A DNA stretch of 64,000 nt from Sinomonas sp. R1AF57. GTDB taxonomy: Bacteria; Actinomycetota; Actinomycetes; Actinomycetales; Micrococcaceae. Shown one piece after another: positions 1 to 64,000 of this stretch (position 1 is its first letter; the number at the start of each line of letters is the position of its first letter). Position numbers and translations under genes: made by a program. The DNA lies in contig NZ_CP022463.1 in the NCBI RefSeq assembly GCF_002224485.1, positions 216,376-280,375 of the forward strand, given 5' to 3'. The notes beneath the pieces were generated by a model. It worked only from the letters and a program-made list of their open reading frames with translations. It did not search any database and was not told where the DNA came from.

Positions 1-216
1 TCGGGGAGCGGAGTCGTCATGGAGTGGGATGCCGGGTGCCCATGGGTGCAGGTCCACACGGCGGACAGGCCTGCGCCCGCGCCGAGCCGTCTCGGAGTCG
101 CCGTCGAACCGATGACCTGCCCGCCCAACGCCTTCGCGAGCGGGACCGACCTCGTGTGGCTCGCGCCCGGCGAGGAGCACAAGACGGGGTGGCGGATCCG
201 CGCACTCGAGGGGTGA
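1..216 (+). CDS. Aldose 1-epimerase-like protein, C-terminal fragment
   Basis: The frame is open from the first base of the window, so the 5' end lies outside it. The visible 71 residues contain GVAVEPMTCPPNAFASG followed by LVWLAPGEEH and W-x-I, which is the C-terminal signature of the galactose mutarotase (aldose 1-epimerase) family; the conserved Glu that acts as catalytic base in this family would be the E of VAVEPMTCPPNA. The family interconverts alpha and beta anomers of aldoses in the cytoplasm. It converges with the ROK regulator of the xylose genes, so a link to pentose use is possible but not shown. The identity is fairly sure; the exact sugar is unknown. Confidence 0.8.
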   Translation, partial: SGSGVVMEWDAGCPWVQVHTADRPAPAPSRLGVAVEPMTCPPNAFASGTDLVWLAPGEEHKTGWRIRALEG

Positions 217-238
217 CGGTCTCCTGACGGGACCGTCA
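214..238. terminator. Hairpin shared by two convergent stop codons
   Basis: TGACGGTC at 214-221 pairs perfectly with GACCGTCA at 231-238 around a 9-nt loop. The left arm begins with the TGA stop of the epimerase and the right arm ends with the complement of the TGA stop of the ROK regulator, so both genes end inside one hairpin. No T-tract follows on either strand, so efficient rho-independent termination is uncertain. Confidence 0.5.
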
Positions 239-1438
239 GCCCAGGAGCGCGTGCGGCGCAGCGAGGGCACGCCGCACCGCAGCGCCGGCCGCGCCCGTGA
301 CGGCGGCGGAGGCGCCGAGGTCGGAGAAGGTGACGGCGGCGATGCGGCCCGGCGCGAGGTCGTCGAGCGTCTCGTCGAGAGCGGGTCCGAGGACGTCGCG
401 GAGCAGCCCGAAATGGCCTCCGAGGACTACCGCGGAGAGGTCCACGAGCCGTGCGGCGGCGACGACCGCTACGGCGAGCGCCTCGCCCGCGCGCTTGACC
501 GCGCGGATCGCCCTGTCGTCCCCGGCGTCCAGGGACCTCGTCAGCGCAGCCAGCCGACCCGTCGTCGTGCTCCCACCGCCGGTGATGCCCGCGGCGCCGA
601 GGATCGCCTCCTGCCCGGCCACAGTCTCGACGCACCCGCGGCCGCCGCAGGAGCAGCGGCGTCCGCCGGGATCGACGACGACGTGGCCCACCTCGCCGGC
701 ATGCCCGCCGGCACCCGTGAACAGCTGTGAGCCGATGACGAGGCCGCCTCCTACGCCCACTTCGCCCGAGAGGTACAGGTAGGAGCCGAGCGCGCGTCCC
801 CGCCCGTACCAGAGCTCGGCGAGGGCCGCGCTGTCCGCCTCGTTGGACAGCTCGGCCGCGAACGGCGTTCCCGGTACGAGGTCCTCGAGGGCGTCGGCAA
901 GCGGCACATCGTCCCACCCGAGGTTGGGCGCGGTGGCGACCCTGCCCGAGGTCGCGTCCACGATGCCGGGGACGGCCAGGCCTCCGCCGAGGAGCTCGAC
1001 CCCGTCCGCACTGGCGGCGTCACGGACCCGGGCGGCCAGGCCGTGGAGGTCCGCGAGGACGTCCCCGGGGGCTCGGCCCTGGTTGGACGCCTCGACCGTC
1101 TCATGGACGCGGAGCTGGCCCCTCAGGTCGAGGACGCCCACGGCCAGGTAGTCCACGTTGACCTCGGCGCCGAGCGCGCCGCGGCGGGGGTTCAGCGCGA
1201 GGCCCACGCCAGGCCGACCGCGCTCGCCGCCGCGCGTGACGCCGACCTCCTCGAGGAGGCCCGTCTCGAGGAGGTCCGCCACGAGGCTGGAGACCGATGC
1301 CTTGGTCAGGCCGGAGACCGCTGCGATCTCGGCTCTGCTCGCGACAGCGTCCGGGCCGAGGCAGCCCAGGACGAGGGCCAGGTTCCGCCGCCGGACGTCC
1401 CCCACCCGTCCGGGTGCGGGGGTGGCCTCTGACGTCAT
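236..1438 (-). CDS. xylR: ROK-family transcriptional repressor (XylR-like)
   Basis: The 400-residue protein has an N-terminal winged helix (RRRNLALVLGCLG then SRAEIAAVSGLTKASVSSLV, about residues 18-55) followed by a ROK sugar-kinase-like domain with the glycine-rich LYLSGEVGVGGGLVIG segment and the zinc-binding cluster CSCGGRGCVE. This is the NagC/XylR layout, and it is divergently transcribed from xylA with 98 bp between them, so repression of the xylose genes relieved by xylose is the likely role. The ATG at 1438 was chosen because GGGAGGA lies 4 bases upstream; an in-frame start 30 bases earlier has no ribosome site. The ligand is inferred from position only. Confidence 0.88.
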   Translation of the reverse strand: MTSEATPAPGRVGDVRRRNLALVLGCLGPDAVASRAEIAAVSGLTKASVSSLVADLLETGLLEEVGVTRGGERGRPGVGLALNPRRGALGAEVNVDYLAVGVLDLRGQLRVHETVEASNQGRAPGDVLADLHGLAARVRDAASADGVELLGGGLAVPGIVDATSGRVATAPNLGWDDVPLADALEDLVPGTPFAAELSNEADSAALAELWYGRGRALGSYLYLSGEVGVGGGLVIGSQLFTGAGGHAGEVGHVVVDPGGRRCSCGGRGCVETVAGQEAILGAAGITGGGSTTTGRLAALTRSLDAGDDRAIRAVKRAGEALAVAVVAAARLVDLSAVVLGGHFGLLRDVLGPALDETLDDLAPGRIAAVTFSDLGASAAVTGAAGAAVRRALAAPHALLG

Positions 1439-1460
1439 GGGGTCCTCCCGAAGAAAAGTG

Positions 1461-1507
1461 TTGACCACATCACACCACGGTCCATATAGTTCAGAACGAA
1501 TACTAAT
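1461..1507 (+). promoter_or_regulatory. xylA promoter with candidate XylR operator
   Basis: TTGACC at 1461-1466 and TATAGT at 1485-1490 are separated by 18 bp and match the sigma-70-type consensus; they face xylA. An imperfect dyad with arms TAGT (1487-1490) and ACTA (1502-1505) overlaps the -10 and start site, in an AT-rich patch unlike the surrounding sequence. ROK repressors often bind such TTAGT-type arms, so this is the best operator candidate, but the arms are short. Confidence 0.6.
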
Positions 1508-1536
1508 TCACCCACCCCCTTCCCGAGGAGCTCCCC

Positions 1537-2724
1537 ATGGCACTGGCGCCGACCCCTGAGAACAAGTTCACCTTCGGCCTCTGGACCGTGGGCTGGACGG
1601 GCAATGACCCGTTCGGCGTCCCGACCCGCAAGGAGCTGGACCCCGTCGCGGCGGTGCACCGGCTGGCCGGGCTCGGCGCGTACGGCATCACCTTCCACGA
1701 CAACGACCTCGTCCCGTTCGGCGCCACCGCGGACGAGCGGGAGCTGATCCTCAAGCGCTTCCGCGGCGCCCTGGAGGAGACGGGCCTGAAGGTCCCCATG
1801 GTCACGACCAACCTGTTCAGCCACCCGGTGTTCAAGGACGGTGGGTTCACCTCGAACGACCGTTCCGTGCGCCGCTTCGGCCTTGCCAAGGTGCTGCGCA
1901 ACATCGACCTCGCCGCAGAGCTCGGTGCCGAGACGTTCGTGATGTGGGGCGGCCGCGAGGGCTCCGAGTACGACGGGTCCAAGGACCTCGCCGCGGCGCT
2001 GGACCGGTACCGCGAGGGCGTGGACACGGCGGCGGCCTACATCAAGGAGAAGGGCTACGGACTGCGCATCGCCCTCGAGCCCAAGCCGAACGAGCCGCGC
2101 GGGGACATCCTCCTCCCGACCGTGGGCCACGGCCTCGCGTTCATCGCCCAGCTCGAGCACGGGGACATCGTGGGCCTGAACCCCGAGACCGGCCATGAGC
2201 AGATGGCCGGGCTGAACTTCACCCACGGCATCGCCCAGGCGCTGTGGGCCGGCAAGCTGTTCCACATCGACCTCAACGGCCAGCGTGGCATCAAGTACGA
2301 CCAGGACCTCGTCTTCGGCCACGGCGACCTCACCAGCGCGTTCTTCACGGTCGACCTGCTCGAGAACGGCTTCCCGAACGGCGGCCCCCGCTACGACGGC
2401 CCGCGCCACTTCGACTACAAGCCCTCCCGCACCGACGGGTATGACGGCGTGTGGGAGTCTGCGAAGGCGAACATGCGCATGTACCTGCTCCTGGCGGAGC
2501 GTGCGGCCGCGTTCCGCGCCGATGCCGAGGTCCAGGAGGCCCTCGCTGCCTCGGGAGTCTTCGAGCTCGCCGAACCCACTCTCGCGGCGGGGGAGACGAC
2601 GGCGGACCTGCTCGCCGACGCCTCCGCGTTCGAGGAGTTCGACGCAGAGAAGGCCGCGGAGCGGTCGTACGCCTTCATCCGCCTCAACCAGCTCGCCCTC
2701 GAGCACCTCCTCGGGGCACGCTGA
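1537..2724 (+). CDS. xylA: Xylose isomerase
   Basis: XylA converts D-xylose to D-xylulose in the cytoplasm using two divalent metal ions. The 395 residues match the usual length of the actinobacterial class I enzyme. Seen directly are [10 protein letters not shown] at the start, the catalytic His in [14 protein letters not shown], the metal-binding [12 protein letters not shown] segment, [10 protein letters not shown] and [15 protein letters not shown] lies 9 bases before the ATG. It is the first gene of a tight xylA-xylB-oxidase operon: the stop is 4 bases before the xylB start. Divergent xylR is the likely regulator. Confidence 0.97.
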
Positions 2725-2728
2725 CTCC

Positions 2729-4174
2729 ATGGCAACGCTCGTCGCCGGAGTCGACAGCTCCACCCAGTCCTGCAAGGTCGTTGTCCGCGACGCCGAGACC
2801 GGCGGGCTTGTGCGCTCCGGCTCGGCCCGCCACCCGGAGGGCACTGAGGTCCACCCCGGCGCGTGGTGGGACTCCCTCCAGGCCGCTGTGGCCGCCGCGG
2901 GCGGCCTCGACGACGTCGCCGCCGTCTCGGTCGCCGGCCAGCAGCACGGCATGGTGTGCCTCGACGCCTCCGGCGAGGTCGTCAGGCCCGCCCTGCTCTG
3001 GAACGACATCCGCTCCGCGGCCGCGGCGGAGGATCTGGTCAAAGAGGCGGGCGACGGCGATCCCTCCTCGGGCGCGCGGTTCTGGGCGGAGGCCACCGGC
3101 ACCGTGCCGGTCGCCTCGATCACCGCGGCCAAGCTGCGCTGGCTGGCAGAGAACGAGCCTGAGAATGCGGCGCGCACGGCGGCCGTCTGCCTCCCGCACG
3201 ACTGGCTCACCTGGCGCCTCGCAGGGCACGGGGCCGGGTCCGGCCCGGCGGGGCTGGCTGCCCTGGCCACCGACCGCTCGGACGCGTCGGGTACGGGGTA
3301 CTGGTCGCCCGCCGCAGGCGACTATCTTCCGGCGGTGCTCGAACAGGCTCTCGGCCGGGTTCCGGCGCTGCCGCGGGTGCTCGGCCCCCTCGAATCGGCC
3401 GGGACCGCACGCGTGCTCGCTCCGGGAGCCCTTCTGGGACCGGGGGCAGGGGACAATGCTGGGGCCGCTCTCGGGGTCGGAGCGGGGGTCGGCGACGTAG
3501 TGGTCTCGATCGGCACCTCGGGCACCGTCTTCGCCGTGGCCGGGCACGCGACGTCCGACGCGTCCGGGCTTGTCGCTGGCTTCGCCGACGCCACCGGGCA
3601 CTACCTGCCGCTCGTCTGCACGCTCAACGCCTCGCGCGTGCTGGACGCGACGGCGGCGCTGCTCGGCGTCACGCTGCCCGGGCTGACCGAGCTGGCACTC
3701 TCCGCCCCGTCCGGGGCGGACGGACTGACGCTCGTGCCGTACTTTGAAGGCGAGCGCACGCCGAACCTGCCCGATGCTATGGGCTCCCTGCACGGCATCA
3801 CGCTGAAGAGCTACACGCCCGCGAACCTCGCACGGGCCGCAGTCGAAGGCATCATGTGCTCCCTCGCGGACGGGTTCGCGGCGCTGACGGCCCAGGGCGT
3901 CCGGGCCGAACGAGCCATCCTCGTCGGCGGAGGCGCACGATCGCGTGCCGTCCAGGAAGCAGCAGCCCAGATCCTCGGGCTCACCGTCCTCGTCCCCGAA
4001 CCCGGAGAATACGTGGCCGACGGCGCCGCACGCCAAGCCGCGGGAGTCCTCAGCGGTCGGCTTCCGGACTGGGAAACCGGGCGCACGACGACGGTGACGT
4101 CGCCTCCCGCTCCACGGATCCTCGAGCGGTACCGCGCCGCCGTCTCGACCTCCTGCCCCGGGGGCCGGGCATGA
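2729..4174 (+). CDS. xylB: Xylulokinase
   Basis: XylB phosphorylates D-xylulose to xylulose 5-phosphate with ATP, feeding the pentose phosphate pathway. The FGGY-kinase fold is shown by the N-terminal [15 protein letters not shown] phosphate loop, [22 protein letters not shown], the ATP-site motif [13 protein letters not shown] and the C-terminal [14 protein letters not shown]. The 481 residues are normal for the family. The ATG at 2729 was chosen because it follows the xylA stop by 4 bases and begins the conserved domain; an open frame extending further upstream only runs through xylA. The TGA overlaps the ATG of the next gene. Confidence 0.95.
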
Positions 4175-5430
4175 AGAACTGGGCCGGGAACCTCGACTAT
4201 TCGGCTGCTTCCGTGGCTCGGCCCGAGTCCACGGCAGAGCTCGCCGAGCTTGTCGCAGCCGCCGCGCGCCGCGGGGACCGGGTCAAGGCCCTGGGCTCGC
4301 GGCACTGCTTCAACGATGTCGCCGACACCTCCGGCCTGCAGGTGGTGCTGGACAGGATGCCGGGCGGGGTCGAGCTCGATTCGTCCCGCGCGACCGTGCG
4401 CGTGCCGGGAGGGCGCGCCTATGGAGAGTTGGCGCTCGCACTCGAGCGCGCGGGATGGGCGCTGAAGAACATGGCGTCCCTCCCGCACATCTCGGTCGCG
4501 GGAGCGGTCCAGACAGGCACTCATGGTTCGGGGACGAGGAACCCGGGGCTGGCCTCAGCGGTGAAGGCCGTCGAGTTGATGCGGGCGTCCGGGGACATCG
4601 AGCGGCTCGAGGAGGGCGATGGCGACGAGTTCCTCGGTTCCGTGGTGGCACTCGGTGCGCTGGGGATCGTGACCGCGCTCGAGCTCGCGATCGAGCCCAG
4701 CTATCAGGTGCGCCAGCAGGTGTTCGAGGACTTGCCATGGGAAGCGGTGCTCGCAGACTACGACGCGGTGGCCGGGGACGGCTACAGCGTCTCGCTCTTC
4801 ACGGACTACGCCGGCGACTGCGTGCAGCAGGTGTGGCGGAAGGTGCGCCTTGACGCTGAGCCCGGCCCCGCGCCGTCGTCCTTCCACGGTGCGGTGCCCG
4901 CCACTCGGCAGCGGCACCCCCTTCCGGAGATGGATGCCGTGAACTGCACTGAGCAGCTCGATGTGCCCGGGCCCTGGCTTGACCGCCTGCCGCACTTCCG
5001 GCACGAATTCACGCCGAGCGCTGGCGACGAACTCCAGACGGAGTACCTGCTGCCTCGGGTGCACGCCGCCGAGGCACTCCAGTCGGTGCGCGGCCTCGCG
5101 GAGAGGCTCGCTCCGCTCCTGTTCGTCTCAGAGGTCAGGACTGTCGCTTCGGACGAGTTCTGGCTCAGCCCCTCGTACCGTCAGGACAGCATCGCCCTGC
5201 ACTTCACCTGGCGGCCTCTGCCCGTCGAGGTCGAGGCGTTCCTTCCCGAACTCGAGGACTCGCTGGCGCCGTTCGGGGCGCGGCCGCATTGGGGGAAGGT
5301 GTTCTCCCTGACCGCACCACAGCTCAGGGGACTCTACCCGCGGTTCGACGACTTCCGGGACCTGGTCGCCGCGCGCGATCCTGCGGGGCTGTTCCGCAAC
5401 GCCTATCTGGACCGTACCCTGGGCGCCTGA
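4171..5430 (+). CDS. FAD-dependent alditol (xylitol) oxidase
   Basis: The 419-residue protein matches AldO of Streptomyces in length and layout: an N-terminal FAD-binding PCMH domain with [16 protein letters not shown], in which His45 is the expected covalent FAD attachment site, [11 protein letters not shown] as the second flavin motif, and a C-terminal D-arabinono-lactone-oxidase-type domain ending in HWGKVF and [14 protein letters not shown]. AldO-type enzymes oxidise xylitol and other alditols at C1 to the aldose, giving hydrogen peroxide. Its ATG overlaps the xylB stop (ATGA), so it is translated with the xylose genes. Oxidising xylitol to xylose would place it just before XylA. Sorbitol or another alditol is possible. 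Confidence 0.88.
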
Positions 5431-5452
5431 CCCGACTCTCCGGGGCCCGATC

Positions 5453-5917
5453 CTACGCCCAGAGCGCCTTGCGGAGCAGCGCCGTGAGCGTGCCGGCCTC
5501 GTCGTCCGTCAGCGCCGAGAGCTGCTGGCGCTCGCAGGCTCTGATCTCCGCCTGCGCCTTCGCATGCACCACTTCGCCCTCCGGGGTCGCGAGCACGATC
5601 TTCTGGCGCCTGTCCGTGCGTCCCTGCTCGCGCGTCACGAGGCCGCGCTTCTCGAGCTCGTCCACGAGGCTGACGATCTGGCTCGGGTCAAGGCTCAGGA
5701 AGTCCGCGAGCTCGCGCTGGGTCGGCTCGAGGCCGCTGCAGGCGAGGCGCAGCACCGAGTAGGAGCGCTCGCGAAGCCCGAACTCCGCCAGGGCGTGGTT
5801 GTTGAGCACGGACCCGGTCGCGTGCAGCTTGGCCAGCAGCAGGCCGACGTCGCCGCCGATGGCCGAGGAAGCGAGCCGCGGAGCGCCGTCGCCTTCAATC
5901 TGGAAGTCCACGCTCAT
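5453..5917 (-). CDS. MarR-family regulator of the phenylpropanoid-type cluster
   Basis: This 154-residue protein has a MarR winged-helix domain: QRELADFLSLDPSQIVSLVDEL is the recognition helix region and RGLVTREQGRTDRRQKIVL the wing. It is divergent from the SDR-to-ligase gene set. In the equivalent phd/cou clusters a MarR protein (PhdR, CouR) represses transcription until a CoA thioester of the substrate is bound, so the same role is inferred. Of two in-frame ATGs the inner one at 5917 was chosen because GGAG stands 6 bases before it, whereas for the outer ATG at 5923 the GGAG is directly adjacent. Confidence 0.88.
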   Translation of the reverse strand: MSVDFQIEGDGAPRLASSAIGGDVGLLLAKLHATGSVLNNHALAEFGLRERSYSVLRLACSGLEPTQRELADFLSLDPSQIVSLVDELEKRGLVTREQGRTDRRQKIVLATPEGEVVHAKAQAEIRACERQQLSALTDDEAGTLTALLRKALWA

Positions 5918-5960
5918 GGGCATCTCCTACCGTGCGAAAAATCTGGACGAAAAAATCAAT

Positions 5961-5977
5961 CGTTGACATTCTCAATG
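5961..5977 (+). promoter_or_regulatory. Dyad operator over the TTGACA -35 element
   Basis: CGTTGA and TCAATG form an inverted repeat around the pentamer CATTC. The left arm contains a perfect -35 hexamer, TTGACA at 5963-5968, pointing toward the catabolic operon. A -10 is less clear (around 5983-5991). A TTGA-N5-TCAA dyad is typical of MarR sites, and its place between the divergent regulator and operon makes it the likely site of repression. Confidence 0.6.
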
Positions 5978-6062
5978 ATCCGTAATTTCATGGACTGTGA
6001 CAAGGGTCTCACGGTCAGCAGGCCGCGGGCACCGCATGGAGCGAAGTGCGAAGGAGCATGGC

Positions 6063-7013
6063 ATGAGCCTGGCAGGCAAGGTAGCGATCGTGACCGGCAG
6101 CGGACAGGGCCTGGGCCTCGCCTACGCCCGTGAGCTGGCCCGTCAGGGCGCTGCGGTCGTCGTCAACGACGTCAACGAGGAGACCGCCGCCGCGGCCGTG
6201 GCGCAGATCGAGGCCGACGGCGGGAAGGCGACGGCCGTCGTCGTTCCCGTGGGCACGTCCGAGGCCGCCAAGGCCCTCGTCGACGGTGCCGTGGAGGCGT
6301 TCGGCCGTCTGGACATCCTCGTCACGAACGCCGGGATCCTGCGGGACAAGAGCCTGCTGAAGATGACGGACGAGGACTTCGACCTCGTCATCAACGTCCA
6401 CCTCAAGGGCACGTTCACGTGCGTCCGCGAGGCCTACGCGTACTTCAAGGAGAACGGGGTGGCCGGCCGCATCGTCACCATCGGCTCCCCGACCGGGCAG
6501 CGCGGCAACTTCGGCCAGACCAACTACGCTGCGGCGAAGGCCGGGATCGTGGGCATGGTGCGCACGTGGGCGCTGGAGATGAAGAAGGCCGGCGTGACCG
6601 TCAACGCCGTCATCCCCGTGGCCGCGACCGCGATGACCAAGACAGTCCCGTACTTCGCCAAGGCCGTCGAGGCGGACGAGCGCGGCGAGGCCATGCCGGC
6701 CTTCTTCCGCCACGACCTCGGCTTCGGCACGGCCGACGACGTCGCCGGCCTCGTCGCGTACCTGGCCTCCGACGCCGCCGCCGGCATCACGGGCCAGGCG
6801 ATCGGCGCCGGCGGCGACCGCCTGCAGGTGTGGACCCACCCCGAGCCGGCCACGACCGACTACCGCGAGGGCGGCTGGACGTACGAGGCACTCCAGGAGC
6901 AGGGCGCCGAGCTCATCGGCGGCCACCTGCAGAGCGTGGGCGAGGAGTTCCTCCCGCTGCCCGCCGAGCTGCAGCCGGAGGCCGACAAGGCCGGGGCGAA
7001 GGCCGGTGCCTGA
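6063..7013 (+). CDS. SDR 3-hydroxyacyl-CoA dehydrogenase (PhdB/CouN-like)
   Basis: The short-chain dehydrogenase fold is clear: VAIVTGSGQGLGLAYARELA binds NAD(P), NAGI follows, and the catalytic Ser-Tyr-Lys are in TIGSPTGQRGNFGQTNYAAAKAG. At 316 residues it is longer than a minimal SDR, with a C-terminal extension like that of HSD17B4-type 3-hydroxyacyl-CoA dehydrogenases. In the cou pathway such an enzyme oxidises the aryl 3-hydroxypropionyl-CoA to the beta-keto thioester. AAGGAG at 6051-6056 fixes the ATG at 6063; an ATG 5 bases earlier runs straight into a stop. It heads the operon and overlaps the next gene. Confidence 0.85.
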   Translation: MSLAGKVAIVTGSGQGLGLAYARELARQGAAVVVNDVNEETAAAAVAQIEADGGKATAVVVPVGTSEAAKALVDGAVEAFGRLDILVTNAGILRDKSLLKMTDEDFDLVINVHLKGTFTCVREAYAYFKENGVAGRIVTIGSPTGQRGNFGQTNYAAAKAGIVGMVRTWALEMKKAGVTVNAVIPVAATAMTKTVPYFAKAVEADERGEAMPAFFRHDLGFGTADDVAGLVAYLASDAAAGITGQAIGAGGDRLQVWTHPEPATTDYREGGWTYEALQEQGAELIGGHLQSVGEEFLPLPAELQPEADKAGAKAGA

Positions 7014-7914
7014 GGTGGCCCGCTACGAACTCGGCATCGACGTCGAGGCCATCGACGCGATCGACATGCACGTGCACGTCGAGATCGACGGCCACGGCCA
7101 CTGCTCCCTCCCGGACGACCTCAACGAGGCCTCCTCGAAGTACTTCAAGGCCGAGGACCGGCACCCCACCCTCGAGAAGATCGCGGACACCTACCGCGGG
7201 CTGAACATGGCGGCGGTGGTCTTCACGGTCGACGCCCGCACCCAGCTCCACCACGAGCCCAACTCGATCGAGGACCTCATCGCCGGCGCGGCCGAGCACA
7301 ACGACGTCCTCATCCCGTTCGGCTCGGTGGACCCGCGCACGGGCGAGGACGCGATCGCCCGCGCCAAGCATCAGGCGCTCGAGCTCGGGGCCCGCGGATT
7401 CAAGTTCCACCCCTCCCTGCAGGGATTCGACCCGTCCAGCGAGGAGTTCTACCCGCTGTGGGCGGCGCTCGAGGAGCTGGGCCTGCCGGCGGTCTTCCAC
7501 ACGGGCCAGAACGGGATGGGCGCGGGCATGCCGGGCGGCCGCGGGATCAAGCTGCGGTACTCGAACCCGCTCCTGCTCGACGACGTCGCCGCGGACTTCC
7601 CAGGCCTGACCGTAATCATGGCCCACCCGTCCGTGCCCTGGCAGGACGAGGCGATCTCGATCGCCACGCACAAGGCGAACGCGTTCATCGACCTGTCCGG
7701 CTGGTCCCCGAAGTACTTCCCGGAGTCGCTGGTGAAGGCGTCCAACTCGATGCTGCAGGACAAGGTCCTCTTCGCGACCGACTTCCCGCTCATCACCCCG
7801 GCCAAGTGGCTCGGCGCGTTCGCCGAGCTGCCGCTGAAGGACAGCGTCCGGCCGAAGATCCTCAAGGACAACGCGGTGAAGCTGCTCGGCCTGGGTGCCG
7901 GGGGAGAAGACTGA
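7006..7914 (+). CDS. Amidohydrolase-family beta-ketoacyl-CoA hydrolase (PhdC/CouO-like)
   Basis: The 302-residue protein is a PF04909 metal-dependent amidohydrolase: IDMHVHVEIDG gives the metal-binding HxH near the N terminus, GFKFHP, MAHPSVPW and LFATDFPL supply the further metal and catalytic residues. In phd/cou clusters a protein of this family splits the aryl beta-ketoacyl-CoA, an unusual hydrolytic alternative to thiolysis that releases the benzoate and acetyl-CoA. Its presence beside SDR, MaoC and ligase genes is the strongest pointer to that pathway. Start GTG at 7006 overlaps the SDR stop; an in-frame GTG at 7015 is an alternative. Confidence 0.8.
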   Translation: MPEVARYELGIDVEAIDAIDMHVHVEIDGHGHCSLPDDLNEASSKYFKAEDRHPTLEKIADTYRGLNMAAVVFTVDARTQLHHEPNSIEDLIAGAAEHNDVLIPFGSVDPRTGEDAIARAKHQALELGARGFKFHPSLQGFDPSSEEFYPLWAALEELGLPAVFHTGQNGMGAGMPGGRGIKLRYSNPLLLDDVAADFPGLTVIMAHPSVPWQDEAISIATHKANAFIDLSGWSPKYFPESLVKASNSMLQDKVLFATDFPLITPAKWLGAFAELPLKDSVRPKILKDNAVKLLGLGAGGED

Positions 7915-7915
7915 G

Positions 7916-9094
7916 ATGGACCTCTACTCAGCCTGCGACTGGTACGACGCCGCCGCCCTCCTGACCGACGACGAGCGGCTGGTCCTCGGGCGCCTGCGCG
8001 AGTTCCTCGAGGAGAAGGCCAAGCCGCTGGTGGGCGACTACTGGGAGCGCGGCGAGTTCCCCTACGAGATCGCCCAGCCCCTCATCGACCTCGACATCAT
8101 GGAGCCTGCCGAGCTCACCCGCGACGGCGAGAAGGCCCGCGGGATCTACCATGGCTTCCGGATCTTCGAGCTCGCCCGCACCGATGCGTCCATCGCGACG
8201 TTCTACACGGCCCAGGCCGGGCTGTTCCGCACCGCCATCCGCGTGGGCGCCTCCGAGGAGCAGAAGAAGGAGTGGATGCCCAAGGTCGTGGACTTCTCGC
8301 TCAAGGGCGTCTTCTCCCTCACCGAGCCCGAGTCGGGCTCGGACATTGCCGGCGGCCTCGCGACCACGGCCCGGCGTGAGGGCGACTCGTGGGTCCTCGA
8401 CGGCGCGAAGCGCTGGATCGGCGGGGCGTTCACCGCAGACGTCCTGGCGGTCTTCGCCCGCGACGTGGCCGACGGGCAGGTGAAGGCCTTCCTCGTCCCG
8501 CGGGAAGCGCCGGGCGTCACCCTCGAGAAGATCCACCGCAAGACGGCGCTGCGGATGATGCAGAACGCGCACATCACGCTCGACGGCGTGCGCGTCACCG
8601 AGGCGGACCGCCTCCACAACGTGAACTCGTTCAAGGACGTGGCCGCGATGCTGCGCGCCATGCGCTCGGATGTCGCCTGGATCGCCACCGGCATCCAGGC
8701 CGGAGCGTTCGAAGCCGCTCTCAAGTACGTGCGGGAGCGCGAGCAGTTCGGCCGCCAGATCGGCTCGTTCCAGCTCGTCCAGGAGAAGCTCGCCCGCATG
8801 CTGGGCAATCTCACCTCGAGCCTGTCCCTCGTCGTCCGGCTCACCGAGCAGCAGGAGAAGGGCATCTACCGGGACCAGGACTCCGCACTGGCCAAGATGC
8901 AGACCTCCCTGCTCATGCGCGAGACCGTGGCCCTCGCCCGCGAGGTTGTAGGCGGCAACGGCATCACCCTGGACACCGATGTCGCCCGGTTCCACGCCGA
9001 CGCCGAAGCCGTCTACTCCTACGAGGGCACGCACGAGATCAACGCCCTCATCGTCGGGCGCGCCCTCACCGGGCAGAGCGCCTTCACCAAATAG
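7916..9094 (+). CDS. Acyl-CoA dehydrogenase (PhdE-like)
   Basis: The 392 residues show a complete acyl-CoA dehydrogenase: FSLTEPESGSDIAGG for FAD and substrate binding, ALRMMQNAHITLDGVRV, REQFGRQIGSFQLVQEKLARM, and YEGTHEINALIVGRALTG, in which the first Glu of YEGTHE is the expected catalytic base. The sequence resembles the glutaryl-CoA-dehydrogenase side of the family. In a phenylpropanoid cluster it would oxidise saturated side chains (dihydrocinnamoyl-CoA types) to the enoyl-CoA. GGGGGAG ends 9 bases before the ATG at 7916, which lies 1 base after the preceding stop. Confidence 0.85.
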   Translation: MDLYSACDWYDAAALLTDDERLVLGRLREFLEEKAKPLVGDYWERGEFPYEIAQPLIDLDIMEPAELTRDGEKARGIYHGFRIFELARTDASIATFYTAQAGLFRTAIRVGASEEQKKEWMPKVVDFSLKGVFSLTEPESGSDIAGGLATTARREGDSWVLDGAKRWIGGAFTADVLAVFARDVADGQVKAFLVPREAPGVTLEKIHRKTALRMMQNAHITLDGVRVTEADRLHNVNSFKDVAAMLRAMRSDVAWIATGIQAGAFEAALKYVREREQFGRQIGSFQLVQEKLARMLGNLTSSLSLVVRLTEQQEKGIYRDQDSALAKMQTSLLMRETVALAREVVGGNGITLDTDVARFHADAEAVYSYEGTHEINALIVGRALTGQSAFTK

Positions 9095-9114
9095 AGAACC
9101 CACAGGAGACCACC

Positions 9115-9606
9115 ATGACCACGCCCCGCACCGCCGAGTCCCGTTCCACCGAGCCCAGGCTCGTCGTCGACTTCGACAAGCTCCTCACCATGGCCGGCGC
9201 CGACCTCGGCGCGACCGACTGGATGGAGATCACCCAGGACCGCGTCAACCTCTTCGCCGACGCCACCGACGACCACCAGTGGATCCACACCGATCCCGAG
9301 CGGGCCAAGGACGGCCCGTTCGGCGCTCCGATCGCGCACGGATTCCTGACCCTCTCGCTCGTCATCCCCTTCTGGGGCGAGCTGTTCGACGTCGAGGGCG
9401 TCACGACGAAGGTCAACTACGGCCTCGACAAGGTCCGCTTCACCTCCCCCGTCAAGGTCGGCTCCAAGGTCCGCATGGTCGGCACCATCGCCGAGGTCTC
9501 CGAGGTCAAGGGCGGCGCGCAGATCAAGGTCAACGCGACCATCGAGATCGAAGGCCAGGAGCGCCCTGCCGTCGTCGCCGAGTTCCTCGCCCGCTTCTAC
9601 AAGTAG
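9115..9606 (+). CDS. MaoC-like enoyl-CoA hydratase
   Basis: The 163-residue protein is a single hot-dog fold MaoC dehydratase. The hydratase-2 active-site signature is seen as FADATDDHQWIHTDPE followed by FGAPIAHGFLTLSL, giving the Asp and His of the family. It hydrates trans-enoyl-CoA to 3-hydroxyacyl-CoA, the step between the acyl-CoA dehydrogenase or ligase product and the SDR in this cluster. CAGGAG lies 8 bases before the ATG. It is followed by a 49-base gap and the transporter gene. Confidence 0.87.
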   Translation: MTTPRTAESRSTEPRLVVDFDKLLTMAGADLGATDWMEITQDRVNLFADATDDHQWIHTDPERAKDGPFGAPIAHGFLTLSLVIPFWGELFDVEGVTTKVNYGLDKVRFTSPVKVGSKVRMVGTIAEVSEVKGGAQIKVNATIEIEGQERPAVVAEFLARFYK

Positions 9607-9655
9607 GCCCCTCGGTCCAGTCCATCCCCGTCCGCCCCGCCCCTAGGAACCTCCA

Positions 9656-10990
9656 ATGTCTGGAACCCTTCAGCTCACGCACATGAGCACGAGCGCGCAG
9701 CGCAAGGAAGCCCGCCGCGTCATCCTGTCCAGCTACCTGGGCAGCACCATCGAGTTCTACGACTTCCTCCTGTACGCGACGGCCGCCGCCGTGGCGTTCC
9801 CCAAGGTCTTCTTCGCCGGCACAGATCCCTGGGTCGGCGTCGTCGCCGCGTACGCGACCTTCGCCGCCGGCTATGTGGCCCGCCCGCTCGGCGGGATCAT
9901 CTTCGGCCACTTCGGCGACAGGCTGGGCCGCAAGGGGATGCTCATCGTGTCCATGGCGGTCATGGGCATCGCCTCGACCCTCATCGGATTCATCCCGGGC
10001 GCGAACGTCATCGGGCCCTGGGGCGCCGTGATCCTGGTGCTGCTGCGCGTGCTCCAGGGCATCGCCGTCGGGGGCGAATGGGGTGGGGCCGCGCTCATGG
10101 CGCTCGAGCACTCCGATCCCAAGCGGCGGGGCTTCGCTGCGTCGTTCGTCAACGCGGGCGCCCCCTCCGGGGCGGTCCTCGGGACGGTGGTCATGGGCAT
10201 CTTCTCGGCTCTGCCCCAGGACGCCTTCCTGGCCTGGGGCTGGCGCGTGCCGTTCCTGCTCTCCTTCGCGCTCCTCCTGGTGGGCATGTTCGTCCGGGTG
10301 AGGATCTCCGAGAGCCCGATCTTCGCCGCCGCCGTCGCCGCCGAAGCGTCCAAGGGCGCCGGGCAGCGCGCTCCGAAGGCGCCGCTGCTGGCCGTTCTGA
10401 GGCGTCCGAAGGCGCTGGTCTTCATCATGCTCGCCGGCGCCGCGGGGTTCGGCCTCCAGGTGGTGCTGCCCACGTTCTCGGTGACCTATGCCGTGTCCAA
10501 GGGCGCGCCGCAGCAGGGCGTGCTCTACGCCTTCGCCGCGGCCTCGGCCATCTCCATTGCCTTCGTGCTCCTGGGCGGCCGGATCTCGGACCGGCTGGGA
10601 CGGCGGCCCGTCATGGTCGTGGGACTCGTCCTCTTCGTCGCGTACCTGTTCCCGATGTTCGGCCTGCTCGGATCGGGCAACGTGTGGCTCGTGCTGCTCG
10701 CCTTCACGGTGGCCCTCATCCTGCACTCGACGCTCTACGGGCCGCTGGCCGCGTTCGTCTCGGAGCAGTTCGGCACCACGTCCCGCTACACGGGGGCGGC
10801 GCTCGGCTACCAGCTCGCGACCCTCATCGGCGCAGGCTTCACCCCCGGCATCGTCGCCTCGCTCTACAAGGACTCGGGCGAGAGCATCGGAGCGGTCGTC
10901 GCGTTCCTCGCCGTGATGTCCATCGTCTCCGCCGTGTTCATCCTGCTCACGCGGGAGTCCAAGGACAACGACCTCACCACCGTTCGATAG
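9656..10990 (+). CDS. MHS-family major facilitator (aromatic acid:H+ symporter-like)
   Basis: The 444-residue protein has about 12 membrane segments and the metabolite:H+ symporter signatures TIEFYDFLLYATAAAV, GGIIFGHFGDRLGRKGML (the loop 2-3 motif) and a matching RISDRLGRRPVM in the second half. Members of this subfamily import organic and aromatic acids; in phd/cou clusters the transporter (PhdT, CouT) sits in the same position and imports hydroxycinnamates. A TAGGAAC lies before the ATG; a second in-frame ATG at 9683 is possible. The ligase gene starts 10 bases after its stop. The substrate is inferred from context. Confidence 0.85.
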   Translation: MSGTLQLTHMSTSAQRKEARRVILSSYLGSTIEFYDFLLYATAAAVAFPKVFFAGTDPWVGVVAAYATFAAGYVARPLGGIIFGHFGDRLGRKGMLIVSMAVMGIASTLIGFIPGANVIGPWGAVILVLLRVLQGIAVGGEWGGAALMALEHSDPKRRGFAASFVNAGAPSGAVLGTVVMGIFSALPQDAFLAWGWRVPFLLSFALLLVGMFVRVRISESPIFAAAVAAEASKGAGQRAPKAPLLAVLRRPKALVFIMLAGAAGFGLQVVLPTFSVTYAVSKGAPQQGVLYAFAAASAISIAFVLLGGRISDRLGRRPVMVVGLVLFVAYLFPMFGLLGSGNVWLVLLAFTVALILHSTLYGPLAAFVSEQFGTTSRYTGAALGYQLATLIGAGFTPGIVASLYKDSGESIGAVVAFLAVMSIVSAVFILLTRESKDNDLTTVR

Positions 10991-11000
10991 GACTGACGCC

Positions 11001-12554
11001 ATGTACAACAACGGAGTTGGCTCCTGGCTCCACCGCCGCCGACCCAAGTCCGGTCCCAAGGTCGCCCTCGTGGCGGGGGAGCTCGAGCTCACCTACAACG
11101 AGCTGTCCGAGCGGGCGGACCGACTCGCGAATGCCCTGCGTCGCCGCGGGGTCGCCCGCGGCGACAGGATCGCCTACCTCGGAGAGAACGACCCGGCCTT
11201 CGTCGAGACCTTCTTCGCTGCCGGCATCCTGGGCGCCATCTTCATCCCGCTCAACACGCGCCTGGCCGCGCCCGAGCTCCAGTACCAGCTCGAGGACTCC
11301 GGCACGAGGCTCCTCGTCCACGGTGCCGCCCTCGACGCCCTCGCCGCTGCCGCGGTCGAGGGGACCGGGGTGCAGCGGCGGCTCGTCGTCGGCGCCGCGC
11401 ACGACGCCGGCACCGCCACCGCTGGGACCGGCGCCGCCGGCGTCGAACGCTACGAGGACGCGCTCGCCGCGGCACCGGCCGAGGTGATCGACGAGGCCGT
11501 GACGCACGACGACGGCGCCATGATCCTCTACACCTCCGGCACCACCGGCCGTCCGAAGGGTGCCCTGCTCACGCACGGCAACATCACATGGAACTGCATC
11601 AACGTGATCACGGACATGGACGTGAACCGGAACGACATCGCGCTCATGATCTCGCCGCTGTTCCACGTGGCCTCCCTCGACATGGGGCTCCTGCCGATGC
11701 TGCTCAAGGGCGCCACGGTGGTGCTCGAGCAGAAGTTCGATCCAGGCCGGACGCTCGAGCTCATCGAGAAGCACCGCATCACGGCCCTCAGCGGCGTGCC
11801 TACCACCTACCAGCTGCTGGCCGAGCACCCCGCCTGGGCGACGACGGACATCAGCTCGCTCGACAAGCTCACGTGCGGCGGCTCGGCGGTCCCGATGCGG
11901 GTCCTCGAGGCCTACGAGGAGCGCGGCCTCGGGTTCTCCAACGGCTACGGCATGACCGAGACGGCCCCCGGGGCAACCACGCTTCCCGTGTGGCGGTCCA
12001 AGGAGAAGGCAGGCTCCTCCGGGCTCGCGCAGTTCTTCACGGACGTGCGCATCGTCGACCCGATCGGGGAGGTCCTCGCGCCGGGGGAGGTGGGAGAGAT
12101 CCAGATCTCCGGCCCCAACGTCATCAAGCAGTACTGGAACCGCTCAGAGGCGACGCGGGACTCGTTCGCCGACGGCATCTGGTTCAAGTCCGGGGACATG
12201 GGCTACCTCGACGAGGAGGGCTTCCTCTTCGTCTCGGACCGGCTCAAGGACATGATCATCTCCGGGGGAGAGAACATCTACCCGGCAGAGGTCGAGGCGA
12301 TCATCGTCGAACTCGAGCAGGTCGCATCGGTCGCCGTGATCGGCGTGCCCGACGACAAGTGGGGCGAGGTGCCCAAGGCCATTGTGACCGTCCGCGACGG
12401 CATGACTCTGACCGAGGAGGAGGTCCGGGCACACCTCGACGGCCGGCTCGCGCGGTACAAGATCCCCAAGTCGGTCGTGTTCGTCGAGGAGATGCCGCGC
12501 ACCGCCAGCGGGAAGATCCGCAAGACGGAGCTGCGCAAGCAGTACGCGGGGTAG
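11001..12554 (+). CDS. Acyl/aryl-CoA synthetase (PhdA/CouL-like AMP-forming ligase)
   Basis: The 517-residue adenylate-forming enzyme shows the P-loop ILYTSGTTGRPKGALL, the SNGYGMTETAP motif, the hinge and A8 region in FKSGDMGYLDEEGFLFVSDR, KDMIISGGENIYPAEVE, and the catalytic Lys in PRTASGKIRK. It would form the CoA thioester of the imported acid with ATP, the first intracellular step. Short-chain, fatty or aryl acids cannot be told apart by eye; the aryl assignment follows the neighbours. AGGAC precedes the ATG, and the transporter stop is 10 bases away. Confidence 0.85.
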   Translation: MYNNGVGSWLHRRRPKSGPKVALVAGELELTYNELSERADRLANALRRRGVARGDRIAYLGENDPAFVETFFAAGILGAIFIPLNTRLAAPELQYQLEDSGTRLLVHGAALDALAAAAVEGTGVQRRLVVGAAHDAGTATAGTGAAGVERYEDALAAAPAEVIDEAVTHDDGAMILYTSGTTGRPKGALLTHGNITWNCINVITDMDVNRNDIALMISPLFHVASLDMGLLPMLLKGATVVLEQKFDPGRTLELIEKHRITALSGVPTTYQLLAEHPAWATTDISSLDKLTCGGSAVPMRVLEAYEERGLGFSNGYGMTETAPGATTLPVWRSKEKAGSSGLAQFFTDVRIVDPIGEVLAPGEVGEIQISGPNVIKQYWNRSEATRDSFADGIWFKSGDMGYLDEEGFLFVSDRLKDMIISGGENIYPAEVEAIIVELEQVASVAVIGVPDDKWGEVPKAIVTVRDGMTLTEEEVRAHLDGRLARYKIPKSVVFVEEMPRTASGKIRKTELRKQYAG

Positions 12555-12627
12555 GCGGCGCGGTAGCAGGCAACGACAGGCCGGCGGGCCCGGTAGGCTG
12601 GCAGTCCCGAACTGGAGGAAGCACGCC

Positions 12628-13839
12628 ATGTCCCTGTTGTCCGTCACCATCGTCGGGGGCGGCCTGGCCGGCTTCACGACCGCGAAGGAGCTGCGCTCGC
12701 GCGCTTTCACCGGGGCCATCACGATCGTCGACCCTGAGGGCCTGCCCTACGACCGCCCGCCCTTGAGCAAGGGCTACCTCCTCGGCGCCCGCGGCGCCGA
12801 GGCCATCCAGCTCTCCAAGGCGGAGTGGTTCGCGGAGAACAGGGTCGACGTCGTGAGCGGCACCGTGGTCGAGCTCCGCCCCGACCAGGGCGAGGTGGTC
12901 CTCGAGGACGGCCGCACCATCGCGGCCGCGGCGATCGTCCTGGCCACCGGGGGAGCGGCCCGCCGGCTCCCCATCCCGGGCGGGGACCTCGACTCGGTCC
13001 TCGAGCTGCGCAGCAGGGAGGACGCCGACCGCCTGCGCGCACAGCTGCAACCCGGCACCCGCTTGGCCGTCATCGGCGCGGGCCTCATCGGCGCCGAGGT
13101 GGCCTCCTCGGCGCTGCGGCTCGGAGCCGAGGTGACGCTCATCGACCCCGTCGACCCGCCTTTGGCCCCTGCCGTCGGCCCGGAGCTCGCCCGCCGCCTC
13201 CACGACATGCATGCGGCCGAGGGAATCAGGGTAGTCACCGGCCTGCCCACGGGCATCACGCGCGACGGCGGCGAGCACCGCGTGCGGCTCGCGTCCGGCG
13301 AGACGGTGGCCGCCGACGTCGTCCTTGCAGGCATCGGCATCGTGCCCCGCATGGCGCTCGCGGAAGCGGCCGGCCTGGCGGTGGACGACGGCGTGCTCGT
13401 CGACGAGTCCCAGCGGACAGCGCACCCGCGGGTCTACGCGGTGGGCGATGTGGCTCGGACCCGGCTGCCGGACGGGACCCTCATGCCGCGTGCGGAGCAC
13501 TGGGAGCATGCCATGAACACGGGCACGACGGCGGCCGCAGCGCTCCTCGGCCACGAGCGTCCCGAACATGGGGCGAGCTGGTTCTGGTCCGACCGCCACG
13601 GGGTCCACGTCGAGGGAGTCGGGTCGATGACGGCCGAGGGCACGACGGTGCTGCGGGAGGTGGACGGCGTCCCGACCGTGGCCTTCCGGATCGACCCCGA
13701 CGGCTACCTCGTGGGCTGCGCGGCGGTCGACGGCGGGACGGCCGTGCGCGCCGCACGGCGCATGATCGACCGGCGCATCAAGGCCGATCCCGCGGATCTG
13801 GCGAACCCCGCCGTCAGCCTCAGGACGCTCGCCCGCTAG
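12628..13839 (+). CDS. Ferredoxin reductase-type FAD/NAD(P) oxidoreductase
   Basis: The 403-residue flavoprotein carries VTIVGGGLAGFTTAKELR for FAD, YDRPPLSKGYLLG typical of rhodocoxin/putidaredoxin reductase-like enzymes, a second GxGxxG (VIGAGLIGAEVASSALRLG) for NAD(P)H, and VYAVGDVA closing the FAD site. The family passes electrons from NAD(P)H to a ferredoxin serving a P450 or ring oxygenase; no such partner is in the window. TAGGCT at 12593-12598 and GGAGGAAG before the ATG suggest its own promoter, so membership of the preceding operon is uncertain. Its stop directly abuts the stop of the convergent gene. Confidence 0.85.
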   Translation: MSLLSVTIVGGGLAGFTTAKELRSRAFTGAITIVDPEGLPYDRPPLSKGYLLGARGAEAIQLSKAEWFAENRVDVVSGTVVELRPDQGEVVLEDGRTIAAAAIVLATGGAARRLPIPGGDLDSVLELRSREDADRLRAQLQPGTRLAVIGAGLIGAEVASSALRLGAEVTLIDPVDPPLAPAVGPELARRLHDMHAAEGIRVVTGLPTGITRDGGEHRVRLASGETVAADVVLAGIGIVPRMALAEAAGLAVDDGVLVDESQRTAHPRVYAVGDVARTRLPDGTLMPRAEHWEHAMNTGTTAAAALLGHERPEHGASWFWSDRHGVHVEGVGSMTAEGTTVLREVDGVPTVAFRIDPDGYLVGCAAVDGGTAVRAARRMIDRRIKADPADLANPAVSLRTLAR

Positions 13840-14694
13840 CTACATCTGCCCGTACTTGGCCCGCGCGGCCGAGTACAGCCCGAAGCAGGCCAGTCCCACG
13901 GCGACGATGCCGAGGATCCACGCCCCGTACGGCTGCGCGGCGAGGCCCTTGAGGGCGCCGTCGAGCCCGGTCTGCTCGGAGGCGTCGAAGCGCAGCGCGG
14001 CCACCGTCACGAGGATGCCGACGATGCCGAGGGCAACCCCCTTCGCGGCATATCCCACGACGCCCACCGTCTCCACCGGCTTCCGTGCGGTGCCGTGCGG
14101 GGAAACCTCTGTGTCCAAGAACTTCCGGCTCACGCCGCGCCAGACGTAGTACACCCCCGTCCCGACCACCACGAGCCCGAGGATGACCAGGACAACCTGC
14201 CCTCCGGGGGCCGCGAGAATCGTGGCGGTGATCTCCTGCGACTTCTGGCGCGAGTCCTTGCCCGCACCCAGCGCATAGGAGAGGAACAGCCCGCCGATGG
14301 CGAGGAACACAGCGGCCTTGCCGGCGGCAGAGAGCACGTCCCACGTCCCCTCGGACCTGCTCCGGGCGGACAGGATCGCCTCGCTGATCCACCACAGGGC
14401 GAGCGCGGCGCAGCACAGGGCGGCCACCCACAGGACGACCAGGCCTCCGGGTGCCCCGGCGATCTGCTGGATGGCGCCGCTCTGGTCGGCGTGCTCGCCC
14501 TGGCCGCCCAGCGCGATCCTCAGTGCGAGGTAGGCGATGATCAGGTGGAGGAGGCCGACGAAGACGAACCCGCCCTGCGCGAGCGCCCGGCCGCCCTTGG
14601 ACCGGGCCGCCCGGACGGTGCCGCTCGCCGCATCGCGCGCGGCACCCTTCGCTGCCCCGCCCATTGATCCCCCCGCCTCGGTGCCCCCTGGCAT
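13840..14694 (-). CDS. DUF1206 membrane protein
   Basis: The 284-residue protein has about six hydrophobic segments arranged as repeated pairs, with the recurrent pattern GLLHLIIAYLALRIALGG, A-x-G-V-A-L-G-I-V-G and Y-A-A-K-G, as expected for the three-fold repeat of DUF1206. Function is unknown for the family. The N-terminal 40 residues are rich in Ala, Gly, Arg and Lys and likely cytoplasmic. GAGGAGG stands before the ATG at 14694. It is divergent from purA with a 182-bp gap and convergent with the reductase with no gap at all. Confidence 0.8.
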   Translation of the reverse strand: MPGGTEAGGSMGGAAKGAARDAASGTVRAARSKGGRALAQGGFVFVGLLHLIIAYLALRIALGGQGEHADQSGAIQQIAGAPGGLVVLWVAALCCAALALWWISEAILSARSRSEGTWDVLSAAGKAAVFLAIGGLFLSYALGAGKDSRQKSQEITATILAAPGGQVVLVILGLVVVGTGVYYVWRGVSRKFLDTEVSPHGTARKPVETVGVVGYAAKGVALGIVGILVTVAALRFDASEQTGLDGALKGLAAQPYGAWILGIVAVGLACFGLYSAARAKYGQM

Positions 14695-14751
14695 GGAAGC
14701 CTCCTCATCGTCGTCGTGCGCCTATTTTCGCGGCCCCGGGCGCCGCTTCGG

Positions 14752-14876
14752 TAGACTTGGGTGGCAAGAGCCCCGGCCTTCTTGCTCTTACCCCTCGAGG
14801 TGCGCAGTGGAACCGGGGCCTTCGCATGTAGGCCGACGGCCAGCCGGGCCGTGGGCGGTGTCCCGGGGAGGAATCC
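14752..14876 (+). ncRNA. Structured 5' leader of purA, possible pseudoknot
   Basis: A -10-like TAGACT at 14752-14757 predicts transcription from about 14764. Just downstream AAGAGC (14766-14771) pairs with GCTCTT (14784-14789), and the loop holds CCCGG (14772-14776), which pairs with CCGGG (14813-14817); the longer match is GCCCCGG with CCGGGGC. The order stem A, stem B, A', B' is that of an H-type pseudoknot, or of two alternative stems. It does not match a riboswitch class I recognise. A leader of about 110 nt before purA with this layout is compatible with cis-regulation, but that is inference. Confidence 0.4.
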
Positions 14877-16163
14877 ATGCCAGCAATCGTGATCGTCGGA
14901 GCCCAGTGGGGTGACGAGGGCAAGGGCAAGGCCACGGATCTGCTGGGTGGCCGAGTGGACTACGTCGTCAAGCCCAACGGCGGCAACAACGCCGGGCACA
15001 CCGTGGTCGTCGGCGGGCAGAAGTACGAGCTCAAGCTCCTCCCGGCCGGCATCCTCAGCCCCAACGCGGTCCCGATCATCGGCAACGGCTGCGTGGTGAA
15101 CCTCGAGGCGCTCTTCGAGGAGATCGAGGGCCTCCAGGCCCGTGGCGGCGACACCTCCCGGCTGCGTGTCTCCGCCAACGCCCACCTCGTCGCCCCCTAC
15201 CACCAGACGCTCGACAAGGTCACGGAGCGCTTCCTCGGCAAGCGCGCGATCGGGACCACCGGGCGGGGCATCGGTCCCGCGTACATGGACAAGGTCGCGC
15301 GCCTCGGCATCCGAGTGCAGGACGTGTTCGACGAATCGATCCTGCGGCAGAAGGTGGAGGGCTCGCTCCGCCAGAAGAACGAGCTCCTCGTGAAGGTCTA
15401 CAACCGCCGCGCCGTGATCGAGGAGGAGATCGTCCAGTACTTCCTCTCCTACGCCGAGCGGCTCCGCCCCCTCGTCATCGACTCGACCTATGTCCTCAAC
15501 CAGGCGCTCGACGACGGCAAGGTGGTCCTCATGGAAGGCGGCCAGGCCACCTTCCTCGACGTGGACCACGGCACCTACCCCTTCGTGACGTCCTCGAACC
15601 CGACCGCGGGCGGGGCCTCGGTGGGCTCCGGCATCGGCCCGACCCGCATCTCCCGCGCGATCGGGATCATCAAGGCCTACACCACGCGCGTCGGCGCCGG
15701 CCCGTTCCCCACTGAGCTGTTCGACGAGATGGGCGAGTACCTGCAGAAGACGGGCGGCGAGTACGGGGTCAACACCGGCCGTCCGCGCCGCTGCGGCTGG
15801 TACGACGCCGTGCTGGCGCGCCACGCCTCGCGCGTCAACGGCTTCACGGACTACTTCCTCACCAAGCTCGACGTGCTCACCGGCATCGAGAGGATCCCGG
15901 TGTGCGTGGCGTACGACGTCGACGGCGAACGGCACGACGAGATGCCCATGACGCAGACCGAGTTCCATCACGCGAAGCCCATCTTCGAGTACTTCGACGG
16001 TTGGACCGAGGACATCTCCGGGGCCAAGACCCTCGAGGACCTCCCGGCCAACGCCCGCGACTACGTCCTCGCGCTCGAGAAGCTCTCGGGGACCCGCTTC
16101 TCTGCCATCGGGGTGGGCCCGGAACGCGATCAGACCATCGTCGTGAGGGACCTGATCGACTGA
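14877..16163 (+). CDS. purA: Adenylosuccinate synthetase
   Basis: PurA joins IMP and aspartate with GTP to make adenylosuccinate, the first committed step to AMP. The 428 residues are the normal length. Diagnostic segments are [17 protein letters not shown] (P-loop and catalytic Asp), [14 protein letters not shown] with the catalytic His, [39 protein letters not shown], and [13 protein letters not shown] for the C-terminal GTP/aspartate region. GGAGG at 14867-14871 is 5 bases before the ATG. It is a single-gene unit with its own leader and a strong terminator. Confidence 0.97.
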
Positions 16164-16224
16164 TCTGAAAAAAACTTCCGGGAGCGCGTAACCCCATCGC
16201 GCCCTCGAGCGATTACCCAAGTGC

Positions 16225-16275
16225 AAGCCGGGCTGGAATCTGTCCCCCATCATGTTCCAGCCCGGCTTCTTCTCT
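16225..16275 (+). terminator. Rho-independent terminator after purA
   Basis: AAGCCGGGCTGGAA at 16225-16238 and its exact complement at 16255-16268 form a 14-bp perfect stem with a 16-nt loop, followed by CTTCTCTGTCTC. It ends the purA unit and separates it from the sigma-factor gene. Confidence 0.8.
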
Positions 16276-16359
16276 GTCTCGGTCCGGCCGTCGGCGCAGC
16301 TGGCTGACGGCTAGACTGAGCGGGTCCTGTCCGCCGCAGGAGTCTGCAGAGGGAACCCC

Positions 16360-16911
16360 GTGCTAGAACCCATCACCGACGCCGATCTGGCGCCGGGCGC
16401 CTGGACGGAGCATGAGCTCTTCACGCTTGTGTACCGTGTGCTGGCCCCTGCCGTCATGGGCTACCTCGCGGGGCGCGGCGTCGACGATCCGGAGGCGCTG
16501 ACGCAGGACGTCTTCGTGACGGTCCTGCCTCGGCTCGGCAGCATCAGCGGCGGGGCGTCCGGACTGCGGTCGTTCGTGTTCTCGGTGGCGCATGCGCGGG
16601 TCGTGGACCACTACCGGCGCCACGAGCGGCGTCCCAGGAGCGTGGACTACGACCCCCTCCTGGACGGGCGCCTCTCCAGCTCGGCGGAGCACGAGGCGCT
16701 CGTGGCCACCGGCAATTCGGACGCCGAACTGCTGATCGGCAAGCTCAAGGGGGACCAGAGAGAGGTGCTTCTCCTGCGCATCGTGGGAGAGATGAGCATC
16801 GAGGAAGTGGCGTCCACGCTGGGAAAGACGCCCGGCGCCGTCAAACAGCTCCAGCGCAGGGCCCTCAAGGCGCTGCGGGAGCACGTGTCCGAGGAAGAGT
16901 GGGTCCGATGA
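16360..16911 (+). CDS. ECF-type RNA polymerase sigma factor
   Basis: The 183-residue protein has a sigma region 2 (DPEALTQDVFVTVLPRLG, then FVFSVAHARVVDHYRRHERR) and a region 4 helix-turn-helix (LKGDQREVLLLRIVGEMS, IEEVASTLGKTPGAVKQLQRRA). It would direct RNA polymerase to a small regulon. The start is GTG at 16360, preceded by AGAGGGA. A TAGACT at 16312-16317 may be its -10. The next gene, a membrane protein, overlaps it by ATGA, the usual layout of an ECF factor and its membrane-anchored partner or anti-sigma factor. Confidence 0.88.
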   Translation: MLEPITDADLAPGAWTEHELFTLVYRVLAPAVMGYLAGRGVDDPEALTQDVFVTVLPRLGSISGGASGLRSFVFSVAHARVVDHYRRHERRPRSVDYDPLLDGRLSSSAEHEALVATGNSDAELLIGKLKGDQREVLLLRIVGEMSIEEVASTLGKTPGAVKQLQRRALKALREHVSEEEWVR

Positions 16912-17654
16912 GTGCATCAATGACGCAGGTGGAGGCGGTGCTCGCGGAGGAAGGGCTGGAGCACGACGCCGAGTTGCGGCGTGCGCTCGCACAGCTCCCT
17001 TCGCTGCGCCCGGCAGTGGCGCCCGGACTCTCGCCGGAGCTCGCAGCGGTGTTCTCGCGCGCCGCCGGCGCGCCGCGGGCTGACGTTCCGGTGACGGCGC
17101 AGCTCGCCGTCGTGCCCAGTGCCGCGGTGATCCAGCTCAGCCGTGCCGAGGCGCGGCGTGCCGAGGCAGCGGCGGCATCTGCTGCCCGGCCCCGGTGGCG
17201 CCGGCGCGGCGCCGTGATCGGTGCCGTCGTCGTCGCGGGCATGGGCCTGGGCGTCAGCGGCGTCGCGGCCCTCAGCTCCCAGGGCTGGGAGGCCTGGCCG
17301 TCTGGCTTCGCCCACGTCCTGCCGTCCGAGTCCGCCACGCAGGACACGAACCCGGAGACGCCGGAGGCGCCCGCGCACTCCGACGCCGCCGCGGTGCAGC
17401 CAGCGCAGCCAGAGTCTCCGGCTGCGAAGTCGGCCGCGGACCCGGGCGCTGCCCAGAGCTCCCCGGGCGCCGGCCCCCAGGACGCCAACGCGCAGGGCGG
17501 GGACCAGACCCGACCCAAGGGCGGCGCCGGCAGTTCGGGGACCCAGGGCAGTCAGGGCGGCAACAGCCAAGGCGGCAACAGCCAGGGCGGCACCGGGCAG
17601 GGCGGCAGCGGCCAGACCGGGCATCAGGGCAACAGCCAAGGCAGCAACCGCTAG
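16908..17654 (+). CDS. Membrane-anchored partner of the ECF sigma factor
   Basis: This 248-residue protein has a charged cytoplasmic N-terminal part of about 100 residues, a single membrane helix at residues 101-122 (GAVIGAVVVAGMGLGVSGVA) preceded by RPRWRRR, and a low-complexity outer part rich in Ala, Pro, Gly, Ser and Gln that ends in short repeats of the type NSQGG. Topology, position and the start overlapping the sigma stop suggest an anti-sigma or sensor role. No classical HxxxCxxC zinc anti-sigma motif is visible, so the mechanism is open. The ATG at 16908 was preferred to an upstream in-frame GTG because of the overlap. Confidence 0.65.
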   Translation: MSASMTQVEAVLAEEGLEHDAELRRALAQLPSLRPAVAPGLSPELAAVFSRAAGAPRADVPVTAQLAVVPSAAVIQLSRAEARRAEAAAASAARPRWRRRGAVIGAVVVAGMGLGVSGVAALSSQGWEAWPSGFAHVLPSESATQDTNPETPEAPAHSDAAAVQPAQPESPAAKSAADPGAAQSSPGAGPQDANAQGGDQTRPKGGAGSSGTQGSQGGNSQGGNSQGGTGQGGSGQTGHQGNSQGSNR

Positions 17655-17704
17655 GCAGGTTTCGGCGCCCAGTGCGCCGCGGACGGCGGGGATAGCATGG
17701 GCTC

Positions 17705-18136
17705 ATGCGGCACGTGAACGACCCTGCGGTCATCGAACGCCTCATGGACACGCCCGGCACGTGGGCGATCGTGGGCCTCTCCCAGAACGAGTGGCGAGCG
17801 GCGTACTCCGTGTCCCTCTTTGTCCGCGACACCCTCGGGCACCGCGTCATCCCCGTGAACCTGCGGGCCGAGGAGGTCCATGGCGAGAAGGGCTACGCCG
17901 CCCTTGCCGACATCCCGTCGGACCGCCACCCGATCGACGTCGTGGACTGCTTCGTGAACTCGCGGAAAGTCGGCGCCGTCGTGGACCAGGCCATCGCGGT
18001 GGGGGCCAAGGCGGTCTGGCTGCAGCTCGGCGTGGTCGACGACGACGCGGCGGACCGCGCCAAGGCGGCCGGCCTCGACGTCGTCATGGACGCGTGCCCC
18101 CAGCGTGAGATCTGGCATCGCCGGAGGCCTGCCTGA
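17705..18136 (+). CDS. YccU-type CoA-binding domain protein
   Basis: The 143-residue protein is a stand-alone CoA-binding Rossmann domain: TWAIVGLSQNEWRAAYSVSL near the N terminus, VIPVNLRAEEVHGEKGYAAL, DVVDCFVNSRKVGAVVDQA, and AKAVWLQLGVVDDDAADRA. It is a distant paralogue of the CoA-binding gene at 21177. The function of such free-standing domains is unknown. TAGCAT at 17693-17698 lies only 6 bases before the ATG and there is no ribosome site, which suggests a leaderless message. Its TGA overlaps the next ATG. Confidence 0.8.
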   Translation: MRHVNDPAVIERLMDTPGTWAIVGLSQNEWRAAYSVSLFVRDTLGHRVIPVNLRAEEVHGEKGYAALADIPSDRHPIDVVDCFVNSRKVGAVVDQAIAVGAKAVWLQLGVVDDDAADRAKAAGLDVVMDACPQREIWHRRRPA

Positions 18137-18531
18137 TGGACGCGCGGGCCCTGCGGAGCCTGTGCCTCGGCTTCCCGGGAGCCTACGAGGACTTCCCCTT
18201 CGGGCCGGAGGCCTCGGTCTTCAAGGTCAGGGCACCGTCCGGCGGCGACGAACGGCGCGGCCGCATGTTCGCGCTGTCCGTGCTCGACTCGGCGCCGCTC
18301 AGCGTTGCGCTCAAGTGCGACCCGGTCCTGGCCGTCCAGCTCCGGGCCGTGCACCCCGAGATCACGGGGGCCTGGCACATGAGCAAGAAGCACTGGAGCG
18401 ACGTGCGCCTGGACGGGGACCTGACGGACGAGGACGTCCGCGACCTCGTCGAGGACTCCTACGACCTGGTGGTGGCGGGCCTGCCGAGGGCCCAGCGGGA
18501 GGCGCTGGGCTGGAGCGGCCTTGCGCGCTGA
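18136..18531 (+). CDS. MmcQ/YjbR-family protein
   Basis: The 131-residue protein fits the YjbR fold: LCLGFPGAYEDFPFGPEASVFKV at the start, MFALSVLD in the middle, and the conserved LKCDPVLAVQLRAVHPEITGAWHMSKKHWSDV, where the HMSKKHW segment is the family hallmark, then DLVEDSYDLVVAGLP. Members are small DNA-binding-like proteins of unclear role. It is coupled to the preceding gene by a TGATG overlap. Confidence 0.82.
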   Translation: MDARALRSLCLGFPGAYEDFPFGPEASVFKVRAPSGGDERRGRMFALSVLDSAPLSVALKCDPVLAVQLRAVHPEITGAWHMSKKHWSDVRLDGDLTDEDVRDLVEDSYDLVVAGLPRAQREALGWSGLAR

Positions 18532-18584
18532 GAGCGCTGCTAGGGTGGGGACCGAGCCCCCGCCCGACCTCGTCAGGAGGCCCG

Positions 18585-19211
18585 ATGCTCGACCAGACCA
18601 CCCTCGATTCCCTGTGGGACTTCGATGATCCCGCCGCCTCCGAACGCCTCTTCCGCGAGGCCATCGAGGACCCTGCCTACGACGCCGTCGAGCGGCGCGA
18701 GCTGGCCACCCAGCTCGGGCGCGCCATCGGGCTCCAGGGCCGGTTCGAGGAGGCCGATGCCCTGCTGGACGGGATCGACTGCGAGGCAGACCCGACGATC
18801 GGGGTGCGCGTCCTCCTCGAGCGCGGCCGGCTGCTGAACTCCGCCGGACGCGCCGCGATGGCCGTGCCGCTCTTCGAGCAGGCCGCGGAACTGGGCGAGC
18901 ACCTCGGGGAGGAATACCTGGCCGCCGACGCGTTCCACATGCTCGCCATCGCGGACGCCGCCCACGCCGAGTCCTGGGCGCGTGCCGGCATCGAGTACGC
19001 CCGCGAGGCGCACAGCCCCCGGGCGCAGCGGTGGTGCGCCTCGCTGCATGGCCACCTGGGCTGGCTCCTGCTCGACGCCGGGGAAGCCCACCGGGCGCTC
19101 GTCGAGTTCCAGCTCGCCGAACAGTGGGCCGCCCGGGTCGGCACTCCCGCGCAGGAGGAATGGGCGCGGGAGGGAATCGCGGCATGCCGCGCGGTCGAAT
19201 ACGGTGGATGA
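18585..19211 (+). CDS. Tetratricopeptide-repeat-like protein
   Basis: The 208-residue protein is wholly helical by composition, with repeated small-residue patterns such as LATQLGRAIGLQGRFEEADA, LERGRLLNSAGRAAMAVPLF and LHGHLGWLLLDAGEAHRALV that fit TPR hairpins. It is probably a scaffold or a member of the actinobacterial DUF-type TPR proteins; no enzymatic motif is seen. CAGGAGG lies 4 bases before the ATG and TAGGGT at 18541-18546 could be its -10. The monooxygenase-fold gene follows 27 bases later. Confidence 0.6.
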   Translation: MLDQTTLDSLWDFDDPAASERLFREAIEDPAYDAVERRELATQLGRAIGLQGRFEEADALLDGIDCEADPTIGVRVLLERGRLLNSAGRAAMAVPLFEQAAELGEHLGEEYLAADAFHMLAIADAAHAESWARAGIEYAREAHSPRAQRWCASLHGHLGWLLLDAGEAHRALVEFQLAEQWAARVGTPAQEEWAREGIAACRAVEYGG

Positions 19212-19238
19212 GCGAATCCGAAACCACGGAAGGACCCC

Positions 19239-19559
19239 ATGTACTTCATCGTCGTGAAGTTCGAGACCAGGCCCGAGTCGACGGAGCAGTTCCCTGAGAT
19301 CGTGCGCGAGTTCACCGAGAAGACCCGCGAGGAGCCGGGCAACCTGTTCTTCGAGTGGTCCAGGTCCCTCGAGAACCCGGCCGAGTACGTCCTCGTCGAG
19401 GCGTTCACCGACGAGGGCGCCGGCCCGCACGTCCAGAGCGAGCACTTCGCGAAGGGCCTCGAGGCCATGCGCCCGTGCCTGACCAAGACCCCGAGCATCG
19501 TCTCCCGTCAGGTCGACGGCAACGGCTGGGACGCGATGGGCGAGCTGCAGATCGACTGA
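19239..19559 (+). CDS. Antibiotic biosynthesis monooxygenase (ABM)-fold protein
   Basis: The 106-residue protein begins MYFIVVKFETRPESTEQF, followed by TREEPGNLFFEWSRSLENP and EYVLVEAFTDEGAGPHVQSE, the pattern of single-domain dimeric ABM proteins (YgiN-like). Such proteins include quinol oxidases and heme-degrading enzymes, but many have no known role, and none can be assigned here. GGAAGGA precedes the ATG. It may be co-transcribed with the TPR gene. Confidence 0.72.
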   Translation: MYFIVVKFETRPESTEQFPEIVREFTEKTREEPGNLFFEWSRSLENPAEYVLVEAFTDEGAGPHVQSEHFAKGLEAMRPCLTKTPSIVSRQVDGNGWDAMGELQID

Positions 19560-19579
19560 GCCCGCCCACCCCGCCCCCG

Positions 19580-19649
19580 TCTGGGGGTCACCTTCTGGGG
19601 GTCACCTTCTGGGGGTCACCTTCTGTGGGTCACCTCCAGGAGGTCACCT
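19580..19649. repeat. Five tandem copies of a 14-bp unit
   Basis: The unit TCTGGGGGTCACCT is repeated exactly at 19580, 19594 and 19608, with one change at 19622 and several in the fifth copy at 19636. It fills the gap between two convergent genes. Each unit contains GGTCACC. No stem of useful length forms within a unit, so it is a simple tandem repeat rather than an obvious terminator. Confidence 0.85.
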
Positions 19650-19657
19650 ACCGTCCA

Positions 19658-21061
19658 TCAGTCGGCGACGAAGTACATGCGCTTGTTCACGAACTCGTCC
19701 ATGCCGAGCGGGCCGAGCTCGCGGCCGAAGCCCGAGCGCTTGACGCCGCCGAACGGGATCTCGGCGCCCTCCGCGGAGGGGAGGTTGACGTTCGCCATGC
19801 CGACCTCGAGGCGCTGGGCGACGCGCTCCGCGCGGGCGGTGTCCGCCGAGAAGACCGAGCCGCCCAGCCCGTACGGGGTGTCGTTGGCCAGACGGAGCGC
19901 GTCCTCGTCGCTGCCCACCTTGTACACCACCGCGACCGGGCCGAACAGCTCCTCCTTGTAGGCGCGCATCTCGGGCGTGACGCCGGTGAGGACGGCGGGG
20001 GAGAAGTACGCCGCGTCGCCGTCGGAGAGCTCGCCGCCGGCGTGCAGGGTGGCGCCCTTCTCGACGGCGTCGCGCACCTGGGCGGCGAGGCCCTCGGCGG
20101 CGGCACGGGAGGAGAGCGGGGCGAACGTTCCCTCGGCACCCTCCGCGGGGTTGCCCGGGGTGAGGCCCTTCGCCCGCTCGGTCAGCCGTGCGACGAAGTC
20201 GTCGAAGATGTCCTCCATGACGATCATGCGCTTGTTGGAGTTGCAGGCCTGGCCGGTGTTCTCCATGCGCGTCTCCCACGCCGTGTCCGCGAGGGCGCGG
20301 ACGTCGGGGGAGTCCAGGACCACGAACGGGTCCGAGCCGCCGAGTTCGAGCACAGCCTTCTTGAGGTTCTTGCCCGCGAGCTCGCCGATGATCGCCCCGG
20401 CGCGCTCGGAGCCGGTCAGGGAGACGCCCTGGATCCGCGGGTCCGCGATGATGTCAGCAATCTGCGCGTGCGAGGCGAAGACGTTCACGTACGCGCCCTT
20501 CGGCAGGCCGGCGTCGTCCATGATCTCCTGGATCGCCAGCGCCGAGCGGGGGCACGACTCGGCGTGCTTGAGGATGACCGTGTTGCCGAGCATGAGGTTC
20601 GGCGCGGCGAAGCGGGCCACCTGGTAGTACGGGTAGTTCCACGGCATGATCCCCAGGAGCGGGCCGACGGGCAGCTTCTGCACGACCGCGCGGCCGCCGG
20701 CGAACGTCTTGATCTCGGTGTCCGCGGCGAGGCCCGGCCCCTCCTCGGCGAAGTACCGGAAGATGTCCGTGCAGAACTCGGCCTCGCCCTTGGCCTCCGA
20801 GAGCGGCTTGCCCATCTCCTCGGTGATAATGGCAGCGAGCTTGTCCGCCCGCTCGGTGAACAGCTCGCCGATCCGCGCGACCACCTTGGCGCGCGCCTCG
20901 ATCGGGGTTTCACGCCATGACTCGAACGCGGCCTGGGCCGCGGCCAGGGCCTCCTGGACCTGCTCGTCGGTGGCGGTCGGGAACGTCTCGACGACCTCGC
21001 CGGTGGCCGGGTTCAGGACACGGTAGCCGGGCTCGTCGCGGGTGCTCGCAGTGCTAGTCAT
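19658..21061 (-). CDS. NAD(P)-dependent aldehyde (succinate-semialdehyde-type) dehydrogenase
   Basis: The 467-residue enzyme has the ALDH hallmarks: GIMPWNYPYYQVARFAAPNL for cofactor binding, SLTGSERAGAIIG, LELGGSDPFVVL with the general-base Glu, ENTGQACNSNKRMIV with the catalytic Cys, EELFGPVAVVYKV, and PFGGVKRSGFGREL near the C terminus. The short N terminus and overall pattern fit the succinate-semialdehyde dehydrogenase branch, but the substrate is not certain. The ATG at 21061 begins the conserved part; the ribosome site is weak, and an in-frame GTG at 21109 is possible but would start inside the upstream hairpin. It stands alone between terminator-like elements. Confidence 0.85.
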   Translation of the reverse strand: MTSTASTRDEPGYRVLNPATGEVVETFPTATDEQVQEALAAAQAAFESWRETPIEARAKVVARIGELFTERADKLAAIITEEMGKPLSEAKGEAEFCTDIFRYFAEEGPGLAADTEIKTFAGGRAVVQKLPVGPLLGIMPWNYPYYQVARFAAPNLMLGNTVILKHAESCPRSALAIQEIMDDAGLPKGAYVNVFASHAQIADIIADPRIQGVSLTGSERAGAIIGELAGKNLKKAVLELGGSDPFVVLDSPDVRALADTAWETRMENTGQACNSNKRMIVMEDIFDDFVARLTERAKGLTPGNPAEGAEGTFAPLSSRAAAEGLAAQVRDAVEKGATLHAGGELSDGDAAYFSPAVLTGVTPEMRAYKEELFGPVAVVYKVGSDEDALRLANDTPYGLGGSVFSADTARAERVAQRLEVGMANVNLPSAEGAEIPFGGVKRSGFGRELGPLGMDEFVNKRMYFVAD

Positions 21062-21106
21062 GGCACCATCTTGCCCTGTTCCGTGGCGCACATCACTGTG
21101 CTTAAG

Positions 21107-21158
21107 CACGACGCCGGCCGGTCGCCTTCTGTGCGGAAGGTGACCGGCCGGCGTCGTG
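21107..21158 (-). terminator. Long hairpin after the sfnG-metY-CoA-binding operon
   Basis: Arms at 21107-21129 and 21136-21158 match at 22 of 23 positions around a 6-nt loop. The element lies just downstream of the leftward sulfur operon and upstream of the leftward aldehyde dehydrogenase. There is no clear T-tract, so it is a terminator by position and strength of stem only. Confidence 0.65.
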
Positions 21159-21176
21159 CGTGCGGTGAGTACGGCG

Positions 21177-21683
21177 CTAGGACAGGACCTGGCGCTTGCT
21201 CGAGATGACCCCGGTGTTGAAGCCCGCGAGGTGCAGGCCGCCGTGGAAGCGGGCGTGCTCGATCTTGACGCAGCGGTCCATCACGACGTTCATGCCTGCC
21301 GCCTCGGCATCGGCCGCGACCTGCTCGTGCCACGAGCCGAGCTGGAGCCAGAGCGTCTTGGCGCCTACAGCTTTGGCCTCCTCGAGGACGCCGGGGATGT
21401 CGTCGTGGCGGCGGAACACCTCGACGAGGTCCGGCGCCTCGGGCAGGTCCGCGAGGGATGGGTAGACCGGCTGGCCGAGGATGGTCTTCAGCGCCGGGTT
21501 GACGAAGTAGACGGTGAACTTCGTGGAGGAGAGCAGGTACGTCGCGACGAAGTAGCTCGCCCGGCTCGGCTTGTCGGACGCTCCGACGATCGCGATGGAC
21601 TTGGTCTCGCGCAGGATCTGCAGGCGCTCCGGGGCGGTCGGGCCGACCCAGGTCCGGTCCGCGGTCTCAACGGTCGCGCTCAC
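21177..21683 (-). CDS. CoA-binding domain protein of the sulfur operon
   Basis: The 168-residue protein carries a CoA-binding Rossmann domain: KSIAIVGASDKPSRASYFVA, KFTVYFVNPALKTILGQPVY, DLVEVFRRHDDIPGVLEEA and GAKTLWLQLGSWHE, then MNVVMDRCVKIEHARFHGG, whose Cys-x5-His segment is conserved in this group. Proteins of this type commonly adjoin O-acetylhomoserine sulfhydrylase genes in actinobacteria, so a role in sulfur transfer or its control is plausible but unproven. The GTG start at 21683 overlaps the stop of the sulfhydrylase gene (GTGA). It is the last gene of the SAM-riboswitch operon. Confidence 0.82.
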   Translation of the reverse strand: MSATVETADRTWVGPTAPERLQILRETKSIAIVGASDKPSRASYFVATYLLSSTKFTVYFVNPALKTILGQPVYPSLADLPEAPDLVEVFRRHDDIPGVLEEAKAVGAKTLWLQLGSWHEQVAADAEAAGMNVVMDRCVKIEHARFHGGLHLAGFNTGVISSKRQVLS

Positions 21684-23047
21684 TTGGCGCCCCCTTTCAG
21701 CGGCAGGGAGCACGCCTCGCCGTCGTACGTCGGTGCAGCGAACTCCTCCTCAAGCTCGTCCACTTCCTGGCTGGCAGCCAGCGCCTGGTCGAGGTCCCAG
21801 ATGATGTCCTCGACGTCCTCGAGCCCCACGGAGAAGCGGATGAGGTCCCCGGGCACGCCCGCCGCGACGAGCTGCTCGGCGGAGAGCTGCTGGTGCGTGG
21901 TCGAGGCCGGGTGCAGCACGAGCGTGCGGGCGTCGCCGATGTTGGCCAGGTGCGACGCGAGCTGGAGGGCCTCGATGAAGCGGGCTCCGGCCTCGCGGCC
22001 GCCCTTCACGCCGAAGCTGAACACGCTCCCGACGCCGAGCGGCAGGAGGCCCTGGGCGAACTCGTGCTGCGGGTGCGAGGGCAGGCCTGCGTAGTTCACG
22101 TAGGTCACGCGCGGATCGGCCTCGAGCCACTCGGCGACCGCCTTCGCGTTGGCGAGGTGCGCGTCCATGCGCTGCGGGAGCGTCTCGACGCCCTGCAGGA
22201 GCTGGAACGCGGACTGCGGCGACAGGGACGGGCCGATGTCGCGCAGCTGCTCGGAGCGCAGCTTCATGAGGAAGCCGTACTCGCCGAAGTTGCCCCACCA
22301 CGTGACGTTGCCGTAGCTCGGCACCGGCTCGGTCATCGAGGGGAACTTGCCGTTGGCCCAGTTGAACGTCCCGGACTCCACGACGACGCCGCCGAGGGTC
22401 GTGCCGTGGCCGCCGAGGAATTTCGTGGCCGAATGGATCACGATGTCCGCGCCGTGCTCGATCGGCCGGAAGATGTACGGCGGCGTCAGCGTGGAGTCCA
22501 CCACGAGCGGGATGCCGTGCTCGTGGGCGACGGCGGCCAGGCCGGCGACGTCGGCGATGTCGCCCGAGGGGTTGGCCACCACCTCGGTGTAGACGGCCTT
22601 CGTGTTCTCGCGCAGGGCGGCCTTGAACGCGGCCGGGTCCGTCGAGTCCACGAACGTGGTCTCGACCCCGAAGCGGCGCAGGGTCACGTCGAGCTGCGTG
22701 ATCGTGCCGCCGTAGAGCTTGGAGGAGGCGACGATGTGGTCCCCGGCCTGGGTCAGCGCGGCGAACGTGATGAACTCCGCGGCCATGCCCGAGCTCGTCG
22801 CGACCGCCCCGAGGCCGCCTTCCAGGGACGCGATGCGCTCCTCGAACGCCGCGACCGTGGGGTTGCCGATGCGCGAGTAGATGTTGCCGTACTTCTGCAG
22901 CGCGAAGAGGTTCGCGGCGTCGTCCGAGTCCTTGAACACGAACGAGGTGGACTGGTAGATCGGAACGGCCCGGGCGCCGTGCTCGGCGTCGGGCGTGCCG
23001 CCGGCGTGCAGGGCCCGGGTGCGGAACCCGAACTGGCGCTCGGCCAT
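21680..23047 (-). CDS. metY: O-acetylhomoserine sulfhydrylase
   Basis: The 455-residue PLP enzyme belongs to the Cys/Met metabolism family: FGFRTRALHAGGTPD at the start, YSRIGNPTVAAFEERIASLEGG, the active-site lysine in IVIHSATKFLGGHGTTLGG, and PSYGNVTWWGNFGEYGF typical of the MetY rather than the MetB branch. It joins sulfide (or a reduced sulfur species) to O-acetylhomoserine to give homocysteine and acetate. It starts at the stop of sfnG (TGATG overlap) and is under the same SAM-I riboswitch, fitting end-product control by SAM. Confidence 0.93.
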   Translation of the reverse strand: MAERQFGFRTRALHAGGTPDAEHGARAVPIYQSTSFVFKDSDDAANLFALQKYGNIYSRIGNPTVAAFEERIASLEGGLGAVATSSGMAAEFITFAALTQAGDHIVASSKLYGGTITQLDVTLRRFGVETTFVDSTDPAAFKAALRENTKAVYTEVVANPSGDIADVAGLAAVAHEHGIPLVVDSTLTPPYIFRPIEHGADIVIHSATKFLGGHGTTLGGVVVESGTFNWANGKFPSMTEPVPSYGNVTWWGNFGEYGFLMKLRSEQLRDIGPSLSPQSAFQLLQGVETLPQRMDAHLANAKAVAEWLEADPRVTYVNYAGLPSHPQHEFAQGLLPLGVGSVFSFGVKGGREAGARFIEALQLASHLANIGDARTLVLHPASTTHQQLSAEQLVAAGVPGDLIRFSVGLEDVEDIIWDLDQALAASQEVDELEEEFAAPTYDGEACSLPLKGGAK

Positions 23048-24231
23048 CAGGCGTTCGCCCCGGCAGCCTGGAAGCCGGTCACCGGCAGCAGGTCGGTGCG
23101 CAGCTCCGTGCCGTTCCTCCGGGCCAGGTCCGCCTCGAGCTCGCGGACGATCGGGAGGACGTCGCGGCCGAACGCCTCGACCTCCTCCTGGAAGTGCAGG
23201 TAGCCCGTGAGGAACAGGTTCACGCCGATCTTCTTGTACTCGACGATGCGCGCGGCGATCTGCTCCGGGGTGCCGATGAGCTTGGTGCGGAAGCCGTCGT
23301 TGTACTGGACGAGGTCCTCGAAGGTCGAGTCCTCCCACATGCCCTTGCCGTCCTTCGTGGACTGGCCGGCCTCCTTGACGGCGGCGGCGAAGCCCTCGAC
23401 GGCCGGCTTGTGCGCCTTGGCGATGATCTCGCGCAGGGTGTCCTGGGCCTCCTTCTCCGTGTCGCGGGCGATCACGAAGCCGTTGAGGCCGAAACGCGGG
23501 GCGGCGGGGGCCGTGCGGCCAGTCTGGGCGGCGGCCAGGACGCCGCGGATGTTGTCCTTGAACGGCTCGAGGTCGCGGCCGTTGGAGAAGTACCAGTCCG
23601 CGGTGCGCCCCGCGGCGGCCTGCGCGGCCGTCGAGTTGCCGCCGAAGAAGATCTCCGGGTGCGCGCGGCCGGGGATGTCCAGCGGGGCCGGGTTCAGCGT
23701 GAAGTCGGTGATGTTGTAGTACTTCCCGGACTGCGAGTAGCCCTGCTGCGTCCACAGTCCGCGGAGGACGTTGATGAACTCCTCGGTGCGCACGTAGCGC
23801 TCGTCGTGCTCGAGCCACGGCAGGCCGAAGTTCACGAACTCGTCCTTGAGCCAGCCGGAGACGATGTTCACGGCGGCCCGGCCGCCGGAGAGGTGGTCCG
23901 CGGTGATGATGAACTTCGCGAGCACGCCCGGGTGCCACATGCCGGGGTGCACGGCGGAGATGACCTTGAGCCGTTCGGTCGCGCCCAGGAGGGCGAGGCT
24001 GAACGACGTCGCCTCGTGCTGCTTGTCCGCGCCGTAGCTCGCGGCGTAGCGGGTCTGGGTCAGGGCGTACTCGAACCCGGAGTCCTCCGCGATGCGGGCG
24101 AGCTTCTTGTTGTACTCGAACTCCCAGTTGGTGCGCTGCTCGATGGTCGAGACGACGAGGCCGCCCGAGACGTTGGGCACCCAGTACGCGAACTTCAGCG
24201 GGGTCTCGAAGTCGATGCGGTGGTCGGTCAT
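23047..24231 (-). CDS. sfnG: Dimethylsulfone-type FMNH2-dependent monooxygenase
   Basis: The 394-residue protein is a bacterial luciferase-like (LLM) flavin monooxygenase. It begins PLKFAYWVPNVSGGLVVS and includes LTQTRYAASYGADKQHEATS, HPGMWHPGVLAKFIITADHL, AAVNIVSGWLKDEFVNFG and PEIFFGGNSTAAQAAAGRTA, all characteristic of SfnG. SfnG uses reduced FMN and oxygen to turn dimethylsulfone into methanesulfinate. AAGGAG lies 6 bases before the ATG at 24231. It leads the riboswitch-controlled operon with metY. The flavin reductase at 35809 is a candidate source of FMNH2. Confidence 0.88.
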   Translation of the reverse strand: MTDHRIDFETPLKFAYWVPNVSGGLVVSTIEQRTNWEFEYNKKLARIAEDSGFEYALTQTRYAASYGADKQHEATSFSLALLGATERLKVISAVHPGMWHPGVLAKFIITADHLSGGRAAVNIVSGWLKDEFVNFGLPWLEHDERYVRTEEFINVLRGLWTQQGYSQSGKYYNITDFTLNPAPLDIPGRAHPEIFFGGNSTAAQAAAGRTADWYFSNGRDLEPFKDNIRGVLAAAQTGRTAPAAPRFGLNGFVIARDTEKEAQDTLREIIAKAHKPAVEGFAAAVKEAGQSTKDGKGMWEDSTFEDLVQYNDGFRTKLIGTPEQIAARIVEYKKIGVNLFLTGYLHFQEEVEAFGRDVLPIVRELEADLARRNGTELRTDLLPVTGFQAAGANA

Positions 24232-24288
24232 GCTGCGCTCCTTGGAACTCGGGCGCGACGTGCAGCGCAGGATGTGGCCTGATCGCTC

Positions 24289-24383
24289 ACCATCGCTTCT
24301 GGCAGTAGCACCTTTGGCTCCGTCTGCGGCGCCAGGGTTGCTGCGGCGTCACAGATCCAGATCTCTCGGCCGCTCGGGATGGT
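24289..24383 (-). ncRNA. SAM-I (S-box) riboswitch upstream of sfnG
   Basis: On the minus strand the closing helix P1 is formed by ACCATC (24383-24378) and GATGGT (24294-24289). Between them lie CGGCCGAGAGATCTGG, then GACGCCGCAGCAACC, and GGTGCTACTGCCAG, the conserved S-box core. Downstream, CTGCGCT (24270-24264) can pair with AGCGCAG (24239-24233), which directly follows the AAGGAG ribosome site of sfnG, so the expression platform probably acts by hiding the start region. SAM binding should switch the operon off. Confidence 0.88.
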
Positions 24384-24390
24384 CCTTCCG

Positions 24391-24420
24391 ATTGTCGCCA
24401 GAGGGGCCGTAACGAGGCAA
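24391..24420 (-). promoter_or_regulatory. Promoter of the sfnG operon
   Basis: Reading leftward, TTGCCT at 24420-24415 and GACAAT at 24396-24391 are 18 bp apart, and the expected start site falls just before the first base of the riboswitch P1 helix. The -35 is imperfect; support comes from the spacing and from the position relative to the aptamer. Confidence 0.5.
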
Positions 24421-24513
24421 ATTATTTCGTCACACTCGCGCTCGGCCCGCCGGCGCCGAATACTGTTCGACGGCGTGCGCCCGCCGATGGCCCGCCGGAG
24501 AGGGGATGCACAC

Positions 24514-25743
24514 ATGGGACGCACGACGCCGGGCGGTGCCTCGTACGCCGAGCTCGCCGAGCGCTTCGCACCGGTCTTCGACCGCATTGCCGAGGGTGCC
24601 TTGGAGCGCGAACTGGGCCGCACGCTGCCGTTCGAGCAGGTCGAGTGGCTCAAGGAGGCCGGGTTCGGCCGCCTCCGGGTTCCGGTCGCATATGGGGGCT
24701 TCGGGGCCTCCGTCGAGACCCTCGTGCGCCTGCTCATCGACCTCGCCGCCGCGGACTCGTCGGTGGCGCACCTGCTGCGCTCCCACTTCGCGTTCGTCGA
24801 GACGATCTCCCTCCAGGACGACGCGTTCCGCGCGCGGTGGTTCGGCCGCGTCGTCGACGGCGTGATCTTCGGCAACGCCGCGACCGAGCGGTCCGGCAAC
24901 GCCCTCGGCACGGTCGCGACCAGACTCGTGCCCGCGGACGACCGCGGGTACCTCCTCACAGGCGAGAAGTACTACACGACCGGGACGATCTTCGCCGACT
25001 ACGTGGCCGTGATGGCGTCCCCCGAGGGCGGGAGCTCGCGGCTGTACGCGATCGCCCCGACCCGGCACGCCGGCGTCGAGATCCGCGACGACTGGGACGG
25101 GTTCGGCCAGCAGATGACCGGGACGGGGACGGCCCTGTTCCGCGAGGTCCCGATCCCCGCCGAGGACACCGTGCCGCGCACCGAGTCCACCACCCACGAG
25201 CCGGCGTTCCTGCAGCTCATGCTCCTGTCCGTGCTCGCCGGGATCGGCAAGGCCGTGGTGCGGGACGCGTCGTCGCTCGTCGCGAAGCGGACCCGCACGT
25301 TCTCCACGGGCTCGGGCCAGCTGTTCCGCGAGGACCCGCTCATCCTGAACCTCGTGGGGCAGCTCGCCGCGAAGTCTTTCGCTGCGGAGTCGTCGGTGCT
25401 GGCGGCCGCCCGCGAGCTCGACGACGCCCTCGCGCTGGGACCCGACGCGAGCGCCGAGGACCGCTACGCGCGGGGAGCGGTCGCCGTCGACCTCGCCCAG
25501 GTGGCCGTGCCGCCGCTGGTGATCGACGCCGCGCAGCAGCTCTTCGACACGGCCGGCGCCTCCGCGGTGTCCCGGGGGAAGGCGCTGGACCGCCACTGGC
25601 GCAACGCGCGCACCGTCGCGACGCACAACCCCGTCGCGTTCAAGGCGCGCGGGCTGGGGGACTGGTTCGTCAACGGCGTGTCCCCGGTCGCGCTGCACAG
25701 CATCGGCGAGGCGACGGCCGGGGTCCCAGCCTCCGCCGGCTAG
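24514..25743 (+). CDS. SfnB/DszC-like flavin-dependent monooxygenase (acyl-CoA dehydrogenase fold)
   Basis: The 409-residue protein has the acyl-CoA dehydrogenase fold but belongs to the monooxygenase side: FEQVEWLKEAGFGRLRVPV, RSHFAFVETISL, GEKYYTTGTIFADYVAVMA, DDWDGFGQQMTGTGTALF and RHWRNARTVATHNPVAFKAR near the end, as in SfnB, DszC and related sulfur-acquisition enzymes. The usual catalytic Glu region of the dehydrogenases is not seen. It is divergent from sfnG and likely oxidises an organosulfur compound with FMNH2. GGAGAGGGG precedes the ATG at 24514; an earlier in-frame ATG at 24487 lacks a ribosome site. TACTGT at 24461-24466 may be its -10. Confidence 0.82.
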   Translation: MGRTTPGGASYAELAERFAPVFDRIAEGALERELGRTLPFEQVEWLKEAGFGRLRVPVAYGGFGASVETLVRLLIDLAAADSSVAHLLRSHFAFVETISLQDDAFRARWFGRVVDGVIFGNAATERSGNALGTVATRLVPADDRGYLLTGEKYYTTGTIFADYVAVMASPEGGSSRLYAIAPTRHAGVEIRDDWDGFGQQMTGTGTALFREVPIPAEDTVPRTESTTHEPAFLQLMLLSVLAGIGKAVVRDASSLVAKRTRTFSTGSGQLFREDPLILNLVGQLAAKSFAAESSVLAAARELDDALALGPDASAEDRYARGAVAVDLAQVAVPPLVIDAAQQLFDTAGASAVSRGKALDRHWRNARTVATHNPVAFKARGLGDWFVNGVSPVALHSIGEATAGVPASAG

Positions 25744-25753
25744 CTAGCCCCTC

Positions 25754-25877
25754 GTTGCGGGGTCACATCCCTAGCCTCTCAGGCCCCCGGTCCGGAGGTT
25801 GAGGGGTCATGTCTCTAAGAACAGGAATCCGCTCTCTAGAGATATGACCCCTCAAGGCAGGGACATGACCCCGCAAC
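25754..25877. repeat. Nested palindromes between convergent genes
   Basis: Outer arms at 25754-25772 and 25859-25877 (containing GTTGCGGGGTCA and TGACCCCGCAAC) match at 17 of 19 positions. Inner arms at 25799-25817 and 25837-25855 (TTGAGGGGTCAT with ATGACCCCTCAA) match at 18 of 19. The whole gap is one cruciform-like structure that could stop transcription from both sides. The arm sequence recurs at 45741 and 62494. Confidence 0.85.
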
Positions 25878-25881
25878 AGGA

Positions 25882-26871
25882 TCAGGCGCGGGCCAAGAGC
25901 TCCTCGCCCACACGGCCACGCTGGTAGAACACCTCCCGCCCGGCGCGCACCGGCTCGGTCAGCCCCGACTCCGCGAGCACCTTGAGGTGCGCGTTGACCG
26001 TCCCGGCGGCGAGGTCGAGCGCGCAGGCGAGCTGCGTCGTCGTCATCGGGACGTCGAGCTGGGCCAGGATCTGCGCCCGGGTGCGCCCGAGCAACCGCGA
26101 GATGGGGGACTCGCGCGTCTCGCGCGTCGCCTCCCACAGCCGCCCGACGCCGCGGGGAGCGTAGGTGATGGTCGGCACGAACGGGGCGATGTTGAGCACG
26201 AGCGTGTTCGGCCACACGAACGCGTTGGGCACGAGGATAAGGCCGCGGCCCGGCTCGGGCAGGTCCGTGGCCTCGCAGCCGCGCGTGATCTCGAGGCCCG
26301 TCTCGGTGGGCCGCACGCTCGGGTGGAGCGTCTTGAAGACCTCCTGGATGCCGTGGTGCGAGAGCTCCTCGAGCCGGGAGTCGATGTCCGCGAGCAGGAC
26401 CGAGCGCAGCCTCGGCCAGTAGGGCTCGACGGCGGTCGCCCAGTACCAGCGCAGCGCCGCGACGATCCGGGGCACGGCGGCGTCGATGTCTGCGCGGAGC
26501 TCCTCGAGCGTGGCCAGGATGGTCCCCGTCGGCTTGCGGCGCTCGAGGTAGCCGAGGTCGCGCAGCCACAGCTCGCCCGGGACTGCGGCGACGGCATCGA
26601 GCGCGTCGGCGAACGAGTCCCCCCGCTCGGGCGTGGGCGTGAGCGAGTCGGCGATGAAGCCCTGCGGCTGCACGAGCGTGGTGAGCAGGCGCAGGTGCTC
26701 GCGCGCGAGGGGGTCGCCGCTGCCCGTGATGCGGCGGCGTGCCTCGGTGACCCACGGCCGGTGCAGGGGCGTCCCCGCCTGCAGGGCCCGCAGGCTCGTG
26801 ACCGTCTCCCACAGCGGTGACGCCTCGAAGCGGACCCTCGTGAGGTCCTCGTGCGTGAGCGTGATGAACAT
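25882..26871 (-). CDS. DUF5937/ArsR-type winged-helix regulator
   Basis: The 329-residue protein starts with a long domain of the DUF5937 type (FEASPLWETVTSLRALQ, then HLRLLTTLVQPQGFIADSL) and ends with an ArsR-like winged helix (LLGRTRAQILAQLDVPMTTT, QLACALDLAAGTVNAHLKVL, EPVRAGREVFYQRG). Such proteins are predicted transcription factors in actinobacteria with unknown ligands. It is divergent from a small hypothetical gene, with inverted repeats between them. The ATG at 26871 was chosen as the start of the conserved domain; the ribosome site is weak. Confidence 0.8.
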   Translation of the reverse strand: MFITLTHEDLTRVRFEASPLWETVTSLRALQAGTPLHRPWVTEARRRITGSGDPLAREHLRLLTTLVQPQGFIADSLTPTPERGDSFADALDAVAAVPGELWLRDLGYLERRKPTGTILATLEELRADIDAAVPRIVAALRWYWATAVEPYWPRLRSVLLADIDSRLEELSHHGIQEVFKTLHPSVRPTETGLEITRGCEATDLPEPGRGLILVPNAFVWPNTLVLNIAPFVPTITYAPRGVGRLWEATRETRESPISRLLGRTRAQILAQLDVPMTTTQLACALDLAAGTVNAHLKVLAESGLTEPVRAGREVFYQRGRVGEELLARA

Positions 26872-26907
26872 GGATCCAGCGTAGGAACGCACGCCCCTCA
26901 GGGCGAG

Positions 26908-26934
26908 GATTCGGTGAACGCCGAATCGTTTCGG
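26908..26934. promoter_or_regulatory. Overlapping inverted repeats, candidate operator
   Basis: GATTCGG (26908-26914) and CCGAATC (26921-26927) are perfect arms six bases apart, and CCGAA (26921-26925) also pairs with TTCGG (26930-26934). They lie between the divergent DUF5937 regulator and the gene at 26965, so an autoregulatory site is likely. Confidence 0.5.
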
Positions 26935-26964
26935 CCGCCGGGAGTGCGGCGCACACTCGTGGGC

Positions 26965-27399
26965 ATGGCAACGAACACCCGCACCCAGCACTCCACCGAA
27001 CCGCTCGACCGGACCCTGCATCCGCTCCGCCCCACTACGCGTCGGCCCGTCCGCGACCCGCATCGCGACGCCGGAGGGCCGCTCGCGGGTGAGCGCGCGA
27101 CGCCGGTCGGGAACCCGCCGTCGTCCCCCCGCCTGCCGCTCGCGGAGCCTGACGCACCGCGGGCTCCCCGCCGCGCTGACCGGCCCCTCGTCGCGCCGAC
27201 GACGCTTCCGGACCACTCCGGCGACCTCCTCGGACTGCCCGACTTCTCGGCGCTGCGCCGCCGCTTCCACCGGGCGTGGGCGTGGCTCGCGGGGCAGTTC
27301 GGCGCGGCGGCCGAGGTCGATGCGCGCCTCCGCGCCCGCCGGGACGAGGATTCGGCCGCTATGCTGCGCGCCGGTGTCGCCCCGACCCCGTTCGCCTGA
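26965..27399 (+). CDS. Hypothetical basic, proline-rich protein
   Basis: I do not recognise this 144-residue protein. The first 90 residues are rich in Arg, Pro and Thr (for example RPTTRRPVRDPHRDAGGP) and look disordered; the C-terminal part, LPDFSALRRRFHRAWAWLAG then AEVDARLRARRDEDSAAML, is amphipathic helical. No signal peptide or membrane segment is seen. The ATG at 26965 lacks a ribosome site, but CACACT at 26951-26956 could be a -10 giving an almost leaderless message. Its divergence from the DUF5937 regulator suggests it may be that regulator's target. Confidence 0.5.
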   Translation: MATNTRTQHSTEPLDRTLHPLRPTTRRPVRDPHRDAGGPLAGERATPVGNPPSSPRLPLAEPDAPRAPRRADRPLVAPTTLPDHSGDLLGLPDFSALRRRFHRAWAWLAGQFGAAAEVDARLRARRDEDSAAMLRAGVAPTPFA

Positions 27400-27439
27400 G
27401 GCCGTTGACCGCAGCGCGTTGGGGCCGCACCCTTGCGGC

Positions 27440-28279
27440 ATGGACGTTCCAGAGCTGCAGGGCGTGGACGTGGACGGCCTCCGCGTGGCGTACCGCCGGG
27501 CGGGGAACGGCCCGCCGCTCGTCCTGCTGCACGGGGCGTACGAGGACAGCCGCATCTGGCAGTACCAGCTCGCGGGCCTCGCCGACGAGTTCACCGTCAT
27601 CGCCTGGGACACCCCCGGCTGCGGCGGCTCGGACGACCTTCCCGGTGGCTTCACCGGGAGCCTCGGCGCGGTCCTCGCAGACTTCCTGACGGGGCTCGGG
27701 CTCACGGGCGCGACCAAGCCCCATGTGCTGGGCCTGTCGTTCGGCTCCACGGTCGCGCTGGACCTCGTGCGGGTGGCGCCGTCCGCGGCCGCGACGCTGA
27801 TCCTCGCCTCGGCCTACGCCGGGTGGGCCGGGTCGCTGCCCGCCGAGGAGGTAGAGCGCCGGTACTCCCAGGTCCTCGCCGAGCTCGAGAAGCCCGCCGC
27901 CGAGGTCATCCCTGCATGGCTTCCGACGCTCTTCAGCGAGCATGCGCCGCCCGAGGCCGTCGACCTCGTCTCCAGGGTCATGGCGGACTTCCGGCCTACG
28001 GGGATGCGGTCACTGCTCGAGCTGGCCGGGCGCGCAGACCACCGCCCCGTGCTTCCGACGGTTTCGGTCCCCACCCTCCTCCTCTACGGATCGAAGGACG
28101 TCCGCTCGCCGGTGGCGGTCGGCGAGGCGATGCGGGAGGCCATCCCGCAGGCCCAGCTCGCCGTCATCCCGGGCGCCGGGCACCTGACCTTCCTCGAGGA
28201 GCCCGACGCCTTCAACACCAAGATCCGGCGGTGGATCCGGGCACACCCCGGCCCCGCCCACACGGTGGGGCGGGTCTAA
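27440..28279 (+). CDS. Alpha/beta-fold hydrolase
   Basis: The 279-residue protein is a typical alpha/beta hydrolase: PPLVLLHGAYEDSRIW with the oxyanion HG, IAWDTPGCGGSD, the nucleophile elbow in HVLGLSFGSTVALDLV (Ser of GLSFGS), LLLYGSKDVRSP with the acid Asp, and PGAGHLTFLEEP with the catalytic His. It resembles small-molecule esterases and lactone or peroxide hydrolases; the substrate is unknown. The start at 27440 has no clear ribosome site. A GC-rich hairpin lies at its stop codon. Confidence 0.82.
   Translation: MDVPELQGVDVDGLRVAYRRAGNGPPLVLLHGAYEDSRIWQYQLAGLADEFTVIAWDTPGCGGSDDLPGGFTGSLGAVLADFLTGLGLTGATKPHVLGLSFGSTVALDLVRVAPSAAATLILASAYAGWAGSLPAEEVERRYSQVLAELEKPAAEVIPAWLPTLFSEHAPPEAVDLVSRVMADFRPTGMRSLLELAGRADHRPVLPTVSVPTLLLYGSKDVRSPVAVGEAMREAIPQAQLAVIPGAGHLTFLEEPDAFNTKIRRWIRAHPGPAHTVGRV
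28253..28274 (+). terminator. Short GC hairpin at the end of the hydrolase gene
   Basis: CCCGCCC at 28253-28259 pairs with GGGCGGG at 28268-28274 around an 8-nt loop and is followed by TCTAAAATG. It overlaps the last codons of the hydrolase gene. The stem is short and the tail has few T residues, so it is a weak candidate. Confidence 0.4.
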
Positions 28280-28376
28280 AATGTGAGTGCTGGGCAGCGA
28301 CGCCGGGAGGCGCTTGACCGGGTGCGGCGCCGCGGGCGGTCGACTCCACGTCCCCCACGACTGAGAGAGCACCGGC

Positions 28377-29552
28377 ATGGGACCCCAGCATGGCGCACGA
28401 CGGCGCGCAGCGGCTGTGCTCGCACTCTTCCTCTCGCTCTCGGGCTGCGCGTACGCTGCTCCGGACCCGGCGCCGCCCGCTCCCGCGCCCGGCCCGATGG
28501 ACTCGCTGGACAGCCAGGCCAGGCTGCTCATCGACAACGGTGCCGTGGCCGCCGTCGTGCAGGTCCGCTGGCCCGGGGGAGAGTGGTCGCGGGCCTACGG
28601 GGTCCGCGACCTCGACACGAAGACGCCAGCCCAGCCGGATGACCGCGTGCAGGTAGCCGCCGTCACGGCGTCCATGACCGCGGTGACCGTGCTCAAGCTC
28701 GTCGATGACGGGCTGATCGGCCTCGACAGCCCCGTGAACGACGTGATCCCGGGCTTCACCACCTCGCTGAAGCCTCCGGGCCCGATCACCGTGCGGCAGC
28801 TGCTGAGCCACACCTCCGGCCTCCCAGACTTCAACGACGCGCTTCCCGGCGACCCCGACTTCAGGCCACTGCTCGACCGGCCGATGACCATGGAGCGCGC
28901 GCTCGAACTGGCGGGCACCCTCCCGTGGACCGCCGCCGACGTCGGAGGGTTCCGCTATTCGGACACCAACTACGCTGCACTCGGGCTGCTCGTCCAGACG
29001 CTCCGGCACCGTCCCTTCGCTGATGTCCTGCGGGACGAGGTGATCTCACCGTTCGGGCTCTCGAAGACCAGCATGGGCCGGGCCGATGTCCACGCGGCCG
29101 ATCTCCTCCACGGTTATGTGACGTTGCGCGGCGAACGGATCGATCTCAGCGACAACACGTTCTCCGCTGGAATGCCGTACAACGGAGCGGTCTCCAGCAT
29201 GGCAGACGTGAACACCTTCTTCGGCGCGCTGTTCCAGGGCAGGCTCGTCTCCGCGCCGTCTCTGGCGGAGATGGAGAAGAGCCCGAGGCCGGGGCTCCCG
29301 TACGCACTCGGGCTGTGGGTGCACTCCGGCTGCTCGACGAATGATCGCTACGAGAGCCGCGGTGCCTTCTGGCACACCGTGACGGTGGCGGTGGCGAGCG
29401 ACGACGGCAGGTACCAGGCGGCCATGAGTGTCTCGGTCAAGCCCGTCGCGACCGACCTCGAAGATCCCGACACCGCACGCCAGAGGGAGCTCTACGGGGA
29501 GCAGGTCGAGTCGTCACTGAACGAGACGCTGGATCGCCTCTGCCAGTCCTGA
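28377..29552 (+). CDS. Beta-lactamase-fold lipoprotein, catalytic residues lost
   Basis: The 391-residue protein has a signal peptide with lipobox LSGC (Cys24), so it should be a membrane-anchored lipoprotein on the cell surface. The rest aligns with serine beta-lactamase/DD-peptidase (class C-like) proteins: LLSHTSGLPDFND, FRYSDTNYAALGLLVQTL and ALGLWVHSGCS. However the SxxK motif at residues 95-98 reads AVTA, so both the nucleophile Ser and the Lys are Ala; the Tyr motif is YSD rather than YxN, and the HxG motif is not evident. It is probably a binding protein, not an enzyme. AGAGAGC is the only ribosome-site candidate. Confidence 0.82.
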   Translation: MGPQHGARRRAAAVLALFLSLSGCAYAAPDPAPPAPAPGPMDSLDSQARLLIDNGAVAAVVQVRWPGGEWSRAYGVRDLDTKTPAQPDDRVQVAAVTASMTAVTVLKLVDDGLIGLDSPVNDVIPGFTTSLKPPGPITVRQLLSHTSGLPDFNDALPGDPDFRPLLDRPMTMERALELAGTLPWTAADVGGFRYSDTNYAALGLLVQTLRHRPFADVLRDEVISPFGLSKTSMGRADVHAADLLHGYVTLRGERIDLSDNTFSAGMPYNGAVSSMADVNTFFGALFQGRLVSAPSLAEMEKSPRPGLPYALGLWVHSGCSTNDRYESRGAFWHTVTVAVASDDGRYQAAMSVSVKPVATDLEDPDTARQRELYGEQVESSLNETLDRLCQS

Positions 29553-29581
29553 GGCGGCGCTATGACCTCGCCAACAAGAAC

Positions 29582-29631
29582 TTGATGCGTCAACTACGAC
29601 AGCGTAGAGTAATCGTTGAAACATCAACTAC
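29582..29631 (+). promoter_or_regulatory. Promoter with two tandem operators before the FMN reductase
   Basis: TTGATG at 29582-29587 and TAGAGT at 29605-29610 are spaced by exactly 17 bp. Two copies of TTGA-N4-TCAACTAC, at 29582-29597 and 29616-29631, cover the -35 element and the start site, 34 bp apart. This is strong evidence for repression by a dimeric MarR- or HxlR-type regulator; no such gene is adjacent. Confidence 0.75.
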
Positions 29632-29647
29632 TCTCCTGCGAGGCATC

Positions 29648-30382
29648 ATGTCCTGGTTCTCCAAGCTCTTCGGCAAGTCCGACTCCGCCGCTGCCCACCG
29701 CGCTGACGCGCCCGTCGTCGAGGCCGCCCCGTCTGCCGAGGTGGCGGAAACCCCGGCGACCGTCCCCGCCGAGGTCCCCGGCGCCGTCGTGCGCGCCGGT
29801 GCGCCCCGAATCGCCGTGGTGACGGGCAGCACCCGCCCGGGCCGCAACAACCTCCAGGTGGCCGAGTGGCTCGTGGCCCGCGCGGGCCAGCGCGGCGACG
29901 CGGTGTACGAGCTCGTGGACATCGACTCGTTCAACCTCCCGCTGCTCGACGAGGCCTTCCCGGCCGCGTACGGCAACTACCAGGGCGAGCGCACCAAGGC
30001 CTGGGCCGCGAAGATCGCCGAGTTCGACGGCTACGTGTTCGTCACCGCGGAGTACAACCACTCGACGACGCCGGCCCTCGCCAACGCGCTGAGCTTCCTC
30101 AACGCCGAGTTCGCAAACAAGGCCGCGGGCATCGTCGGCTACGGCTCGGCGATGGGCGCGCGCGCCGTCGAGCACCTGCGCGGCATCCTGTCCGAGCTGC
30201 AGGTGGCTCACGTGCAGAAGACCGGCATGTTCTCGCTCTTCACGGACTTCAAGGACTTCTCCGTCTTCACCCCGACCGAGCAGCAGGCCGCCTCGGTGGA
30301 CCCGATGCTGGACCAGCTCGTGGCCTGGACCGTCGCATTCGCCAAGGTCCGCGCGGGCGAGTTCGAGGCCGTCGCGGTCTGA
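29648..30382 (+). CDS. NADPH-dependent FMN reductase-family protein with N-terminal extension
   Basis: The C-terminal 185 residues form a flavodoxin-like NADPH:FMN/quinone reductase: IAVVTGSTRPGRNNLQVAEW for FMN phosphate binding, DIDSFNLPLLDEAFPA, FVTAEYNHSTTPALANALSF, the family hallmark, and GIVGYGSAMGARAVEHLR. The first 55 residues are an Ala/Pro/Val-rich extension after MSWFSKLFG, not found in minimal family members, that may anchor or tether it. It may supply reduced flavin or detoxify quinones. It stands alone behind a promoter with two operators. Confidence 0.85.
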   Translation: MSWFSKLFGKSDSAAAHRADAPVVEAAPSAEVAETPATVPAEVPGAVVRAGAPRIAVVTGSTRPGRNNLQVAEWLVARAGQRGDAVYELVDIDSFNLPLLDEAFPAAYGNYQGERTKAWAAKIAEFDGYVFVTAEYNHSTTPALANALSFLNAEFANKAAGIVGYGSAMGARAVEHLRGILSELQVAHVQKTGMFSLFTDFKDFSVFTPTEQQAASVDPMLDQLVAWTVAFAKVRAGEFEAVAV

Positions 30383-30476
30383 CCCCGCAACGGTAGGGAC
30401 GGGACCCCGCAACGGTAGGGACGGGACCCCGCAACGGTAGGGACGAGACCCTACAACGCTGCGGGGTCCCGTCCCG
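30382..30476 (+). terminator. 22-bp triplicate repeat ending in a strong hairpin
   Basis: The unit beginning ACCCCGCAACGGTAGGGAC repeats at 30382, 30404 and 30426 with a decayed fourth part. GGGACGGGACCCCGC at 30418-30432 pairs perfectly with 30461-30475, followed by GTTTGTTGT. It lies between the rightward reductase and the leftward acs gene and probably ends transcription of the reductase. The first copy begins at the last base of the reductase stop codon. Confidence 0.75.
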
Positions 30477-30491
30477 TTTGTTGTGGGTCCG

Positions 30492-32578
<2,087 letters not shown>

Positions 32579-32582
<4 letters not shown>

Positions 32583-33442
32583 GCCCACCGGCGCACCGCC
32601 CATCTCTCGGCGACGCCCAGCAGGGCGTCGGTGATCTTGCCGATGACTGCCAGCAGCACGATGGCCAGGAGCAGCCGGTCGGTCCGTCCGTTGTTCTGCG
32701 AGTCCGTCAGGAGGAAGCCCAGGCCCATCGAGGACGCAATGAGCTCCGCCGCGACGAGGAACAGCCACGCCTGCGCGAGCGCTAGCCGCAGGCCCGAGAA
32801 GATCGCGGGCACGACGGCCGGCAGCTGGATCGTGGTCAGCAGCTGCAGGCCGGTGAGCCCGAACGCCCGCCCGGCCTCGACCAGCTTCCGGTCCACGTGG
32901 CGCAGCGCGAGGTACACCGTGGTGAACACCGGGAAGAACGCGCCGATCACGATCAGCGTGACCTTCGAGTTCTCCCCGATCTTGAGCCACAGGATCAGCA
33001 GCGGCACCCACGCGAGCGACGGGACCGCGCGCAGCGCCCCGATCGTCGGCGAGAGGAGCCGGTCCGCCCACTGCGACAGCCCCACGAGCGAGCCGAACGC
33101 GAGCCCCAGCGCCCCGCCGATCACGAACCCGAGCAGGACGCGCTGCGTCGAGATGCCCACGTGCTGCCACAGCTCCCCGCGGCCCGCGAGCTCCGCCCCC
33201 GCAGCGAGCACCGCACCCGGCGCCGGCAGCTGGACGGCGCTGAACAGCCCCGCCGAGGTGGACCACTGCCACAGCGCGAGCAGGACCAGGGGCACGACGG
33301 CGCCGATCGCCGCGCGCTTGAGCCCGCTGGCCGCGTCGCCCCGGGAACCACGGCGCAGGGTGCCGCGCACGACGGCGGGCGCCTCCGCGGCGTCGTGCGT
33401 CGCCTCAGCCTCGGGCTGGCTCCGGGAGGAGGCGGTGCTCAC
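32579..33442 (-). CDS. ssuC: Aliphatic sulfonate ABC transporter permease
   Basis: The 287-residue membrane protein has about six helices and the binding-protein-dependent permease signature EAGRAFGLTGLQLLTTIQLPAV, with FGSLVGLSQWADRLLSPTIG and VPSLAWVPLLILWLKIGENS, as in SsuC/TauC proteins. The first 35 residues are a hydrophilic extension rich in Glu, Ala and Arg. The GTG at 33442 overlaps the stop of the binding-protein gene. Together with SsuA and SsuB it forms an importer for sulfonates or similar sulfur compounds. Confidence 0.88.
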
Positions 33443-34494
33443 TTGGCTGCCTTGGACGCGAAGCTCGGCTCGAGGAGCGAGGCGAGAGCCGCATCGATCT
33501 TGTCCTGGCCGGAGACGTCCCCGGAGGCGACGAAGATCGGGCCGACCTTCTTCAGCACCGCCAGCTGCGTCTCGCCCGGGACCGGGTTGATGGCCAGCCG
33601 GGTGCGCTCCTTGATGACCTTCCCGGCCACCGCATCGGAGATGTTGGCCGCCTTGGCGAGGATCGAGGTGGTCTCCTCGAGGTTCGCCGCAGCCCAGCCG
33701 CGGGCCTTCTCGTAGGTGTCCACGACCGTCTGCGCCTGCTCCGGCCGCTCCTTGAGGAAGGACTCGGTGGCGTTGAGGAAGCCGTAGGTGTTGAAGTCGA
33801 TGTTGCGGTAGAGCAGCTTCGCGCCGTTCTGCTCGGCGGCCGCCATGATCGGGTCGAGGCCGCTCCACGCCTCGACGGAGCCGTTCTCGAGGGCCGTGCG
33901 GCCGTCCGCGTGCTGGAGGTTCTGGACCGTGACGTCGGCCTGCTTGAGCCCGTTGGCCTCGAGGGCCTGGAGGAGGAAGAAGTAGGGGTCCGTGCCCTTG
34001 GTCGCGGCGACCTGCTTGCCCCTGAGGTCCGCGACGGAGGCGATCTTCGAGTCCTTGCCGACCACGAGCGCGGCCCATTCGGGCTGGGAGTAGAGGCTGA
34101 TCGCCTTGATCGGCGAGCCGTTCGCGCGGGCCAGGAGCGCCGCGGAGCCGGCGGTGGATCCGACGTCGATCGCCCCGGCGCGCAGGGCCTCGTTGGCCTT
34201 GTTCGATCCGGCGGACTGGACCCAGTTCACGCCCACGCCCGAGGGCTTGAGGGCCTCCTCGAGCCAGCCCTTCTCCTTGATGACGATGGACAGCGGGTTG
34301 TAGGTGGCCCAGTCGATGTTCAGCGTCCCGGCCGCCTTCGCCGCGGGCGCCGAGCCGCCGGAGCCTTCGCCGGCGCACGCGCTCAGGCCCAGGGCGGCGG
34401 CGCCGAGGCCGAGGGCGAGGAAGGAGCGGCGGGACGCGGCGGTGCGGGACGCAGCGGTGCGGGCGGCGGTGCGGGACTGGTTCAGGGCAGGCAT
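33439..34494 (-). CDS. ssuA: Aliphatic sulfonate-binding lipoprotein of ABC transporter
   Basis: The 351-residue solute-binding protein begins with a twin-arginine motif (SRRSFL) inside its signal peptide and a lipobox LSAC, so it is probably a Tat-exported lipoprotein. The mature part (NIDWATYNPLSIVIKEKGWL, VNWVQSAGSNKANEALRAGA, DPYFFLLQALEANGLKQADV) fits the NMT1/SsuA family. AGAGG lies 6 bases before the ATG at 34494, which is preferred to an ATG 15 bases upstream. The N terminus contains short direct repeats (RTAAS) that stretch the region before the Tat motif. Ligand type is inferred from the operon and the SAM riboswitch. Confidence 0.88.
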   Translation of the reverse strand: MPALNQSRTAARTAASRTAASRRSFLALGLGAAALGLSACAGEGSGGSAPAAKAAGTLNIDWATYNPLSIVIKEKGWLEEALKPSGVGVNWVQSAGSNKANEALRAGAIDVGSTAGSAALLARANGSPIKAISLYSQPEWAALVVGKDSKIASVADLRGKQVAATKGTDPYFFLLQALEANGLKQADVTVQNLQHADGRTALENGSVEAWSGLDPIMAAAEQNGAKLLYRNIDFNTYGFLNATESFLKERPEQAQTVVDTYEKARGWAAANLEETTSILAKAANISDAVAGKVIKERTRLAINPVPGETQLAVLKKVGPIFVASGDVSGQDKIDAALASLLEPSFASKAAK

Positions 34495-34544
34495 GGGGAA
34501 CCTCTTCATGCGGGTGCGGGTGCGGGTGGACGTGCGGGGGAGGG

Positions 34545-35411
34545 TCAGTGGTGGTGCGTGTCCACGCCGAGCGTGGACAGGAGGGTGCCGCGGAGGCGGG
34601 CGAGTTCGGCGTCGGCGCGGTCGCGCGGGCGCTCGCCCGGGACGTCGAGGACGTGCTGGATCGTCGCGCCGGGCACGCCGTCCTCGGAGCCGAGCACCAC
34701 CACGCGGTCGGCGAGCTGGAGCGCCTCGTCGACGTCGTGGGTCACGAGCAGGACCGTGGTGGGCTCGGCCTCGTGGACGTGCAGGAGGAGGTCCTGCATC
34801 TTCAGCCGGGTGAGCGCATCGAGGGCGCCGAACGGCTCGTCCAGGAGCAGCACGCCGGGGCGCCGGGCCAGGGCACGGGCCAGCGAGGCCCGCTGGGCCA
34901 TGCCGCCGGAGATCTCGCCCGGGCGGTACGCCGCGCAGTGGGTCAGGCCCACGAGGGACAGGAGGCGGTCGACGGCGGCGCGCCCCTCGCGCTTCTCGGT
35001 CCCCTTGGGCAGGCCCAGGGCCACATTGTCGTGCACGCTCAGCCAGGGCAGGAGCCGGGGCTCCTGGAAGCCGACCGCGCACAGGGGCGAGATGCCGCTG
35101 CTCGGCTGGCCGCCCACGAGCAGTTCCCCGGCCGCGGGCGCGTCGAGCCCGGCGGCGATGCGCAGCAGCGTGGACTTTCCCGAGCCGCTCGGGCCCAGCA
35201 GGGCCACGATCTCACCCGGGGCGAGCGCGAGGTCGACGTCGCGCAGGACGTAAGTCACGCCGTCGTGCGCGCCCGTCCCGGTGTCCCGGCCGCGGCGGGC
35301 GGCGAAGGACTGGGCGACGCCGCGGAACTCCAGCGAGGCGGCGCGGGGCGCGGCGAGGGCGGAACCGCGGTGGGTGGCCTCGGAAGTCGGCTGGGCCAGG
35401 GCAGAAGGCAT
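34545..35411 (-). CDS. ssuB: Aliphatic sulfonate ABC transporter ATPase
   Basis: The 288-residue ATPase has Walker A in LLGPSGSGKSTLLRIAAGL, a Q-loop in VGFQEPRLLPWLSV, the signature ISGGMAQRASLARALARRPG, Walker B LLLDEPFGALDALT and the H-loop VTHDVDEA, matching SsuB/TauB. Three ATGs lie close together; that at 35411 was chosen because GGAG (35421-35418) is 6 bases upstream. That GGAG overlaps the 3' strand of the riboswitch P1 helix. It is the first gene of ssuB-ssuA-ssuC-acs. An SsuD monooxygenase gene is not present in the operon. Confidence 0.9.
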   Translation of the reverse strand: MPSALAQPTSEATHRGSALAAPRAASLEFRGVAQSFAARRGRDTGTGAHDGVTYVLRDVDLALAPGEIVALLGPSGSGKSTLLRIAAGLDAPAAGELLVGGQPSSGISPLCAVGFQEPRLLPWLSVHDNVALGLPKGTEKREGRAAVDRLLSLVGLTHCAAYRPGEISGGMAQRASLARALARRPGVLLLDEPFGALDALTRLKMQDLLLHVHEAEPTTVLLVTHDVDEALQLADRVVVLGSEDGVPGATIQHVLDVPGERPRDRADAELARLRGTLLSTLGVDTHHH

Positions 35412-35419
35412 GTGCATCT

Positions 35420-35511
35420 CCATCGGTTCTGGCGGTAGCACCTGTGGCCCCTGCGGGGGCCATGGTTGCTGCGGCGTCACGGAGCCAGATCTCTCGGCCG
35501 CTCGGGATGGT
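35420..35511 (-). ncRNA. SAM-I (S-box) riboswitch upstream of ssuB
   Basis: The minus-strand sequence repeats the core found before sfnG: CGGCCGAGAGATCTGG, GACGCCGCAGCAACC, GGTGCTACCGCCAG. P1 pairs CCATC (35510-35506) with GATGG (35424-35420). The last bases of P1 are part of the GGAG that serves ssuB, so SAM-stabilised P1 should directly block translation; no separate terminator hairpin is seen between aptamer and start codon. Confidence 0.88.
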
Positions 35512-35615
35512 CACTTCACATTTCACGTAAAGAACGCCCGCCGTGCAAAACCAGACGTCTGGGTGCGCGTAACAAATGACAATGTGTCCGCGTGTTTCCA
35601 CCGCTCGCGGATACG

Positions 35616-35646
35616 TTGGACGACCGGTGGATTCCTTCCGTACTGT
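35616..35646 (+). promoter_or_regulatory. Promoter of the SAM-IV/flavin reductase unit
   Basis: TTGGAC at 35616-35621 and TACTGT at 35641-35646 are 19 bp apart; the predicted start falls about 2 bases before the first base of the riboswitch. The spacing is longer than ideal. The remainder of 35512-35654 holds no gene; it is AT-richer than its surroundings and should also contain the leftward ssu promoter, which I could not pin down. Confidence 0.5.
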
Positions 35647-35654
35647 GAAGGACA

Positions 35655-35756
35655 GGATCAAGAGTCCCGGCGCGAAGCTCTGGCTGGCCGGGCGGCAACC
35701 CTCTCCCGTAGTGGGGTGCCCCAGATGAAGATCCGGCCGCGGTGGCCATCCGCGGC
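35655..35756 (+). ncRNA. SAM-IV riboswitch upstream of the flavin reductase
   Basis: P1 is GGATC (35655-35659) with GATCC (35730-35734). Inside lie AAGAGTCCCGGC, GGCCGGGCGGCAACCCTC, and GTGGGGTGCCCCAGATGAAG, which match the SAM-IV consensus of actinobacteria rather than SAM-I. After P1, GGCCGCGG and CCGCGGC (to 35756) form the extra 3' hairpin or pseudoknot region expected of this class. It precedes the start codon of the reductase by about 50 nt and should repress it at high SAM. Confidence 0.85.
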
Positions 35757-35808
35757 AAGTACGGCGCCTGCGAACCGTGGGCGTCCGGCCGACTAGCTGG
35801 AGGAGCCC

Positions 35809-36291
35809 ATGACAGCGACACCCCTCGACCTCGTGACGGGCGCGGACCTGCGCCGCGCCATGGGGCACTGGGCCACGGGCATCGCCGTCATCACCACCTC
35901 GGACGGCGGCGCGATCGCAGGCCTCGTGAGCAACTCGTTCACGTCGATCAGCCTCGACCCGCCGCTCGTCTCGTGGGCGGTGGACAAGAAGTCGAGCTCA
36001 TTCGAGATCTGGAACCGCACCGACAACTACGCCGTGCACATCCTGTCCGAGTCCCACCGGGACCTCGTGGCGCGGTTCGCGGCGAAGGGGACGGACAAGT
36101 TCGCGGGACTGGCCTGGGAGCCCGGGACGCTGGGCTCGCCGATTGTGGCCGACGACGTCCCGCACCTCGAGTGTCGCCTCTGGCAGCGGGTGGACGCGGG
36201 GGACCACGTCATCCTGATCGGCGAGGTGGTCAGCGTCTCGGATCCGGAGGAGTTCGTCCCCCTGACCAACCACGTGTACTGGGCAAAGTAG
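35809..36291 (+). CDS. Flavin reductase (FMN-dependent, SAM-IV-controlled)
   Basis: The 160-residue protein belongs to the flavin reductase-like (HpaC/DszD-type) domain family: RRAMGHWATGIAVITTSDGG, GLVSNSFTSISLDPPLVSWA, NYAVHILSESHRDLVARFA and HLECRLWQRVDAGDHVILIG. It would reduce FMN with NAD(P)H and hand it to two-component monooxygenases such as SfnG and the SfnB-like enzyme. GGAGGAG at 35799-35805 precedes the ATG. Control by a SAM riboswitch places it in the sulfur-starvation response. It is a single-gene unit ended by a GC hairpin. Confidence 0.87.
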   Translation: MTATPLDLVTGADLRRAMGHWATGIAVITTSDGGAIAGLVSNSFTSISLDPPLVSWAVDKKSSSFEIWNRTDNYAVHILSESHRDLVARFAAKGTDKFAGLAWEPGTLGSPIVADDVPHLECRLWQRVDAGDHVILIGEVVSVSDPEEFVPLTNHVYWAK

Positions 36292-36316
36292 ACCGACGGC
36301 GCATCAGCGCTAGGCA

Positions 36317-36355
36317 GCCGGGGCCCCGGCTCCCTTGACCGGAGGGGGCCCCGGC
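36317..36355 (+). terminator. GC-rich hairpin after the flavin reductase
   Basis: GCCGGGGCCCC at 36317-36327 pairs perfectly with GGGGCCCCGGC at 36345-36355, and CTCC/GGAG can extend the stem inward. No T-tract follows. By position it separates the reductase from the next gene. Confidence 0.55.
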
Positions 36356-36382
36356 CAGCCAACCCGCCGGTACGCTGGGTGG

Positions 36383-37327
36383 GTGACCACCGGTCTCAAC
36401 GACACGCTCATCGGCCCGTTGCGGCGCCGCCTCCTGACGACCTTCTCCGGCCAGTCCGAGGGGAACCTGGCCTGGGAGGAAGCCCTCGAGGAGGGCGACG
36501 ACGCGGGGTACTTCGCGCCTGACTCCGCGGTCTGGGCCGTCCACGGCGGCATGACGCCCATCGCCGCCGGCATCCGCGCCCTGCTCACGCAGGCCCTGCA
36601 CCCGGGTGTGCTCGCCGGCGTCGTGGAGCACTCGAACTACCGCGCCGACCCCCTTGCACGGCTCGCCGGCACGATCCGCTGGATCTTCACCGTCACCTAC
36701 GGGGACACCGCGGCCGCCCGCCGTGCGTGCGCGTGGGTGCGGAAGCGGCACGTGCCCGTGGAGGGGGAGTTCGTCACGGGCCACGGCACGCACGAGCACT
36801 ACTCCGCCAATGACCCCACCCTGGCCGAATGGGTCCACCTCGCCTTCACGGATGCGTTCCTGCGCGCGTACGAATCGCTCGCCGGGCCGGTTCCCGGAGG
36901 CGCGGACCGCTACGTGGGGGAGTGGGCCGTGGCCGGGGAGCTCATGGGCGTGGCCGACCCGCCGCGCACCGCGTCCGCCCTCGTCGAACGGATGGAGGCG
37001 TACGACGCCGCCGGGCAGCTTGCCGGCGGGCCGCGCCTCGCCGATGTGGTCTCGTTCCTGCGCCGGCCGCCGCTCGACCCGCTGCTGCGCCCGGGCTACG
37101 CCGTGCTGTTCAACGCGGTGGTGTCGGAGATGCCCCAGCGGCACCTGGACCTGCTCGGGCTCGAGCGCCCCCGCCTCGGGCCGGTGCCGCTCCCGGTGAC
37201 GGGCGCCGCGAAGGCGACCCTCGCCGTCGTGGGTCGGGCCCTCGACCCGATGTCGCCGAGTGAGGCGGCCGCGCGCCGTCGTCTGGCGCGCCTCGGCGTC
37301 CTCCCCGGTCCATCGACTGCTCCGTAA
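36383..37327 (+). CDS. DUF2236 (MpaB-like oxygenase) family protein
   Basis: The 314-residue protein fits the DUF2236/latex-clearing-protein-like family of heme-dependent oxygenases: WAVHGGMTPIAAGIRALLTQ, ALHPGVLAGVVEHSNYRADP, ACAWVRKRHVPVEGEF, and HEHYSANDPTLAEWVHLAFTDAF around the conserved histidines expected to bind heme. The substrate is unknown. The GTG at 36383 is 6 bases after a TACGCT -10, so a leaderless message is likely; an upstream in-frame start would lie inside the hairpin at 36317-36355. The last codons (STAP) and the TAA stop are part of the palindrome at 37311. Confidence 0.8.
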   Translation: MTTGLNDTLIGPLRRRLLTTFSGQSEGNLAWEEALEEGDDAGYFAPDSAVWAVHGGMTPIAAGIRALLTQALHPGVLAGVVEHSNYRADPLARLAGTIRWIFTVTYGDTAAARRACAWVRKRHVPVEGEFVTGHGTHEHYSANDPTLAEWVHLAFTDAFLRAYESLAGPVPGGADRYVGEWAVAGELMGVADPPRTASALVERMEAYDAAGQLAGGPRLADVVSFLRRPPLDPLLRPGYAVLFNAVVSEMPQRHLDLLGLERPRLGPVPLPVTGAAKATLAVVGRALDPMSPSEAAARRRLARLGVLPGPSTAP

Positions 37328-37372
37328 GTGTCGTTCTGGGGCCTCAGAACGACACTTGCGGAGCAGTCGATG
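37311..37372. repeat. Palindromic element family A, copy 1
   Basis: Arms at 37311-37338 and 37345-37372 match at 27 of 28 positions around a 6-base loop; the single mismatch would be a G-U pair in RNA. The left arm starts CATCGACTGCTCCGTAAGTG and includes the TAA stop of the DUF2236 gene. The same arm recurs at 38393 and 46894. It is flanked by C-rich sequence on the left and G-rich on the right in every copy. Confidence 0.92.
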
Positions 37373-37425
37373 AGGGGGTGTGGATAATTTCTGCCGCCTC
37401 GTCCGGATTCTGCTCTCATGAGGGC

Positions 37426-38409
37426 ATGAAGACCCCGCGTCGTCTCCCCCAGCAGCTCTCCGGCCGGCCCTTCACAGTGGCCGAGGCCGCCCATGCCGGA
37501 GTCAGCAAGGGCAGGCTGCGACACCGGAGCCTCAGGCTCATGGGCCGCGGGATCAGGGGGCAGGGCACGACGGCGGCGCTCGCCTTGGGCGCGCGGGTCC
37601 GCCCGTTCGTCGAGGTCAACGAGCAGTGTGCGGCGTCCCACTCGACGGCCGCAGAGCTCCACGGCCTTCCCACCCGGAAGCGGGTGCGGGGCGAGGACGA
37701 GGTCTTCCACGTGATCCGGCCCGAGGGGGCAGCGCACCTGAAGCGGCCGCACGTCGTCGTGCACCGGGCGAAGCTCCTGCCCGGCGAGATCACGCGCGTC
37801 GGAGGTGTTCCGGTCACGACCCCCGCCCGGACATGGCTCGACCTGGCTGAACGGATCACGCTGGACGAGCTGGTCGCCGTGGGCGACGCGTGCGTCAGGA
37901 TCCCGTATCCCGAGCTGGAGGGCCGCGAGGAGCCGCACTGCACGCTGGAAGCCCTGCGGGACATCGTCGCGCGGCACCGCGGCAAACGCGGGGTCCGCAA
38001 GGCGCGGCTGGCCCTCGGGCTGATCCGGGTCGGCTCGGATTCGCCGCAGGAGACGGCGCTGCGGCTCGCCCTGCTGCGCGCGGGCCTTCCGGAACCGGTG
38101 CTCAACGCCCGGATTGTGGGAAGCCGTGGGCAGCGCGGCCCGAAGCCGGACATCGGCTACCCCGAGTACGGCGTCGGAGTCGAGTACGAGGGCGAGCACC
38201 ACGGGACGGAGCCGCAGATCGTGCGGGACATCGCCCGTTCCGAGAGCTATGACGATGTCGGCTGGGCCGAGGTGAGGATCTCCAAGCGCCACATGGCCAA
38301 CGACGCCAAGGCGGCCGTCGCGAAGGTCCGGACGGCCCTCTTCCTCAGGGGCTGGCGCCCCGGCAACGCCTCCGCCGGTGCCTCCACCCCTTCATCGACT
38401 GCTCCGTAA
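37426..38409 (+). CDS. Winged-helix/AbiEi-like protein with C-terminal nuclease-like (DUF559-type) domain
   Basis: The 327-residue protein has an N-terminal helix-turn-helix part (PFTVAEAAHAGVSKGRLRHR), a middle AbiEi-like segment (HSTAAELHGLPTRK, VGGVPVTTPARTWLDLAE), and a C-terminal domain with PDIGYPEYGVGVEYEGEHHG, the Asp...Glu-x-Glu arrangement of very-short-patch/DUF559-type PD-(D/E)XK folds. This three-part family is common in actinobacteria and has no known role; it lacks a partner gene here, so a toxin-antitoxin role is not supported. The C-terminal SSTAP and TAA come from palindrome copy 2. Confidence 0.75.
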   Translation: MKTPRRLPQQLSGRPFTVAEAAHAGVSKGRLRHRSLRLMGRGIRGQGTTAALALGARVRPFVEVNEQCAASHSTAAELHGLPTRKRVRGEDEVFHVIRPEGAAHLKRPHVVVHRAKLLPGEITRVGGVPVTTPARTWLDLAERITLDELVAVGDACVRIPYPELEGREEPHCTLEALRDIVARHRGKRGVRKARLALGLIRVGSDSPQETALRLALLRAGLPEPVLNARIVGSRGQRGPKPDIGYPEYGVGVEYEGEHHGTEPQIVRDIARSESYDDVGWAEVRISKRHMANDAKAAVAKVRTALFLRGWRPGNASAGASTPSSTAP

Positions 38410-38454
38410 GTGTCGCGATGAGCGCTCAAACCGACACTTACGGAGCAGTCGATG
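38393..38454. repeat. Palindromic element family A, copy 2
   Basis: Arms at 38393-38415 and 38432-38454 are perfectly complementary over 23 bp, with a 16-base loop. The left arm begins CATCGACTGCTCCGTAAGTG, as in copy 1, and contains the TAA stop of the preceding gene at 38407-38409. The DUF503 gene starts 39 bases further on. Confidence 0.92.
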
Positions 38455-38492
38455 GAGGGGAACGGGAAATGGGGAGGGGAGAGAATGGGCGC

Positions 38493-38786
38493 ATGTGGAT
38501 CGCGTGGATCGAGCTCGACCTGCTCCTCGGCGACGTGCACACCCTCAAGGAGAAGCGCTCGGTGGTCCGGCCCATCGTCGCCGAGGTGCGGCGCCGCTTC
38601 GACGTGTCCGTCGCGGAGGTGGGCGAACACGACCTGTACCGGCGCGCCCGCATCGGCGCGGGGATCGTTTCGGGGGACCGGGCCCACGCGCTCGAGGTGC
38701 TCGACGGCGTCGAACGCCTCGTCGCGGGCCGGCCGGAGGTCGATCTCCTCAGCGCGCGCCGCCGCGACCTGCACAGCGAGGACTGA
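38493..38786 (+). CDS. DUF503 (YlxP-like) protein
   Basis: The 97-residue protein reads MWIAWIELDLLLGDVHTLKE, then KRSVVRPIVAEVRRRFDVSV and AEVGEHDLYRRARIGAGIVS, the full DUF503/YlxP pattern. YlxP-type proteins are often encoded with ribosome maturation genes, which is not so here; their function is unknown. GAGAAT at 38481-38486 lies 6 bases before the ATG, so the message may be leaderless, although a GGGGAGAG ribosome-like stretch overlaps it. Confidence 0.88.
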   Translation: MWIAWIELDLLLGDVHTLKEKRSVVRPIVAEVRRRFDVSVAEVGEHDLYRRARIGAGIVSGDRAHALEVLDGVERLVAGRPEVDLLSARRRDLHSED

Positions 38787-38818
38787 GCGCCGCAAGGACT
38801 GAGCGCCGCAGTCAGCAG

Positions 38819-39307
38819 TCAGCGCACGAACATCAGCAGTGCCACGTGCAGCGCGCTGAGCGCCACGCCGGCAATCGCCATCGCGGAGATCCGCGCGGCC
38901 CGCGCCTTCGACCGCGCGAACGAGCCCCAGGCTGCGAAGACCGATGCCGTGAGCGGCCCGGCGGCAAGGACCGCGCCGAACCACGAGGGGATGAACCCGA
39001 GCGAGAAGGCCATGATGCCGAAGCCCAAGGACAGGGCCCCGAGGAACGTCGCCAGCCGCGAGGCAGGCTTCGGCGGGCGGGGCTGCCGCGGCTCACGGCG
39101 GCGGGCTTCCGCGGACGACGGCGACGCCTCACCCCTGCGCGCAAGCTCGCCGTGGCGCTGGCCATCGGGGACCTGGCCGTCGGGGACCAGGCCGTCGAGC
39201 CCGCGCGATCCCCGGGCGGACGTGCTCCCGGGCGGGACGCCGTCGGGCCAGTAGGCGCTCGGGTCCCGGTACGGATTCCGCCGAGGGGCGTTGCCGGGGG
39301 TGCTCAC
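38819..39307 (-). CDS. Small membrane protein (DUF4190-like)
   Basis: The 162-residue protein has a disordered hydrophilic N-terminal half (NPYRDPSAYWPDGVPPGS, then Arg/Glu-rich sequence) and two membrane helices in the C-terminal half (LATFLGALSLGFGIMAFSLG and ARISAMAIAGVALSALHVAL). This layout is that of DUF4190-type proteins of unknown function. The GTG at 39307 lies about 5 bases after a GATAAT, so the message may be leaderless. Confidence 0.65.
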   Translation of the reverse strand: MSTPGNAPRRNPYRDPSAYWPDGVPPGSTSARGSRGLDGLVPDGQVPDGQRHGELARRGEASPSSAEARRREPRQPRPPKPASRLATFLGALSLGFGIMAFSLGFIPSWFGAVLAAGPLTASVFAAWGSFARSKARAARISAMAIAGVALSALHVALLMFVR

Positions 39308-39418
39308 CGTTCGATTATCCCCGCCGATCCGCCCGTGCGCCTCGGGGTTCACCCTGAGCGCACCCTGACGCGCGGGCCGCCTGCAGGAACCCTTCAGGAA
39401 AGTGGGGAGAATCGGCCT

Positions 39419-41140
39419 ATGGCGTCTGACGTGGCAAGCGGACCAGTGCGGCGCGCGCCGAGGCACAGGATCGGCGCGGCCCCGCACCTGGCGCTGGCCC
39501 TGATGGCCCTCGTGCTCATGGTCGTCTTCTTCTACGCCGTCCGCACACTGACGCTGTTCGTCTCGCCCATGCTGTTCCTCGCTGCCGTGTTCCTCGAGGC
39601 GGTCTTCATCGCGGTCTTCCTCTGGGCTGTGGCGCGTGCCCTCGCGCGGCCGTCGGAGATGCTGCGCTCCCTCGCCGCGTCGGCCTGGGAGGGCCTCGCC
39701 GCGAACGAGTATGTGGTCAGGGCCCGGGCTACGAACACCCCGGGGGCGGTGTGGCTGCGGAATCGGTTCCGCCGCGACAGGGCGTCGGGGCTGTGGCTCA
39801 CGGGCGTCGTCGTGGTGGCGGCCGTTCCGTTCGTGAACTTCCTCGGCGTGGCCTACGCCGTGGTGAGCGGCGGTGTCCTGACGCGCATCGACGAGCGGAT
39901 CGCGAATCTCATGCCCAAGGTCCGCACGCCGGGGGAGACGGCCTTCTTCGCCGCCGCCACGATGCTCGCGAACTGGCAGACCGTGGTCCTGATGACGGCC
40001 GCTGCGGCGCTCGTGCTGTGGCAGGCCCGACGCCGCTTCCTCGCCACCGCGGTGGTCGGCGCCGTCGTGGCGCAGGAGCTCCTGACGGATCTGGTCCAGC
40101 AGATCCTCCACCGGCAGCGCCCGGACGAGTCCCTGGCCCTGCTCGTGGTGACGACTCCGGGGTTCCCGAGCGGCCAAACCGTGCGGGCAGTGGTGGTCTA
40201 CGGGATCCTCGTGTACCTGCTGGTGCGGGCGTACGGTTCAGTGGCGTCCCGGGCGCTGGTCGTCGCCGCCTACCTCGCGGTGGTCCTGCTGGTCGGGATG
40301 AGCCGCGTGTACCTCGGCGTGCACCACGTGAGCGACGTCTGGGGCGGGATGCTGTTCGGGGCGGCCCTCCTGGCCGCGGCCGTCGGCTTCCTCGAGATCT
40401 CGGGCCGCTTCCCGTTGATCGGCCGGCAGCGGCGGGCCGTCAGCGTGAGGCGCGTGGTCGCCGTCGTGCCCGTCGTGGGGGTGGCCTTCGCGCTCACGAC
40501 GGCGCCGCTGCTGCTCCACCCGCAGGAGCACCCCGCGCAGCGGCCCACCACGGCGCTGCCGGCGCTGGACGCGGCGTCGTTCGCGCGGCTCCCGCTCTAC
40601 AGCGAGACGCTCACCGGCGACCGGATGGAGCCGGCGAACTTCATCTACGTCGGCTCCGAGGACCAGCTCCTCGCGGCGTTCGGGGCGGCCGGGTGGGACC
40701 GTGCGGAGCCGTCGACGTTCGCCAACACGCTGCGCGCCTTCGCCGTGGGGATCCAGGGCGGCCAGTACGCCACGGCCCCGGTCACGCCGTCGTTCGTGGC
40801 GGGGCGCCCCGAGTCCCTTGCGTTCCAGAAGGCGACCGCAGAGAACTCGCTGCGCCAGCGCCACCACACCCGCATCTGGCGCACCGACTACACGGCGCCC
40901 GACGGCCGCCCCGTCTGGGAGGGCACGGCCAGCTTCGACGACGGGATCGAGTTCGCCGGAACGGCGAAGGTGCCCACCCACCACATCGACCCGAACATCG
41001 ATGCCGAGCGTGCCTACATCATCGGCTCCCTCGGATACCCGGAGCAGCTCGTCGCGCTCACGCACCCCCAGATGGGCCACAACGGCAGCGGGGACGAGTT
41101 CTTCACCGACGGCAGGGCCCAGCTGATCGTGCTGCGCTGA
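39419..41140 (+). CDS. PAP2-fold membrane protein with LssY C-terminal domain
   Basis: The 573-residue protein has several membrane helices, a PAP2 phosphatase-like core (residues 175-310) and, after about residue 370, an LssY-type domain (NFIYVGSEDQLLAAFGAAGW, RHHTRIWRTDYTAPDGRPVW, HHIDPNIDAERAYI). Phosphatase motif 3 is intact (SRVYLGVHHVSDV). Motif 1 lacks its Lys (Gln227 before R234-P235) and motif 2 reads PSGQ at 250-253 instead of PSGH. The protein may therefore not act as a lipid phosphatase. GAGAAT ends 5 bases before the ATG at 39419, pointing to a leaderless message. Confidence 0.82.
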   Translation: MASDVASGPVRRAPRHRIGAAPHLALALMALVLMVVFFYAVRTLTLFVSPMLFLAAVFLEAVFIAVFLWAVARALARPSEMLRSLAASAWEGLAANEYVVRARATNTPGAVWLRNRFRRDRASGLWLTGVVVVAAVPFVNFLGVAYAVVSGGVLTRIDERIANLMPKVRTPGETAFFAAATMLANWQTVVLMTAAAALVLWQARRRFLATAVVGAVVAQELLTDLVQQILHRQRPDESLALLVVTTPGFPSGQTVRAVVVYGILVYLLVRAYGSVASRALVVAAYLAVVLLVGMSRVYLGVHHVSDVWGGMLFGAALLAAAVGFLEISGRFPLIGRQRRAVSVRRVVAVVPVVGVAFALTTAPLLLHPQEHPAQRPTTALPALDAASFARLPLYSETLTGDRMEPANFIYVGSEDQLLAAFGAAGWDRAEPSTFANTLRAFAVGIQGGQYATAPVTPSFVAGRPESLAFQKATAENSLRQRHHTRIWRTDYTAPDGRPVWEGTASFDDGIEFAGTAKVPTHHIDPNIDAERAYIIGSLGYPEQLVALTHPQMGHNGSGDEFFTDGRAQLIVLR

Positions 41141-41142
41141 CC

Positions 41143-41622
41143 TCAGCCCGCGGCCTTCTTCACGAGCTCTGCGATCCGGGCCCAGTCGTCCTCGCCCGGC
41201 TCGGTCAGGGCGAACGACGTCACCCACATGGCGCCGTCGTCCAGGGCCGCGGTCTCCTCGAATCCGAGCGTCGCGTACCGGCTCCCGAACTTCTTCCGGT
41301 CCTTGAAGAAGAGCACCACCTTGCCGTCGCGGGCGTAGGAGGGCATGCCGTACCAGAGCTTCGGCGCGAGCTGGGGCGCGGCCTCGGCGACCAGCGCGTG
41401 CAGCCGCCGGGCGATCGAACGGTCCGGCTCCTCGAACGACTCGATCTTGGCGACCGTGTCGGCAAGGTCGCCGGCCGCCTTGTCCGCCGCGCTCTGGCGG
41501 CCGCGGGCCTTCTTCACCTCGGCGGCGTGCTCCTTCATCGCCGCGCGCTCCTCGGCGCTGAACGCGGACGACGGCGCCCCGGTCGCCTCGGCCGCAGCGG
41601 CCGCCTTGGCTGCCGGGCTCAC
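41143..41622 (-). CDS. DUF1801-family protein
   Basis: The 159-residue protein has an Ala/Lys/Glu-rich, probably coiled N-terminal half and a C-terminal DUF1801 (YdhG-like) domain: PKLWYGMPSYARDGKVVLFF, KKFGSRYATLGFEETA, and a Trp-rich end. The family is of unknown function. The GTG at 41622 overlaps the stop of the VOC gene, so it is the third gene of the AraC-VOC-DUF1801 operon. Confidence 0.8.
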   Translation of the reverse strand: MSPAAKAAAAAEATGAPSSAFSAEERAAMKEHAAEVKKARGRQSAADKAAGDLADTVAKIESFEEPDRSIARRLHALVAEAAPQLAPKLWYGMPSYARDGKVVLFFKDRKKFGSRYATLGFEETAALDDGAMWVTSFALTEPGEDDWARIAELVKKAAG

Positions 41623-42029
41623 TTGTGCTCCTGGATGCGGATGAGGTTGCCGGCGGGGTCCCGGAAGGCGCAGTCGCGGAGGCCGTAGGGCTGCGCAGTG
41701 GGCTCCTGCACGACCTCGGCGTCGGTGGCCTGGACCTTCTCGAACACCTCATCGAGATCCGGGGTGGCCAGCAGGATCCAGCCGTAGGTCCCCTTGGCCA
41801 TCATCTCGGAGATGGTCCGGCGCTCGTCTTCGGTGATCCCCGGGTCGGTGGCCGGCGGGGCCAGGAGGATCGAGGTGCTGGGCTGGTTCACGGGGCCGAC
41901 GGTGATCCAGCGCATCGTGCCCCGGCCGACGTCCTGGCGGACCTCGAACCCTAGGACATCCCGGTAGAAGGCGAGGGACGCCTCCGGGTCGGTGTGGGGG
42001 AGGGCGCTTGCATGAATGGTGAGTTCCAT
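41619..42029 (-). CDS. VOC-family (glyoxalase/bleomycin resistance fold) protein
   Basis: The 136-residue protein has the paired beta-alpha-beta-beta-beta pattern of the VOC superfamily: PEASLAFYRDVLGFEVRQDV, RWITVGPVNQPSTSILLAPP, then GYGLRDCAFRDPAGNLIRIQ-type closing sequence with the metal-site Glu near the end. Members bind or modify small molecules; no substrate can be assigned. The ATG at 42029 starts the fold. It lies 10 bases downstream of the AraC gene and overlaps the DUF1801 gene. Confidence 0.82.
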   Translation of the reverse strand: MELTIHASALPHTDPEASLAFYRDVLGFEVRQDVGRGTMRWITVGPVNQPSTSILLAPPATDPGITEDERRTISEMMAKGTYGWILLATPDLDEVFEKVQATDAEVVQEPTAQPYGLRDCAFRDPAGNLIRIQEHK

Positions 42030-42039
42030 GGCCACCACG

Positions 42040-42486
42040 CTACGAGCGTGCGGCGGGCTGCACTTCTCGATTCCTGACCGGTCGCGTGACCTGCTTGGCG
42101 ATGCACGGCAGCATTCCGGCGGTCACGTCCGCCCCCTGCTCCCGGTAGACGCTCGGGGGCACGCCGACCAGCTCCGAGAACCGCGTGCTGAACGTGCCGA
42201 GGGAGGAGAACCCGACGGCGAAGCACACCTCGGTGACGCTGGCATCCCCGATCCGCAGCAGGGACATCGCCCTCTCGATCCGCCGCGTCATCAGGTACTG
42301 GTACACCGACTCCCCGTAGGCCTGCCGGAACTGCCGGCTCAGGTGCCCCGCGGAGAGGTGGACGCCCCGGGCCAGCTCCTCGACGTTGAGCGGCTGCGCG
42401 TACTCGCGGTCGATCCGGTCACGCACGCGCCGCAGGAGCGCGAGGTCGCGCAGGCGCGGAGCCGAAGAGGGGGAGGAAGCGGTCAC
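42040..42486 (-). CDS. AraC-family transcriptional regulator
   Basis: The 148-residue protein consists almost only of an AraC/XylS DNA-binding domain: NVEELARGVHLSAGHLSRQF and YLMTRRIERAMSLLR form the first helix-turn-helix, ASVTEVCFAVGFSSLGTFST and FSELVGVPPSVYRE the second. No ligand domain is present. It is co-transcribed with VOC and DUF1801 genes and likely controls them; the amylase gene is divergent with a 116-bp gap. The GTG at 42486 is the best start; a longer frame exists upstream but has no family similarity. Confidence 0.85.
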   Translation of the reverse strand: MTASSPSSAPRLRDLALLRRVRDRIDREYAQPLNVEELARGVHLSAGHLSRQFRQAYGESVYQYLMTRRIERAMSLLRIGDASVTEVCFAVGFSSLGTFSTRFSELVGVPPSVYREQGADVTAGMLPCIAKQVTRPVRNREVQPAARS

Positions 42487-42602
42487 GAGCCGATCGTCCC
42501 AAGCCCGCCATGCGACTGTCGAGACCCGGTTCCATGACGGCCTTGTCACGCAGTGTGACATGGACCATAGTTGGCCGAGTCACCGCACTCCCGGAGGTCT
42601 CC

Positions 42603-45600
42603 ATGACGAACCGCCCTTTCCGCCCCCGCGCCCGCGGCGCCCGCCGTGCGGGAGCCGCCGCAGCCGCCGTCGTGCTCGCCGCGGGCCTGCTCACCCAGGG
42701 GGCGACGACGGCGCTCGCCGGCCCGGCGCCGTCGCCCGCCAGCCCGGCGACGGGCGCCGCGCACTCGTTCCGCACCGCGGCGGGCACGGAGAACTACTAC
42801 TTCGTCATGACGGACCGGTTCGCGAACGGCACGGCCGCGAACGACCAGGGCGGCCTCGGCGCGGACCCGATGGTCTCCGGGTTCGACCCGGCGAACAAGG
42901 GCTTCTACCACGGCGGCGACCTCGCGGGCCTCACCGGCAAGCTCGACTACATCCAGGGCCTGGGCACGACGGCGATCTGGCTCACCCCGAGCTTCAAGAA
43001 CAAGGCCGTCCAGCCGCAGGACAAGAGCGCCGGCTACCACGGCTATTGGATCACCGACTTCACCCAGATCGATCCGCACCTCGGCACCAACGCCGAGCTC
43101 GGGGACCTCATCACGAAGGCACACGAGCGGGGGATGAAGGTCTACTTCGACATCATCACCAATCACACCGCGGACGTCATCAAGTACACCGAGGGGGACC
43201 GGAAGGGCTACATCAGCAAGACCGCGGCCCCGTACAGGGACGCCGCGGGGAACGTGTTCGACGACGCCGCGGTCGCCGACCAGCCCAGCTTCCCGGTGAT
43301 GGACCCGGCGACGTCGTTCCCGTACCACCCGTACGTCTCGCCCGGCGAGGAGAACCTGAAGGTGCCTGCCTGGCTCAACGACGTCAGCCTGTACCACAAC
43401 CGCGGCGACTCGACGTTCGCGGGCGAGAGCGCGAACTACGGGGACTTCTCGGGCCTCGACGACCTGTTCACCGAGAACCCGACGGTGCTCAACGGGTTCA
43501 TCGACGTGTACAGGAAGTGGATCGGGGACTTCGGGATCGACGGCTTCCGGATCGACACCATGAAGCACGTCAACGATGAGTTCTGGCAGAAGTTCTCGCC
43601 CGCGATCCTCGACTACGCCCACTCGGTGGGCAAGAAGGACTTCTTCATGTTCGGCGAGGTCTACGACACCTCGCGGGACTTCACCTCGAAATTCACCACG
43701 TCCGACGGCGTGCGGGCCGTCCTCGACTTCCCGTTCCAGCAGGCTGCCCGCTCCTACGCTTCGGCGTCATCGCCCGCCACCACCCTGCAGAAGCTCTTCC
43801 AGGGCGACGACTGGTACACGACCGCGACCTCGAACGTGTATCAGCTGCCCACCTTCCTCGGGAACCACGACATGGGCCGCATCGGCTCGTTCATCGCCCA
43901 GGACAACCCGAACGCCTCCGACGCCGAGAAGGTCGCCCGCGACCGGCTCGCCACAGAGCTCATGTACTTCTCACGCGGCAACCCGATCGTCTACTACGGC
44001 GACGAGCAGGGCTTCACCGGCGCCGGCGGGGACCAGCTCGCCCGGCAGGACATGTTCGCCTCGAAGACCCCCGAGTACCTCGCCGACACGCTCCTGGGCA
44101 CGACGGCGACGCACGCCTCGGACAACTACGTCACCACCCACCCGCTCTACACCTCGATCGCCGACCTCGCGAAGGTGGTCAAGGACAACCCGGCGCTGCG
44201 CACCGGCGCGCACCAGGACCGGTACGCCGACGCGACGGCTGGGGTGTACGCGTTCTCCCGGATCGACGCGACCGCGCAGCGTGAGTACGTCGTGGCGCTG
44301 AACAACACCGCGGCCCCCCGGACCGCGGCCGTGCCGACCTACCTCGCGCAGCGGCCGTTCGCGAAGGTGTTCGGCGACGGCGCCGCGGACCGGCTCAAGA
44401 CGGCGGCGGACAAGACCCTCACCGTGACCGTGCCGGCATTCTCCACGGTGGTGTACGAATCGGCGGGACGCATCCCGGACTCGGCGGCCGCACCGGTTCC
44501 CGTGCTCGGGACCCCGAAGGCGGCCGGCGGCGACAACACGCGCGTCAACGTCACTGCGGACCTGCCGCGTGACTCGTTCTACGAGGTCACGTTCCAGGCA
44601 CGCACGCCGGGAGGCCAGTGGGAGAACATCGGCACTGATGACACGTACCCCTACCAGGTCTTCCACGCCACGAAGGGCATGACGCCGGGAACCCCGCTCG
44701 AGTACCGGGCCCTCACCCTGGACAACGCCGGCCACACGGCCGCCTCGGCGGCGACCGTCTCCGCCGTCGTGCCTACCCCGGTGGACCCGGACGCGCCCAA
44801 GGGGCCGGCGCCGCAGCCGCTCTCGGTCACGGTGGCCGGCGACTACCAGCACCTCGCCGGCTGTGCGGGCGACTGGGACCCCGCGTGCGAGGCGACCATG
44901 GCGCAGTACGACCCGGTTGCCTCCGAGTGGCGGCTCACGCTCGACCTCCCGGCCGGCACCTACCAGGTCAAGGCCGCGCTCAACGGATCGTGGACCCAGA
45001 ACTACGGCGACGGCGGGGCGCCGAACGGGGCGAACATCTCGGTCAGGCACCCGGGCGGGAAGCTGACGTTCACCTACCGGCACGACACCCACCTGACCAC
45101 GGTGGCCGAGCACGCGGCGCAGCCGTCAGCGGTCGCGGTGCCGGGGACGCTGAACACGGCGATGGGCTGCGCGGCAGACTGGGATCCGGCGTGCCCCCAG
45201 ACGCAGCTCGCGTTCGACGGCGCGCAGGGGGTCTGGCGCGGCACGTACACGCTGCCGGCCGGCAGCTACTCCTACAAGGCCGCGCTCAACCGCTCCTGGG
45301 ACGTGAACTACGGGGTCGGCGGGGCGGTCAACGGCCCCAACATCGGCCTCGACCACCCGGGCGGGACGGTGACGTTCAGCTACAACGACTCGACCCACCT
45401 CGTCACCGCGGGATGGCCCGTGACGCAGCCAGCCTCGGTCAACCTCCCCGGGACGTACCAGCATCTGGCCGGGTGTGCGGGGGACTGGGACCCCGCCTGC
45501 CCGGCGACCTCTGCCGTGTGGGACCCGCGCTCGCAGGGGTGGATCCTGCGGCTCGCCTCGCTGCCGGCCGGCTCGTACTCGTTCAAGGCGGCCCTCAACG

Positions 45601-45731
45601 GGTCCTGGGACCTCAACTACGGGGTGGGCGGGGCGCTGAACGGGCCGAACATCGGGTTCGACCATCCCGGCGGCGCGATCGCGTTCCGGTACGACCCCGC
45701 CACGCATCTGGTGACGGCGGTGTCGGGCTGA
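42603..45731 (+). CDS. Secreted GH13 alpha-amylase with three X25 starch-binding modules
   Basis: The 1042-residue protein has a signal peptide (AAAAVVLAAGLLTQGATTAL, cleavage expected after ALA near residue 39). The GH13 catalytic core has all four conserved regions: DIITNH near 184, GFRIDTMKH with the nucleophile Asp near 317, MFGEVYD with the acid-base Glu near 351, and FLGNHD with the stabilising Asp near 422. A beta-sandwich region follows, and then three tandem modules of about 98 residues (each with CAGDWDPAC-like and GSWDLNYG-like motifs), which match the X25 modules of amylopullulanases. Alpha-glucan hydrolysis outside the cell is likely. Confidence 0.9.
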   Translation: MTNRPFRPRARGARRAGAAAAAVVLAAGLLTQGATTALAGPAPSPASPATGAAHSFRTAAGTENYYFVMTDRFANGTAANDQGGLGADPMVSGFDPANKGFYHGGDLAGLTGKLDYIQGLGTTAIWLTPSFKNKAVQPQDKSAGYHGYWITDFTQIDPHLGTNAELGDLITKAHERGMKVYFDIITNHTADVIKYTEGDRKGYISKTAAPYRDAAGNVFDDAAVADQPSFPVMDPATSFPYHPYVSPGEENLKVPAWLNDVSLYHNRGDSTFAGESANYGDFSGLDDLFTENPTVLNGFIDVYRKWIGDFGIDGFRIDTMKHVNDEFWQKFSPAILDYAHSVGKKDFFMFGEVYDTSRDFTSKFTTSDGVRAVLDFPFQQAARSYASASSPATTLQKLFQGDDWYTTATSNVYQLPTFLGNHDMGRIGSFIAQDNPNASDAEKVARDRLATELMYFSRGNPIVYYGDEQGFTGAGGDQLARQDMFASKTPEYLADTLLGTTATHASDNYVTTHPLYTSIADLAKVVKDNPALRTGAHQDRYADATAGVYAFSRIDATAQREYVVALNNTAAPRTAAVPTYLAQRPFAKVFGDGAADRLKTAADKTLTVTVPAFSTVVYESAGRIPDSAAAPVPVLGTPKAAGGDNTRVNVTADLPRDSFYEVTFQARTPGGQWENIGTDDTYPYQVFHATKGMTPGTPLEYRALTLDNAGHTAASAATVSAVVPTPVDPDAPKGPAPQPLSVTVAGDYQHLAGCAGDWDPACEATMAQYDPVASEWRLTLDLPAGTYQVKAALNGSWTQNYGDGGAPNGANISVRHPGGKLTFTYRHDTHLTTVAEHAAQPSAVAVPGTLNTAMGCAADWDPACPQTQLAFDGAQGVWRGTYTLPAGSYSYKAALNRSWDVNYGVGGAVNGPNIGLDHPGGTVTFSYNDSTHLVTAGWPVTQPASVNLPGTYQHLAGCAGDWDPACPATSAVWDPRSQGWILRLASLPAGSYSFKAALNGSWDLNYGVGGALNGPNIGFDHPGGAIAFRYDPATHLVTAVSG

Positions 45732-45740
45732 CCTCGTCTG

Positions 45741-45791
45741 GTTGAGGGGTCATGTCCCTGCGCGCAGGAGTCAGGGACATGACCCCTCAAC
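45741..45791. repeat. Palindromic element family B after the amylase gene
   Basis: GTTGAGGGGTCATGTCCCTG at 45741-45760 is perfectly complementary to 45772-45791 over 20 bp, with an 11-base loop. It follows the amylase stop by 9 bases and precedes the alcohol dehydrogenase. Related arms are found at 25754-25877 and, as a half element, at 62494. Confidence 0.9.
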
Positions 45792-45854
45792 AACCGGTCG
45801 GACACCGGACCTCGGTCCCTGTCCGCCCCGGCTGGCCCGCGGCACAATGGCGCC

Positions 45855-46907
45855 ATGCGCGCATGGTGGGTGGACGTCCCGGGGCCCGCGGGCGGTGCCT
45901 CCGGGGACGGTGAGGGTGGCCCGCTCGTCGTCGGCGAGCGGGCCGACCCCGTCCCCGGGCCCGGCGAGATCCTGGTCAGGGTGTCGGTGTGCGGGGTGTG
46001 CAGGACCGACCTGCACCTCGCCGAGGGTGACCTCGCGCCCAGGCGGCAGGGCGTCGTCCCGGGCCACGAAGTGGTCGGGACGGTGGAGGCCGCCGGGGCG
46101 GGAGCGTCCCGCTTCGAGGTCGGCGAACGGGTGGGGATCGCCTGGCTCCGCGGGACCTGCGGCACGTGCCGGTTCTGCCGCGCCGGCCGGGAGAACCTGT
46201 GCGAAGCACCCCGGTTCACCGGGTGGGACGACGACGGCGGGTACGCGGAGCTCGCCGTCGTGCGCGAGGACTACGCCTACAGGGTGCCCGAGGCGTTCGA
46301 AGTCCGGGAGGCCGCGCCGCTGCTGTGCGCTGGGATCATCGGATACCGGGCGCTGAAGCGGGCCGACGTTCCCGACGGCGGGCGCCTCGGCATCTACGGC
46401 TTCGGCGGGAGTGCGCACATCACCGCCCAGCTTGCGCTCCACCTCGGCGCGACGGTCTACGTCATGACGCGCGCCCCGGAGGCGCGGGCGCTCGCGCTCG
46501 AGCTCGGCGCCGCGTGGGCCGGGGCCGCGGACGAGGAGCCGCCCGAGAAGCTCGACTCCGCGATCCTCTTCGCGCCGGTCGGCACGCTCGTCCCGCCTGC
46601 GCTGGCCGCGCTGGACCGGGGCGGGACCCTCGCGGTCGCCGGCATCCATCTCAGCGACATCCCGGAGCTGAATTACCAGCGCCACCTCTTCGAGGAGCGG
46701 CAGTTGCGCAGCGTCACCGCCAACACGCGCGCCGACGGCGAGGAGTTCCTCCGCCTCGCCGCCGAGATCCCCGTGCGCACGACGACGGTGCCGTACCCCT
46801 TCGGCGCCGCTCACCGCGCGCTCGCCGACCTCGCGGGGGACCGGATCACGGGGGCCGCCGTGCTCGAGGTGTGTCCCCGGCCCCCCGGACAAACGACTGC
46901 TCCGTAA
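45855..46907 (+). CDS. Zinc-dependent alcohol dehydrogenase
   Basis: The 350-residue MDR enzyme carries [20 protein letters not shown] with the catalytic zinc Cys, [13 protein letters not shown] with the second zinc ligand, the structural zinc Cys set in [20 protein letters not shown], and a GFGGSAH cofactor loop. It resembles AdhA-type zinc alcohol dehydrogenases that skip the usual GxGGLGH loop. Substrate is unknown. CACAAT at 45841-45846 lies 8 bases before the ATG with no ribosome site, so it may be leaderless. Its final TTAP codons and TAA belong to palindrome copy 3. Confidence 0.87.
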
Positions 46908-46949
46908 GTGTCCTTCTGAGGCGTCAGAACGACACTTACGGAGCAGTCG
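46894..46949. repeat. Palindromic element family A, copy 3
   Basis: Arms at 46894-46919 and 46924-46949 match at 25 of 26 positions with a 4-base loop. The left arm starts CGACTGCTCCGTAAGTGTC and contains the TAA stop of the alcohol dehydrogenase at 46905-46907. It lies between two convergent genes, 30 bases from the purL stop. Confidence 0.92.
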
Positions 46950-46979
46950 ATGGGTGGGGCCTGGGGCCGGGGGCCGGGG

Positions 46980-49310
46980 TCAGGCGAAGTGCTTCGGCAG
47001 CGTCCCCTCATGGGCCTCGCGGAGGTCCGCGAGGGGCAGCTCGAACTGGCCCTGGACGTCGATCGAGGTCGCGAGGACGTCGACCACGCCGAGGCGCTGC
47101 ACCGGGTAGTTCCGGGCGGTCGCCATGTCGTTGAAGCGGACCTCCTCGGAGCGCGGCACCGACACGATCGCGCGGCCCTGCGACTCGGAGAAGAGCGCGG
47201 TGAAGACATCGATGCCGTCGCGCTCGCACAGCTCGTCGAGGGAGACCCGCGCGCCCACGCCGAAGCGCAGCGCCATCTCGGCCAGCCCGGCGGCGAGGCC
47301 GCCCTCGGAGAGGTCGTGCGCGGCGTCGATCATCCCGTCGCGGGAGGCGTTGATGAGGATCGCGCCCAGCGTCTTCTCCGCCTCGAGGTCCAGCTTCGGC
47401 GGGAGCCCGCCGAGGTGGCCGCGCAGGTTGGCGAACTCGGACCCGTCCAGCTCGTCGCGGGTGACGCCGAGCAGGTAGATCGCCTGCCCGTCCGCGTTCC
47501 GCTGCCAGCCCGACGGCGTGCGGCGGGCGACGTCGTCGAACCGGCCCAGGACGCCGACCACGGGGGTGGGGTGGATCGCCGTCGTGCCCGTCTGGTTGTA
47601 GAGCGAGACGTTTCCGCCGGTCACCGGGATGCCGAGCACCTGGCAGGCATCGGCGAGGCCGCGGACGGCTTCGGCGAACTGCCACATGACCTCGGGGTCC
47701 TCGGGGGAGCCGAAGTTGAGGCAGTCGGTGACGGCCATCGGCACGGCGCCCGAGGTGGCGACGTTGCGGTACGACTCCGCGAGGGCCAGCTGCGCGCCCG
47801 TGTACGGGTCGAGGTAGGCGTAGCGGCCGTTGGCGTCGGTCGAGAGGCCCACGCCCATGCCGGTCTCCTCGTCGACGCGGATCACGCCGGCGTCGTCGGG
47901 GGAGGCGAGGGCCGTGTTTCCGCCCACGTAGTGGTCGTACTGCCTGGTGACCCACGACTTGTCGCACATGTTCGGGCTCGCCATGAGCTCGAGGACCGCG
48001 GCTTTGAGCTCCTCGCCCGTGGAGGGCAGGTCCTTGCCTGCCTCGGACGCGCGGAACGTGTCGCCCTGGACGCCGTCGAGCCACTCGGGGCGGTGGTACG
48101 GGCGGTTGTACACGGGGCCCTCGTGGGCCACGGTGCGCGGGTCCACGTCGACGATCGTCTCGCCGTCCCACGTGATGATGAGCCGGCCGGTGTCGGTGAC
48201 CTCGCCGAGCCACGAGTACTCGACGTTCCACTTGTCCATGACCTTCTCGAACTCGGCCACGTTCTCCGGGGTCACGACCGCCATCATGCGCTCCTGCGAC
48301 TCCGACATGAGGATCTCGCCGGGGGTCAGGGTGGGGTCGCGGAGGAGGACGTTGGTCAGCTCGACCTGCATGCCGCCGTCGCCGTTGGAGGCCAGCTCCG
48401 AGGTGGCGCACGAGATGCCGGCAGCGCCGAGGTCCTGGATGCCCTCGACGAGGGAGTGCTTGAAGAGCTCGAGGCAGCACTCGATGAGCACCTTCTCGGC
48501 GAACGGGTCGCCCACCTGGACGGCGGGCCGCTTGGAGGGCTTGGTGTCGTCGAAGGACTCCGAGGCGAGCACCGAGGCGCCGCCGATCCCGTCACCGCCC
48601 GTGCGGGCACCGAACAGGACCACCTTGTTGCCCACGCCGGAGGCGTTGGCGAGGCGCAGGTCCTCGTGGCGCAGCACGCCCACGGCGAGCGCGTTCACGA
48701 GCGGGTTGGCCTGGTAGACCGAGTCGAAGACGACCTCGCCGCCGATGTTCGGCAGTCCCAGGGAATTGCCGTAGCCGCCGATGCCCGAGACGATGCCGTG
48801 CACGAGGCGGGCCGTGTCCGGGTGGTCGATCGCGCCGAAGCGCAGCGGGTCCATGACGGCCACGGGGCGGGCGCCCATCGAGATGATGTCGCGGACGATG
48901 CCGCCGATGCCGGTCGCCGCGCCCTGGTAGGGCTCGACGAAGGACGGGTGGTTGTGGGACTCGACCTTGAAGGTCACGGCCCAGCCGTCGCCGAGGTCGG
49001 TCACGCCGGCGTTCTCGCCGATGCCGACCATCATGTCCTTCTTCATCTCGTCGGTGAGCTTCTCGCCGAACTGGCGCAGGTGCACCTTGGAGGACTTGTA
49101 GGAGCAGTGCTCGCTCCACATGACCGAGTACATCGCGAGCTCGGCGGCGGTGGGGCGGCGGCCGAGGAGCTTGACGATCTCGTCGAACTCGTTCTCCTTC
49201 AGGCCCAGCTCGGCCCAGGGGAGGTCGGTAGCGGGAGTCTGCGCCGCGTGCTCGACCGTGTCGATGTTGAACTTGCGGGCGGTCGCTGTTTCTGTGTTCC
49301 CTGCGGTCAC
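46980..49310 (-). CDS. purL: Phosphoribosylformylglycinamidine synthase, PurL subunit
   Basis: PurL is the ATP-dependent synthetase part of the FGAR amidotransferase of purine synthesis. The 776 residues are the small, multi-subunit type. Seen are [67 protein letters not shown], and the C-terminal [19 protein letters not shown]. The GTG at 49310 overlaps the purQ stop (GTGA). The order purS-purQ-purL on one strand, nearly gap-free, fits a complex made in fixed proportion. Confidence 0.96.
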
Positions 49311-50089
49311 TTGGAGCCTCCGACGAGCGTGGTCAGGACGGACGTGAAGAAGCCGAGCCCGTCGGTCGAATAGCCGCAGTCCTCGGGCGAGAGGGGGCCG
49401 AAGCCGGGCTCGACGGCGTGCTCCGGGTGGGGCATGAGCCCGACGACGTTGCCCGCGGCGTTCGTGATGCCCGCGATGTTGCGGCGCGAGCCGTTCGGGT
49501 TCCAGCCCACGTAGCGGAAGGCGACGCGGCCCTCGCCCTCGAGCTCGTCGAGGGTCTTCTCGTCCGCGACGTACTGCCCGTCCTGGTTCTTCAGGACGAC
49601 GGTGATCTCCTGGCCGACCTCGTAGTCGCTGGTCCACGCGGTCTGGTTGTTCTCGACGCGCAGCACCTGGTCGCGGCAGATGAACTTCAGGTGGTCGTTC
49701 TTGATCATCGAGCCCGGGAGCAGGTGGCTCTCGGTGAGGACCTGGAAGCCGTTGCAGATGCCCAGCACGGGGAGCTTGGCCTCGGAGTTGGCCGCGTCGA
49801 TGATCTTGCCCATGAGCGGCGCGAACCGCGCGATGGCACCGGCGCGGAGGTAGTCCCCGTAGGAGAAGCCGCCGGGGAGCACGACGGCGTCCACGTCGCC
49901 GAGCGTCTCGTCTGCGTGCCACAGCGGGACGGGAGTCGCGCCCGCGAGGCGGACGGCGCGCGCGGCGTCGCGGTCGTCGAGCGTGCCGGGGAAGGTCACG
50001 ACGCCAATCCGGGCACCGGAAAGCACAGCGCCGGAGAGGGGCGCGGACTCGGGCCCGCTGAGGTCTGCGATGAGGGGGGTCTCGCTCAT
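49307..50089 (-). CDS. purQ: Phosphoribosylformylglycinamidine synthase, PurQ glutaminase subunit
   Basis: PurQ releases ammonia from glutamine for PurL. The 260-residue class I glutaminase has the nucleophile Cys in [14 protein letters not shown], preceded by [20 protein letters not shown], and the His and Glu of the triad in [12 protein letters not shown]. It has about 25 residues before the usual start ([19 protein letters not shown]), a modest N-terminal extension. It begins 2 bases after the purS stop and overlaps purL. Confidence 0.96.
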
Positions 50090-50091
50090 GC

Positions 50092-50382
50092 TCAGGCCTC
50101 GGCGCCTGCGGTCGCGTCCGCAGTGCTCGCGTCCTCTGCGAGCACCTCGACGTTCACCACGTCCTCGATGACCGGGTTCGAGAGCATCGTCGCGGCGGCG
50201 TTGCGTGCCTGCTCGAGGACCTCGTCCGTCACGGGGCCCTCTACCGTGAGCTCGAAGCGCTTGCCCTGGCGCACGCCGCTGAAGGCGGTGAAGCCGAGCC
50301 GCGGCAGCGCCCCCACGATCGCCTTACCCTGAGGGTCGAGAATCTCGGGTTTGGGCATGACATCGACAACGATCCGCGGCAT
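50092..50382 (-). CDS. purS: Phosphoribosylformylglycinamidine synthase, PurS subunit
   Basis: The 96-residue protein begins [20 protein letters not shown], then [20 protein letters not shown] and [18 protein letters not shown], the complete PurS pattern. PurS bridges PurQ and PurL in the complex. An acidic Ala/Thr-rich tail of about 15 residues is added. AGGAG lies about 9 bases before the ATG at 50382. It is first in the operon and divergent from ychJ. Confidence 0.94.
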
Positions 50383-50467
50383 CGAAAGGTGCTCCTGTGC
50401 TTGGGGGTGGTTGGGCAAGCACTCGGCTTGCACCCCGATTCTACCGGAGGCGCTTACCATAGCCCGC

Positions 50468-50884
50468 ATGCGTCCCGGAACCCCCGATCCCGATCTGCGC
50501 TGCCCTTGCGGGAGCGGTGACACGTACGGCGCCTGCTGCGGCCGATTCCACAGCGGCCTCGCCCAGGGCGCCTCCGCGCCCACGGCGGAGGCCCTCATGC
50601 GCTCGCGCTACTCGGCCTACGCCCTCGGCGACACCTCCTACCTGCTGGCCACCTGGCACCCGTCCACGCGCCCGCCCACCCTCGAACTCGACACGTCGAC
50701 GCGGTGGCGGCGCCTCGACGTCGTGCGCGCGACGGCGGGCGGCCCCTTCGACACGGAGGGGACCGTGGACTTCGAGGCGCGCTTCGTCGACGAGGGAGGG
50801 CGCGGCGTGCTGCGCGAGCACTCGCGGTTCGTCCGCGAAGAGGGACGCTGGTACTACGTCGACGGCGACGTCGCCGGGGCCTGA
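50468..50884 (+). CDS. YchJ/UPF0225 family SEC-C motif protein
   Basis: The 138-residue protein starts with a SEC-C zinc motif (CPCGSGDTYGACCGRFHSG), followed by the YchJ NTF2-like domain (TAEALMRSRYSAYALGDTSY, LLATWHPSTRP, EHSRFVREEGRWYYVDGD). Function of the family is unknown. TACCAT at 50455-50460 is 7 bases from the ATG and no ribosome site is present, which suggests leaderless translation. Confidence 0.88.
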   Translation: MRPGTPDPDLRCPCGSGDTYGACCGRFHSGLAQGASAPTAEALMRSRYSAYALGDTSYLLATWHPSTRPPTLELDTSTRWRRLDVVRATAGGPFDTEGTVDFEARFVDEGGRGVLREHSRFVREEGRWYYVDGDVAGA

Positions 50885-50985
50885 GGGCTGCCATAGGGAA
50901 CGAAAAAGTGCCGTATTGGGCTGGGTCTTTTCCTCGCGGACGGGAGTAGATTTCCGGGCAAACGAGAACGGCTCGAGGAGGATCA

Positions 50986-51279
50986 ATGACGCTCCAGATC
51001 ACCGAAGTCTCCGCCTGCACGGTCGACAACTGCTCGTTCAACCACGACCACGAATGCAGCGCCTACGCCATCACGGTGGGCGGCGGCGAGAACCACGCGA
51101 GCTGTGGGACGTTCATCGACACCTCCTCCCTGGGCGGCCTGCCCAAGGTTCTGGCCCACGTGGGAGCCTGCCAGCGCGGGGAATGCGTCCACAACGACCA
51201 CCTCATGTGCAACGCCCACGATGTGCGGGTCGGCCCCGGCAGCGACGCTGCGGACTGCCTGACCTACGAGCACCGCTAG
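50986..51279 (+). CDS. DUF1540 cysteine-rich protein
   Basis: The 97-residue protein has two DUF1540-like units, ACTVDNCSFNHDHECSAYAI with ASCGTF, and ACQRGECVHNDHLMCNAHDV with ADCLTY, each with four Cys and a His suited to bind metal. Function is unknown. GAGGAGG at 50975-50981 precedes the ATG and TAGATT at 50947-50952 could be the -10. A hairpin at 51283-51307 (CGGACC...GGTCCG) follows the stop. Confidence 0.85.
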   Translation: MTLQITEVSACTVDNCSFNHDHECSAYAITVGGGENHASCGTFIDTSSLGGLPKVLAHVGACQRGECVHNDHLMCNAHDVRVGPGSDAADCLTYEHR

Positions 51280-51307
51280 GGCCGGACCGGCGGATCCGCC
51301 GGGTCCG

Positions 51308-51504
51308 CAGAGGCCCTCAGTCCTCAAGGAAAGTCAAGGAAGACAGGGAGGCGCAGGCAGCGAAGGACAGCGACTCGGGGATGCCGCGGCGGATGTAAGG
51401 CCTCGGTCGCCGTAGGCCCCGGACTGTCAGAGGCCAGCAAGCAGAGATCCCCAACGGAAGGACATCTGCACACCAGACAGAGAACACGAAAGAGACAGAC
51501 GCCT
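51308..51504 (+). other. Gene-free stretch ending at a strong terminator; possible small RNA
   Basis: Between the DUF1540 stop and the protease start there are about 450 bases without a convincing gene. The part up to 51504 is purine-rich (for example AAGGAAAGTCAAGGAAGACA at 51324) and ends in a strong rightward terminator, yet the nearest rightward gene ends 225 bases earlier. A long 3' untranslated region or a separate small RNA would explain this. No known RNA family was recognised, and a leftward frame here looks spurious. Confidence 0.3.
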
Positions 51505-51538
51505 GAGGGGCGCGCCGCAGTCGGCGCGCCCCTCTTTT
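51505..51538 (+). terminator. Rho-independent terminator
   Basis: GAGGGGCGCGCC at 51505-51516 and GGCGCGCCCCTC at 51523-51534 form a perfect 12-bp stem with a 6-nt loop followed by TTTTCT, and a second T-run lies a few bases on. This is the most canonical intrinsic terminator of the window. Confidence 0.85.
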
Positions 51539-51735
51539 CTGCGCGCCTTTTTTCTGCGCACCGGTCGCCGCCCCTGGCATCTTCGATCCGCGCTCCTGTC
51601 AAGCCTCTGTCATATCTGTGAAGTTGGTGGGATCCATCTTCCGGATAGATCTAGTGTGAAGCACTCGCTTCGGGTAGCTTGTGGCCCAATCCGCCGTGGC
51701 GGAGGTCACACTCGCTCCTGAAAGGTCTCACTCGC

Positions 51736-54700
51736 GTGAACAGAGAAAACCTCGGCCGGGGGCGGCCCGGGCTGACGCGCCTCGCGGCGCTCGCCGTCGG
51801 GCTGCCCCTCGTCCTCACCGCCGTCGCGGCGCCGGCCGGCGCAGCGCCCGACATCACCCCGACCGCGCCGGCAGCCTCCCGGGCCGACGCCGGCGCCTCG
51901 TACGAGGATGGCCGGCACATCGTGGTCCTCGCCGAACAGGCCGTGGCTGCCTACGACGGCGGCACACCCGGCTACGCGGCCACCGCTCCTAGCAAGGGCC
52001 GCAAGGTCGACTCCGGCAGCCCGAACGTGAGGGCCTACGACGCGCACCTGCGCAAGGCCCAGCGGGACGTCGCCGCCCGGAACGGCGTGGCCGTAGGCCA
52101 GCAGTTCACGACGGCGCTCAACGGCTTCGTCGCCGACCTCACCGCTGCGCAGGCCCAGACGCTCGCGAAGGACCCGCGGGTCGTGGCCGTCGCCAAGGAC
52201 GTGCAGGCGGCCCCGGACTACACGAGCAATGACTTCATGAAGCTGACGGGCCCGCAGGGGGCATGGGCCACGCAGTTCGGCGGCAAGGAGGGCGCGGGGA
52301 AGGGGACGGTGGTCGGGGTCATCGACACGGGGTACTCCCCGGACAACCCCTTCCTGGCCGGGGAGCCGGTGACTGCGCTGGCGCCCGGGGCGAAGCCCCA
52401 GGTCGGCATCCCGTACCGGGATTCCGACGGCAGGATCGCGATGCTCAAGGGCGACGGCACGACCTTCACGGGGGAATGCCAGGCCGGCACGGACACGGGG
52501 GCGTCCTTCGATGGGACGGCCTGCAACTCCAAGGTGGTTTCGGCGCGCTACTTCGCGGACGGCTTCCTCGCGTCGGTGCCCGCCCCGCACCGCGCGCCCG
52601 AGGAGGTCATCTCCCCGGTGGACATCGGCTCCCACGGCACCCACACGGCGTCGACCGCGGCAGGGAACGCCGACGTCCGCATGAGCATCGCGGGCACCGA
52701 CTTCGGCGTGAGCTCCGGGGTGGCGCCGTCGGCGAAGGTCTCCGTCTACAAGGTCTGCTGGGAGGACGACGACCCGAACACCGGCGGCTGCTACAGCTCG
52801 GCCTCGGTGGCGGCGATCGAGGCTGCCATCCAGGACGGTGTGGACGTGCTCAACTACTCGATCTCGGGCAACACGGGTTCCACCACGGACCCCGTGGCGC
52901 TCGCGTTCCTCAACGCCGCCGCCGCGGGGATCTTCGTCTCGGCGTCGGCGGGCAACTCGGGGCCGGCGGCCTCGACCGTCAACCACTCCTCTCCGTGGCT
53001 CACCACGGTGGCCGCGAGCACCTTCCCCGGCGACCTGGTGGGCACCGTGAAGGTCTCGGACGGCTCGACCTACCGCGGCGCGACGGTCATGAGCGGCGAG
53101 GTGCTCGACAAGGCCCCGGTCCTGGCGGCCGACGCCGCCGCGGCCGGTGCGGCGGACGCGAATCTGTGCTTCGCCGGCAGCCTCGACCCGGCCAAGGCCG
53201 CCGGCAAGGTCGTGGTGTGCGACCGCGGCGTCAACGCGCGCACCGACAAGAGCGCGGAGGTCAAGCGGGCCGGGGGCGTGGGGATGGTCCTCGTCAACCT
53301 GGGCCCGAGCTCGGAGGATTCGGACCTGCACGCGGTGCCGACGATCCACGTCAACGCGCCCGAGGGCCCCGAGCTCAAGGCGAAGATCGCCGCCAACCCG
53401 TCCCTGACCGTCAGTCTCGTCAAGGGCGACCTCACGGGCAGGCCCGCCAGCCCGACCCCGCAGATCGCCGGCTTCTCCTCCCGGGGCCCCTCGCTCGCCT
53501 CCGGCGGCGACCTGCTCAAGCCGGACGTATCCGCGCCCGGCGTGAATGTCCTGGCCGGCGTCTCGACCGTGGGGAACCACGGCGAGCAGTTCGGGTTCAT
53601 GTCGGGCACGTCCATGGCGGCCCCGCACATCGCCGGCGTCGGCGCGCTCGTGCTGGGCAGGAACCCGTCGTGGTCGCCGGCGATGGTCAAGTCCGCCATG
53701 ATGACGACCGCGTACCCGCTCGTCAACGCCGACGGCACCGCCAACCGCAACCCCTTCGACGGGGGTGCCGGCCACGTCGACACGACCAAGGTCACCGATC
53801 CGGGCCTCGTGTACAACGCCGGATCGAAGGACTGGCTCGCGTTCCTCAACGGCCAGGGCTACCCGACGGGTGCGCCGCAGGCCGGCTCGCTCGCCGCGAA
53901 GGACGTGAACGTCCCCTCGATCGCACTGGGGTCCCTCGTCGGGGAGGTCCAGGTGAAGCGCCAGCTGACGGCACTGGTCCCCGGCCTGTACCGGCCGCAG
54001 GTCACGCTGCCCGGCGTCGAGGTCCACGTCGAGCCGCAGGCGCTCAACTTCTCGAAGGCGGGGCAGACCCGCGAGGTCACCATCACCGTGAAGAACGTCT
54101 CGGCCCCGCTCGGGAAGTTCACCACCGGGACCCTCTCGTGGGTGGGTCCCCGCACCGTCACCTCGCCGATCGCCGTGCGCCCGGTCGATGCGAAGGTCGA
54201 ACCGGCCTACAGCTTCTCGTCCGCAACCGGCGACGGCTCCGGGACCTTCACGCTGACCTCGGGGAGCGACGCACCGATCACCGTGGGCGTCGAGGGCCTC
54301 GCCCCGGTCGCCCAGAAGGCCATCACCAAGGTGCCCGGCCCGGTGAGGGCCACGAATGACGCCGCGAACGGACTCGTCGCGGTGGGCGTGCCGGCGGGCC
54401 AGAAGGTCGCCCGGTTCGAGCTCAGCGCCGCCGACAGCCAGACCGACTGGGACCTGTACGTCCTCGGCCCCAACGGCTCGGGCGGGCTCAGACAGTACAC
54501 GGCCGCGACCGGTTCGGCAAGCGAGAGCCTCGAAATCGCGGACCCGCTGCCGGGCACGTACTACGTCATCGGGAACCTCTTCGCGAGCCCCGGCAACGGC
54601 TCCTCGGACGCAGTGCTCCGCGCTGCGACCTGGGCGGGGGATGCGGGCAACGCCGTGGTCGCGCCGAACCCGATCGTCGCCGCCAACGGCGCCCAGGCCA

Positions 54701-54882
54701 CCGAGACCCTCTCGTGGACAGGGCTCGCACCGGGCGCCTACATGGGCCGCCTCGCGTTCGGCGACAACGGCGTCCGCAGCATGGTGAACGTCGCGGTCGG
54801 CGCCGGCACGGCGGCGGCCCCGGGAGCCTCCGCCCCCGGCGCCCCCGAGATGGCGCCCGTCGACGTCGTCCCCGGCCAGTGA
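51736..54882 (+). CDS. Secreted S8 subtilisin-like serine protease
   Basis: The 1048-residue protein has a signal peptide (LTRLAALAVGLPLVLTAVAA, cleavage near AGA-AP), an inhibitor I9-like propeptide (HIVVLAEQAVAAYDGG to about residue 150), and an S8 domain with the triad Asp197 (VVGVIDTGYSP), His300 (GSHGTHTAS) and Ser626 (MSGTSMAAPH). A PA domain is inserted between His and Ser (VVCDRGVNARTDKSAEVKRA), and a fibronectin-like and a prepeptidase-type C-terminal region follow. The architecture matches plant-type subtilases and actinobacterial homologues. The GTG start at 51736 is preceded by AAAGGT. Confidence 0.9.
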   Translation: MNRENLGRGRPGLTRLAALAVGLPLVLTAVAAPAGAAPDITPTAPAASRADAGASYEDGRHIVVLAEQAVAAYDGGTPGYAATAPSKGRKVDSGSPNVRAYDAHLRKAQRDVAARNGVAVGQQFTTALNGFVADLTAAQAQTLAKDPRVVAVAKDVQAAPDYTSNDFMKLTGPQGAWATQFGGKEGAGKGTVVGVIDTGYSPDNPFLAGEPVTALAPGAKPQVGIPYRDSDGRIAMLKGDGTTFTGECQAGTDTGASFDGTACNSKVVSARYFADGFLASVPAPHRAPEEVISPVDIGSHGTHTASTAAGNADVRMSIAGTDFGVSSGVAPSAKVSVYKVCWEDDDPNTGGCYSSASVAAIEAAIQDGVDVLNYSISGNTGSTTDPVALAFLNAAAAGIFVSASAGNSGPAASTVNHSSPWLTTVAASTFPGDLVGTVKVSDGSTYRGATVMSGEVLDKAPVLAADAAAAGAADANLCFAGSLDPAKAAGKVVVCDRGVNARTDKSAEVKRAGGVGMVLVNLGPSSEDSDLHAVPTIHVNAPEGPELKAKIAANPSLTVSLVKGDLTGRPASPTPQIAGFSSRGPSLASGGDLLKPDVSAPGVNVLAGVSTVGNHGEQFGFMSGTSMAAPHIAGVGALVLGRNPSWSPAMVKSAMMTTAYPLVNADGTANRNPFDGGAGHVDTTKVTDPGLVYNAGSKDWLAFLNGQGYPTGAPQAGSLAAKDVNVPSIALGSLVGEVQVKRQLTALVPGLYRPQVTLPGVEVHVEPQALNFSKAGQTREVTITVKNVSAPLGKFTTGTLSWVGPRTVTSPIAVRPVDAKVEPAYSFSSATGDGSGTFTLTSGSDAPITVGVEGLAPVAQKAITKVPGPVRATNDAANGLVAVGVPAGQKVARFELSAADSQTDWDLYVLGPNGSGGLRQYTAATGSASESLEIADPLPGTYYVIGNLFASPGNGSSDAVLRAATWAGDAGNAVVAPNPIVAANGAQATETLSWTGLAPGAYMGRLAFGDNGVRSMVNVAVGAGTAAAPGASAPGAPEMAPVDVVPGQ

Positions 54883-54907
54883 CGCGGTAGCCCGCTTCCG
54901 CACCCGA

Positions 54908-54952
54908 CTGCCCCGCCGCCGTCGTCCGCTGGGGACGACGGCGGCGGGGCAG
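54908..54952. terminator. Bidirectional hairpin between protease and DUF6191 gene
   Basis: CTGCCCCGCCGCCGTCGTCC at 54908-54927 is perfectly complementary to 54933-54952 (20 bp, 5-nt loop). It lies between convergent genes. No T-tract is present on either side, as is common for actinobacterial terminators. Confidence 0.7.
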
Positions 54953-54978
54953 CCGCGCGTCGGGGCCGGGCGGAGTCC

Positions 54979-55254
54979 CTACGCCGAGGGGCCTTCGCCG
55001 AGATCCGGCAGGTCGCCCGGGTCGCGTCCCTTGGCGGTGTCGACGATCTCTCGGCGCTGCCGGTCCCGCTCCTCGACCACCACCGTGTGGGACGGCTGGA
55101 ACAGCTCGGCGGCCACCCCCAGCATCGCCGCGCTGCCGCCCTTGGGCTTGCGCCGGCGGTAGTAGATCCAGCCGTGGCCCTCAATCCACAGCAGGACCCG
55201 ATCCATGACGACGACAACGACCGCGGCGATCAGGAGCCACCAGTACCAGCCCAT
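54979..55254 (-). CDS. Small single-pass membrane protein (DUF6191-like)
   Basis: The 91-residue protein has one N-terminal membrane helix (MGWYWWLLIAAVVVVVMDRV) followed by a basic cytoplasmic part containing RRRKPKGGSAAMLGVAAELF and QPSHTVVVEERDRQR, the pattern of DUF6191-type proteins. Function is unknown. It is transcribed leftward after the gene at 55286, with a 31-base gap. Confidence 0.7.
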   Translation of the reverse strand: MGWYWWLLIAAVVVVVMDRVLLWIEGHGWIYYRRRKPKGGSAAMLGVAAELFQPSHTVVVEERDRQRREIVDTAKGRDPGDLPDLGEGPSA

Positions 55255-55285
55255 GCCGCACCTCCTGCGTCTATTCTCGGCCCGA

Positions 55286-56221
55286 TCAGGACGCGAGGGC
55301 GGCCTTCAGGGGGGCGAGCGCCGTCGTGAGCCGCTCCCGCAGCGCGGCCGCCTCGGCAGCGAAGCCGCGCTGCGCCTCGACGTACTCGGCTTTCCCTGCC
55401 GGCGTCTCGATGGCGATGGGCTCGAAGCCCCAGCCGGAGAGGTCGTAGGGCGAGGCCTGCATGTCCATGGTCCGCACCCGCCACGCGAGCTCGAAGCAGT
55501 CCATGAGCAGCTCGCCGGGGATCGCGGGCCCCAGCTTGTACGCCCACTTGTAGAGGTCCATGTTCGCGTGGAGGCAGCCCGGCTGCTCGAGGTCGCGCTG
55601 CGTGGCACGGGTCGGCTGGAGCTCGTTGAGGGGCGCCGCGTCGGGGGAGTAGAAGCGGAACGCGTCGAAGTGCGTGCAGCGGATGCGGTGCTCCTCGACC
55701 ACGCGGTCGGTGCCGTCGGCGCCGAGCCGCAGCGGGAGGTACTCGTGCCGGATCCCGAACTTCACGCTCCGGTAGGCCATGGCCCACTCGTGCAGGCCGA
55801 AGCACCCGAACTGCGGCGGACGGGCCGCGGTGCCGCGCAGGATGGTCCCGCAGAAACGGATCGTCTCCTCACGTTCGGCGGCGTAGGCGGGCAGGTCGAG
55901 CACGACGGCGGCAACGTCCTCCTCCACGCCGGCCGCCTCCCGCTCGGTGCGGGTGAGCGCACGGTAGTGCTTCCACCCGAGCCGCTCTGCGGCGTCGTGC
56001 CCCACGAGAGCCGTTCCCGCGCCCGGGTGCCAACGGCCCAGCTGGCCGGGCTTGTGCGTGTAGTAGGTGAAGAGGAAGTCCTCGATGGGGTGCTTCCTCC
56101 CCGCGTTGCGCCGGGCCACGAAGGGCTCCGCGAAGCGCGCCACCCGCGCCGCGTGCGCGTGGGCGCGCGGCAGCCAGCTGTCCTCGGCGAGGACGGAGAA
56201 CGGGACGGCTCGGGAAGGCAC
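55286..56221 (-). CDS. Conserved actinobacterial protein often named 3-methyladenine DNA glycosylase
   Basis: The 311-residue protein contains RKHPIEDFLFTYYTHKPGQL, GRWHPGAGTAL, FGCFGLHEWAMAY, FDAFRFYSPDAAPLN and QPGCLHANMDLYKWAYKLGP, a set conserved across actinobacteria. Automated annotation calls such proteins 3-methyladenine DNA glycosylase, but I see no helix-hairpin-helix or other glycosylase motif, so the function should be taken as unknown. The GTG at 56221 follows a TAAT-rich -10-like stretch by about 6 bases, with no ribosome site. Confidence 0.65.
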   Translation of the reverse strand: MPSRAVPFSVLAEDSWLPRAHAHAARVARFAEPFVARRNAGRKHPIEDFLFTYYTHKPGQLGRWHPGAGTALVGHDAAERLGWKHYRALTRTEREAAGVEEDVAAVVLDLPAYAAEREETIRFCGTILRGTAARPPQFGCFGLHEWAMAYRSVKFGIRHEYLPLRLGADGTDRVVEEHRIRCTHFDAFRFYSPDAAPLNELQPTRATQRDLEQPGCLHANMDLYKWAYKLGPAIPGELLMDCFELAWRVRTMDMQASPYDLSGWGFEPIAIETPAGKAEYVEAQRGFAAEAAALRERLTTALAPLKAALAS

Positions 56222-56359
56222 CCGTCCATTATTCCCGATGCCAGGCGGCCGCCGGGGGCCCAGGGCCGGGGGCGCGAAAGGCCGTCTTGCTAGAATTCTC
56301 CTTGCCGAAGCACCTGTGAATTGGTGTCAGCTGCCTTCCGTCCCAGGGGGTGCCGAACC

Positions 56360-57970
56360 ATGAGTGGGGGAAACCACAGAGCCATGACGACAAGCAGCTC
56401 TCCCTCCCGGCCCGCGGGCAGCCCCTTGGCGTCGAAACAGGCGCGATGGCCTGCGGCCACGGCGCAGAAGCGCAGGGCGTACGTCGCGATCTGCCAGGGG
56501 TTCGTCGGCTCGCTGATGATGTTTGTCGGGTCCATCGGCATCGGGTGGATTGCCAGCGGATCTCCGATGGTCCGCCAGCTAGTCGTCATTGCGATGCGTG
56601 CCGAGCGCTGGGGGGTGACGCTTTCCACCATCCTGCTGACTGTTGGGGCCATGCTGCTGATGCGGTCATGGCTGCGGCTCGGCCAGCGGCTGGGGGATTG
56701 GGGCGATGGCACGCGGCGACAGGTGATGGCGGCCATCGGCGCCTGGTCCCTGCCGCTGCTTTTCGCGGTGCCGATCTATTCGCGCGATGTCTACGCCTAC
56801 ATCGGCCAGGGCCGTTTGCTGATGGAGGGGAGAGACCCCTACGCCGAGGGCATCTCCGTGCTGAACAACTGGTTCTCCCTCGGAGCCGACCCGGCGTGGG
56901 CGGAGGCCCGCACGCCGTATGGCCCGTACTTCCTCTGGCTGGAACAAGCTGTGGTCGCGATCACCGGCGCCCAACCGGACATGTCCGTCCTGCTCTTCCG
57001 GTTGCTGGCCGTCGCCGGGGTGCTGCTGTGTGTGCTGTACCTGCCCAGACTGGCGGAACTGCACGGGATCAACGGCGCCCGGGCCCTGTGGATCGCGGTG
57101 GCGAATCCGCTGTTCCTGATCAGCTTCATCGCGAGTGCACACAACGATGCCCTCATGGTCGGCCTCGCGGTTGCAGGGACATACATGGCCGCGACCCGTC
57201 GGTATGTGCGCGGAGTCCTGCTCGTGACGGCATCCATCGGCATCAAGCCGGCCACGGTGCTACTGCTCCCGTTCATCGCCCTGATGTGGGCAGGAGCTGG
57301 GGCATCCTGGCTGCGCAGGCTCGGGGTCGCTGCCGCCACCGCCGCGCTGAGCCTCGCGGTGCTGGTCCTCAGCGGCATACCGCACGGCTTGGGCCTGGGC
57401 TGGACCTGGGCCATCATGGACCCCACCCCGGGCTACACGGGGTACTCGCCGTCGGGTTTCCTCGGTCAGCAGGTCGAGTTCTTCGGCAGTGTCCTGGGGC
57501 TCCCCGGTGCTGCAATGGCGGACGTCTTCAGGACGGCCTTGAAGTGGACGGCCGTCGGGCTGGTCCTCCTGCTGCTGCTCCGGGGAGAGCATTCCCGGCT
57601 GGTGCGACGCATGGCACTTGCCTTCGCGGCGGTAGTGCTGCTGTCGCCCATCATCCAGCCGTGGTACATCCTCTGGATCATCCCCTTCCTGGCCGCGACC
57701 GGCATCAGGGACGACTGGCAGATCCGGTGCCTCTACGTCGGGGTCACGTTCTTCGTGGTGTTCGGGGCGCAGGATCAGCTGTCGGTCTGGTCCTTCGTGG
57801 AGCTGCCTGTCAATGCATCGTCCCTCGCCTTTGCCATCGCCCTTCTCTTCACGTGCTACCTGTTGGTCCTTGACGTCCACACACGGACGCTGCTGATCCA
57901 GGGCAAGCCGGCGGACTTGATGCGCCGGGGCTTCCGGCGCATCCTCCGCCGGCAGCCCGACGCCGGCTAG
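56360..57970 (+). CDS. MptB-like alpha-1,6-mannosyltransferase (GT-C membrane enzyme)
   Basis: The 536-residue protein has about 12-13 membrane helices. The first outer loop carries PIYSRDVYAYIGQGRLLMEG, the GT-C catalytic Asp region, followed by RDPYAEGISVL and the RTPYGPYFLWLEQ segment typical of MptB, a polyprenol-phosphomannose-dependent alpha-1,6-mannosyltransferase of lipomannan/lipoglycan assembly. AGGGGG lies 9 bases before the ATG at 56360, and TAGAAT at 56291-56296 is a likely -10. Its stop TAG shares the CTAG at 57967-57970 with the stop of the convergent transferase gene. Confidence 0.85.
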   Translation: MSGGNHRAMTTSSSPSRPAGSPLASKQARWPAATAQKRRAYVAICQGFVGSLMMFVGSIGIGWIASGSPMVRQLVVIAMRAERWGVTLSTILLTVGAMLLMRSWLRLGQRLGDWGDGTRRQVMAAIGAWSLPLLFAVPIYSRDVYAYIGQGRLLMEGRDPYAEGISVLNNWFSLGADPAWAEARTPYGPYFLWLEQAVVAITGAQPDMSVLLFRLLAVAGVLLCVLYLPRLAELHGINGARALWIAVANPLFLISFIASAHNDALMVGLAVAGTYMAATRRYVRGVLLVTASIGIKPATVLLLPFIALMWAGAGASWLRRLGVAAATAALSLAVLVLSGIPHGLGLGWTWAIMDPTPGYTGYSPSGFLGQQVEFFGSVLGLPGAAMADVFRTALKWTAVGLVLLLLLRGEHSRLVRRMALAFAAVVLLSPIIQPWYILWIIPFLAATGIRDDWQIRCLYVGVTFFVVFGAQDQLSVWSFVELPVNASSLAFAIALLFTCYLLVLDVHTRTLLIQGKPADLMRRGFRRILRRQPDAG

Positions 57971-59235
57971 GCGGCCAGCCTGGCGCCGTGCTTGCGCCCC
58001 AGTTCGGCTGTCCGGCGCACCGACCACCAGAGCAGGACAGCCAACAGGACATTCCGCGTCGTCAGAACGGCTGCAATGGCGGGATGCGCGTGGATGAGAG
58101 GCGTGTAGAAGAGCGGATAGATCACAAACGTCGCCGCCGCTATGGCCATCAGGAGGGCGGCAGGGACCTTCCATCGGTTCCAGTCGTGGGTCAGCCCCGC
58201 CACAACCACCGGAGCCAGCCAGATGATGAACTGGGGCGACCCCACCTTGTTGAACACGATGAATGCTGTCGTCATCATGAGCGCCCCTTCGAGGAACAGC
58301 TCCTCGCGCTCGGCACCTCGGTTGAGGGCGCGGACCAGAAGGACGGAACCGGCGATCGCAGCGAGGACCAGCAGGGGCTGCATCAGGAAGGCGGCCACCT
58401 CGGCACCGGGACCATAGACCTCCGTGGAGTTGATGGCCACGTTGTCGGCCATTCTCGAGCCCGCAACGTTGAAGACGGTGAGCCACACCCAGGGCGTGGA
58501 GAAGGTTGCCTCGAGCTGCATGCCACGCTCGCCCTGATTGATCAGGAAGTCCATGATGTGGTCCAGGGCGCCGGTCAGGTAGGTCCCGAAGGCCACCACG
58601 GCGCTGACGGCGCCCGCCGCTGCCACCATCCTCAGGCGCTGGCGGGAGGCGATCACCATGGGGGCCAGCACCGCCGCAGGCCACACTTTGATCCAGGTCG
58701 CGACACTGAGCAGAACGGACGCGACGACGGGTCTGCGGGCAGCGAAGAGCAGCGCGACCAGGACGATGGGAGCCGTGATGCCCTCAACCCGGGCGAAGCT
58801 GAGGTATCCCATGAAGCCCGTGAAGAACAGCCACCACCAGGCAGGGGCAATCCCGCTCAGACGTCGGGGACCGCGTGTCAGGTACAGCATCGCGACCGCG
58901 TTGAGGGCCGTGATGATGAGGGTCCACACCAGCAGGTACAGCTCTGGTCCCGCTACGTTGGCCAGGAAGATGGGTATCTGCGCCAGCACTGGATAGACCC
59001 ACGGACTGATCTTTCCCCCGAGGCTGTCCGGGTTGTACCCCGCCATGGCCCACTGGCGGTACTGCTCCGTGTCGCTGAAGGTGCCGCCGTCAAGGAAGAA
59101 GGAGGCCATCCATCCGAGGAAGTACAGATGGACGACGGCGAATCCCCACCACACGCTCGACGGCCGGCTGAACCAGGCGACGAACCCCGGGGGCAGGACG
59201 CGGTGCCGGATGCGGACCAGATGCTCGAAGACCAT
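57967..59235 (-). CDS. GT-C/GT87-type membrane mannosyltransferase, paralogue 1
   Basis: The 422-residue protein has many membrane helices. Its outer loop has GGTFSDTEQYRQWAMAGYNP with the candidate catalytic Asp, and further conserved blocks are GERGMQLEATFSTPWVWLTV and FIVFNKVGSPQFIIWLAPVV. These blocks recur almost unchanged in the gene at 59246, so the two are tandem duplicates. Such enzymes use polyprenyl-phosphate sugars to build cell-envelope glycans; sugar and acceptor are unknown. No strong ribosome site stands before the ATG at 59235, which lies 10 bases from the upstream gene, so translation may be coupled. Confidence 0.78.
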   Translation of the reverse strand: MVFEHLVRIRHRVLPPGFVAWFSRPSSVWWGFAVVHLYFLGWMASFFLDGGTFSDTEQYRQWAMAGYNPDSLGGKISPWVYPVLAQIPIFLANVAGPELYLLVWTLIITALNAVAMLYLTRGPRRLSGIAPAWWWLFFTGFMGYLSFARVEGITAPIVLVALLFAARRPVVASVLLSVATWIKVWPAAVLAPMVIASRQRLRMVAAAGAVSAVVAFGTYLTGALDHIMDFLINQGERGMQLEATFSTPWVWLTVFNVAGSRMADNVAINSTEVYGPGAEVAAFLMQPLLVLAAIAGSVLLVRALNRGAEREELFLEGALMMTTAFIVFNKVGSPQFIIWLAPVVVAGLTHDWNRWKVPAALLMAIAAATFVIYPLFYTPLIHAHPAIAAVLTTRNVLLAVLLWWSVRRTAELGRKHGARLAA

Positions 59236-59245
59236 CGCGGAAATC

Positions 59246-60541
59246 TCAGGACTCCTCGGTCTCGGGCTTCGCCATGGGCGGCTTCCGGCCCAGCGTCCGC
59301 AGGCGGCGCACTGACCAGACAAACAGGATGACGAGCAGGATGTTGCGGATGGACAGGACGAGCGCCATCGCCGGGTCGTTGTGGCTCAGGGCATCGTAGA
59401 ACAGCGGATAGATGAGGAATGTGGCGGCAGCAATTGCCATCAGCATCGCCGCCGGCACGCGCCATTCCTTCCAGTTGCGGGTCAGCCCCACCGCGACGGC
59501 GGGGGCGAGCCACACCATGAACTGCGGCGAGCCGACTTTGTTGAAGACCACGAAGGCGGTCGTCAGGGCGAGGGCTCCTGAAAGGAGCAGCTCCGTACGG
59601 TCCATACCGCCGTTGGCCTTGCCCTGATGAAGGGCCCAGAACGTCAGACCGGTCACGGCGGCCGCGGCCAGCAGGAGAAGAGGCTGCATCAGCACCGACA
59701 GCACCGCCGTGCCGGGACCGTCCACCTGCATCGAGTTGATGGCGGTGTTCATGTACATGTGGGAGTCGCCGATTCCCAGCACGGACAGCCACAGCCAGGG
59801 GGTCGTGAACGTGGCCTCGAGCTGCATGCCGCGGCCCCCCTGCTGGGTCAGGAAGTTCAGCAGTCTTGGAAGGGCCCCGGCCGCCACGGCGAGGGCCACG
59901 ACGGCGGCCGACGTCAGGACTGCTGCGGCGGCCACGCGCGCGCGCTCCTTCACGACGGCGAAGAAGGCCAGCATGACGGCGGCGGGCCACACCTTCACCC
60001 ACGCGGCGATTCCGAGCAGGACCGACGCTGCAAAGGGCTGACGCACTCCATAGACAAGCGCAACGAGGACGACGGGAGCGGTCAGGCCGTCGACACGGGC
60101 GAAGCCGAGCCATCCCATGAGCACCGTGAACCCGAGCCACCACCATGCGGCCGGGATGGCGTCACGCCGCTGGCCCCACATGGTCAGCGAGCCCATGGCC
60201 CAACCGTTCAGCACACTGGTCAGCAGGACCCAGAGGAACAGGAAGGGGCCGGGACCGGCTGCCGCGGCCAAGGCCATCGGGACGAGCGCCAGAATCGGGT
60301 AGCCCCAGGGGCTGGGGCCCCGCGCCAGCGTCTCGTCGTCGAAACCTGCCATGGCCCAGTCCCGGTAGATGAAGGTGTCGCTGAAGGCTTCTCCCCGCAG
60401 CGAGAGCAGGGCTGCGAACACAAGGAACATCGCATGGGCCACAAGGAATCCCCAGAAGAGGCCGCGCGGGGAACGCAGACCCTCCTGCCACCGTTTGCGC
60501 ATGACCATGGCGTCCGAAGGCACCCCGAGGAATCTGTCCAT
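59246..60541 (-). CDS. GT-C/GT87-type membrane mannosyltransferase, paralogue 2
   Basis: The 431-residue protein is a paralogue of its downstream neighbour: GEAFSDTFIYRDWAMAGFDD, GGRGMQLEATFTTPWLWLSV, FVVFNKVGSPQFMVWLAPAV, and MLMAIAAATFLIYPLFYDAL. Both fit polytopic GT-C glycosyltransferases. It is the first gene of the leftward pair. With MptB it forms a small envelope-glycan locus. The gap 60542-60771 upstream holds the divergent PHO-box promoter of phoD; I could not define the leftward promoter. Confidence 0.78.
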   Translation of the reverse strand: MDRFLGVPSDAMVMRKRWQEGLRSPRGLFWGFLVAHAMFLVFAALLSLRGEAFSDTFIYRDWAMAGFDDETLARGPSPWGYPILALVPMALAAAAGPGPFLFLWVLLTSVLNGWAMGSLTMWGQRRDAIPAAWWWLGFTVLMGWLGFARVDGLTAPVVLVALVYGVRQPFAASVLLGIAAWVKVWPAAVMLAFFAVVKERARVAAAAVLTSAAVVALAVAAGALPRLLNFLTQQGGRGMQLEATFTTPWLWLSVLGIGDSHMYMNTAINSMQVDGPGTAVLSVLMQPLLLLAAAAVTGLTFWALHQGKANGGMDRTELLLSGALALTTAFVVFNKVGSPQFMVWLAPAVAVGLTRNWKEWRVPAAMLMAIAAATFLIYPLFYDALSHNDPAMALVLSIRNILLVILFVWSVRRLRTLGRKPPMAKPETEES

Positions 60542-60721
60542 GGAGAATGAACTCTCTCGCTCTGTGAGTCACTGCTTCAGCAGGTCCTCAGACGCTATGA
60601 ACCGGAGAAGGCGGTTCACGGTATTCTCGCATCGGACAAGAGCCCAGCCGCACTGCCACTGGGCGATTCCGGGTGAAATCCGCCCAAGACCCGCCCAAAG
60701 CCAGCGCCGCGTGGCCTGGAA

Positions 60722-60765
60722 GTTCATCCAGTGGTCACAGCGACGTCAGCTCGACCCGGGACACT
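60722..60765 (+). promoter_or_regulatory. PHO box and promoter of the phosphatase gene
   Basis: Three adjoining 11-bp units, GTTCATCCAGT (60722), GGTCACAGCGA (60733) and CGTCAGCTCGA (60744), fit the direct-repeat PHO box bound by PhoP in Streptomyces, with the TCA core in each. GACACT at 60760-60765 would be the -10, placing the repeats over the -35 region as expected for activation. The ATG is only 6 bases after the -10. Confidence 0.65.
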
Positions 60766-60771
60766 GCCGCC

Positions 60772-62418
60772 ATGACTGATCTGTCACGCCGCACACTTGT
60801 CCTCAGCTCCCTTGCCGCCGGTGCCCTCACCGCGGTCTCCGCGGCGGGGGCCGCGGGTCCCGCCCAGGCGGCGGGCGCGCCGTCGGCCGTCCCGCTCGTC
60901 CGCAGCCGCCTCACCCTTCCCTCCGGCATCCAGACCGGGGACGCCACCACCGATTCGGCGGTCCTCTGGTCCCGGTCCTCGGGACCCGGGCGCCTCGTCG
61001 CGACGCTGCGTGCCGTGGACGCCGACGGCGCGGTGATCAGCGGCAAGGGTGCCTTCGAGCGCACCCTTCGAGGCTCCTGGGCCAGCGCCGACACCGACTT
61101 CACGGCGAAGATCTCCGCCGCCCAGCTCCCCTCGGGCAGCCGCTTCGCCCTCACCCTGCAGTTCGAGGACGAGGACGGGAACCTCGGCGAGGCCGTCCAG
61201 GGCTCCTTCTCGACGGCGGCCGGACCCAACGCCGCCGGCCGCACCGCCGTGCGGGGCAACGACGTTCCGCGGGGGCAGAGCTTCGTGTGGACCGGGGACA
61301 CCGCGGGCCAGGGCTGGGGCATCAACGAGGAGATCGGCGGGATGCGGGCCTACGCCGCGATGCACGCCACGAGGCCGGACTTCTTCATCCACTCCGGGGA
61401 CACGGTCTACGCCGACGGGCCGATCCAGGCCAGCGTGACCGAGCCCGACGGGCAGGTGTGGAAGAACGTCGTGACCGAGGAGGTCTCCAAGGTCGCCGAG
61501 ACGCTCAACGAGTTCCGCGGGCGCCACCGCTACAACCTCATGGACCCCAACGTCCGCGCCTTCTACGCAGACGTCCCGGTGATCGCACAGTGGGACGACC
61601 ACGAGACGCACAACAACTGGTGGCCGGGCCAGACCATCGACGATTCCCGCTACACCGTCCGCGACGTCAACACCCTCGCGGCGCGCGGCCGCCAGGCGTG
61701 GCAGGAGTACCAGCCCATCGCGGACCGGCGCGCCCTCGCGCCCGCGACCACCGGCTTCGAGCCCGCGCGCATCTACCGCAAGATCCCGCGGGGCGCCCAG
61801 CTGGACCTCTTCGCGCTCGACATGCGCTCCTTCAAGGGCGAGAACACGCCGGGGCTCGAGGCCACCGAGACGCACATCCTCGGCGAGGAGCAGGTCCAGT
61901 GGCTCATCCGCGAGGTCAGCGCGTCCAAGGCAACGTGGAAGGTCATCCTCAACGACCTCCCGCTGGGCATCGTCGTGCCGGACGCGAAGGGCCAGGAGAG
62001 CATCTCCAACCGCAACGACGGCGCGCCGCTGGGACGCGAGCTCGAGCTCGCCCGCGTGCTCAAGGCGTTCAAGGACGCCGGGGTGAAGAACATCGTGTGG
62101 CTCACCGCGGACGTGCACTACTGCGCCGCGCACCACTACTCGCCCGAGCGTGCGGCCTTCCGCGACTTCGACCCGTTCTGGGAGTTCGTCGCCGGGCCGG
62201 TCAACGCCGGCTCCTTCGGTCCCAACGCGATGGACCTGACGTTCGGGCCCACGGTCGAGTTCGCGAAGGCGGGCATCCGGACGAACCAGTCCCCGCGGGA
62301 CGGCAAGAGCCAGTTCTTCGGCCATGTCGAGATCGACGGCGGGGACGCCTTCACCGTCTCGCTGCGCAATGCGCTCGGCGAGACGGTCTACTCGAAGACC
62401 CTGACCCCCGCGAGCTGA
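60772..62418 (+). CDS. phoD: Alkaline phosphatase, PhoD family
   Basis: The 548-residue protein starts with a twin-arginine signal (LSRRTLVLSSLAAG) and so is probably Tat-exported. It has the PhoD N-terminal sandwich (GDATTDSAVLWSRSS) and the metallophosphatase core: FVWTGDTAGQGWGINEEIGG, FFIHSGDTVYADGPI, VIAQWDDHETHNNWWPG, and VWLTADVHYCAAHHY. PhoD enzymes are calcium/iron phosphodiesterases and phosphatases induced by phosphate starvation, matching the PHO box upstream. It is probably a leaderless message. The gap to the convergent inhibitor gene holds a half palindrome. Confidence 0.92.
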   Translation: MTDLSRRTLVLSSLAAGALTAVSAAGAAGPAQAAGAPSAVPLVRSRLTLPSGIQTGDATTDSAVLWSRSSGPGRLVATLRAVDADGAVISGKGAFERTLRGSWASADTDFTAKISAAQLPSGSRFALTLQFEDEDGNLGEAVQGSFSTAAGPNAAGRTAVRGNDVPRGQSFVWTGDTAGQGWGINEEIGGMRAYAAMHATRPDFFIHSGDTVYADGPIQASVTEPDGQVWKNVVTEEVSKVAETLNEFRGRHRYNLMDPNVRAFYADVPVIAQWDDHETHNNWWPGQTIDDSRYTVRDVNTLAARGRQAWQEYQPIADRRALAPATTGFEPARIYRKIPRGAQLDLFALDMRSFKGENTPGLEATETHILGEEQVQWLIREVSASKATWKVILNDLPLGIVVPDAKGQESISNRNDGAPLGRELELARVLKAFKDAGVKNIVWLTADVHYCAAHHYSPERAAFRDFDPFWEFVAGPVNAGSFGPNAMDLTFGPTVEFAKAGIRTNQSPRDGKSQFFGHVEIDGGDAFTVSLRNALGETVYSKTLTPAS

Positions 62419-62493
62419 CTCCCCGACGGCAGGGACGGGACCCACAGCGTCGGGGGTGTCCGTTCAGGCGCGGTGGGGAGTCGCCTTGTGGGC

Positions 62494-62514
62494 GTTGAGG
62501 GGTCATTTCCCTAG
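62494..62514. repeat. Half element of palindrome family B
   Basis: GTTGAGGGGTCATTTCCCTA repeats one arm of the palindrome at 45741-45791 (one change in 20). No second arm is nearby. It contains the stop codon of the leftward inhibitor gene (complement of CTA at 62511-62513), so here too an element arm supplies the end of a gene. Confidence 0.75.
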
Positions 62515-63005
62515 ATCGCGCCGCCAGGCGGGCCGAGCAGCGCCTCGGCGGCCTTCCACGCGGCGATACCGCAGCCGTCGGTCCTGTCGAAGCGCCGCTC
62601 GACGCGCGCGCTGCCGGCCGTTCCCATGACCGTCGCGACCTCCGGGCCGCCGTACTGCTGGGTGCAGAGCTGGTTGCCCGGCGGCGGCGTGAGGAGCTCG
62701 GGCCGTGCGGCGACGAGCCGGCACGCGTCTGCGGCCCACGGGTGCGTGCTGCCGGGGAGCGGGGCGGGGCCGGCGCAGCGCAGCCTCCACCGCTGCTCCG
62801 GCTCACCCGTCCCGCGCACGACGACGACCTCCAGCTCCGCCGTCGGCTCGCCGGGGGTGCCGCTCGAGGTGGGGGGCGCCGTCGTGCGCGGCTCGGAGGA
62901 GCCGGGGCCCGCCGGTCCGGGCTGGGCAGCCCAGGCGGCTAGCGCCACGGCGCATGACGCGAGGCCGAGCAGCGCCGGGATCCAGACGCGGCGGACGGGG
63001 CGCAC
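62511..63005 (-). CDS. Secreted subtilisin-inhibitor-like (SSI) protein
   Basis: The 164-residue protein has a signal peptide (VWIPALLGLASCAVALAAWA), a Pro/Ser/Thr linker, and a domain with the SSI pattern: RLRCAGPAPLPGSTHPWAAD, ACRLVAARPELL, NQLCTQQYGGPEVATVMG and RRFDRTDGCGIAAW, with four Cys at the spacing of the two SSI disulfides. SSI proteins inhibit subtilisin-like proteases outside the cell; the S8 protease at 51736 is a conceivable target. The start is GTG at 63005. It follows the MarR gene by 15 bases and may be co-transcribed. Confidence 0.75.
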   Translation of the reverse strand: MRPVRRVWIPALLGLASCAVALAAWAAQPGPAGPGSSEPRTTAPPTSSGTPGEPTAELEVVVVRGTGEPEQRWRLRCAGPAPLPGSTHPWAADACRLVAARPELLTPPPGNQLCTQQYGGPEVATVMGTAGSARVERRFDRTDGCGIAAWKAAEALLGPPGGAI

Positions 63006-63020
63006 GGGTTCCGCGCTCCG

Positions 63021-63500
63021 TCAGGCCTGGGCTACCAAGGCTTCGGCGCCGTCAAGGTCCCGGCTGGCCTGGGCGGAGGCGATGAGCTTCATCATCGAGG
63101 CGTGGAGCTCGCCGGCCTCCTCACGGGTGATCTGCAGGCGGGACATCATGGTCGGCGGCACCGCGAGAGCCTTCTCGCGGAGCGCGGCTCCCTCCGGCGT
63201 GAGCGCGACATCGAGCGCCCGCTCGTTGCCCGGCTGGCGGGTGCGGGTGAGCAGGCCCGCGTCCTCGAGGCGCCGCAGCAGCGGGGTCATCGTCGCCGGC
63301 TCGAGCAGGAGCGCCTCGCTGATGTCCTTCACGGTGCGCGGGCTGCGCTCCCAGAGCGCCAGCATGACGAGGTACTGCGGGTGGGTGAGGCCGAGCTTCT
63401 CGAGGACGGGCCGGTAGGACGCGATCACGCTGCGGCTCGCGACGCTGAGCGCGAAGCAGAGCTGCCTCTCGAGCTTGAGGTCGTCGTATGAGGCGTCCAT
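63021..63500 (-). CDS. OhrR-like MarR-family regulator
   Basis: The 159-residue protein has LERQLCFALSVASRSVIASY at its start, where the Cys matches the peroxide-sensing Cys of OhrR, followed by LGLTHPQYLVMLALWERSPR and the winged helix (VKDISEALLLEPATMTPLLR, LLTRTRQPGNERALDVALT). OhrR proteins respond to organic peroxides. GGAAGGA precedes the ATG at 63500. A perfect palindrome lies 18 bases upstream, between it and a divergent small gene. No ohr gene is in the window, so another target is possible. Confidence 0.85.
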   Translation of the reverse strand: MDASYDDLKLERQLCFALSVASRSVIASYRPVLEKLGLTHPQYLVMLALWERSPRTVKDISEALLLEPATMTPLLRRLEDAGLLTRTRQPGNERALDVALTPEGAALREKALAVPPTMMSRLQITREEAGELHASMMKLIASAQASRDLDGAEALVAQA

Positions 63501-63517
63501 GGCGAATCCTTCCGCAT

Positions 63518-63548
63518 TGGTTAGTGCACTAACCATGAGTGTACTATT
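63518..63548. promoter_or_regulatory. Perfect 18-bp palindromic operator and promoter
   Basis: TGGTTAGTGCACTAACCA at 63518-63535 is a perfect palindrome between the OhrR-like regulator and the gene at 63592. TACTAT at 63543-63548 is a good -10 for the rightward gene, and the palindrome covers the -35 position, so binding should block that promoter. Confidence 0.75.
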
Positions 63549-63591
63549 CATAGAGGAGCCGGAGGTCCGGCGGTCGAAGGGAGAGCCAGAA

Positions 63592-63816
63592 ATGTCCGGT
63601 GAGAGTGCCGCCCGGAGGTTCATGCACGCCACGGGGAAGCTGCGCGCCATCTTCGGGCCGGCGCATGTGAGCTCCATGACGCACGAGATGACCGAGGAGA
63701 ACAAGCAGCTCCTGGTCCAGCGCGAGGCGGAGGCCCAGCAGTGGGAGACCGTGACCCGCCCCGACGGCAGCACCTACGTGGTCCCCAAGGACCCCACCGA
63801 CCGCTCGCTGCGCTGA
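63592..63816 (+). CDS. Small hypothetical protein, likely target of the OhrR-like regulator
   Basis: I do not recognise this 74-residue protein. It begins ARRFMHATGKLRAIFGPA and ends WETVTRPDGSTYVVPKDP. No signal peptide or membrane segment is present. The stretch FMHATGKLRAIFGPA resembles FFHAADRAAAIWGP of the gene at 63928, so the two belong to one small family. GAAGGGAG lies 8 bases before the ATG. It is divergent from the OhrR-like gene and shares its operator. Confidence 0.6.
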   Translation: MSGESAARRFMHATGKLRAIFGPAHVSSMTHEMTEENKQLLVQREAEAQQWETVTRPDGSTYVVPKDPTDRSLR

Positions 63817-63927
63817 CCCCAGGCGCGCTCGGGCCCGCGCGGTCGGAGGCCTTCGGCAGCGTGCTCAGCCCTGAGAGCCAGAGCACACCCGGGCGTACAA
63901 TGGCGCGTACCGGAAGGGGGTGATGAG

Positions 63928-64000
63928 ATGCCCCGCACGCACAAGGCCATGGACAGGTTCTTCCACGCGGCGGACCGTGCCGCCGCGATCTGGGGTCCTG
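63928..64000 (+). CDS. Small protein related to the preceding gene, cut by the window end
   Basis: Only the first 24 codons are visible: MPRTHKAMDRFFHAADRAAA and then IWGP. The match of FFHAADRAAAIWGP to FMHATGKLRAIFGPA upstream suggests a paralogue. TACAAT at 63896-63901 is a good -10, and GGAAGGGGGTGATG supplies a ribosome site. The rest lies outside the window. Confidence 0.5.
   Translation, partial: MPRTHKAMDRFFHAADRAAAIWGP

Follow-up and report, generated by a model that had tools for sequence, protein, structure and literature searches.

Why should the two divergent transcripts of one organosulfur-scavenging locus begin with SAM riboswitches of different classes? The question arises in a window of 64,000 bp (the whole stretch of DNA analysed) from the soil bacterium Sinomonas sp. 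R1AF57 (Micrococcaceae). A sequence-only reading had placed there a SAM-I element on the minus strand and a SAM-IV element on the plus strand, pointing away from each other, and had ascribed to them the control of two halves of one pathway through different RNA folds. The whole window was scanned by cmscan against Rfam 15 (gathering cut-offs of 38 bits for RF00634 and 44.4 bits for RF00162). Exactly three matches were found, all of them full-length and above the cut-off:

35656–35767, plus strand: SAM-IV aptamer (RF00634), 94.6 bits against a gathering cut-off of 38, model positions 1–116
35513–35417, minus strand: SAM-I aptamer (RF00162) without P4, 52.7 bits against a gathering cut-off of 44.4
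24385–24287, minus strand: second SAM-I aptamer (RF00162), also without P4, upstream of sfnG, 50.2 bits

Both class assignments were borne out by these scores, and the plus-strand element neither scored as SAM-I nor fell below the threshold. The elements are divergent on the strands proposed and are separated by 142 nt (35514–35655), the distance having been given as 143 bp. The interval proposed for the pair, 35420–35756, was right to within a few bases, being slightly short at each end (35417 and 35767 were found). A permissive Rfam scan of the pair locus gave, beyond the known elements, chance matches only. The SAM-I/IV variant (RF01725) was rejected as an identity, as it had no match anywhere in the genome at E ≤ 1. 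The genome, a single contig of 3.94 Mb, contains five SAM-IV and two SAM-I elements. Both SAM-I elements are located in this sulfur-scavenging stretch; the remaining four SAM-IV precede genes for a SufS-like class-V aminotransferase, an O-acetylhomoserine sulfhydrylase, a DUF1737 protein and an MFS transporter. By our own arithmetic from these numbers, the chance expectation of a divergent pair this close is about 2e-4.

The genes downstream of the three elements were assigned by family matches:

34545–35411, minus strand: ssuB-type ABC transporter ATP-binding protein; nitrate/aliphatic sulfonate ATPase families TIGR01184 and PRK11247, below their cut-offs
33439–34530, minus strand: ssuA, aliphatic sulfonate substrate-binding protein; TIGR01728, 221 bits, cut-off 163.5
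32579–33412, minus strand: ssuC, permease; PRK11365 (SsuC), E = 3.9e-58, below cut-off
30492–32576, minus strand: acs, acetate–CoA ligase family; TIGR02188, 760 bits, cut-off 725; PF00501, PF16177
35809–36291, plus strand: flavin reductase-like protein of 160 aa behind SAM-IV; PF01613 (Flavin_Reduct), E = 1.2e-37
23047–24231, minus strand: sfnG, dimethylsulfone monooxygenase; TIGR04021, 607 bits, cut-off 383
21680–23062, minus strand: metY, O-acetylhomoserine sulfhydrylase; TIGR01326, 594 bits, cut-off 495

The matches back the genes named earlier for each element, including sfnG–metY behind the second SAM-I copy, which had been placed at 24289. A gene for an SfnB-like protein is divergent from sfnG–metY. 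In SAM-controlled ssu or sulfur loci the acetate–CoA ligase-type gene is found again in Micrococcaceae of many genera, and some copies have a SAM-I of their own immediately before them. A separate gene for an NADPH-dependent FMN reductase (PF03358, 29582–30382), which has no riboswitch match, lies just past acs on the other strand.

The plus-strand aptamer is composed of P1, P2 with the pseudoknot PK-1 (UCUGG:CCAGA), P3, P5 (GCCGCGG/CCGCGGC) and PK-2 (CCGUA:UACGG). As read from the sequence, it has the features of the SAM-IV class: P4 is absent, the P5 hairpin is present, and PK-2 connects the loop of P3 with the 3' tail. PK-2 is perfect in 24 of 45 SAM-IV sequences, above all 500 shuffles (mean 12.8, maximum 20). 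The element matches RF00634 over its full length, P5 and PK-2 included, and the aptamer shows no difference from that family; what is unusual is the context, with a flavin reductase as the target and a SAM-I element divergent from it.

The minus-strand aptamer contains P1 (CCAUC/GAUGG), P2 with its kink-turn (G19A20/G36A37), the L2-J3/4 pseudoknot UCUGG:CCAGA, and P3. The Shine–Dalgarno regions of the pair and the spacer are located as follows:

35418–35424, minus strand: 3' strand of P1, GAUGGAG, including the Shine–Dalgarno sequence GGAG (35421–35418)
35799–35805, plus strand: Shine–Dalgarno sequence GGAGGAG of the flavin reductase gene
35514–35655, no strand assigned: spacer between the aptamers, with a promoter-like TGGACG-N18-TANNGT block and the block GTAACAAATGACAATG (35569–35584)

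The AUG of ssuB (35411–35409, minus strand) is 6 nt beyond the GGAG. The same geometry is seen in all nine Sinomonas ssuB/acs copies, with the start codon 6–8 nt past GGAG, and, with the start codon 3–13 nt on, in 29 of 67 Micrococcaceae elements. It is found in none of the 12 sfnG copies, where the Shine–Dalgarno sequence lies about 45 nt further downstream, next to a short hairpin (CUGCGCU/AGCGCAG in the copy of this window). Thus the two SAM-I elements of the window differ in platform. A Shine–Dalgarno sequence within the 3' strand of P1, as in the ssuB copy, is already on record for SAM-I of Actinobacteria (Barrick & Breaker 2007; PMC2258182). The idea that it alone accounts for the invariance of P1 was dropped, since the sfnG copies keep an identical P1 although their Shine–Dalgarno sequence is elsewhere. 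On the plus strand, GGAGGAG lies about 30 nt downstream of the SAM-IV aptamer.

A simple scan found no intrinsic terminators, and a consensus scan for promoters and terminators returned nothing. When the three leaders were folded by minimum free energy, their energies did not surpass those of shuffles and the structures had no pseudoknots; this is expected where pseudoknots matter, but lends the elements no support. In an alignment of eight Sinomonas spacers, TGGACG-N18-TANNGT is conserved just before SAM-IV, and its sequence is consistent with a promoter having its start at the SAM-IV aptamer. The block GTAACAAANNNCAATG (35569–35584) is shared by most of the Sinomonas that have the pair, and it occurs once in the genome; it may be part of a promoter or an operator. 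A shared operator upstream of ssuB and sfnG was rejected: the block GTAACAAANNNCAWTG was found in the spacer of the pair only, and there is therefore no regulon.

The identity and anatomy of the aptamers, their conservation, the identity of the genes and the position of the Shine–Dalgarno sequence are most economically read as two independent translational OFF switches for SAM. With plentiful sulfur and high SAM, the ligand would occupy both aptamers. On the minus strand it would stabilise P1 of the P4-less SAM-I and bury the GG of the GGAG beside the ssuB start, so that sulfonate transport (ssuBAC) and acs would be left untranslated; on the plus strand it would stabilise the SAM-IV aptamer, and the flavin reductase would be repressed. 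Judging from its context, the latter would be a partner of sulfur monooxygenases, as the source of reduced flavin for two-component enzymes that are desulfonating or sulfone monooxygenases, SfnG among them. The uptake of organic sulfur and a helper enzyme would probably be shut off together, and a drop in SAM would release both switches. We consider it very likely that each of the divergent transcripts of this organosulfur-scavenging locus carries its own cis-acting riboswitch of the SAM-I/SAM-IV superfamily, that the two lie head to head and work independently, and that SAM turns both OFF.

The flavin reductase might instead serve another flavin monooxygenase, outside sulfur scavenging, its SAM control being incidental. 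PF01613-type reductases take in both FMN and FAD enzymes, and the nearest relatives of this one in a protein search are from Sinomonas (77–91% identity). Its best NCBIfam resemblances, every one below cut-off, are to HpaC/HsaB/FerA-type reductases of aromatic hydroxylases, which fits such a role, as does the existence of the separate FMN_red protein. The SAM control itself, the divergence from ssu genes or acs, and the FMN-dependent monooxygenases found in the same position in relatives speak against it, and we regard it as unlikely. These relatives come from a survey of 30 further Micrococcaceae genera, one genome each, three of which (G016, G019 and G045) have the mixed pair, with SAM-I before ssuB or acs and SAM-IV before an NtaA/DmoA-type FMN-dependent monooxygenase (the G019 protein was matched to PF00296, luciferase-like monooxygenase, only). 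The proposal that the pair drives two halves of one pathway gains support from this placement.

Within Sinomonas, the divergent SAM-I/SAM-IV pair is present in 8 of 15 genomes, with spacers of 129–252 nt, and S. cellulolyticus likewise has it. Seven of the 15 have no SAM-I at this place; in S. gamaensis and S. humi acs is divergent from the flavin reductase but SAM-I has been lost. Some Sinomonas SAM-I copies score under the RF00162 cut-off. Outside the Micrococcaceae one mixed pair was found, before a gene for a SufS-like aminotransferase. Comparable loci in eight genomes of sister genera carry SAM-I on each side, and in one of them (G025) a PF01613 flavin reductase is controlled by SAM-I. 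The arrangement thus recurs, but the class found on a given side varies. At the organosulfur loci of other Micrococcaceae genera (L204–L211), divergent pairs made up of two SAM-I are common, with ssuBAC–acs standing against SfnB-like, SfnG–MetY or other transporters.

The use of two classes could be purposeful if differences in affinity or kinetics allowed the pathway halves to be switched at different SAM levels. This would agree with the recurrence of the mixed pair across four genera of Micrococcaceae and one of another family, and with the retention of SAM-IV before the flavin reductase in all nine Sinomonas loci scanned. It agrees poorly with SAM-I on both sides in sister genera, with the SAM-I-controlled flavin reductase of G025 and with the loss of SAM-I in some Sinomonas; its chances seem to us quite small. 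Since sister genera have SAM-I on both sides and G025 has its flavin reductase under SAM-I, two classes are most likely in use here by an accident of lineage, for historical rather than functional reasons. The earlier emphasis on different RNA folds was overstated. SAM-I and SAM-IV belong to one Rfam clan (CL00012) with the SAM-binding core in common (PMC6890682), and the minus-strand SAM-I lacks P4, a feature that distinguishes SAM-I from SAM-IV. With a shared core, and with SAM-I on either side in relatives, selection of the classes for their different folds is a weak claim.

The P4 helix is listed among the features separating SAM-I from SAM-IV (PMC6890682, PMC7270179). In the minus-strand element the pseudoknot strand and P1 are only 2 nt apart, leaving no P4, and the element was therefore filed as a P4-less SAM-I variant rather than as canonical SAM-I. 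For comparison, 67 distinct Micrococcaceae SAM-I elements were cut at conserved motifs and segment-aligned. P4 is absent from 66 of them, with 2–3 nt from the pseudoknot strand (GCCANN) to the 3' strand of P1; the sole exception (L135; G171, 1501–1611) has a hairpin of 18 nt where P4 would be, possibly a relic or a regain of P4. Almost every sequence forms P1, P2a, P2b and P3, with two-sided changes (94.7% of cells are paired, and double-changed cells number 77 where shuffles give 31), these helices having been drawn by us on the same alignment, so that the slide control is partly built in. For the L2-J3/4 pseudoknot, 2000 shuffles gave maxima of 65 for the inner pair and 59 for the outer; the observed values were 67 and 62 of 67. 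Its outer pairs occur as UC:GA, CC:GG and CU:AG, and such compensatory pair types weigh more than the pairing count, because related sequences may beat shuffles without any structure. In sfnG-type copies (24287–24385 and Sinomonas relatives) the last L2 position is A, not C, and the top pair of P2b is broken. No SAM-IV-type PK-2 was found to join the P3 loop of SAM-I to its 3' flank (18 complementary against a shuffled mean of 22), while the SAM-IV control exceeds its shuffles.

Twenty of the 21 highly conserved SAM-I nucleotides (list in PMC3764141, mapped by us) are kept in the ssuB copy; the single exception is U4, replaced by C with pairing retained. The U of the P1 3' strand (U88) is found as well, A95 U96 being present. 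A degenerate SAM-I that does not bind SAM and is a mere leader with a ribosome binding site is scarcely credible: P4 is missing, the score is barely over the cut-off and some Sinomonas copies fall below it, but the P4-less form is shared by 66 of 67 family elements, its pseudoknot and helices covary, and the ligand-contacting nucleotides are unchanged.

The P4-less element thus shares with RF00162 P1, the kink-turned P2, the L2-J3/4 pseudoknot, P3 and the ligand-contacting nucleotides, and differs in that 2–3 nt replace the P4 hairpin. With SAM-I/IV (RF01725) it has the clan and the SAM-binding core in common, but it retains the kink-turned P2 and the L2 pseudoknot, both missing there. Among other families of the Actinomycetes, some have complete SAM-I including P4 (71–92 bits) and others P4-less elements; our own model R1 also gives low-scoring matches to full SAM-I from other families, and its class-level tally is therefore not a count of P4-less elements.

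Two SAM classes close together in sulfur metabolism are known from tandem SAM-II/SAM-V and SAM-II/SAM-I-IV riboswitches (PMC9481103). Those stand in series on one transcript, whereas here the elements are on opposite strands with one transcript each. In the portion of the literature covered by our search, no description of P4-less SAM-I or of divergent SAM-I/SAM-IV pairs was found; as this coverage is partial, novelty is claimed only at the level of a variant. Each element belongs to a known family or stands close to one. The parts are known and the mixed-class arrangement is recurrent, the less ordinary point being a SAM-I without its class-defining P4 helix. It is conceivable, and we suggest it only tentatively, that SAM-I elements without P4 form a separate structural subclass of the SAM clan, not described before, with a SAM-I core but neither P4 nor P5/PK-2; this subclass would be the norm in Micrococcaceae and sporadic in other Actinomycetes, and its mixed pairs with SAM-IV would tune each strand separately. 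It would then be the most reduced form of the SAM fold. P4 has been treated as a hallmark of SAM-I, and its natural, family-wide loss without a SAM-IV replacement makes it easy to test what in the fold SAM binding and switching depend on. The two-class pair, together with sister species that use one class, forms a comparison set on the evolutionary interchangeability of riboswitch classes.
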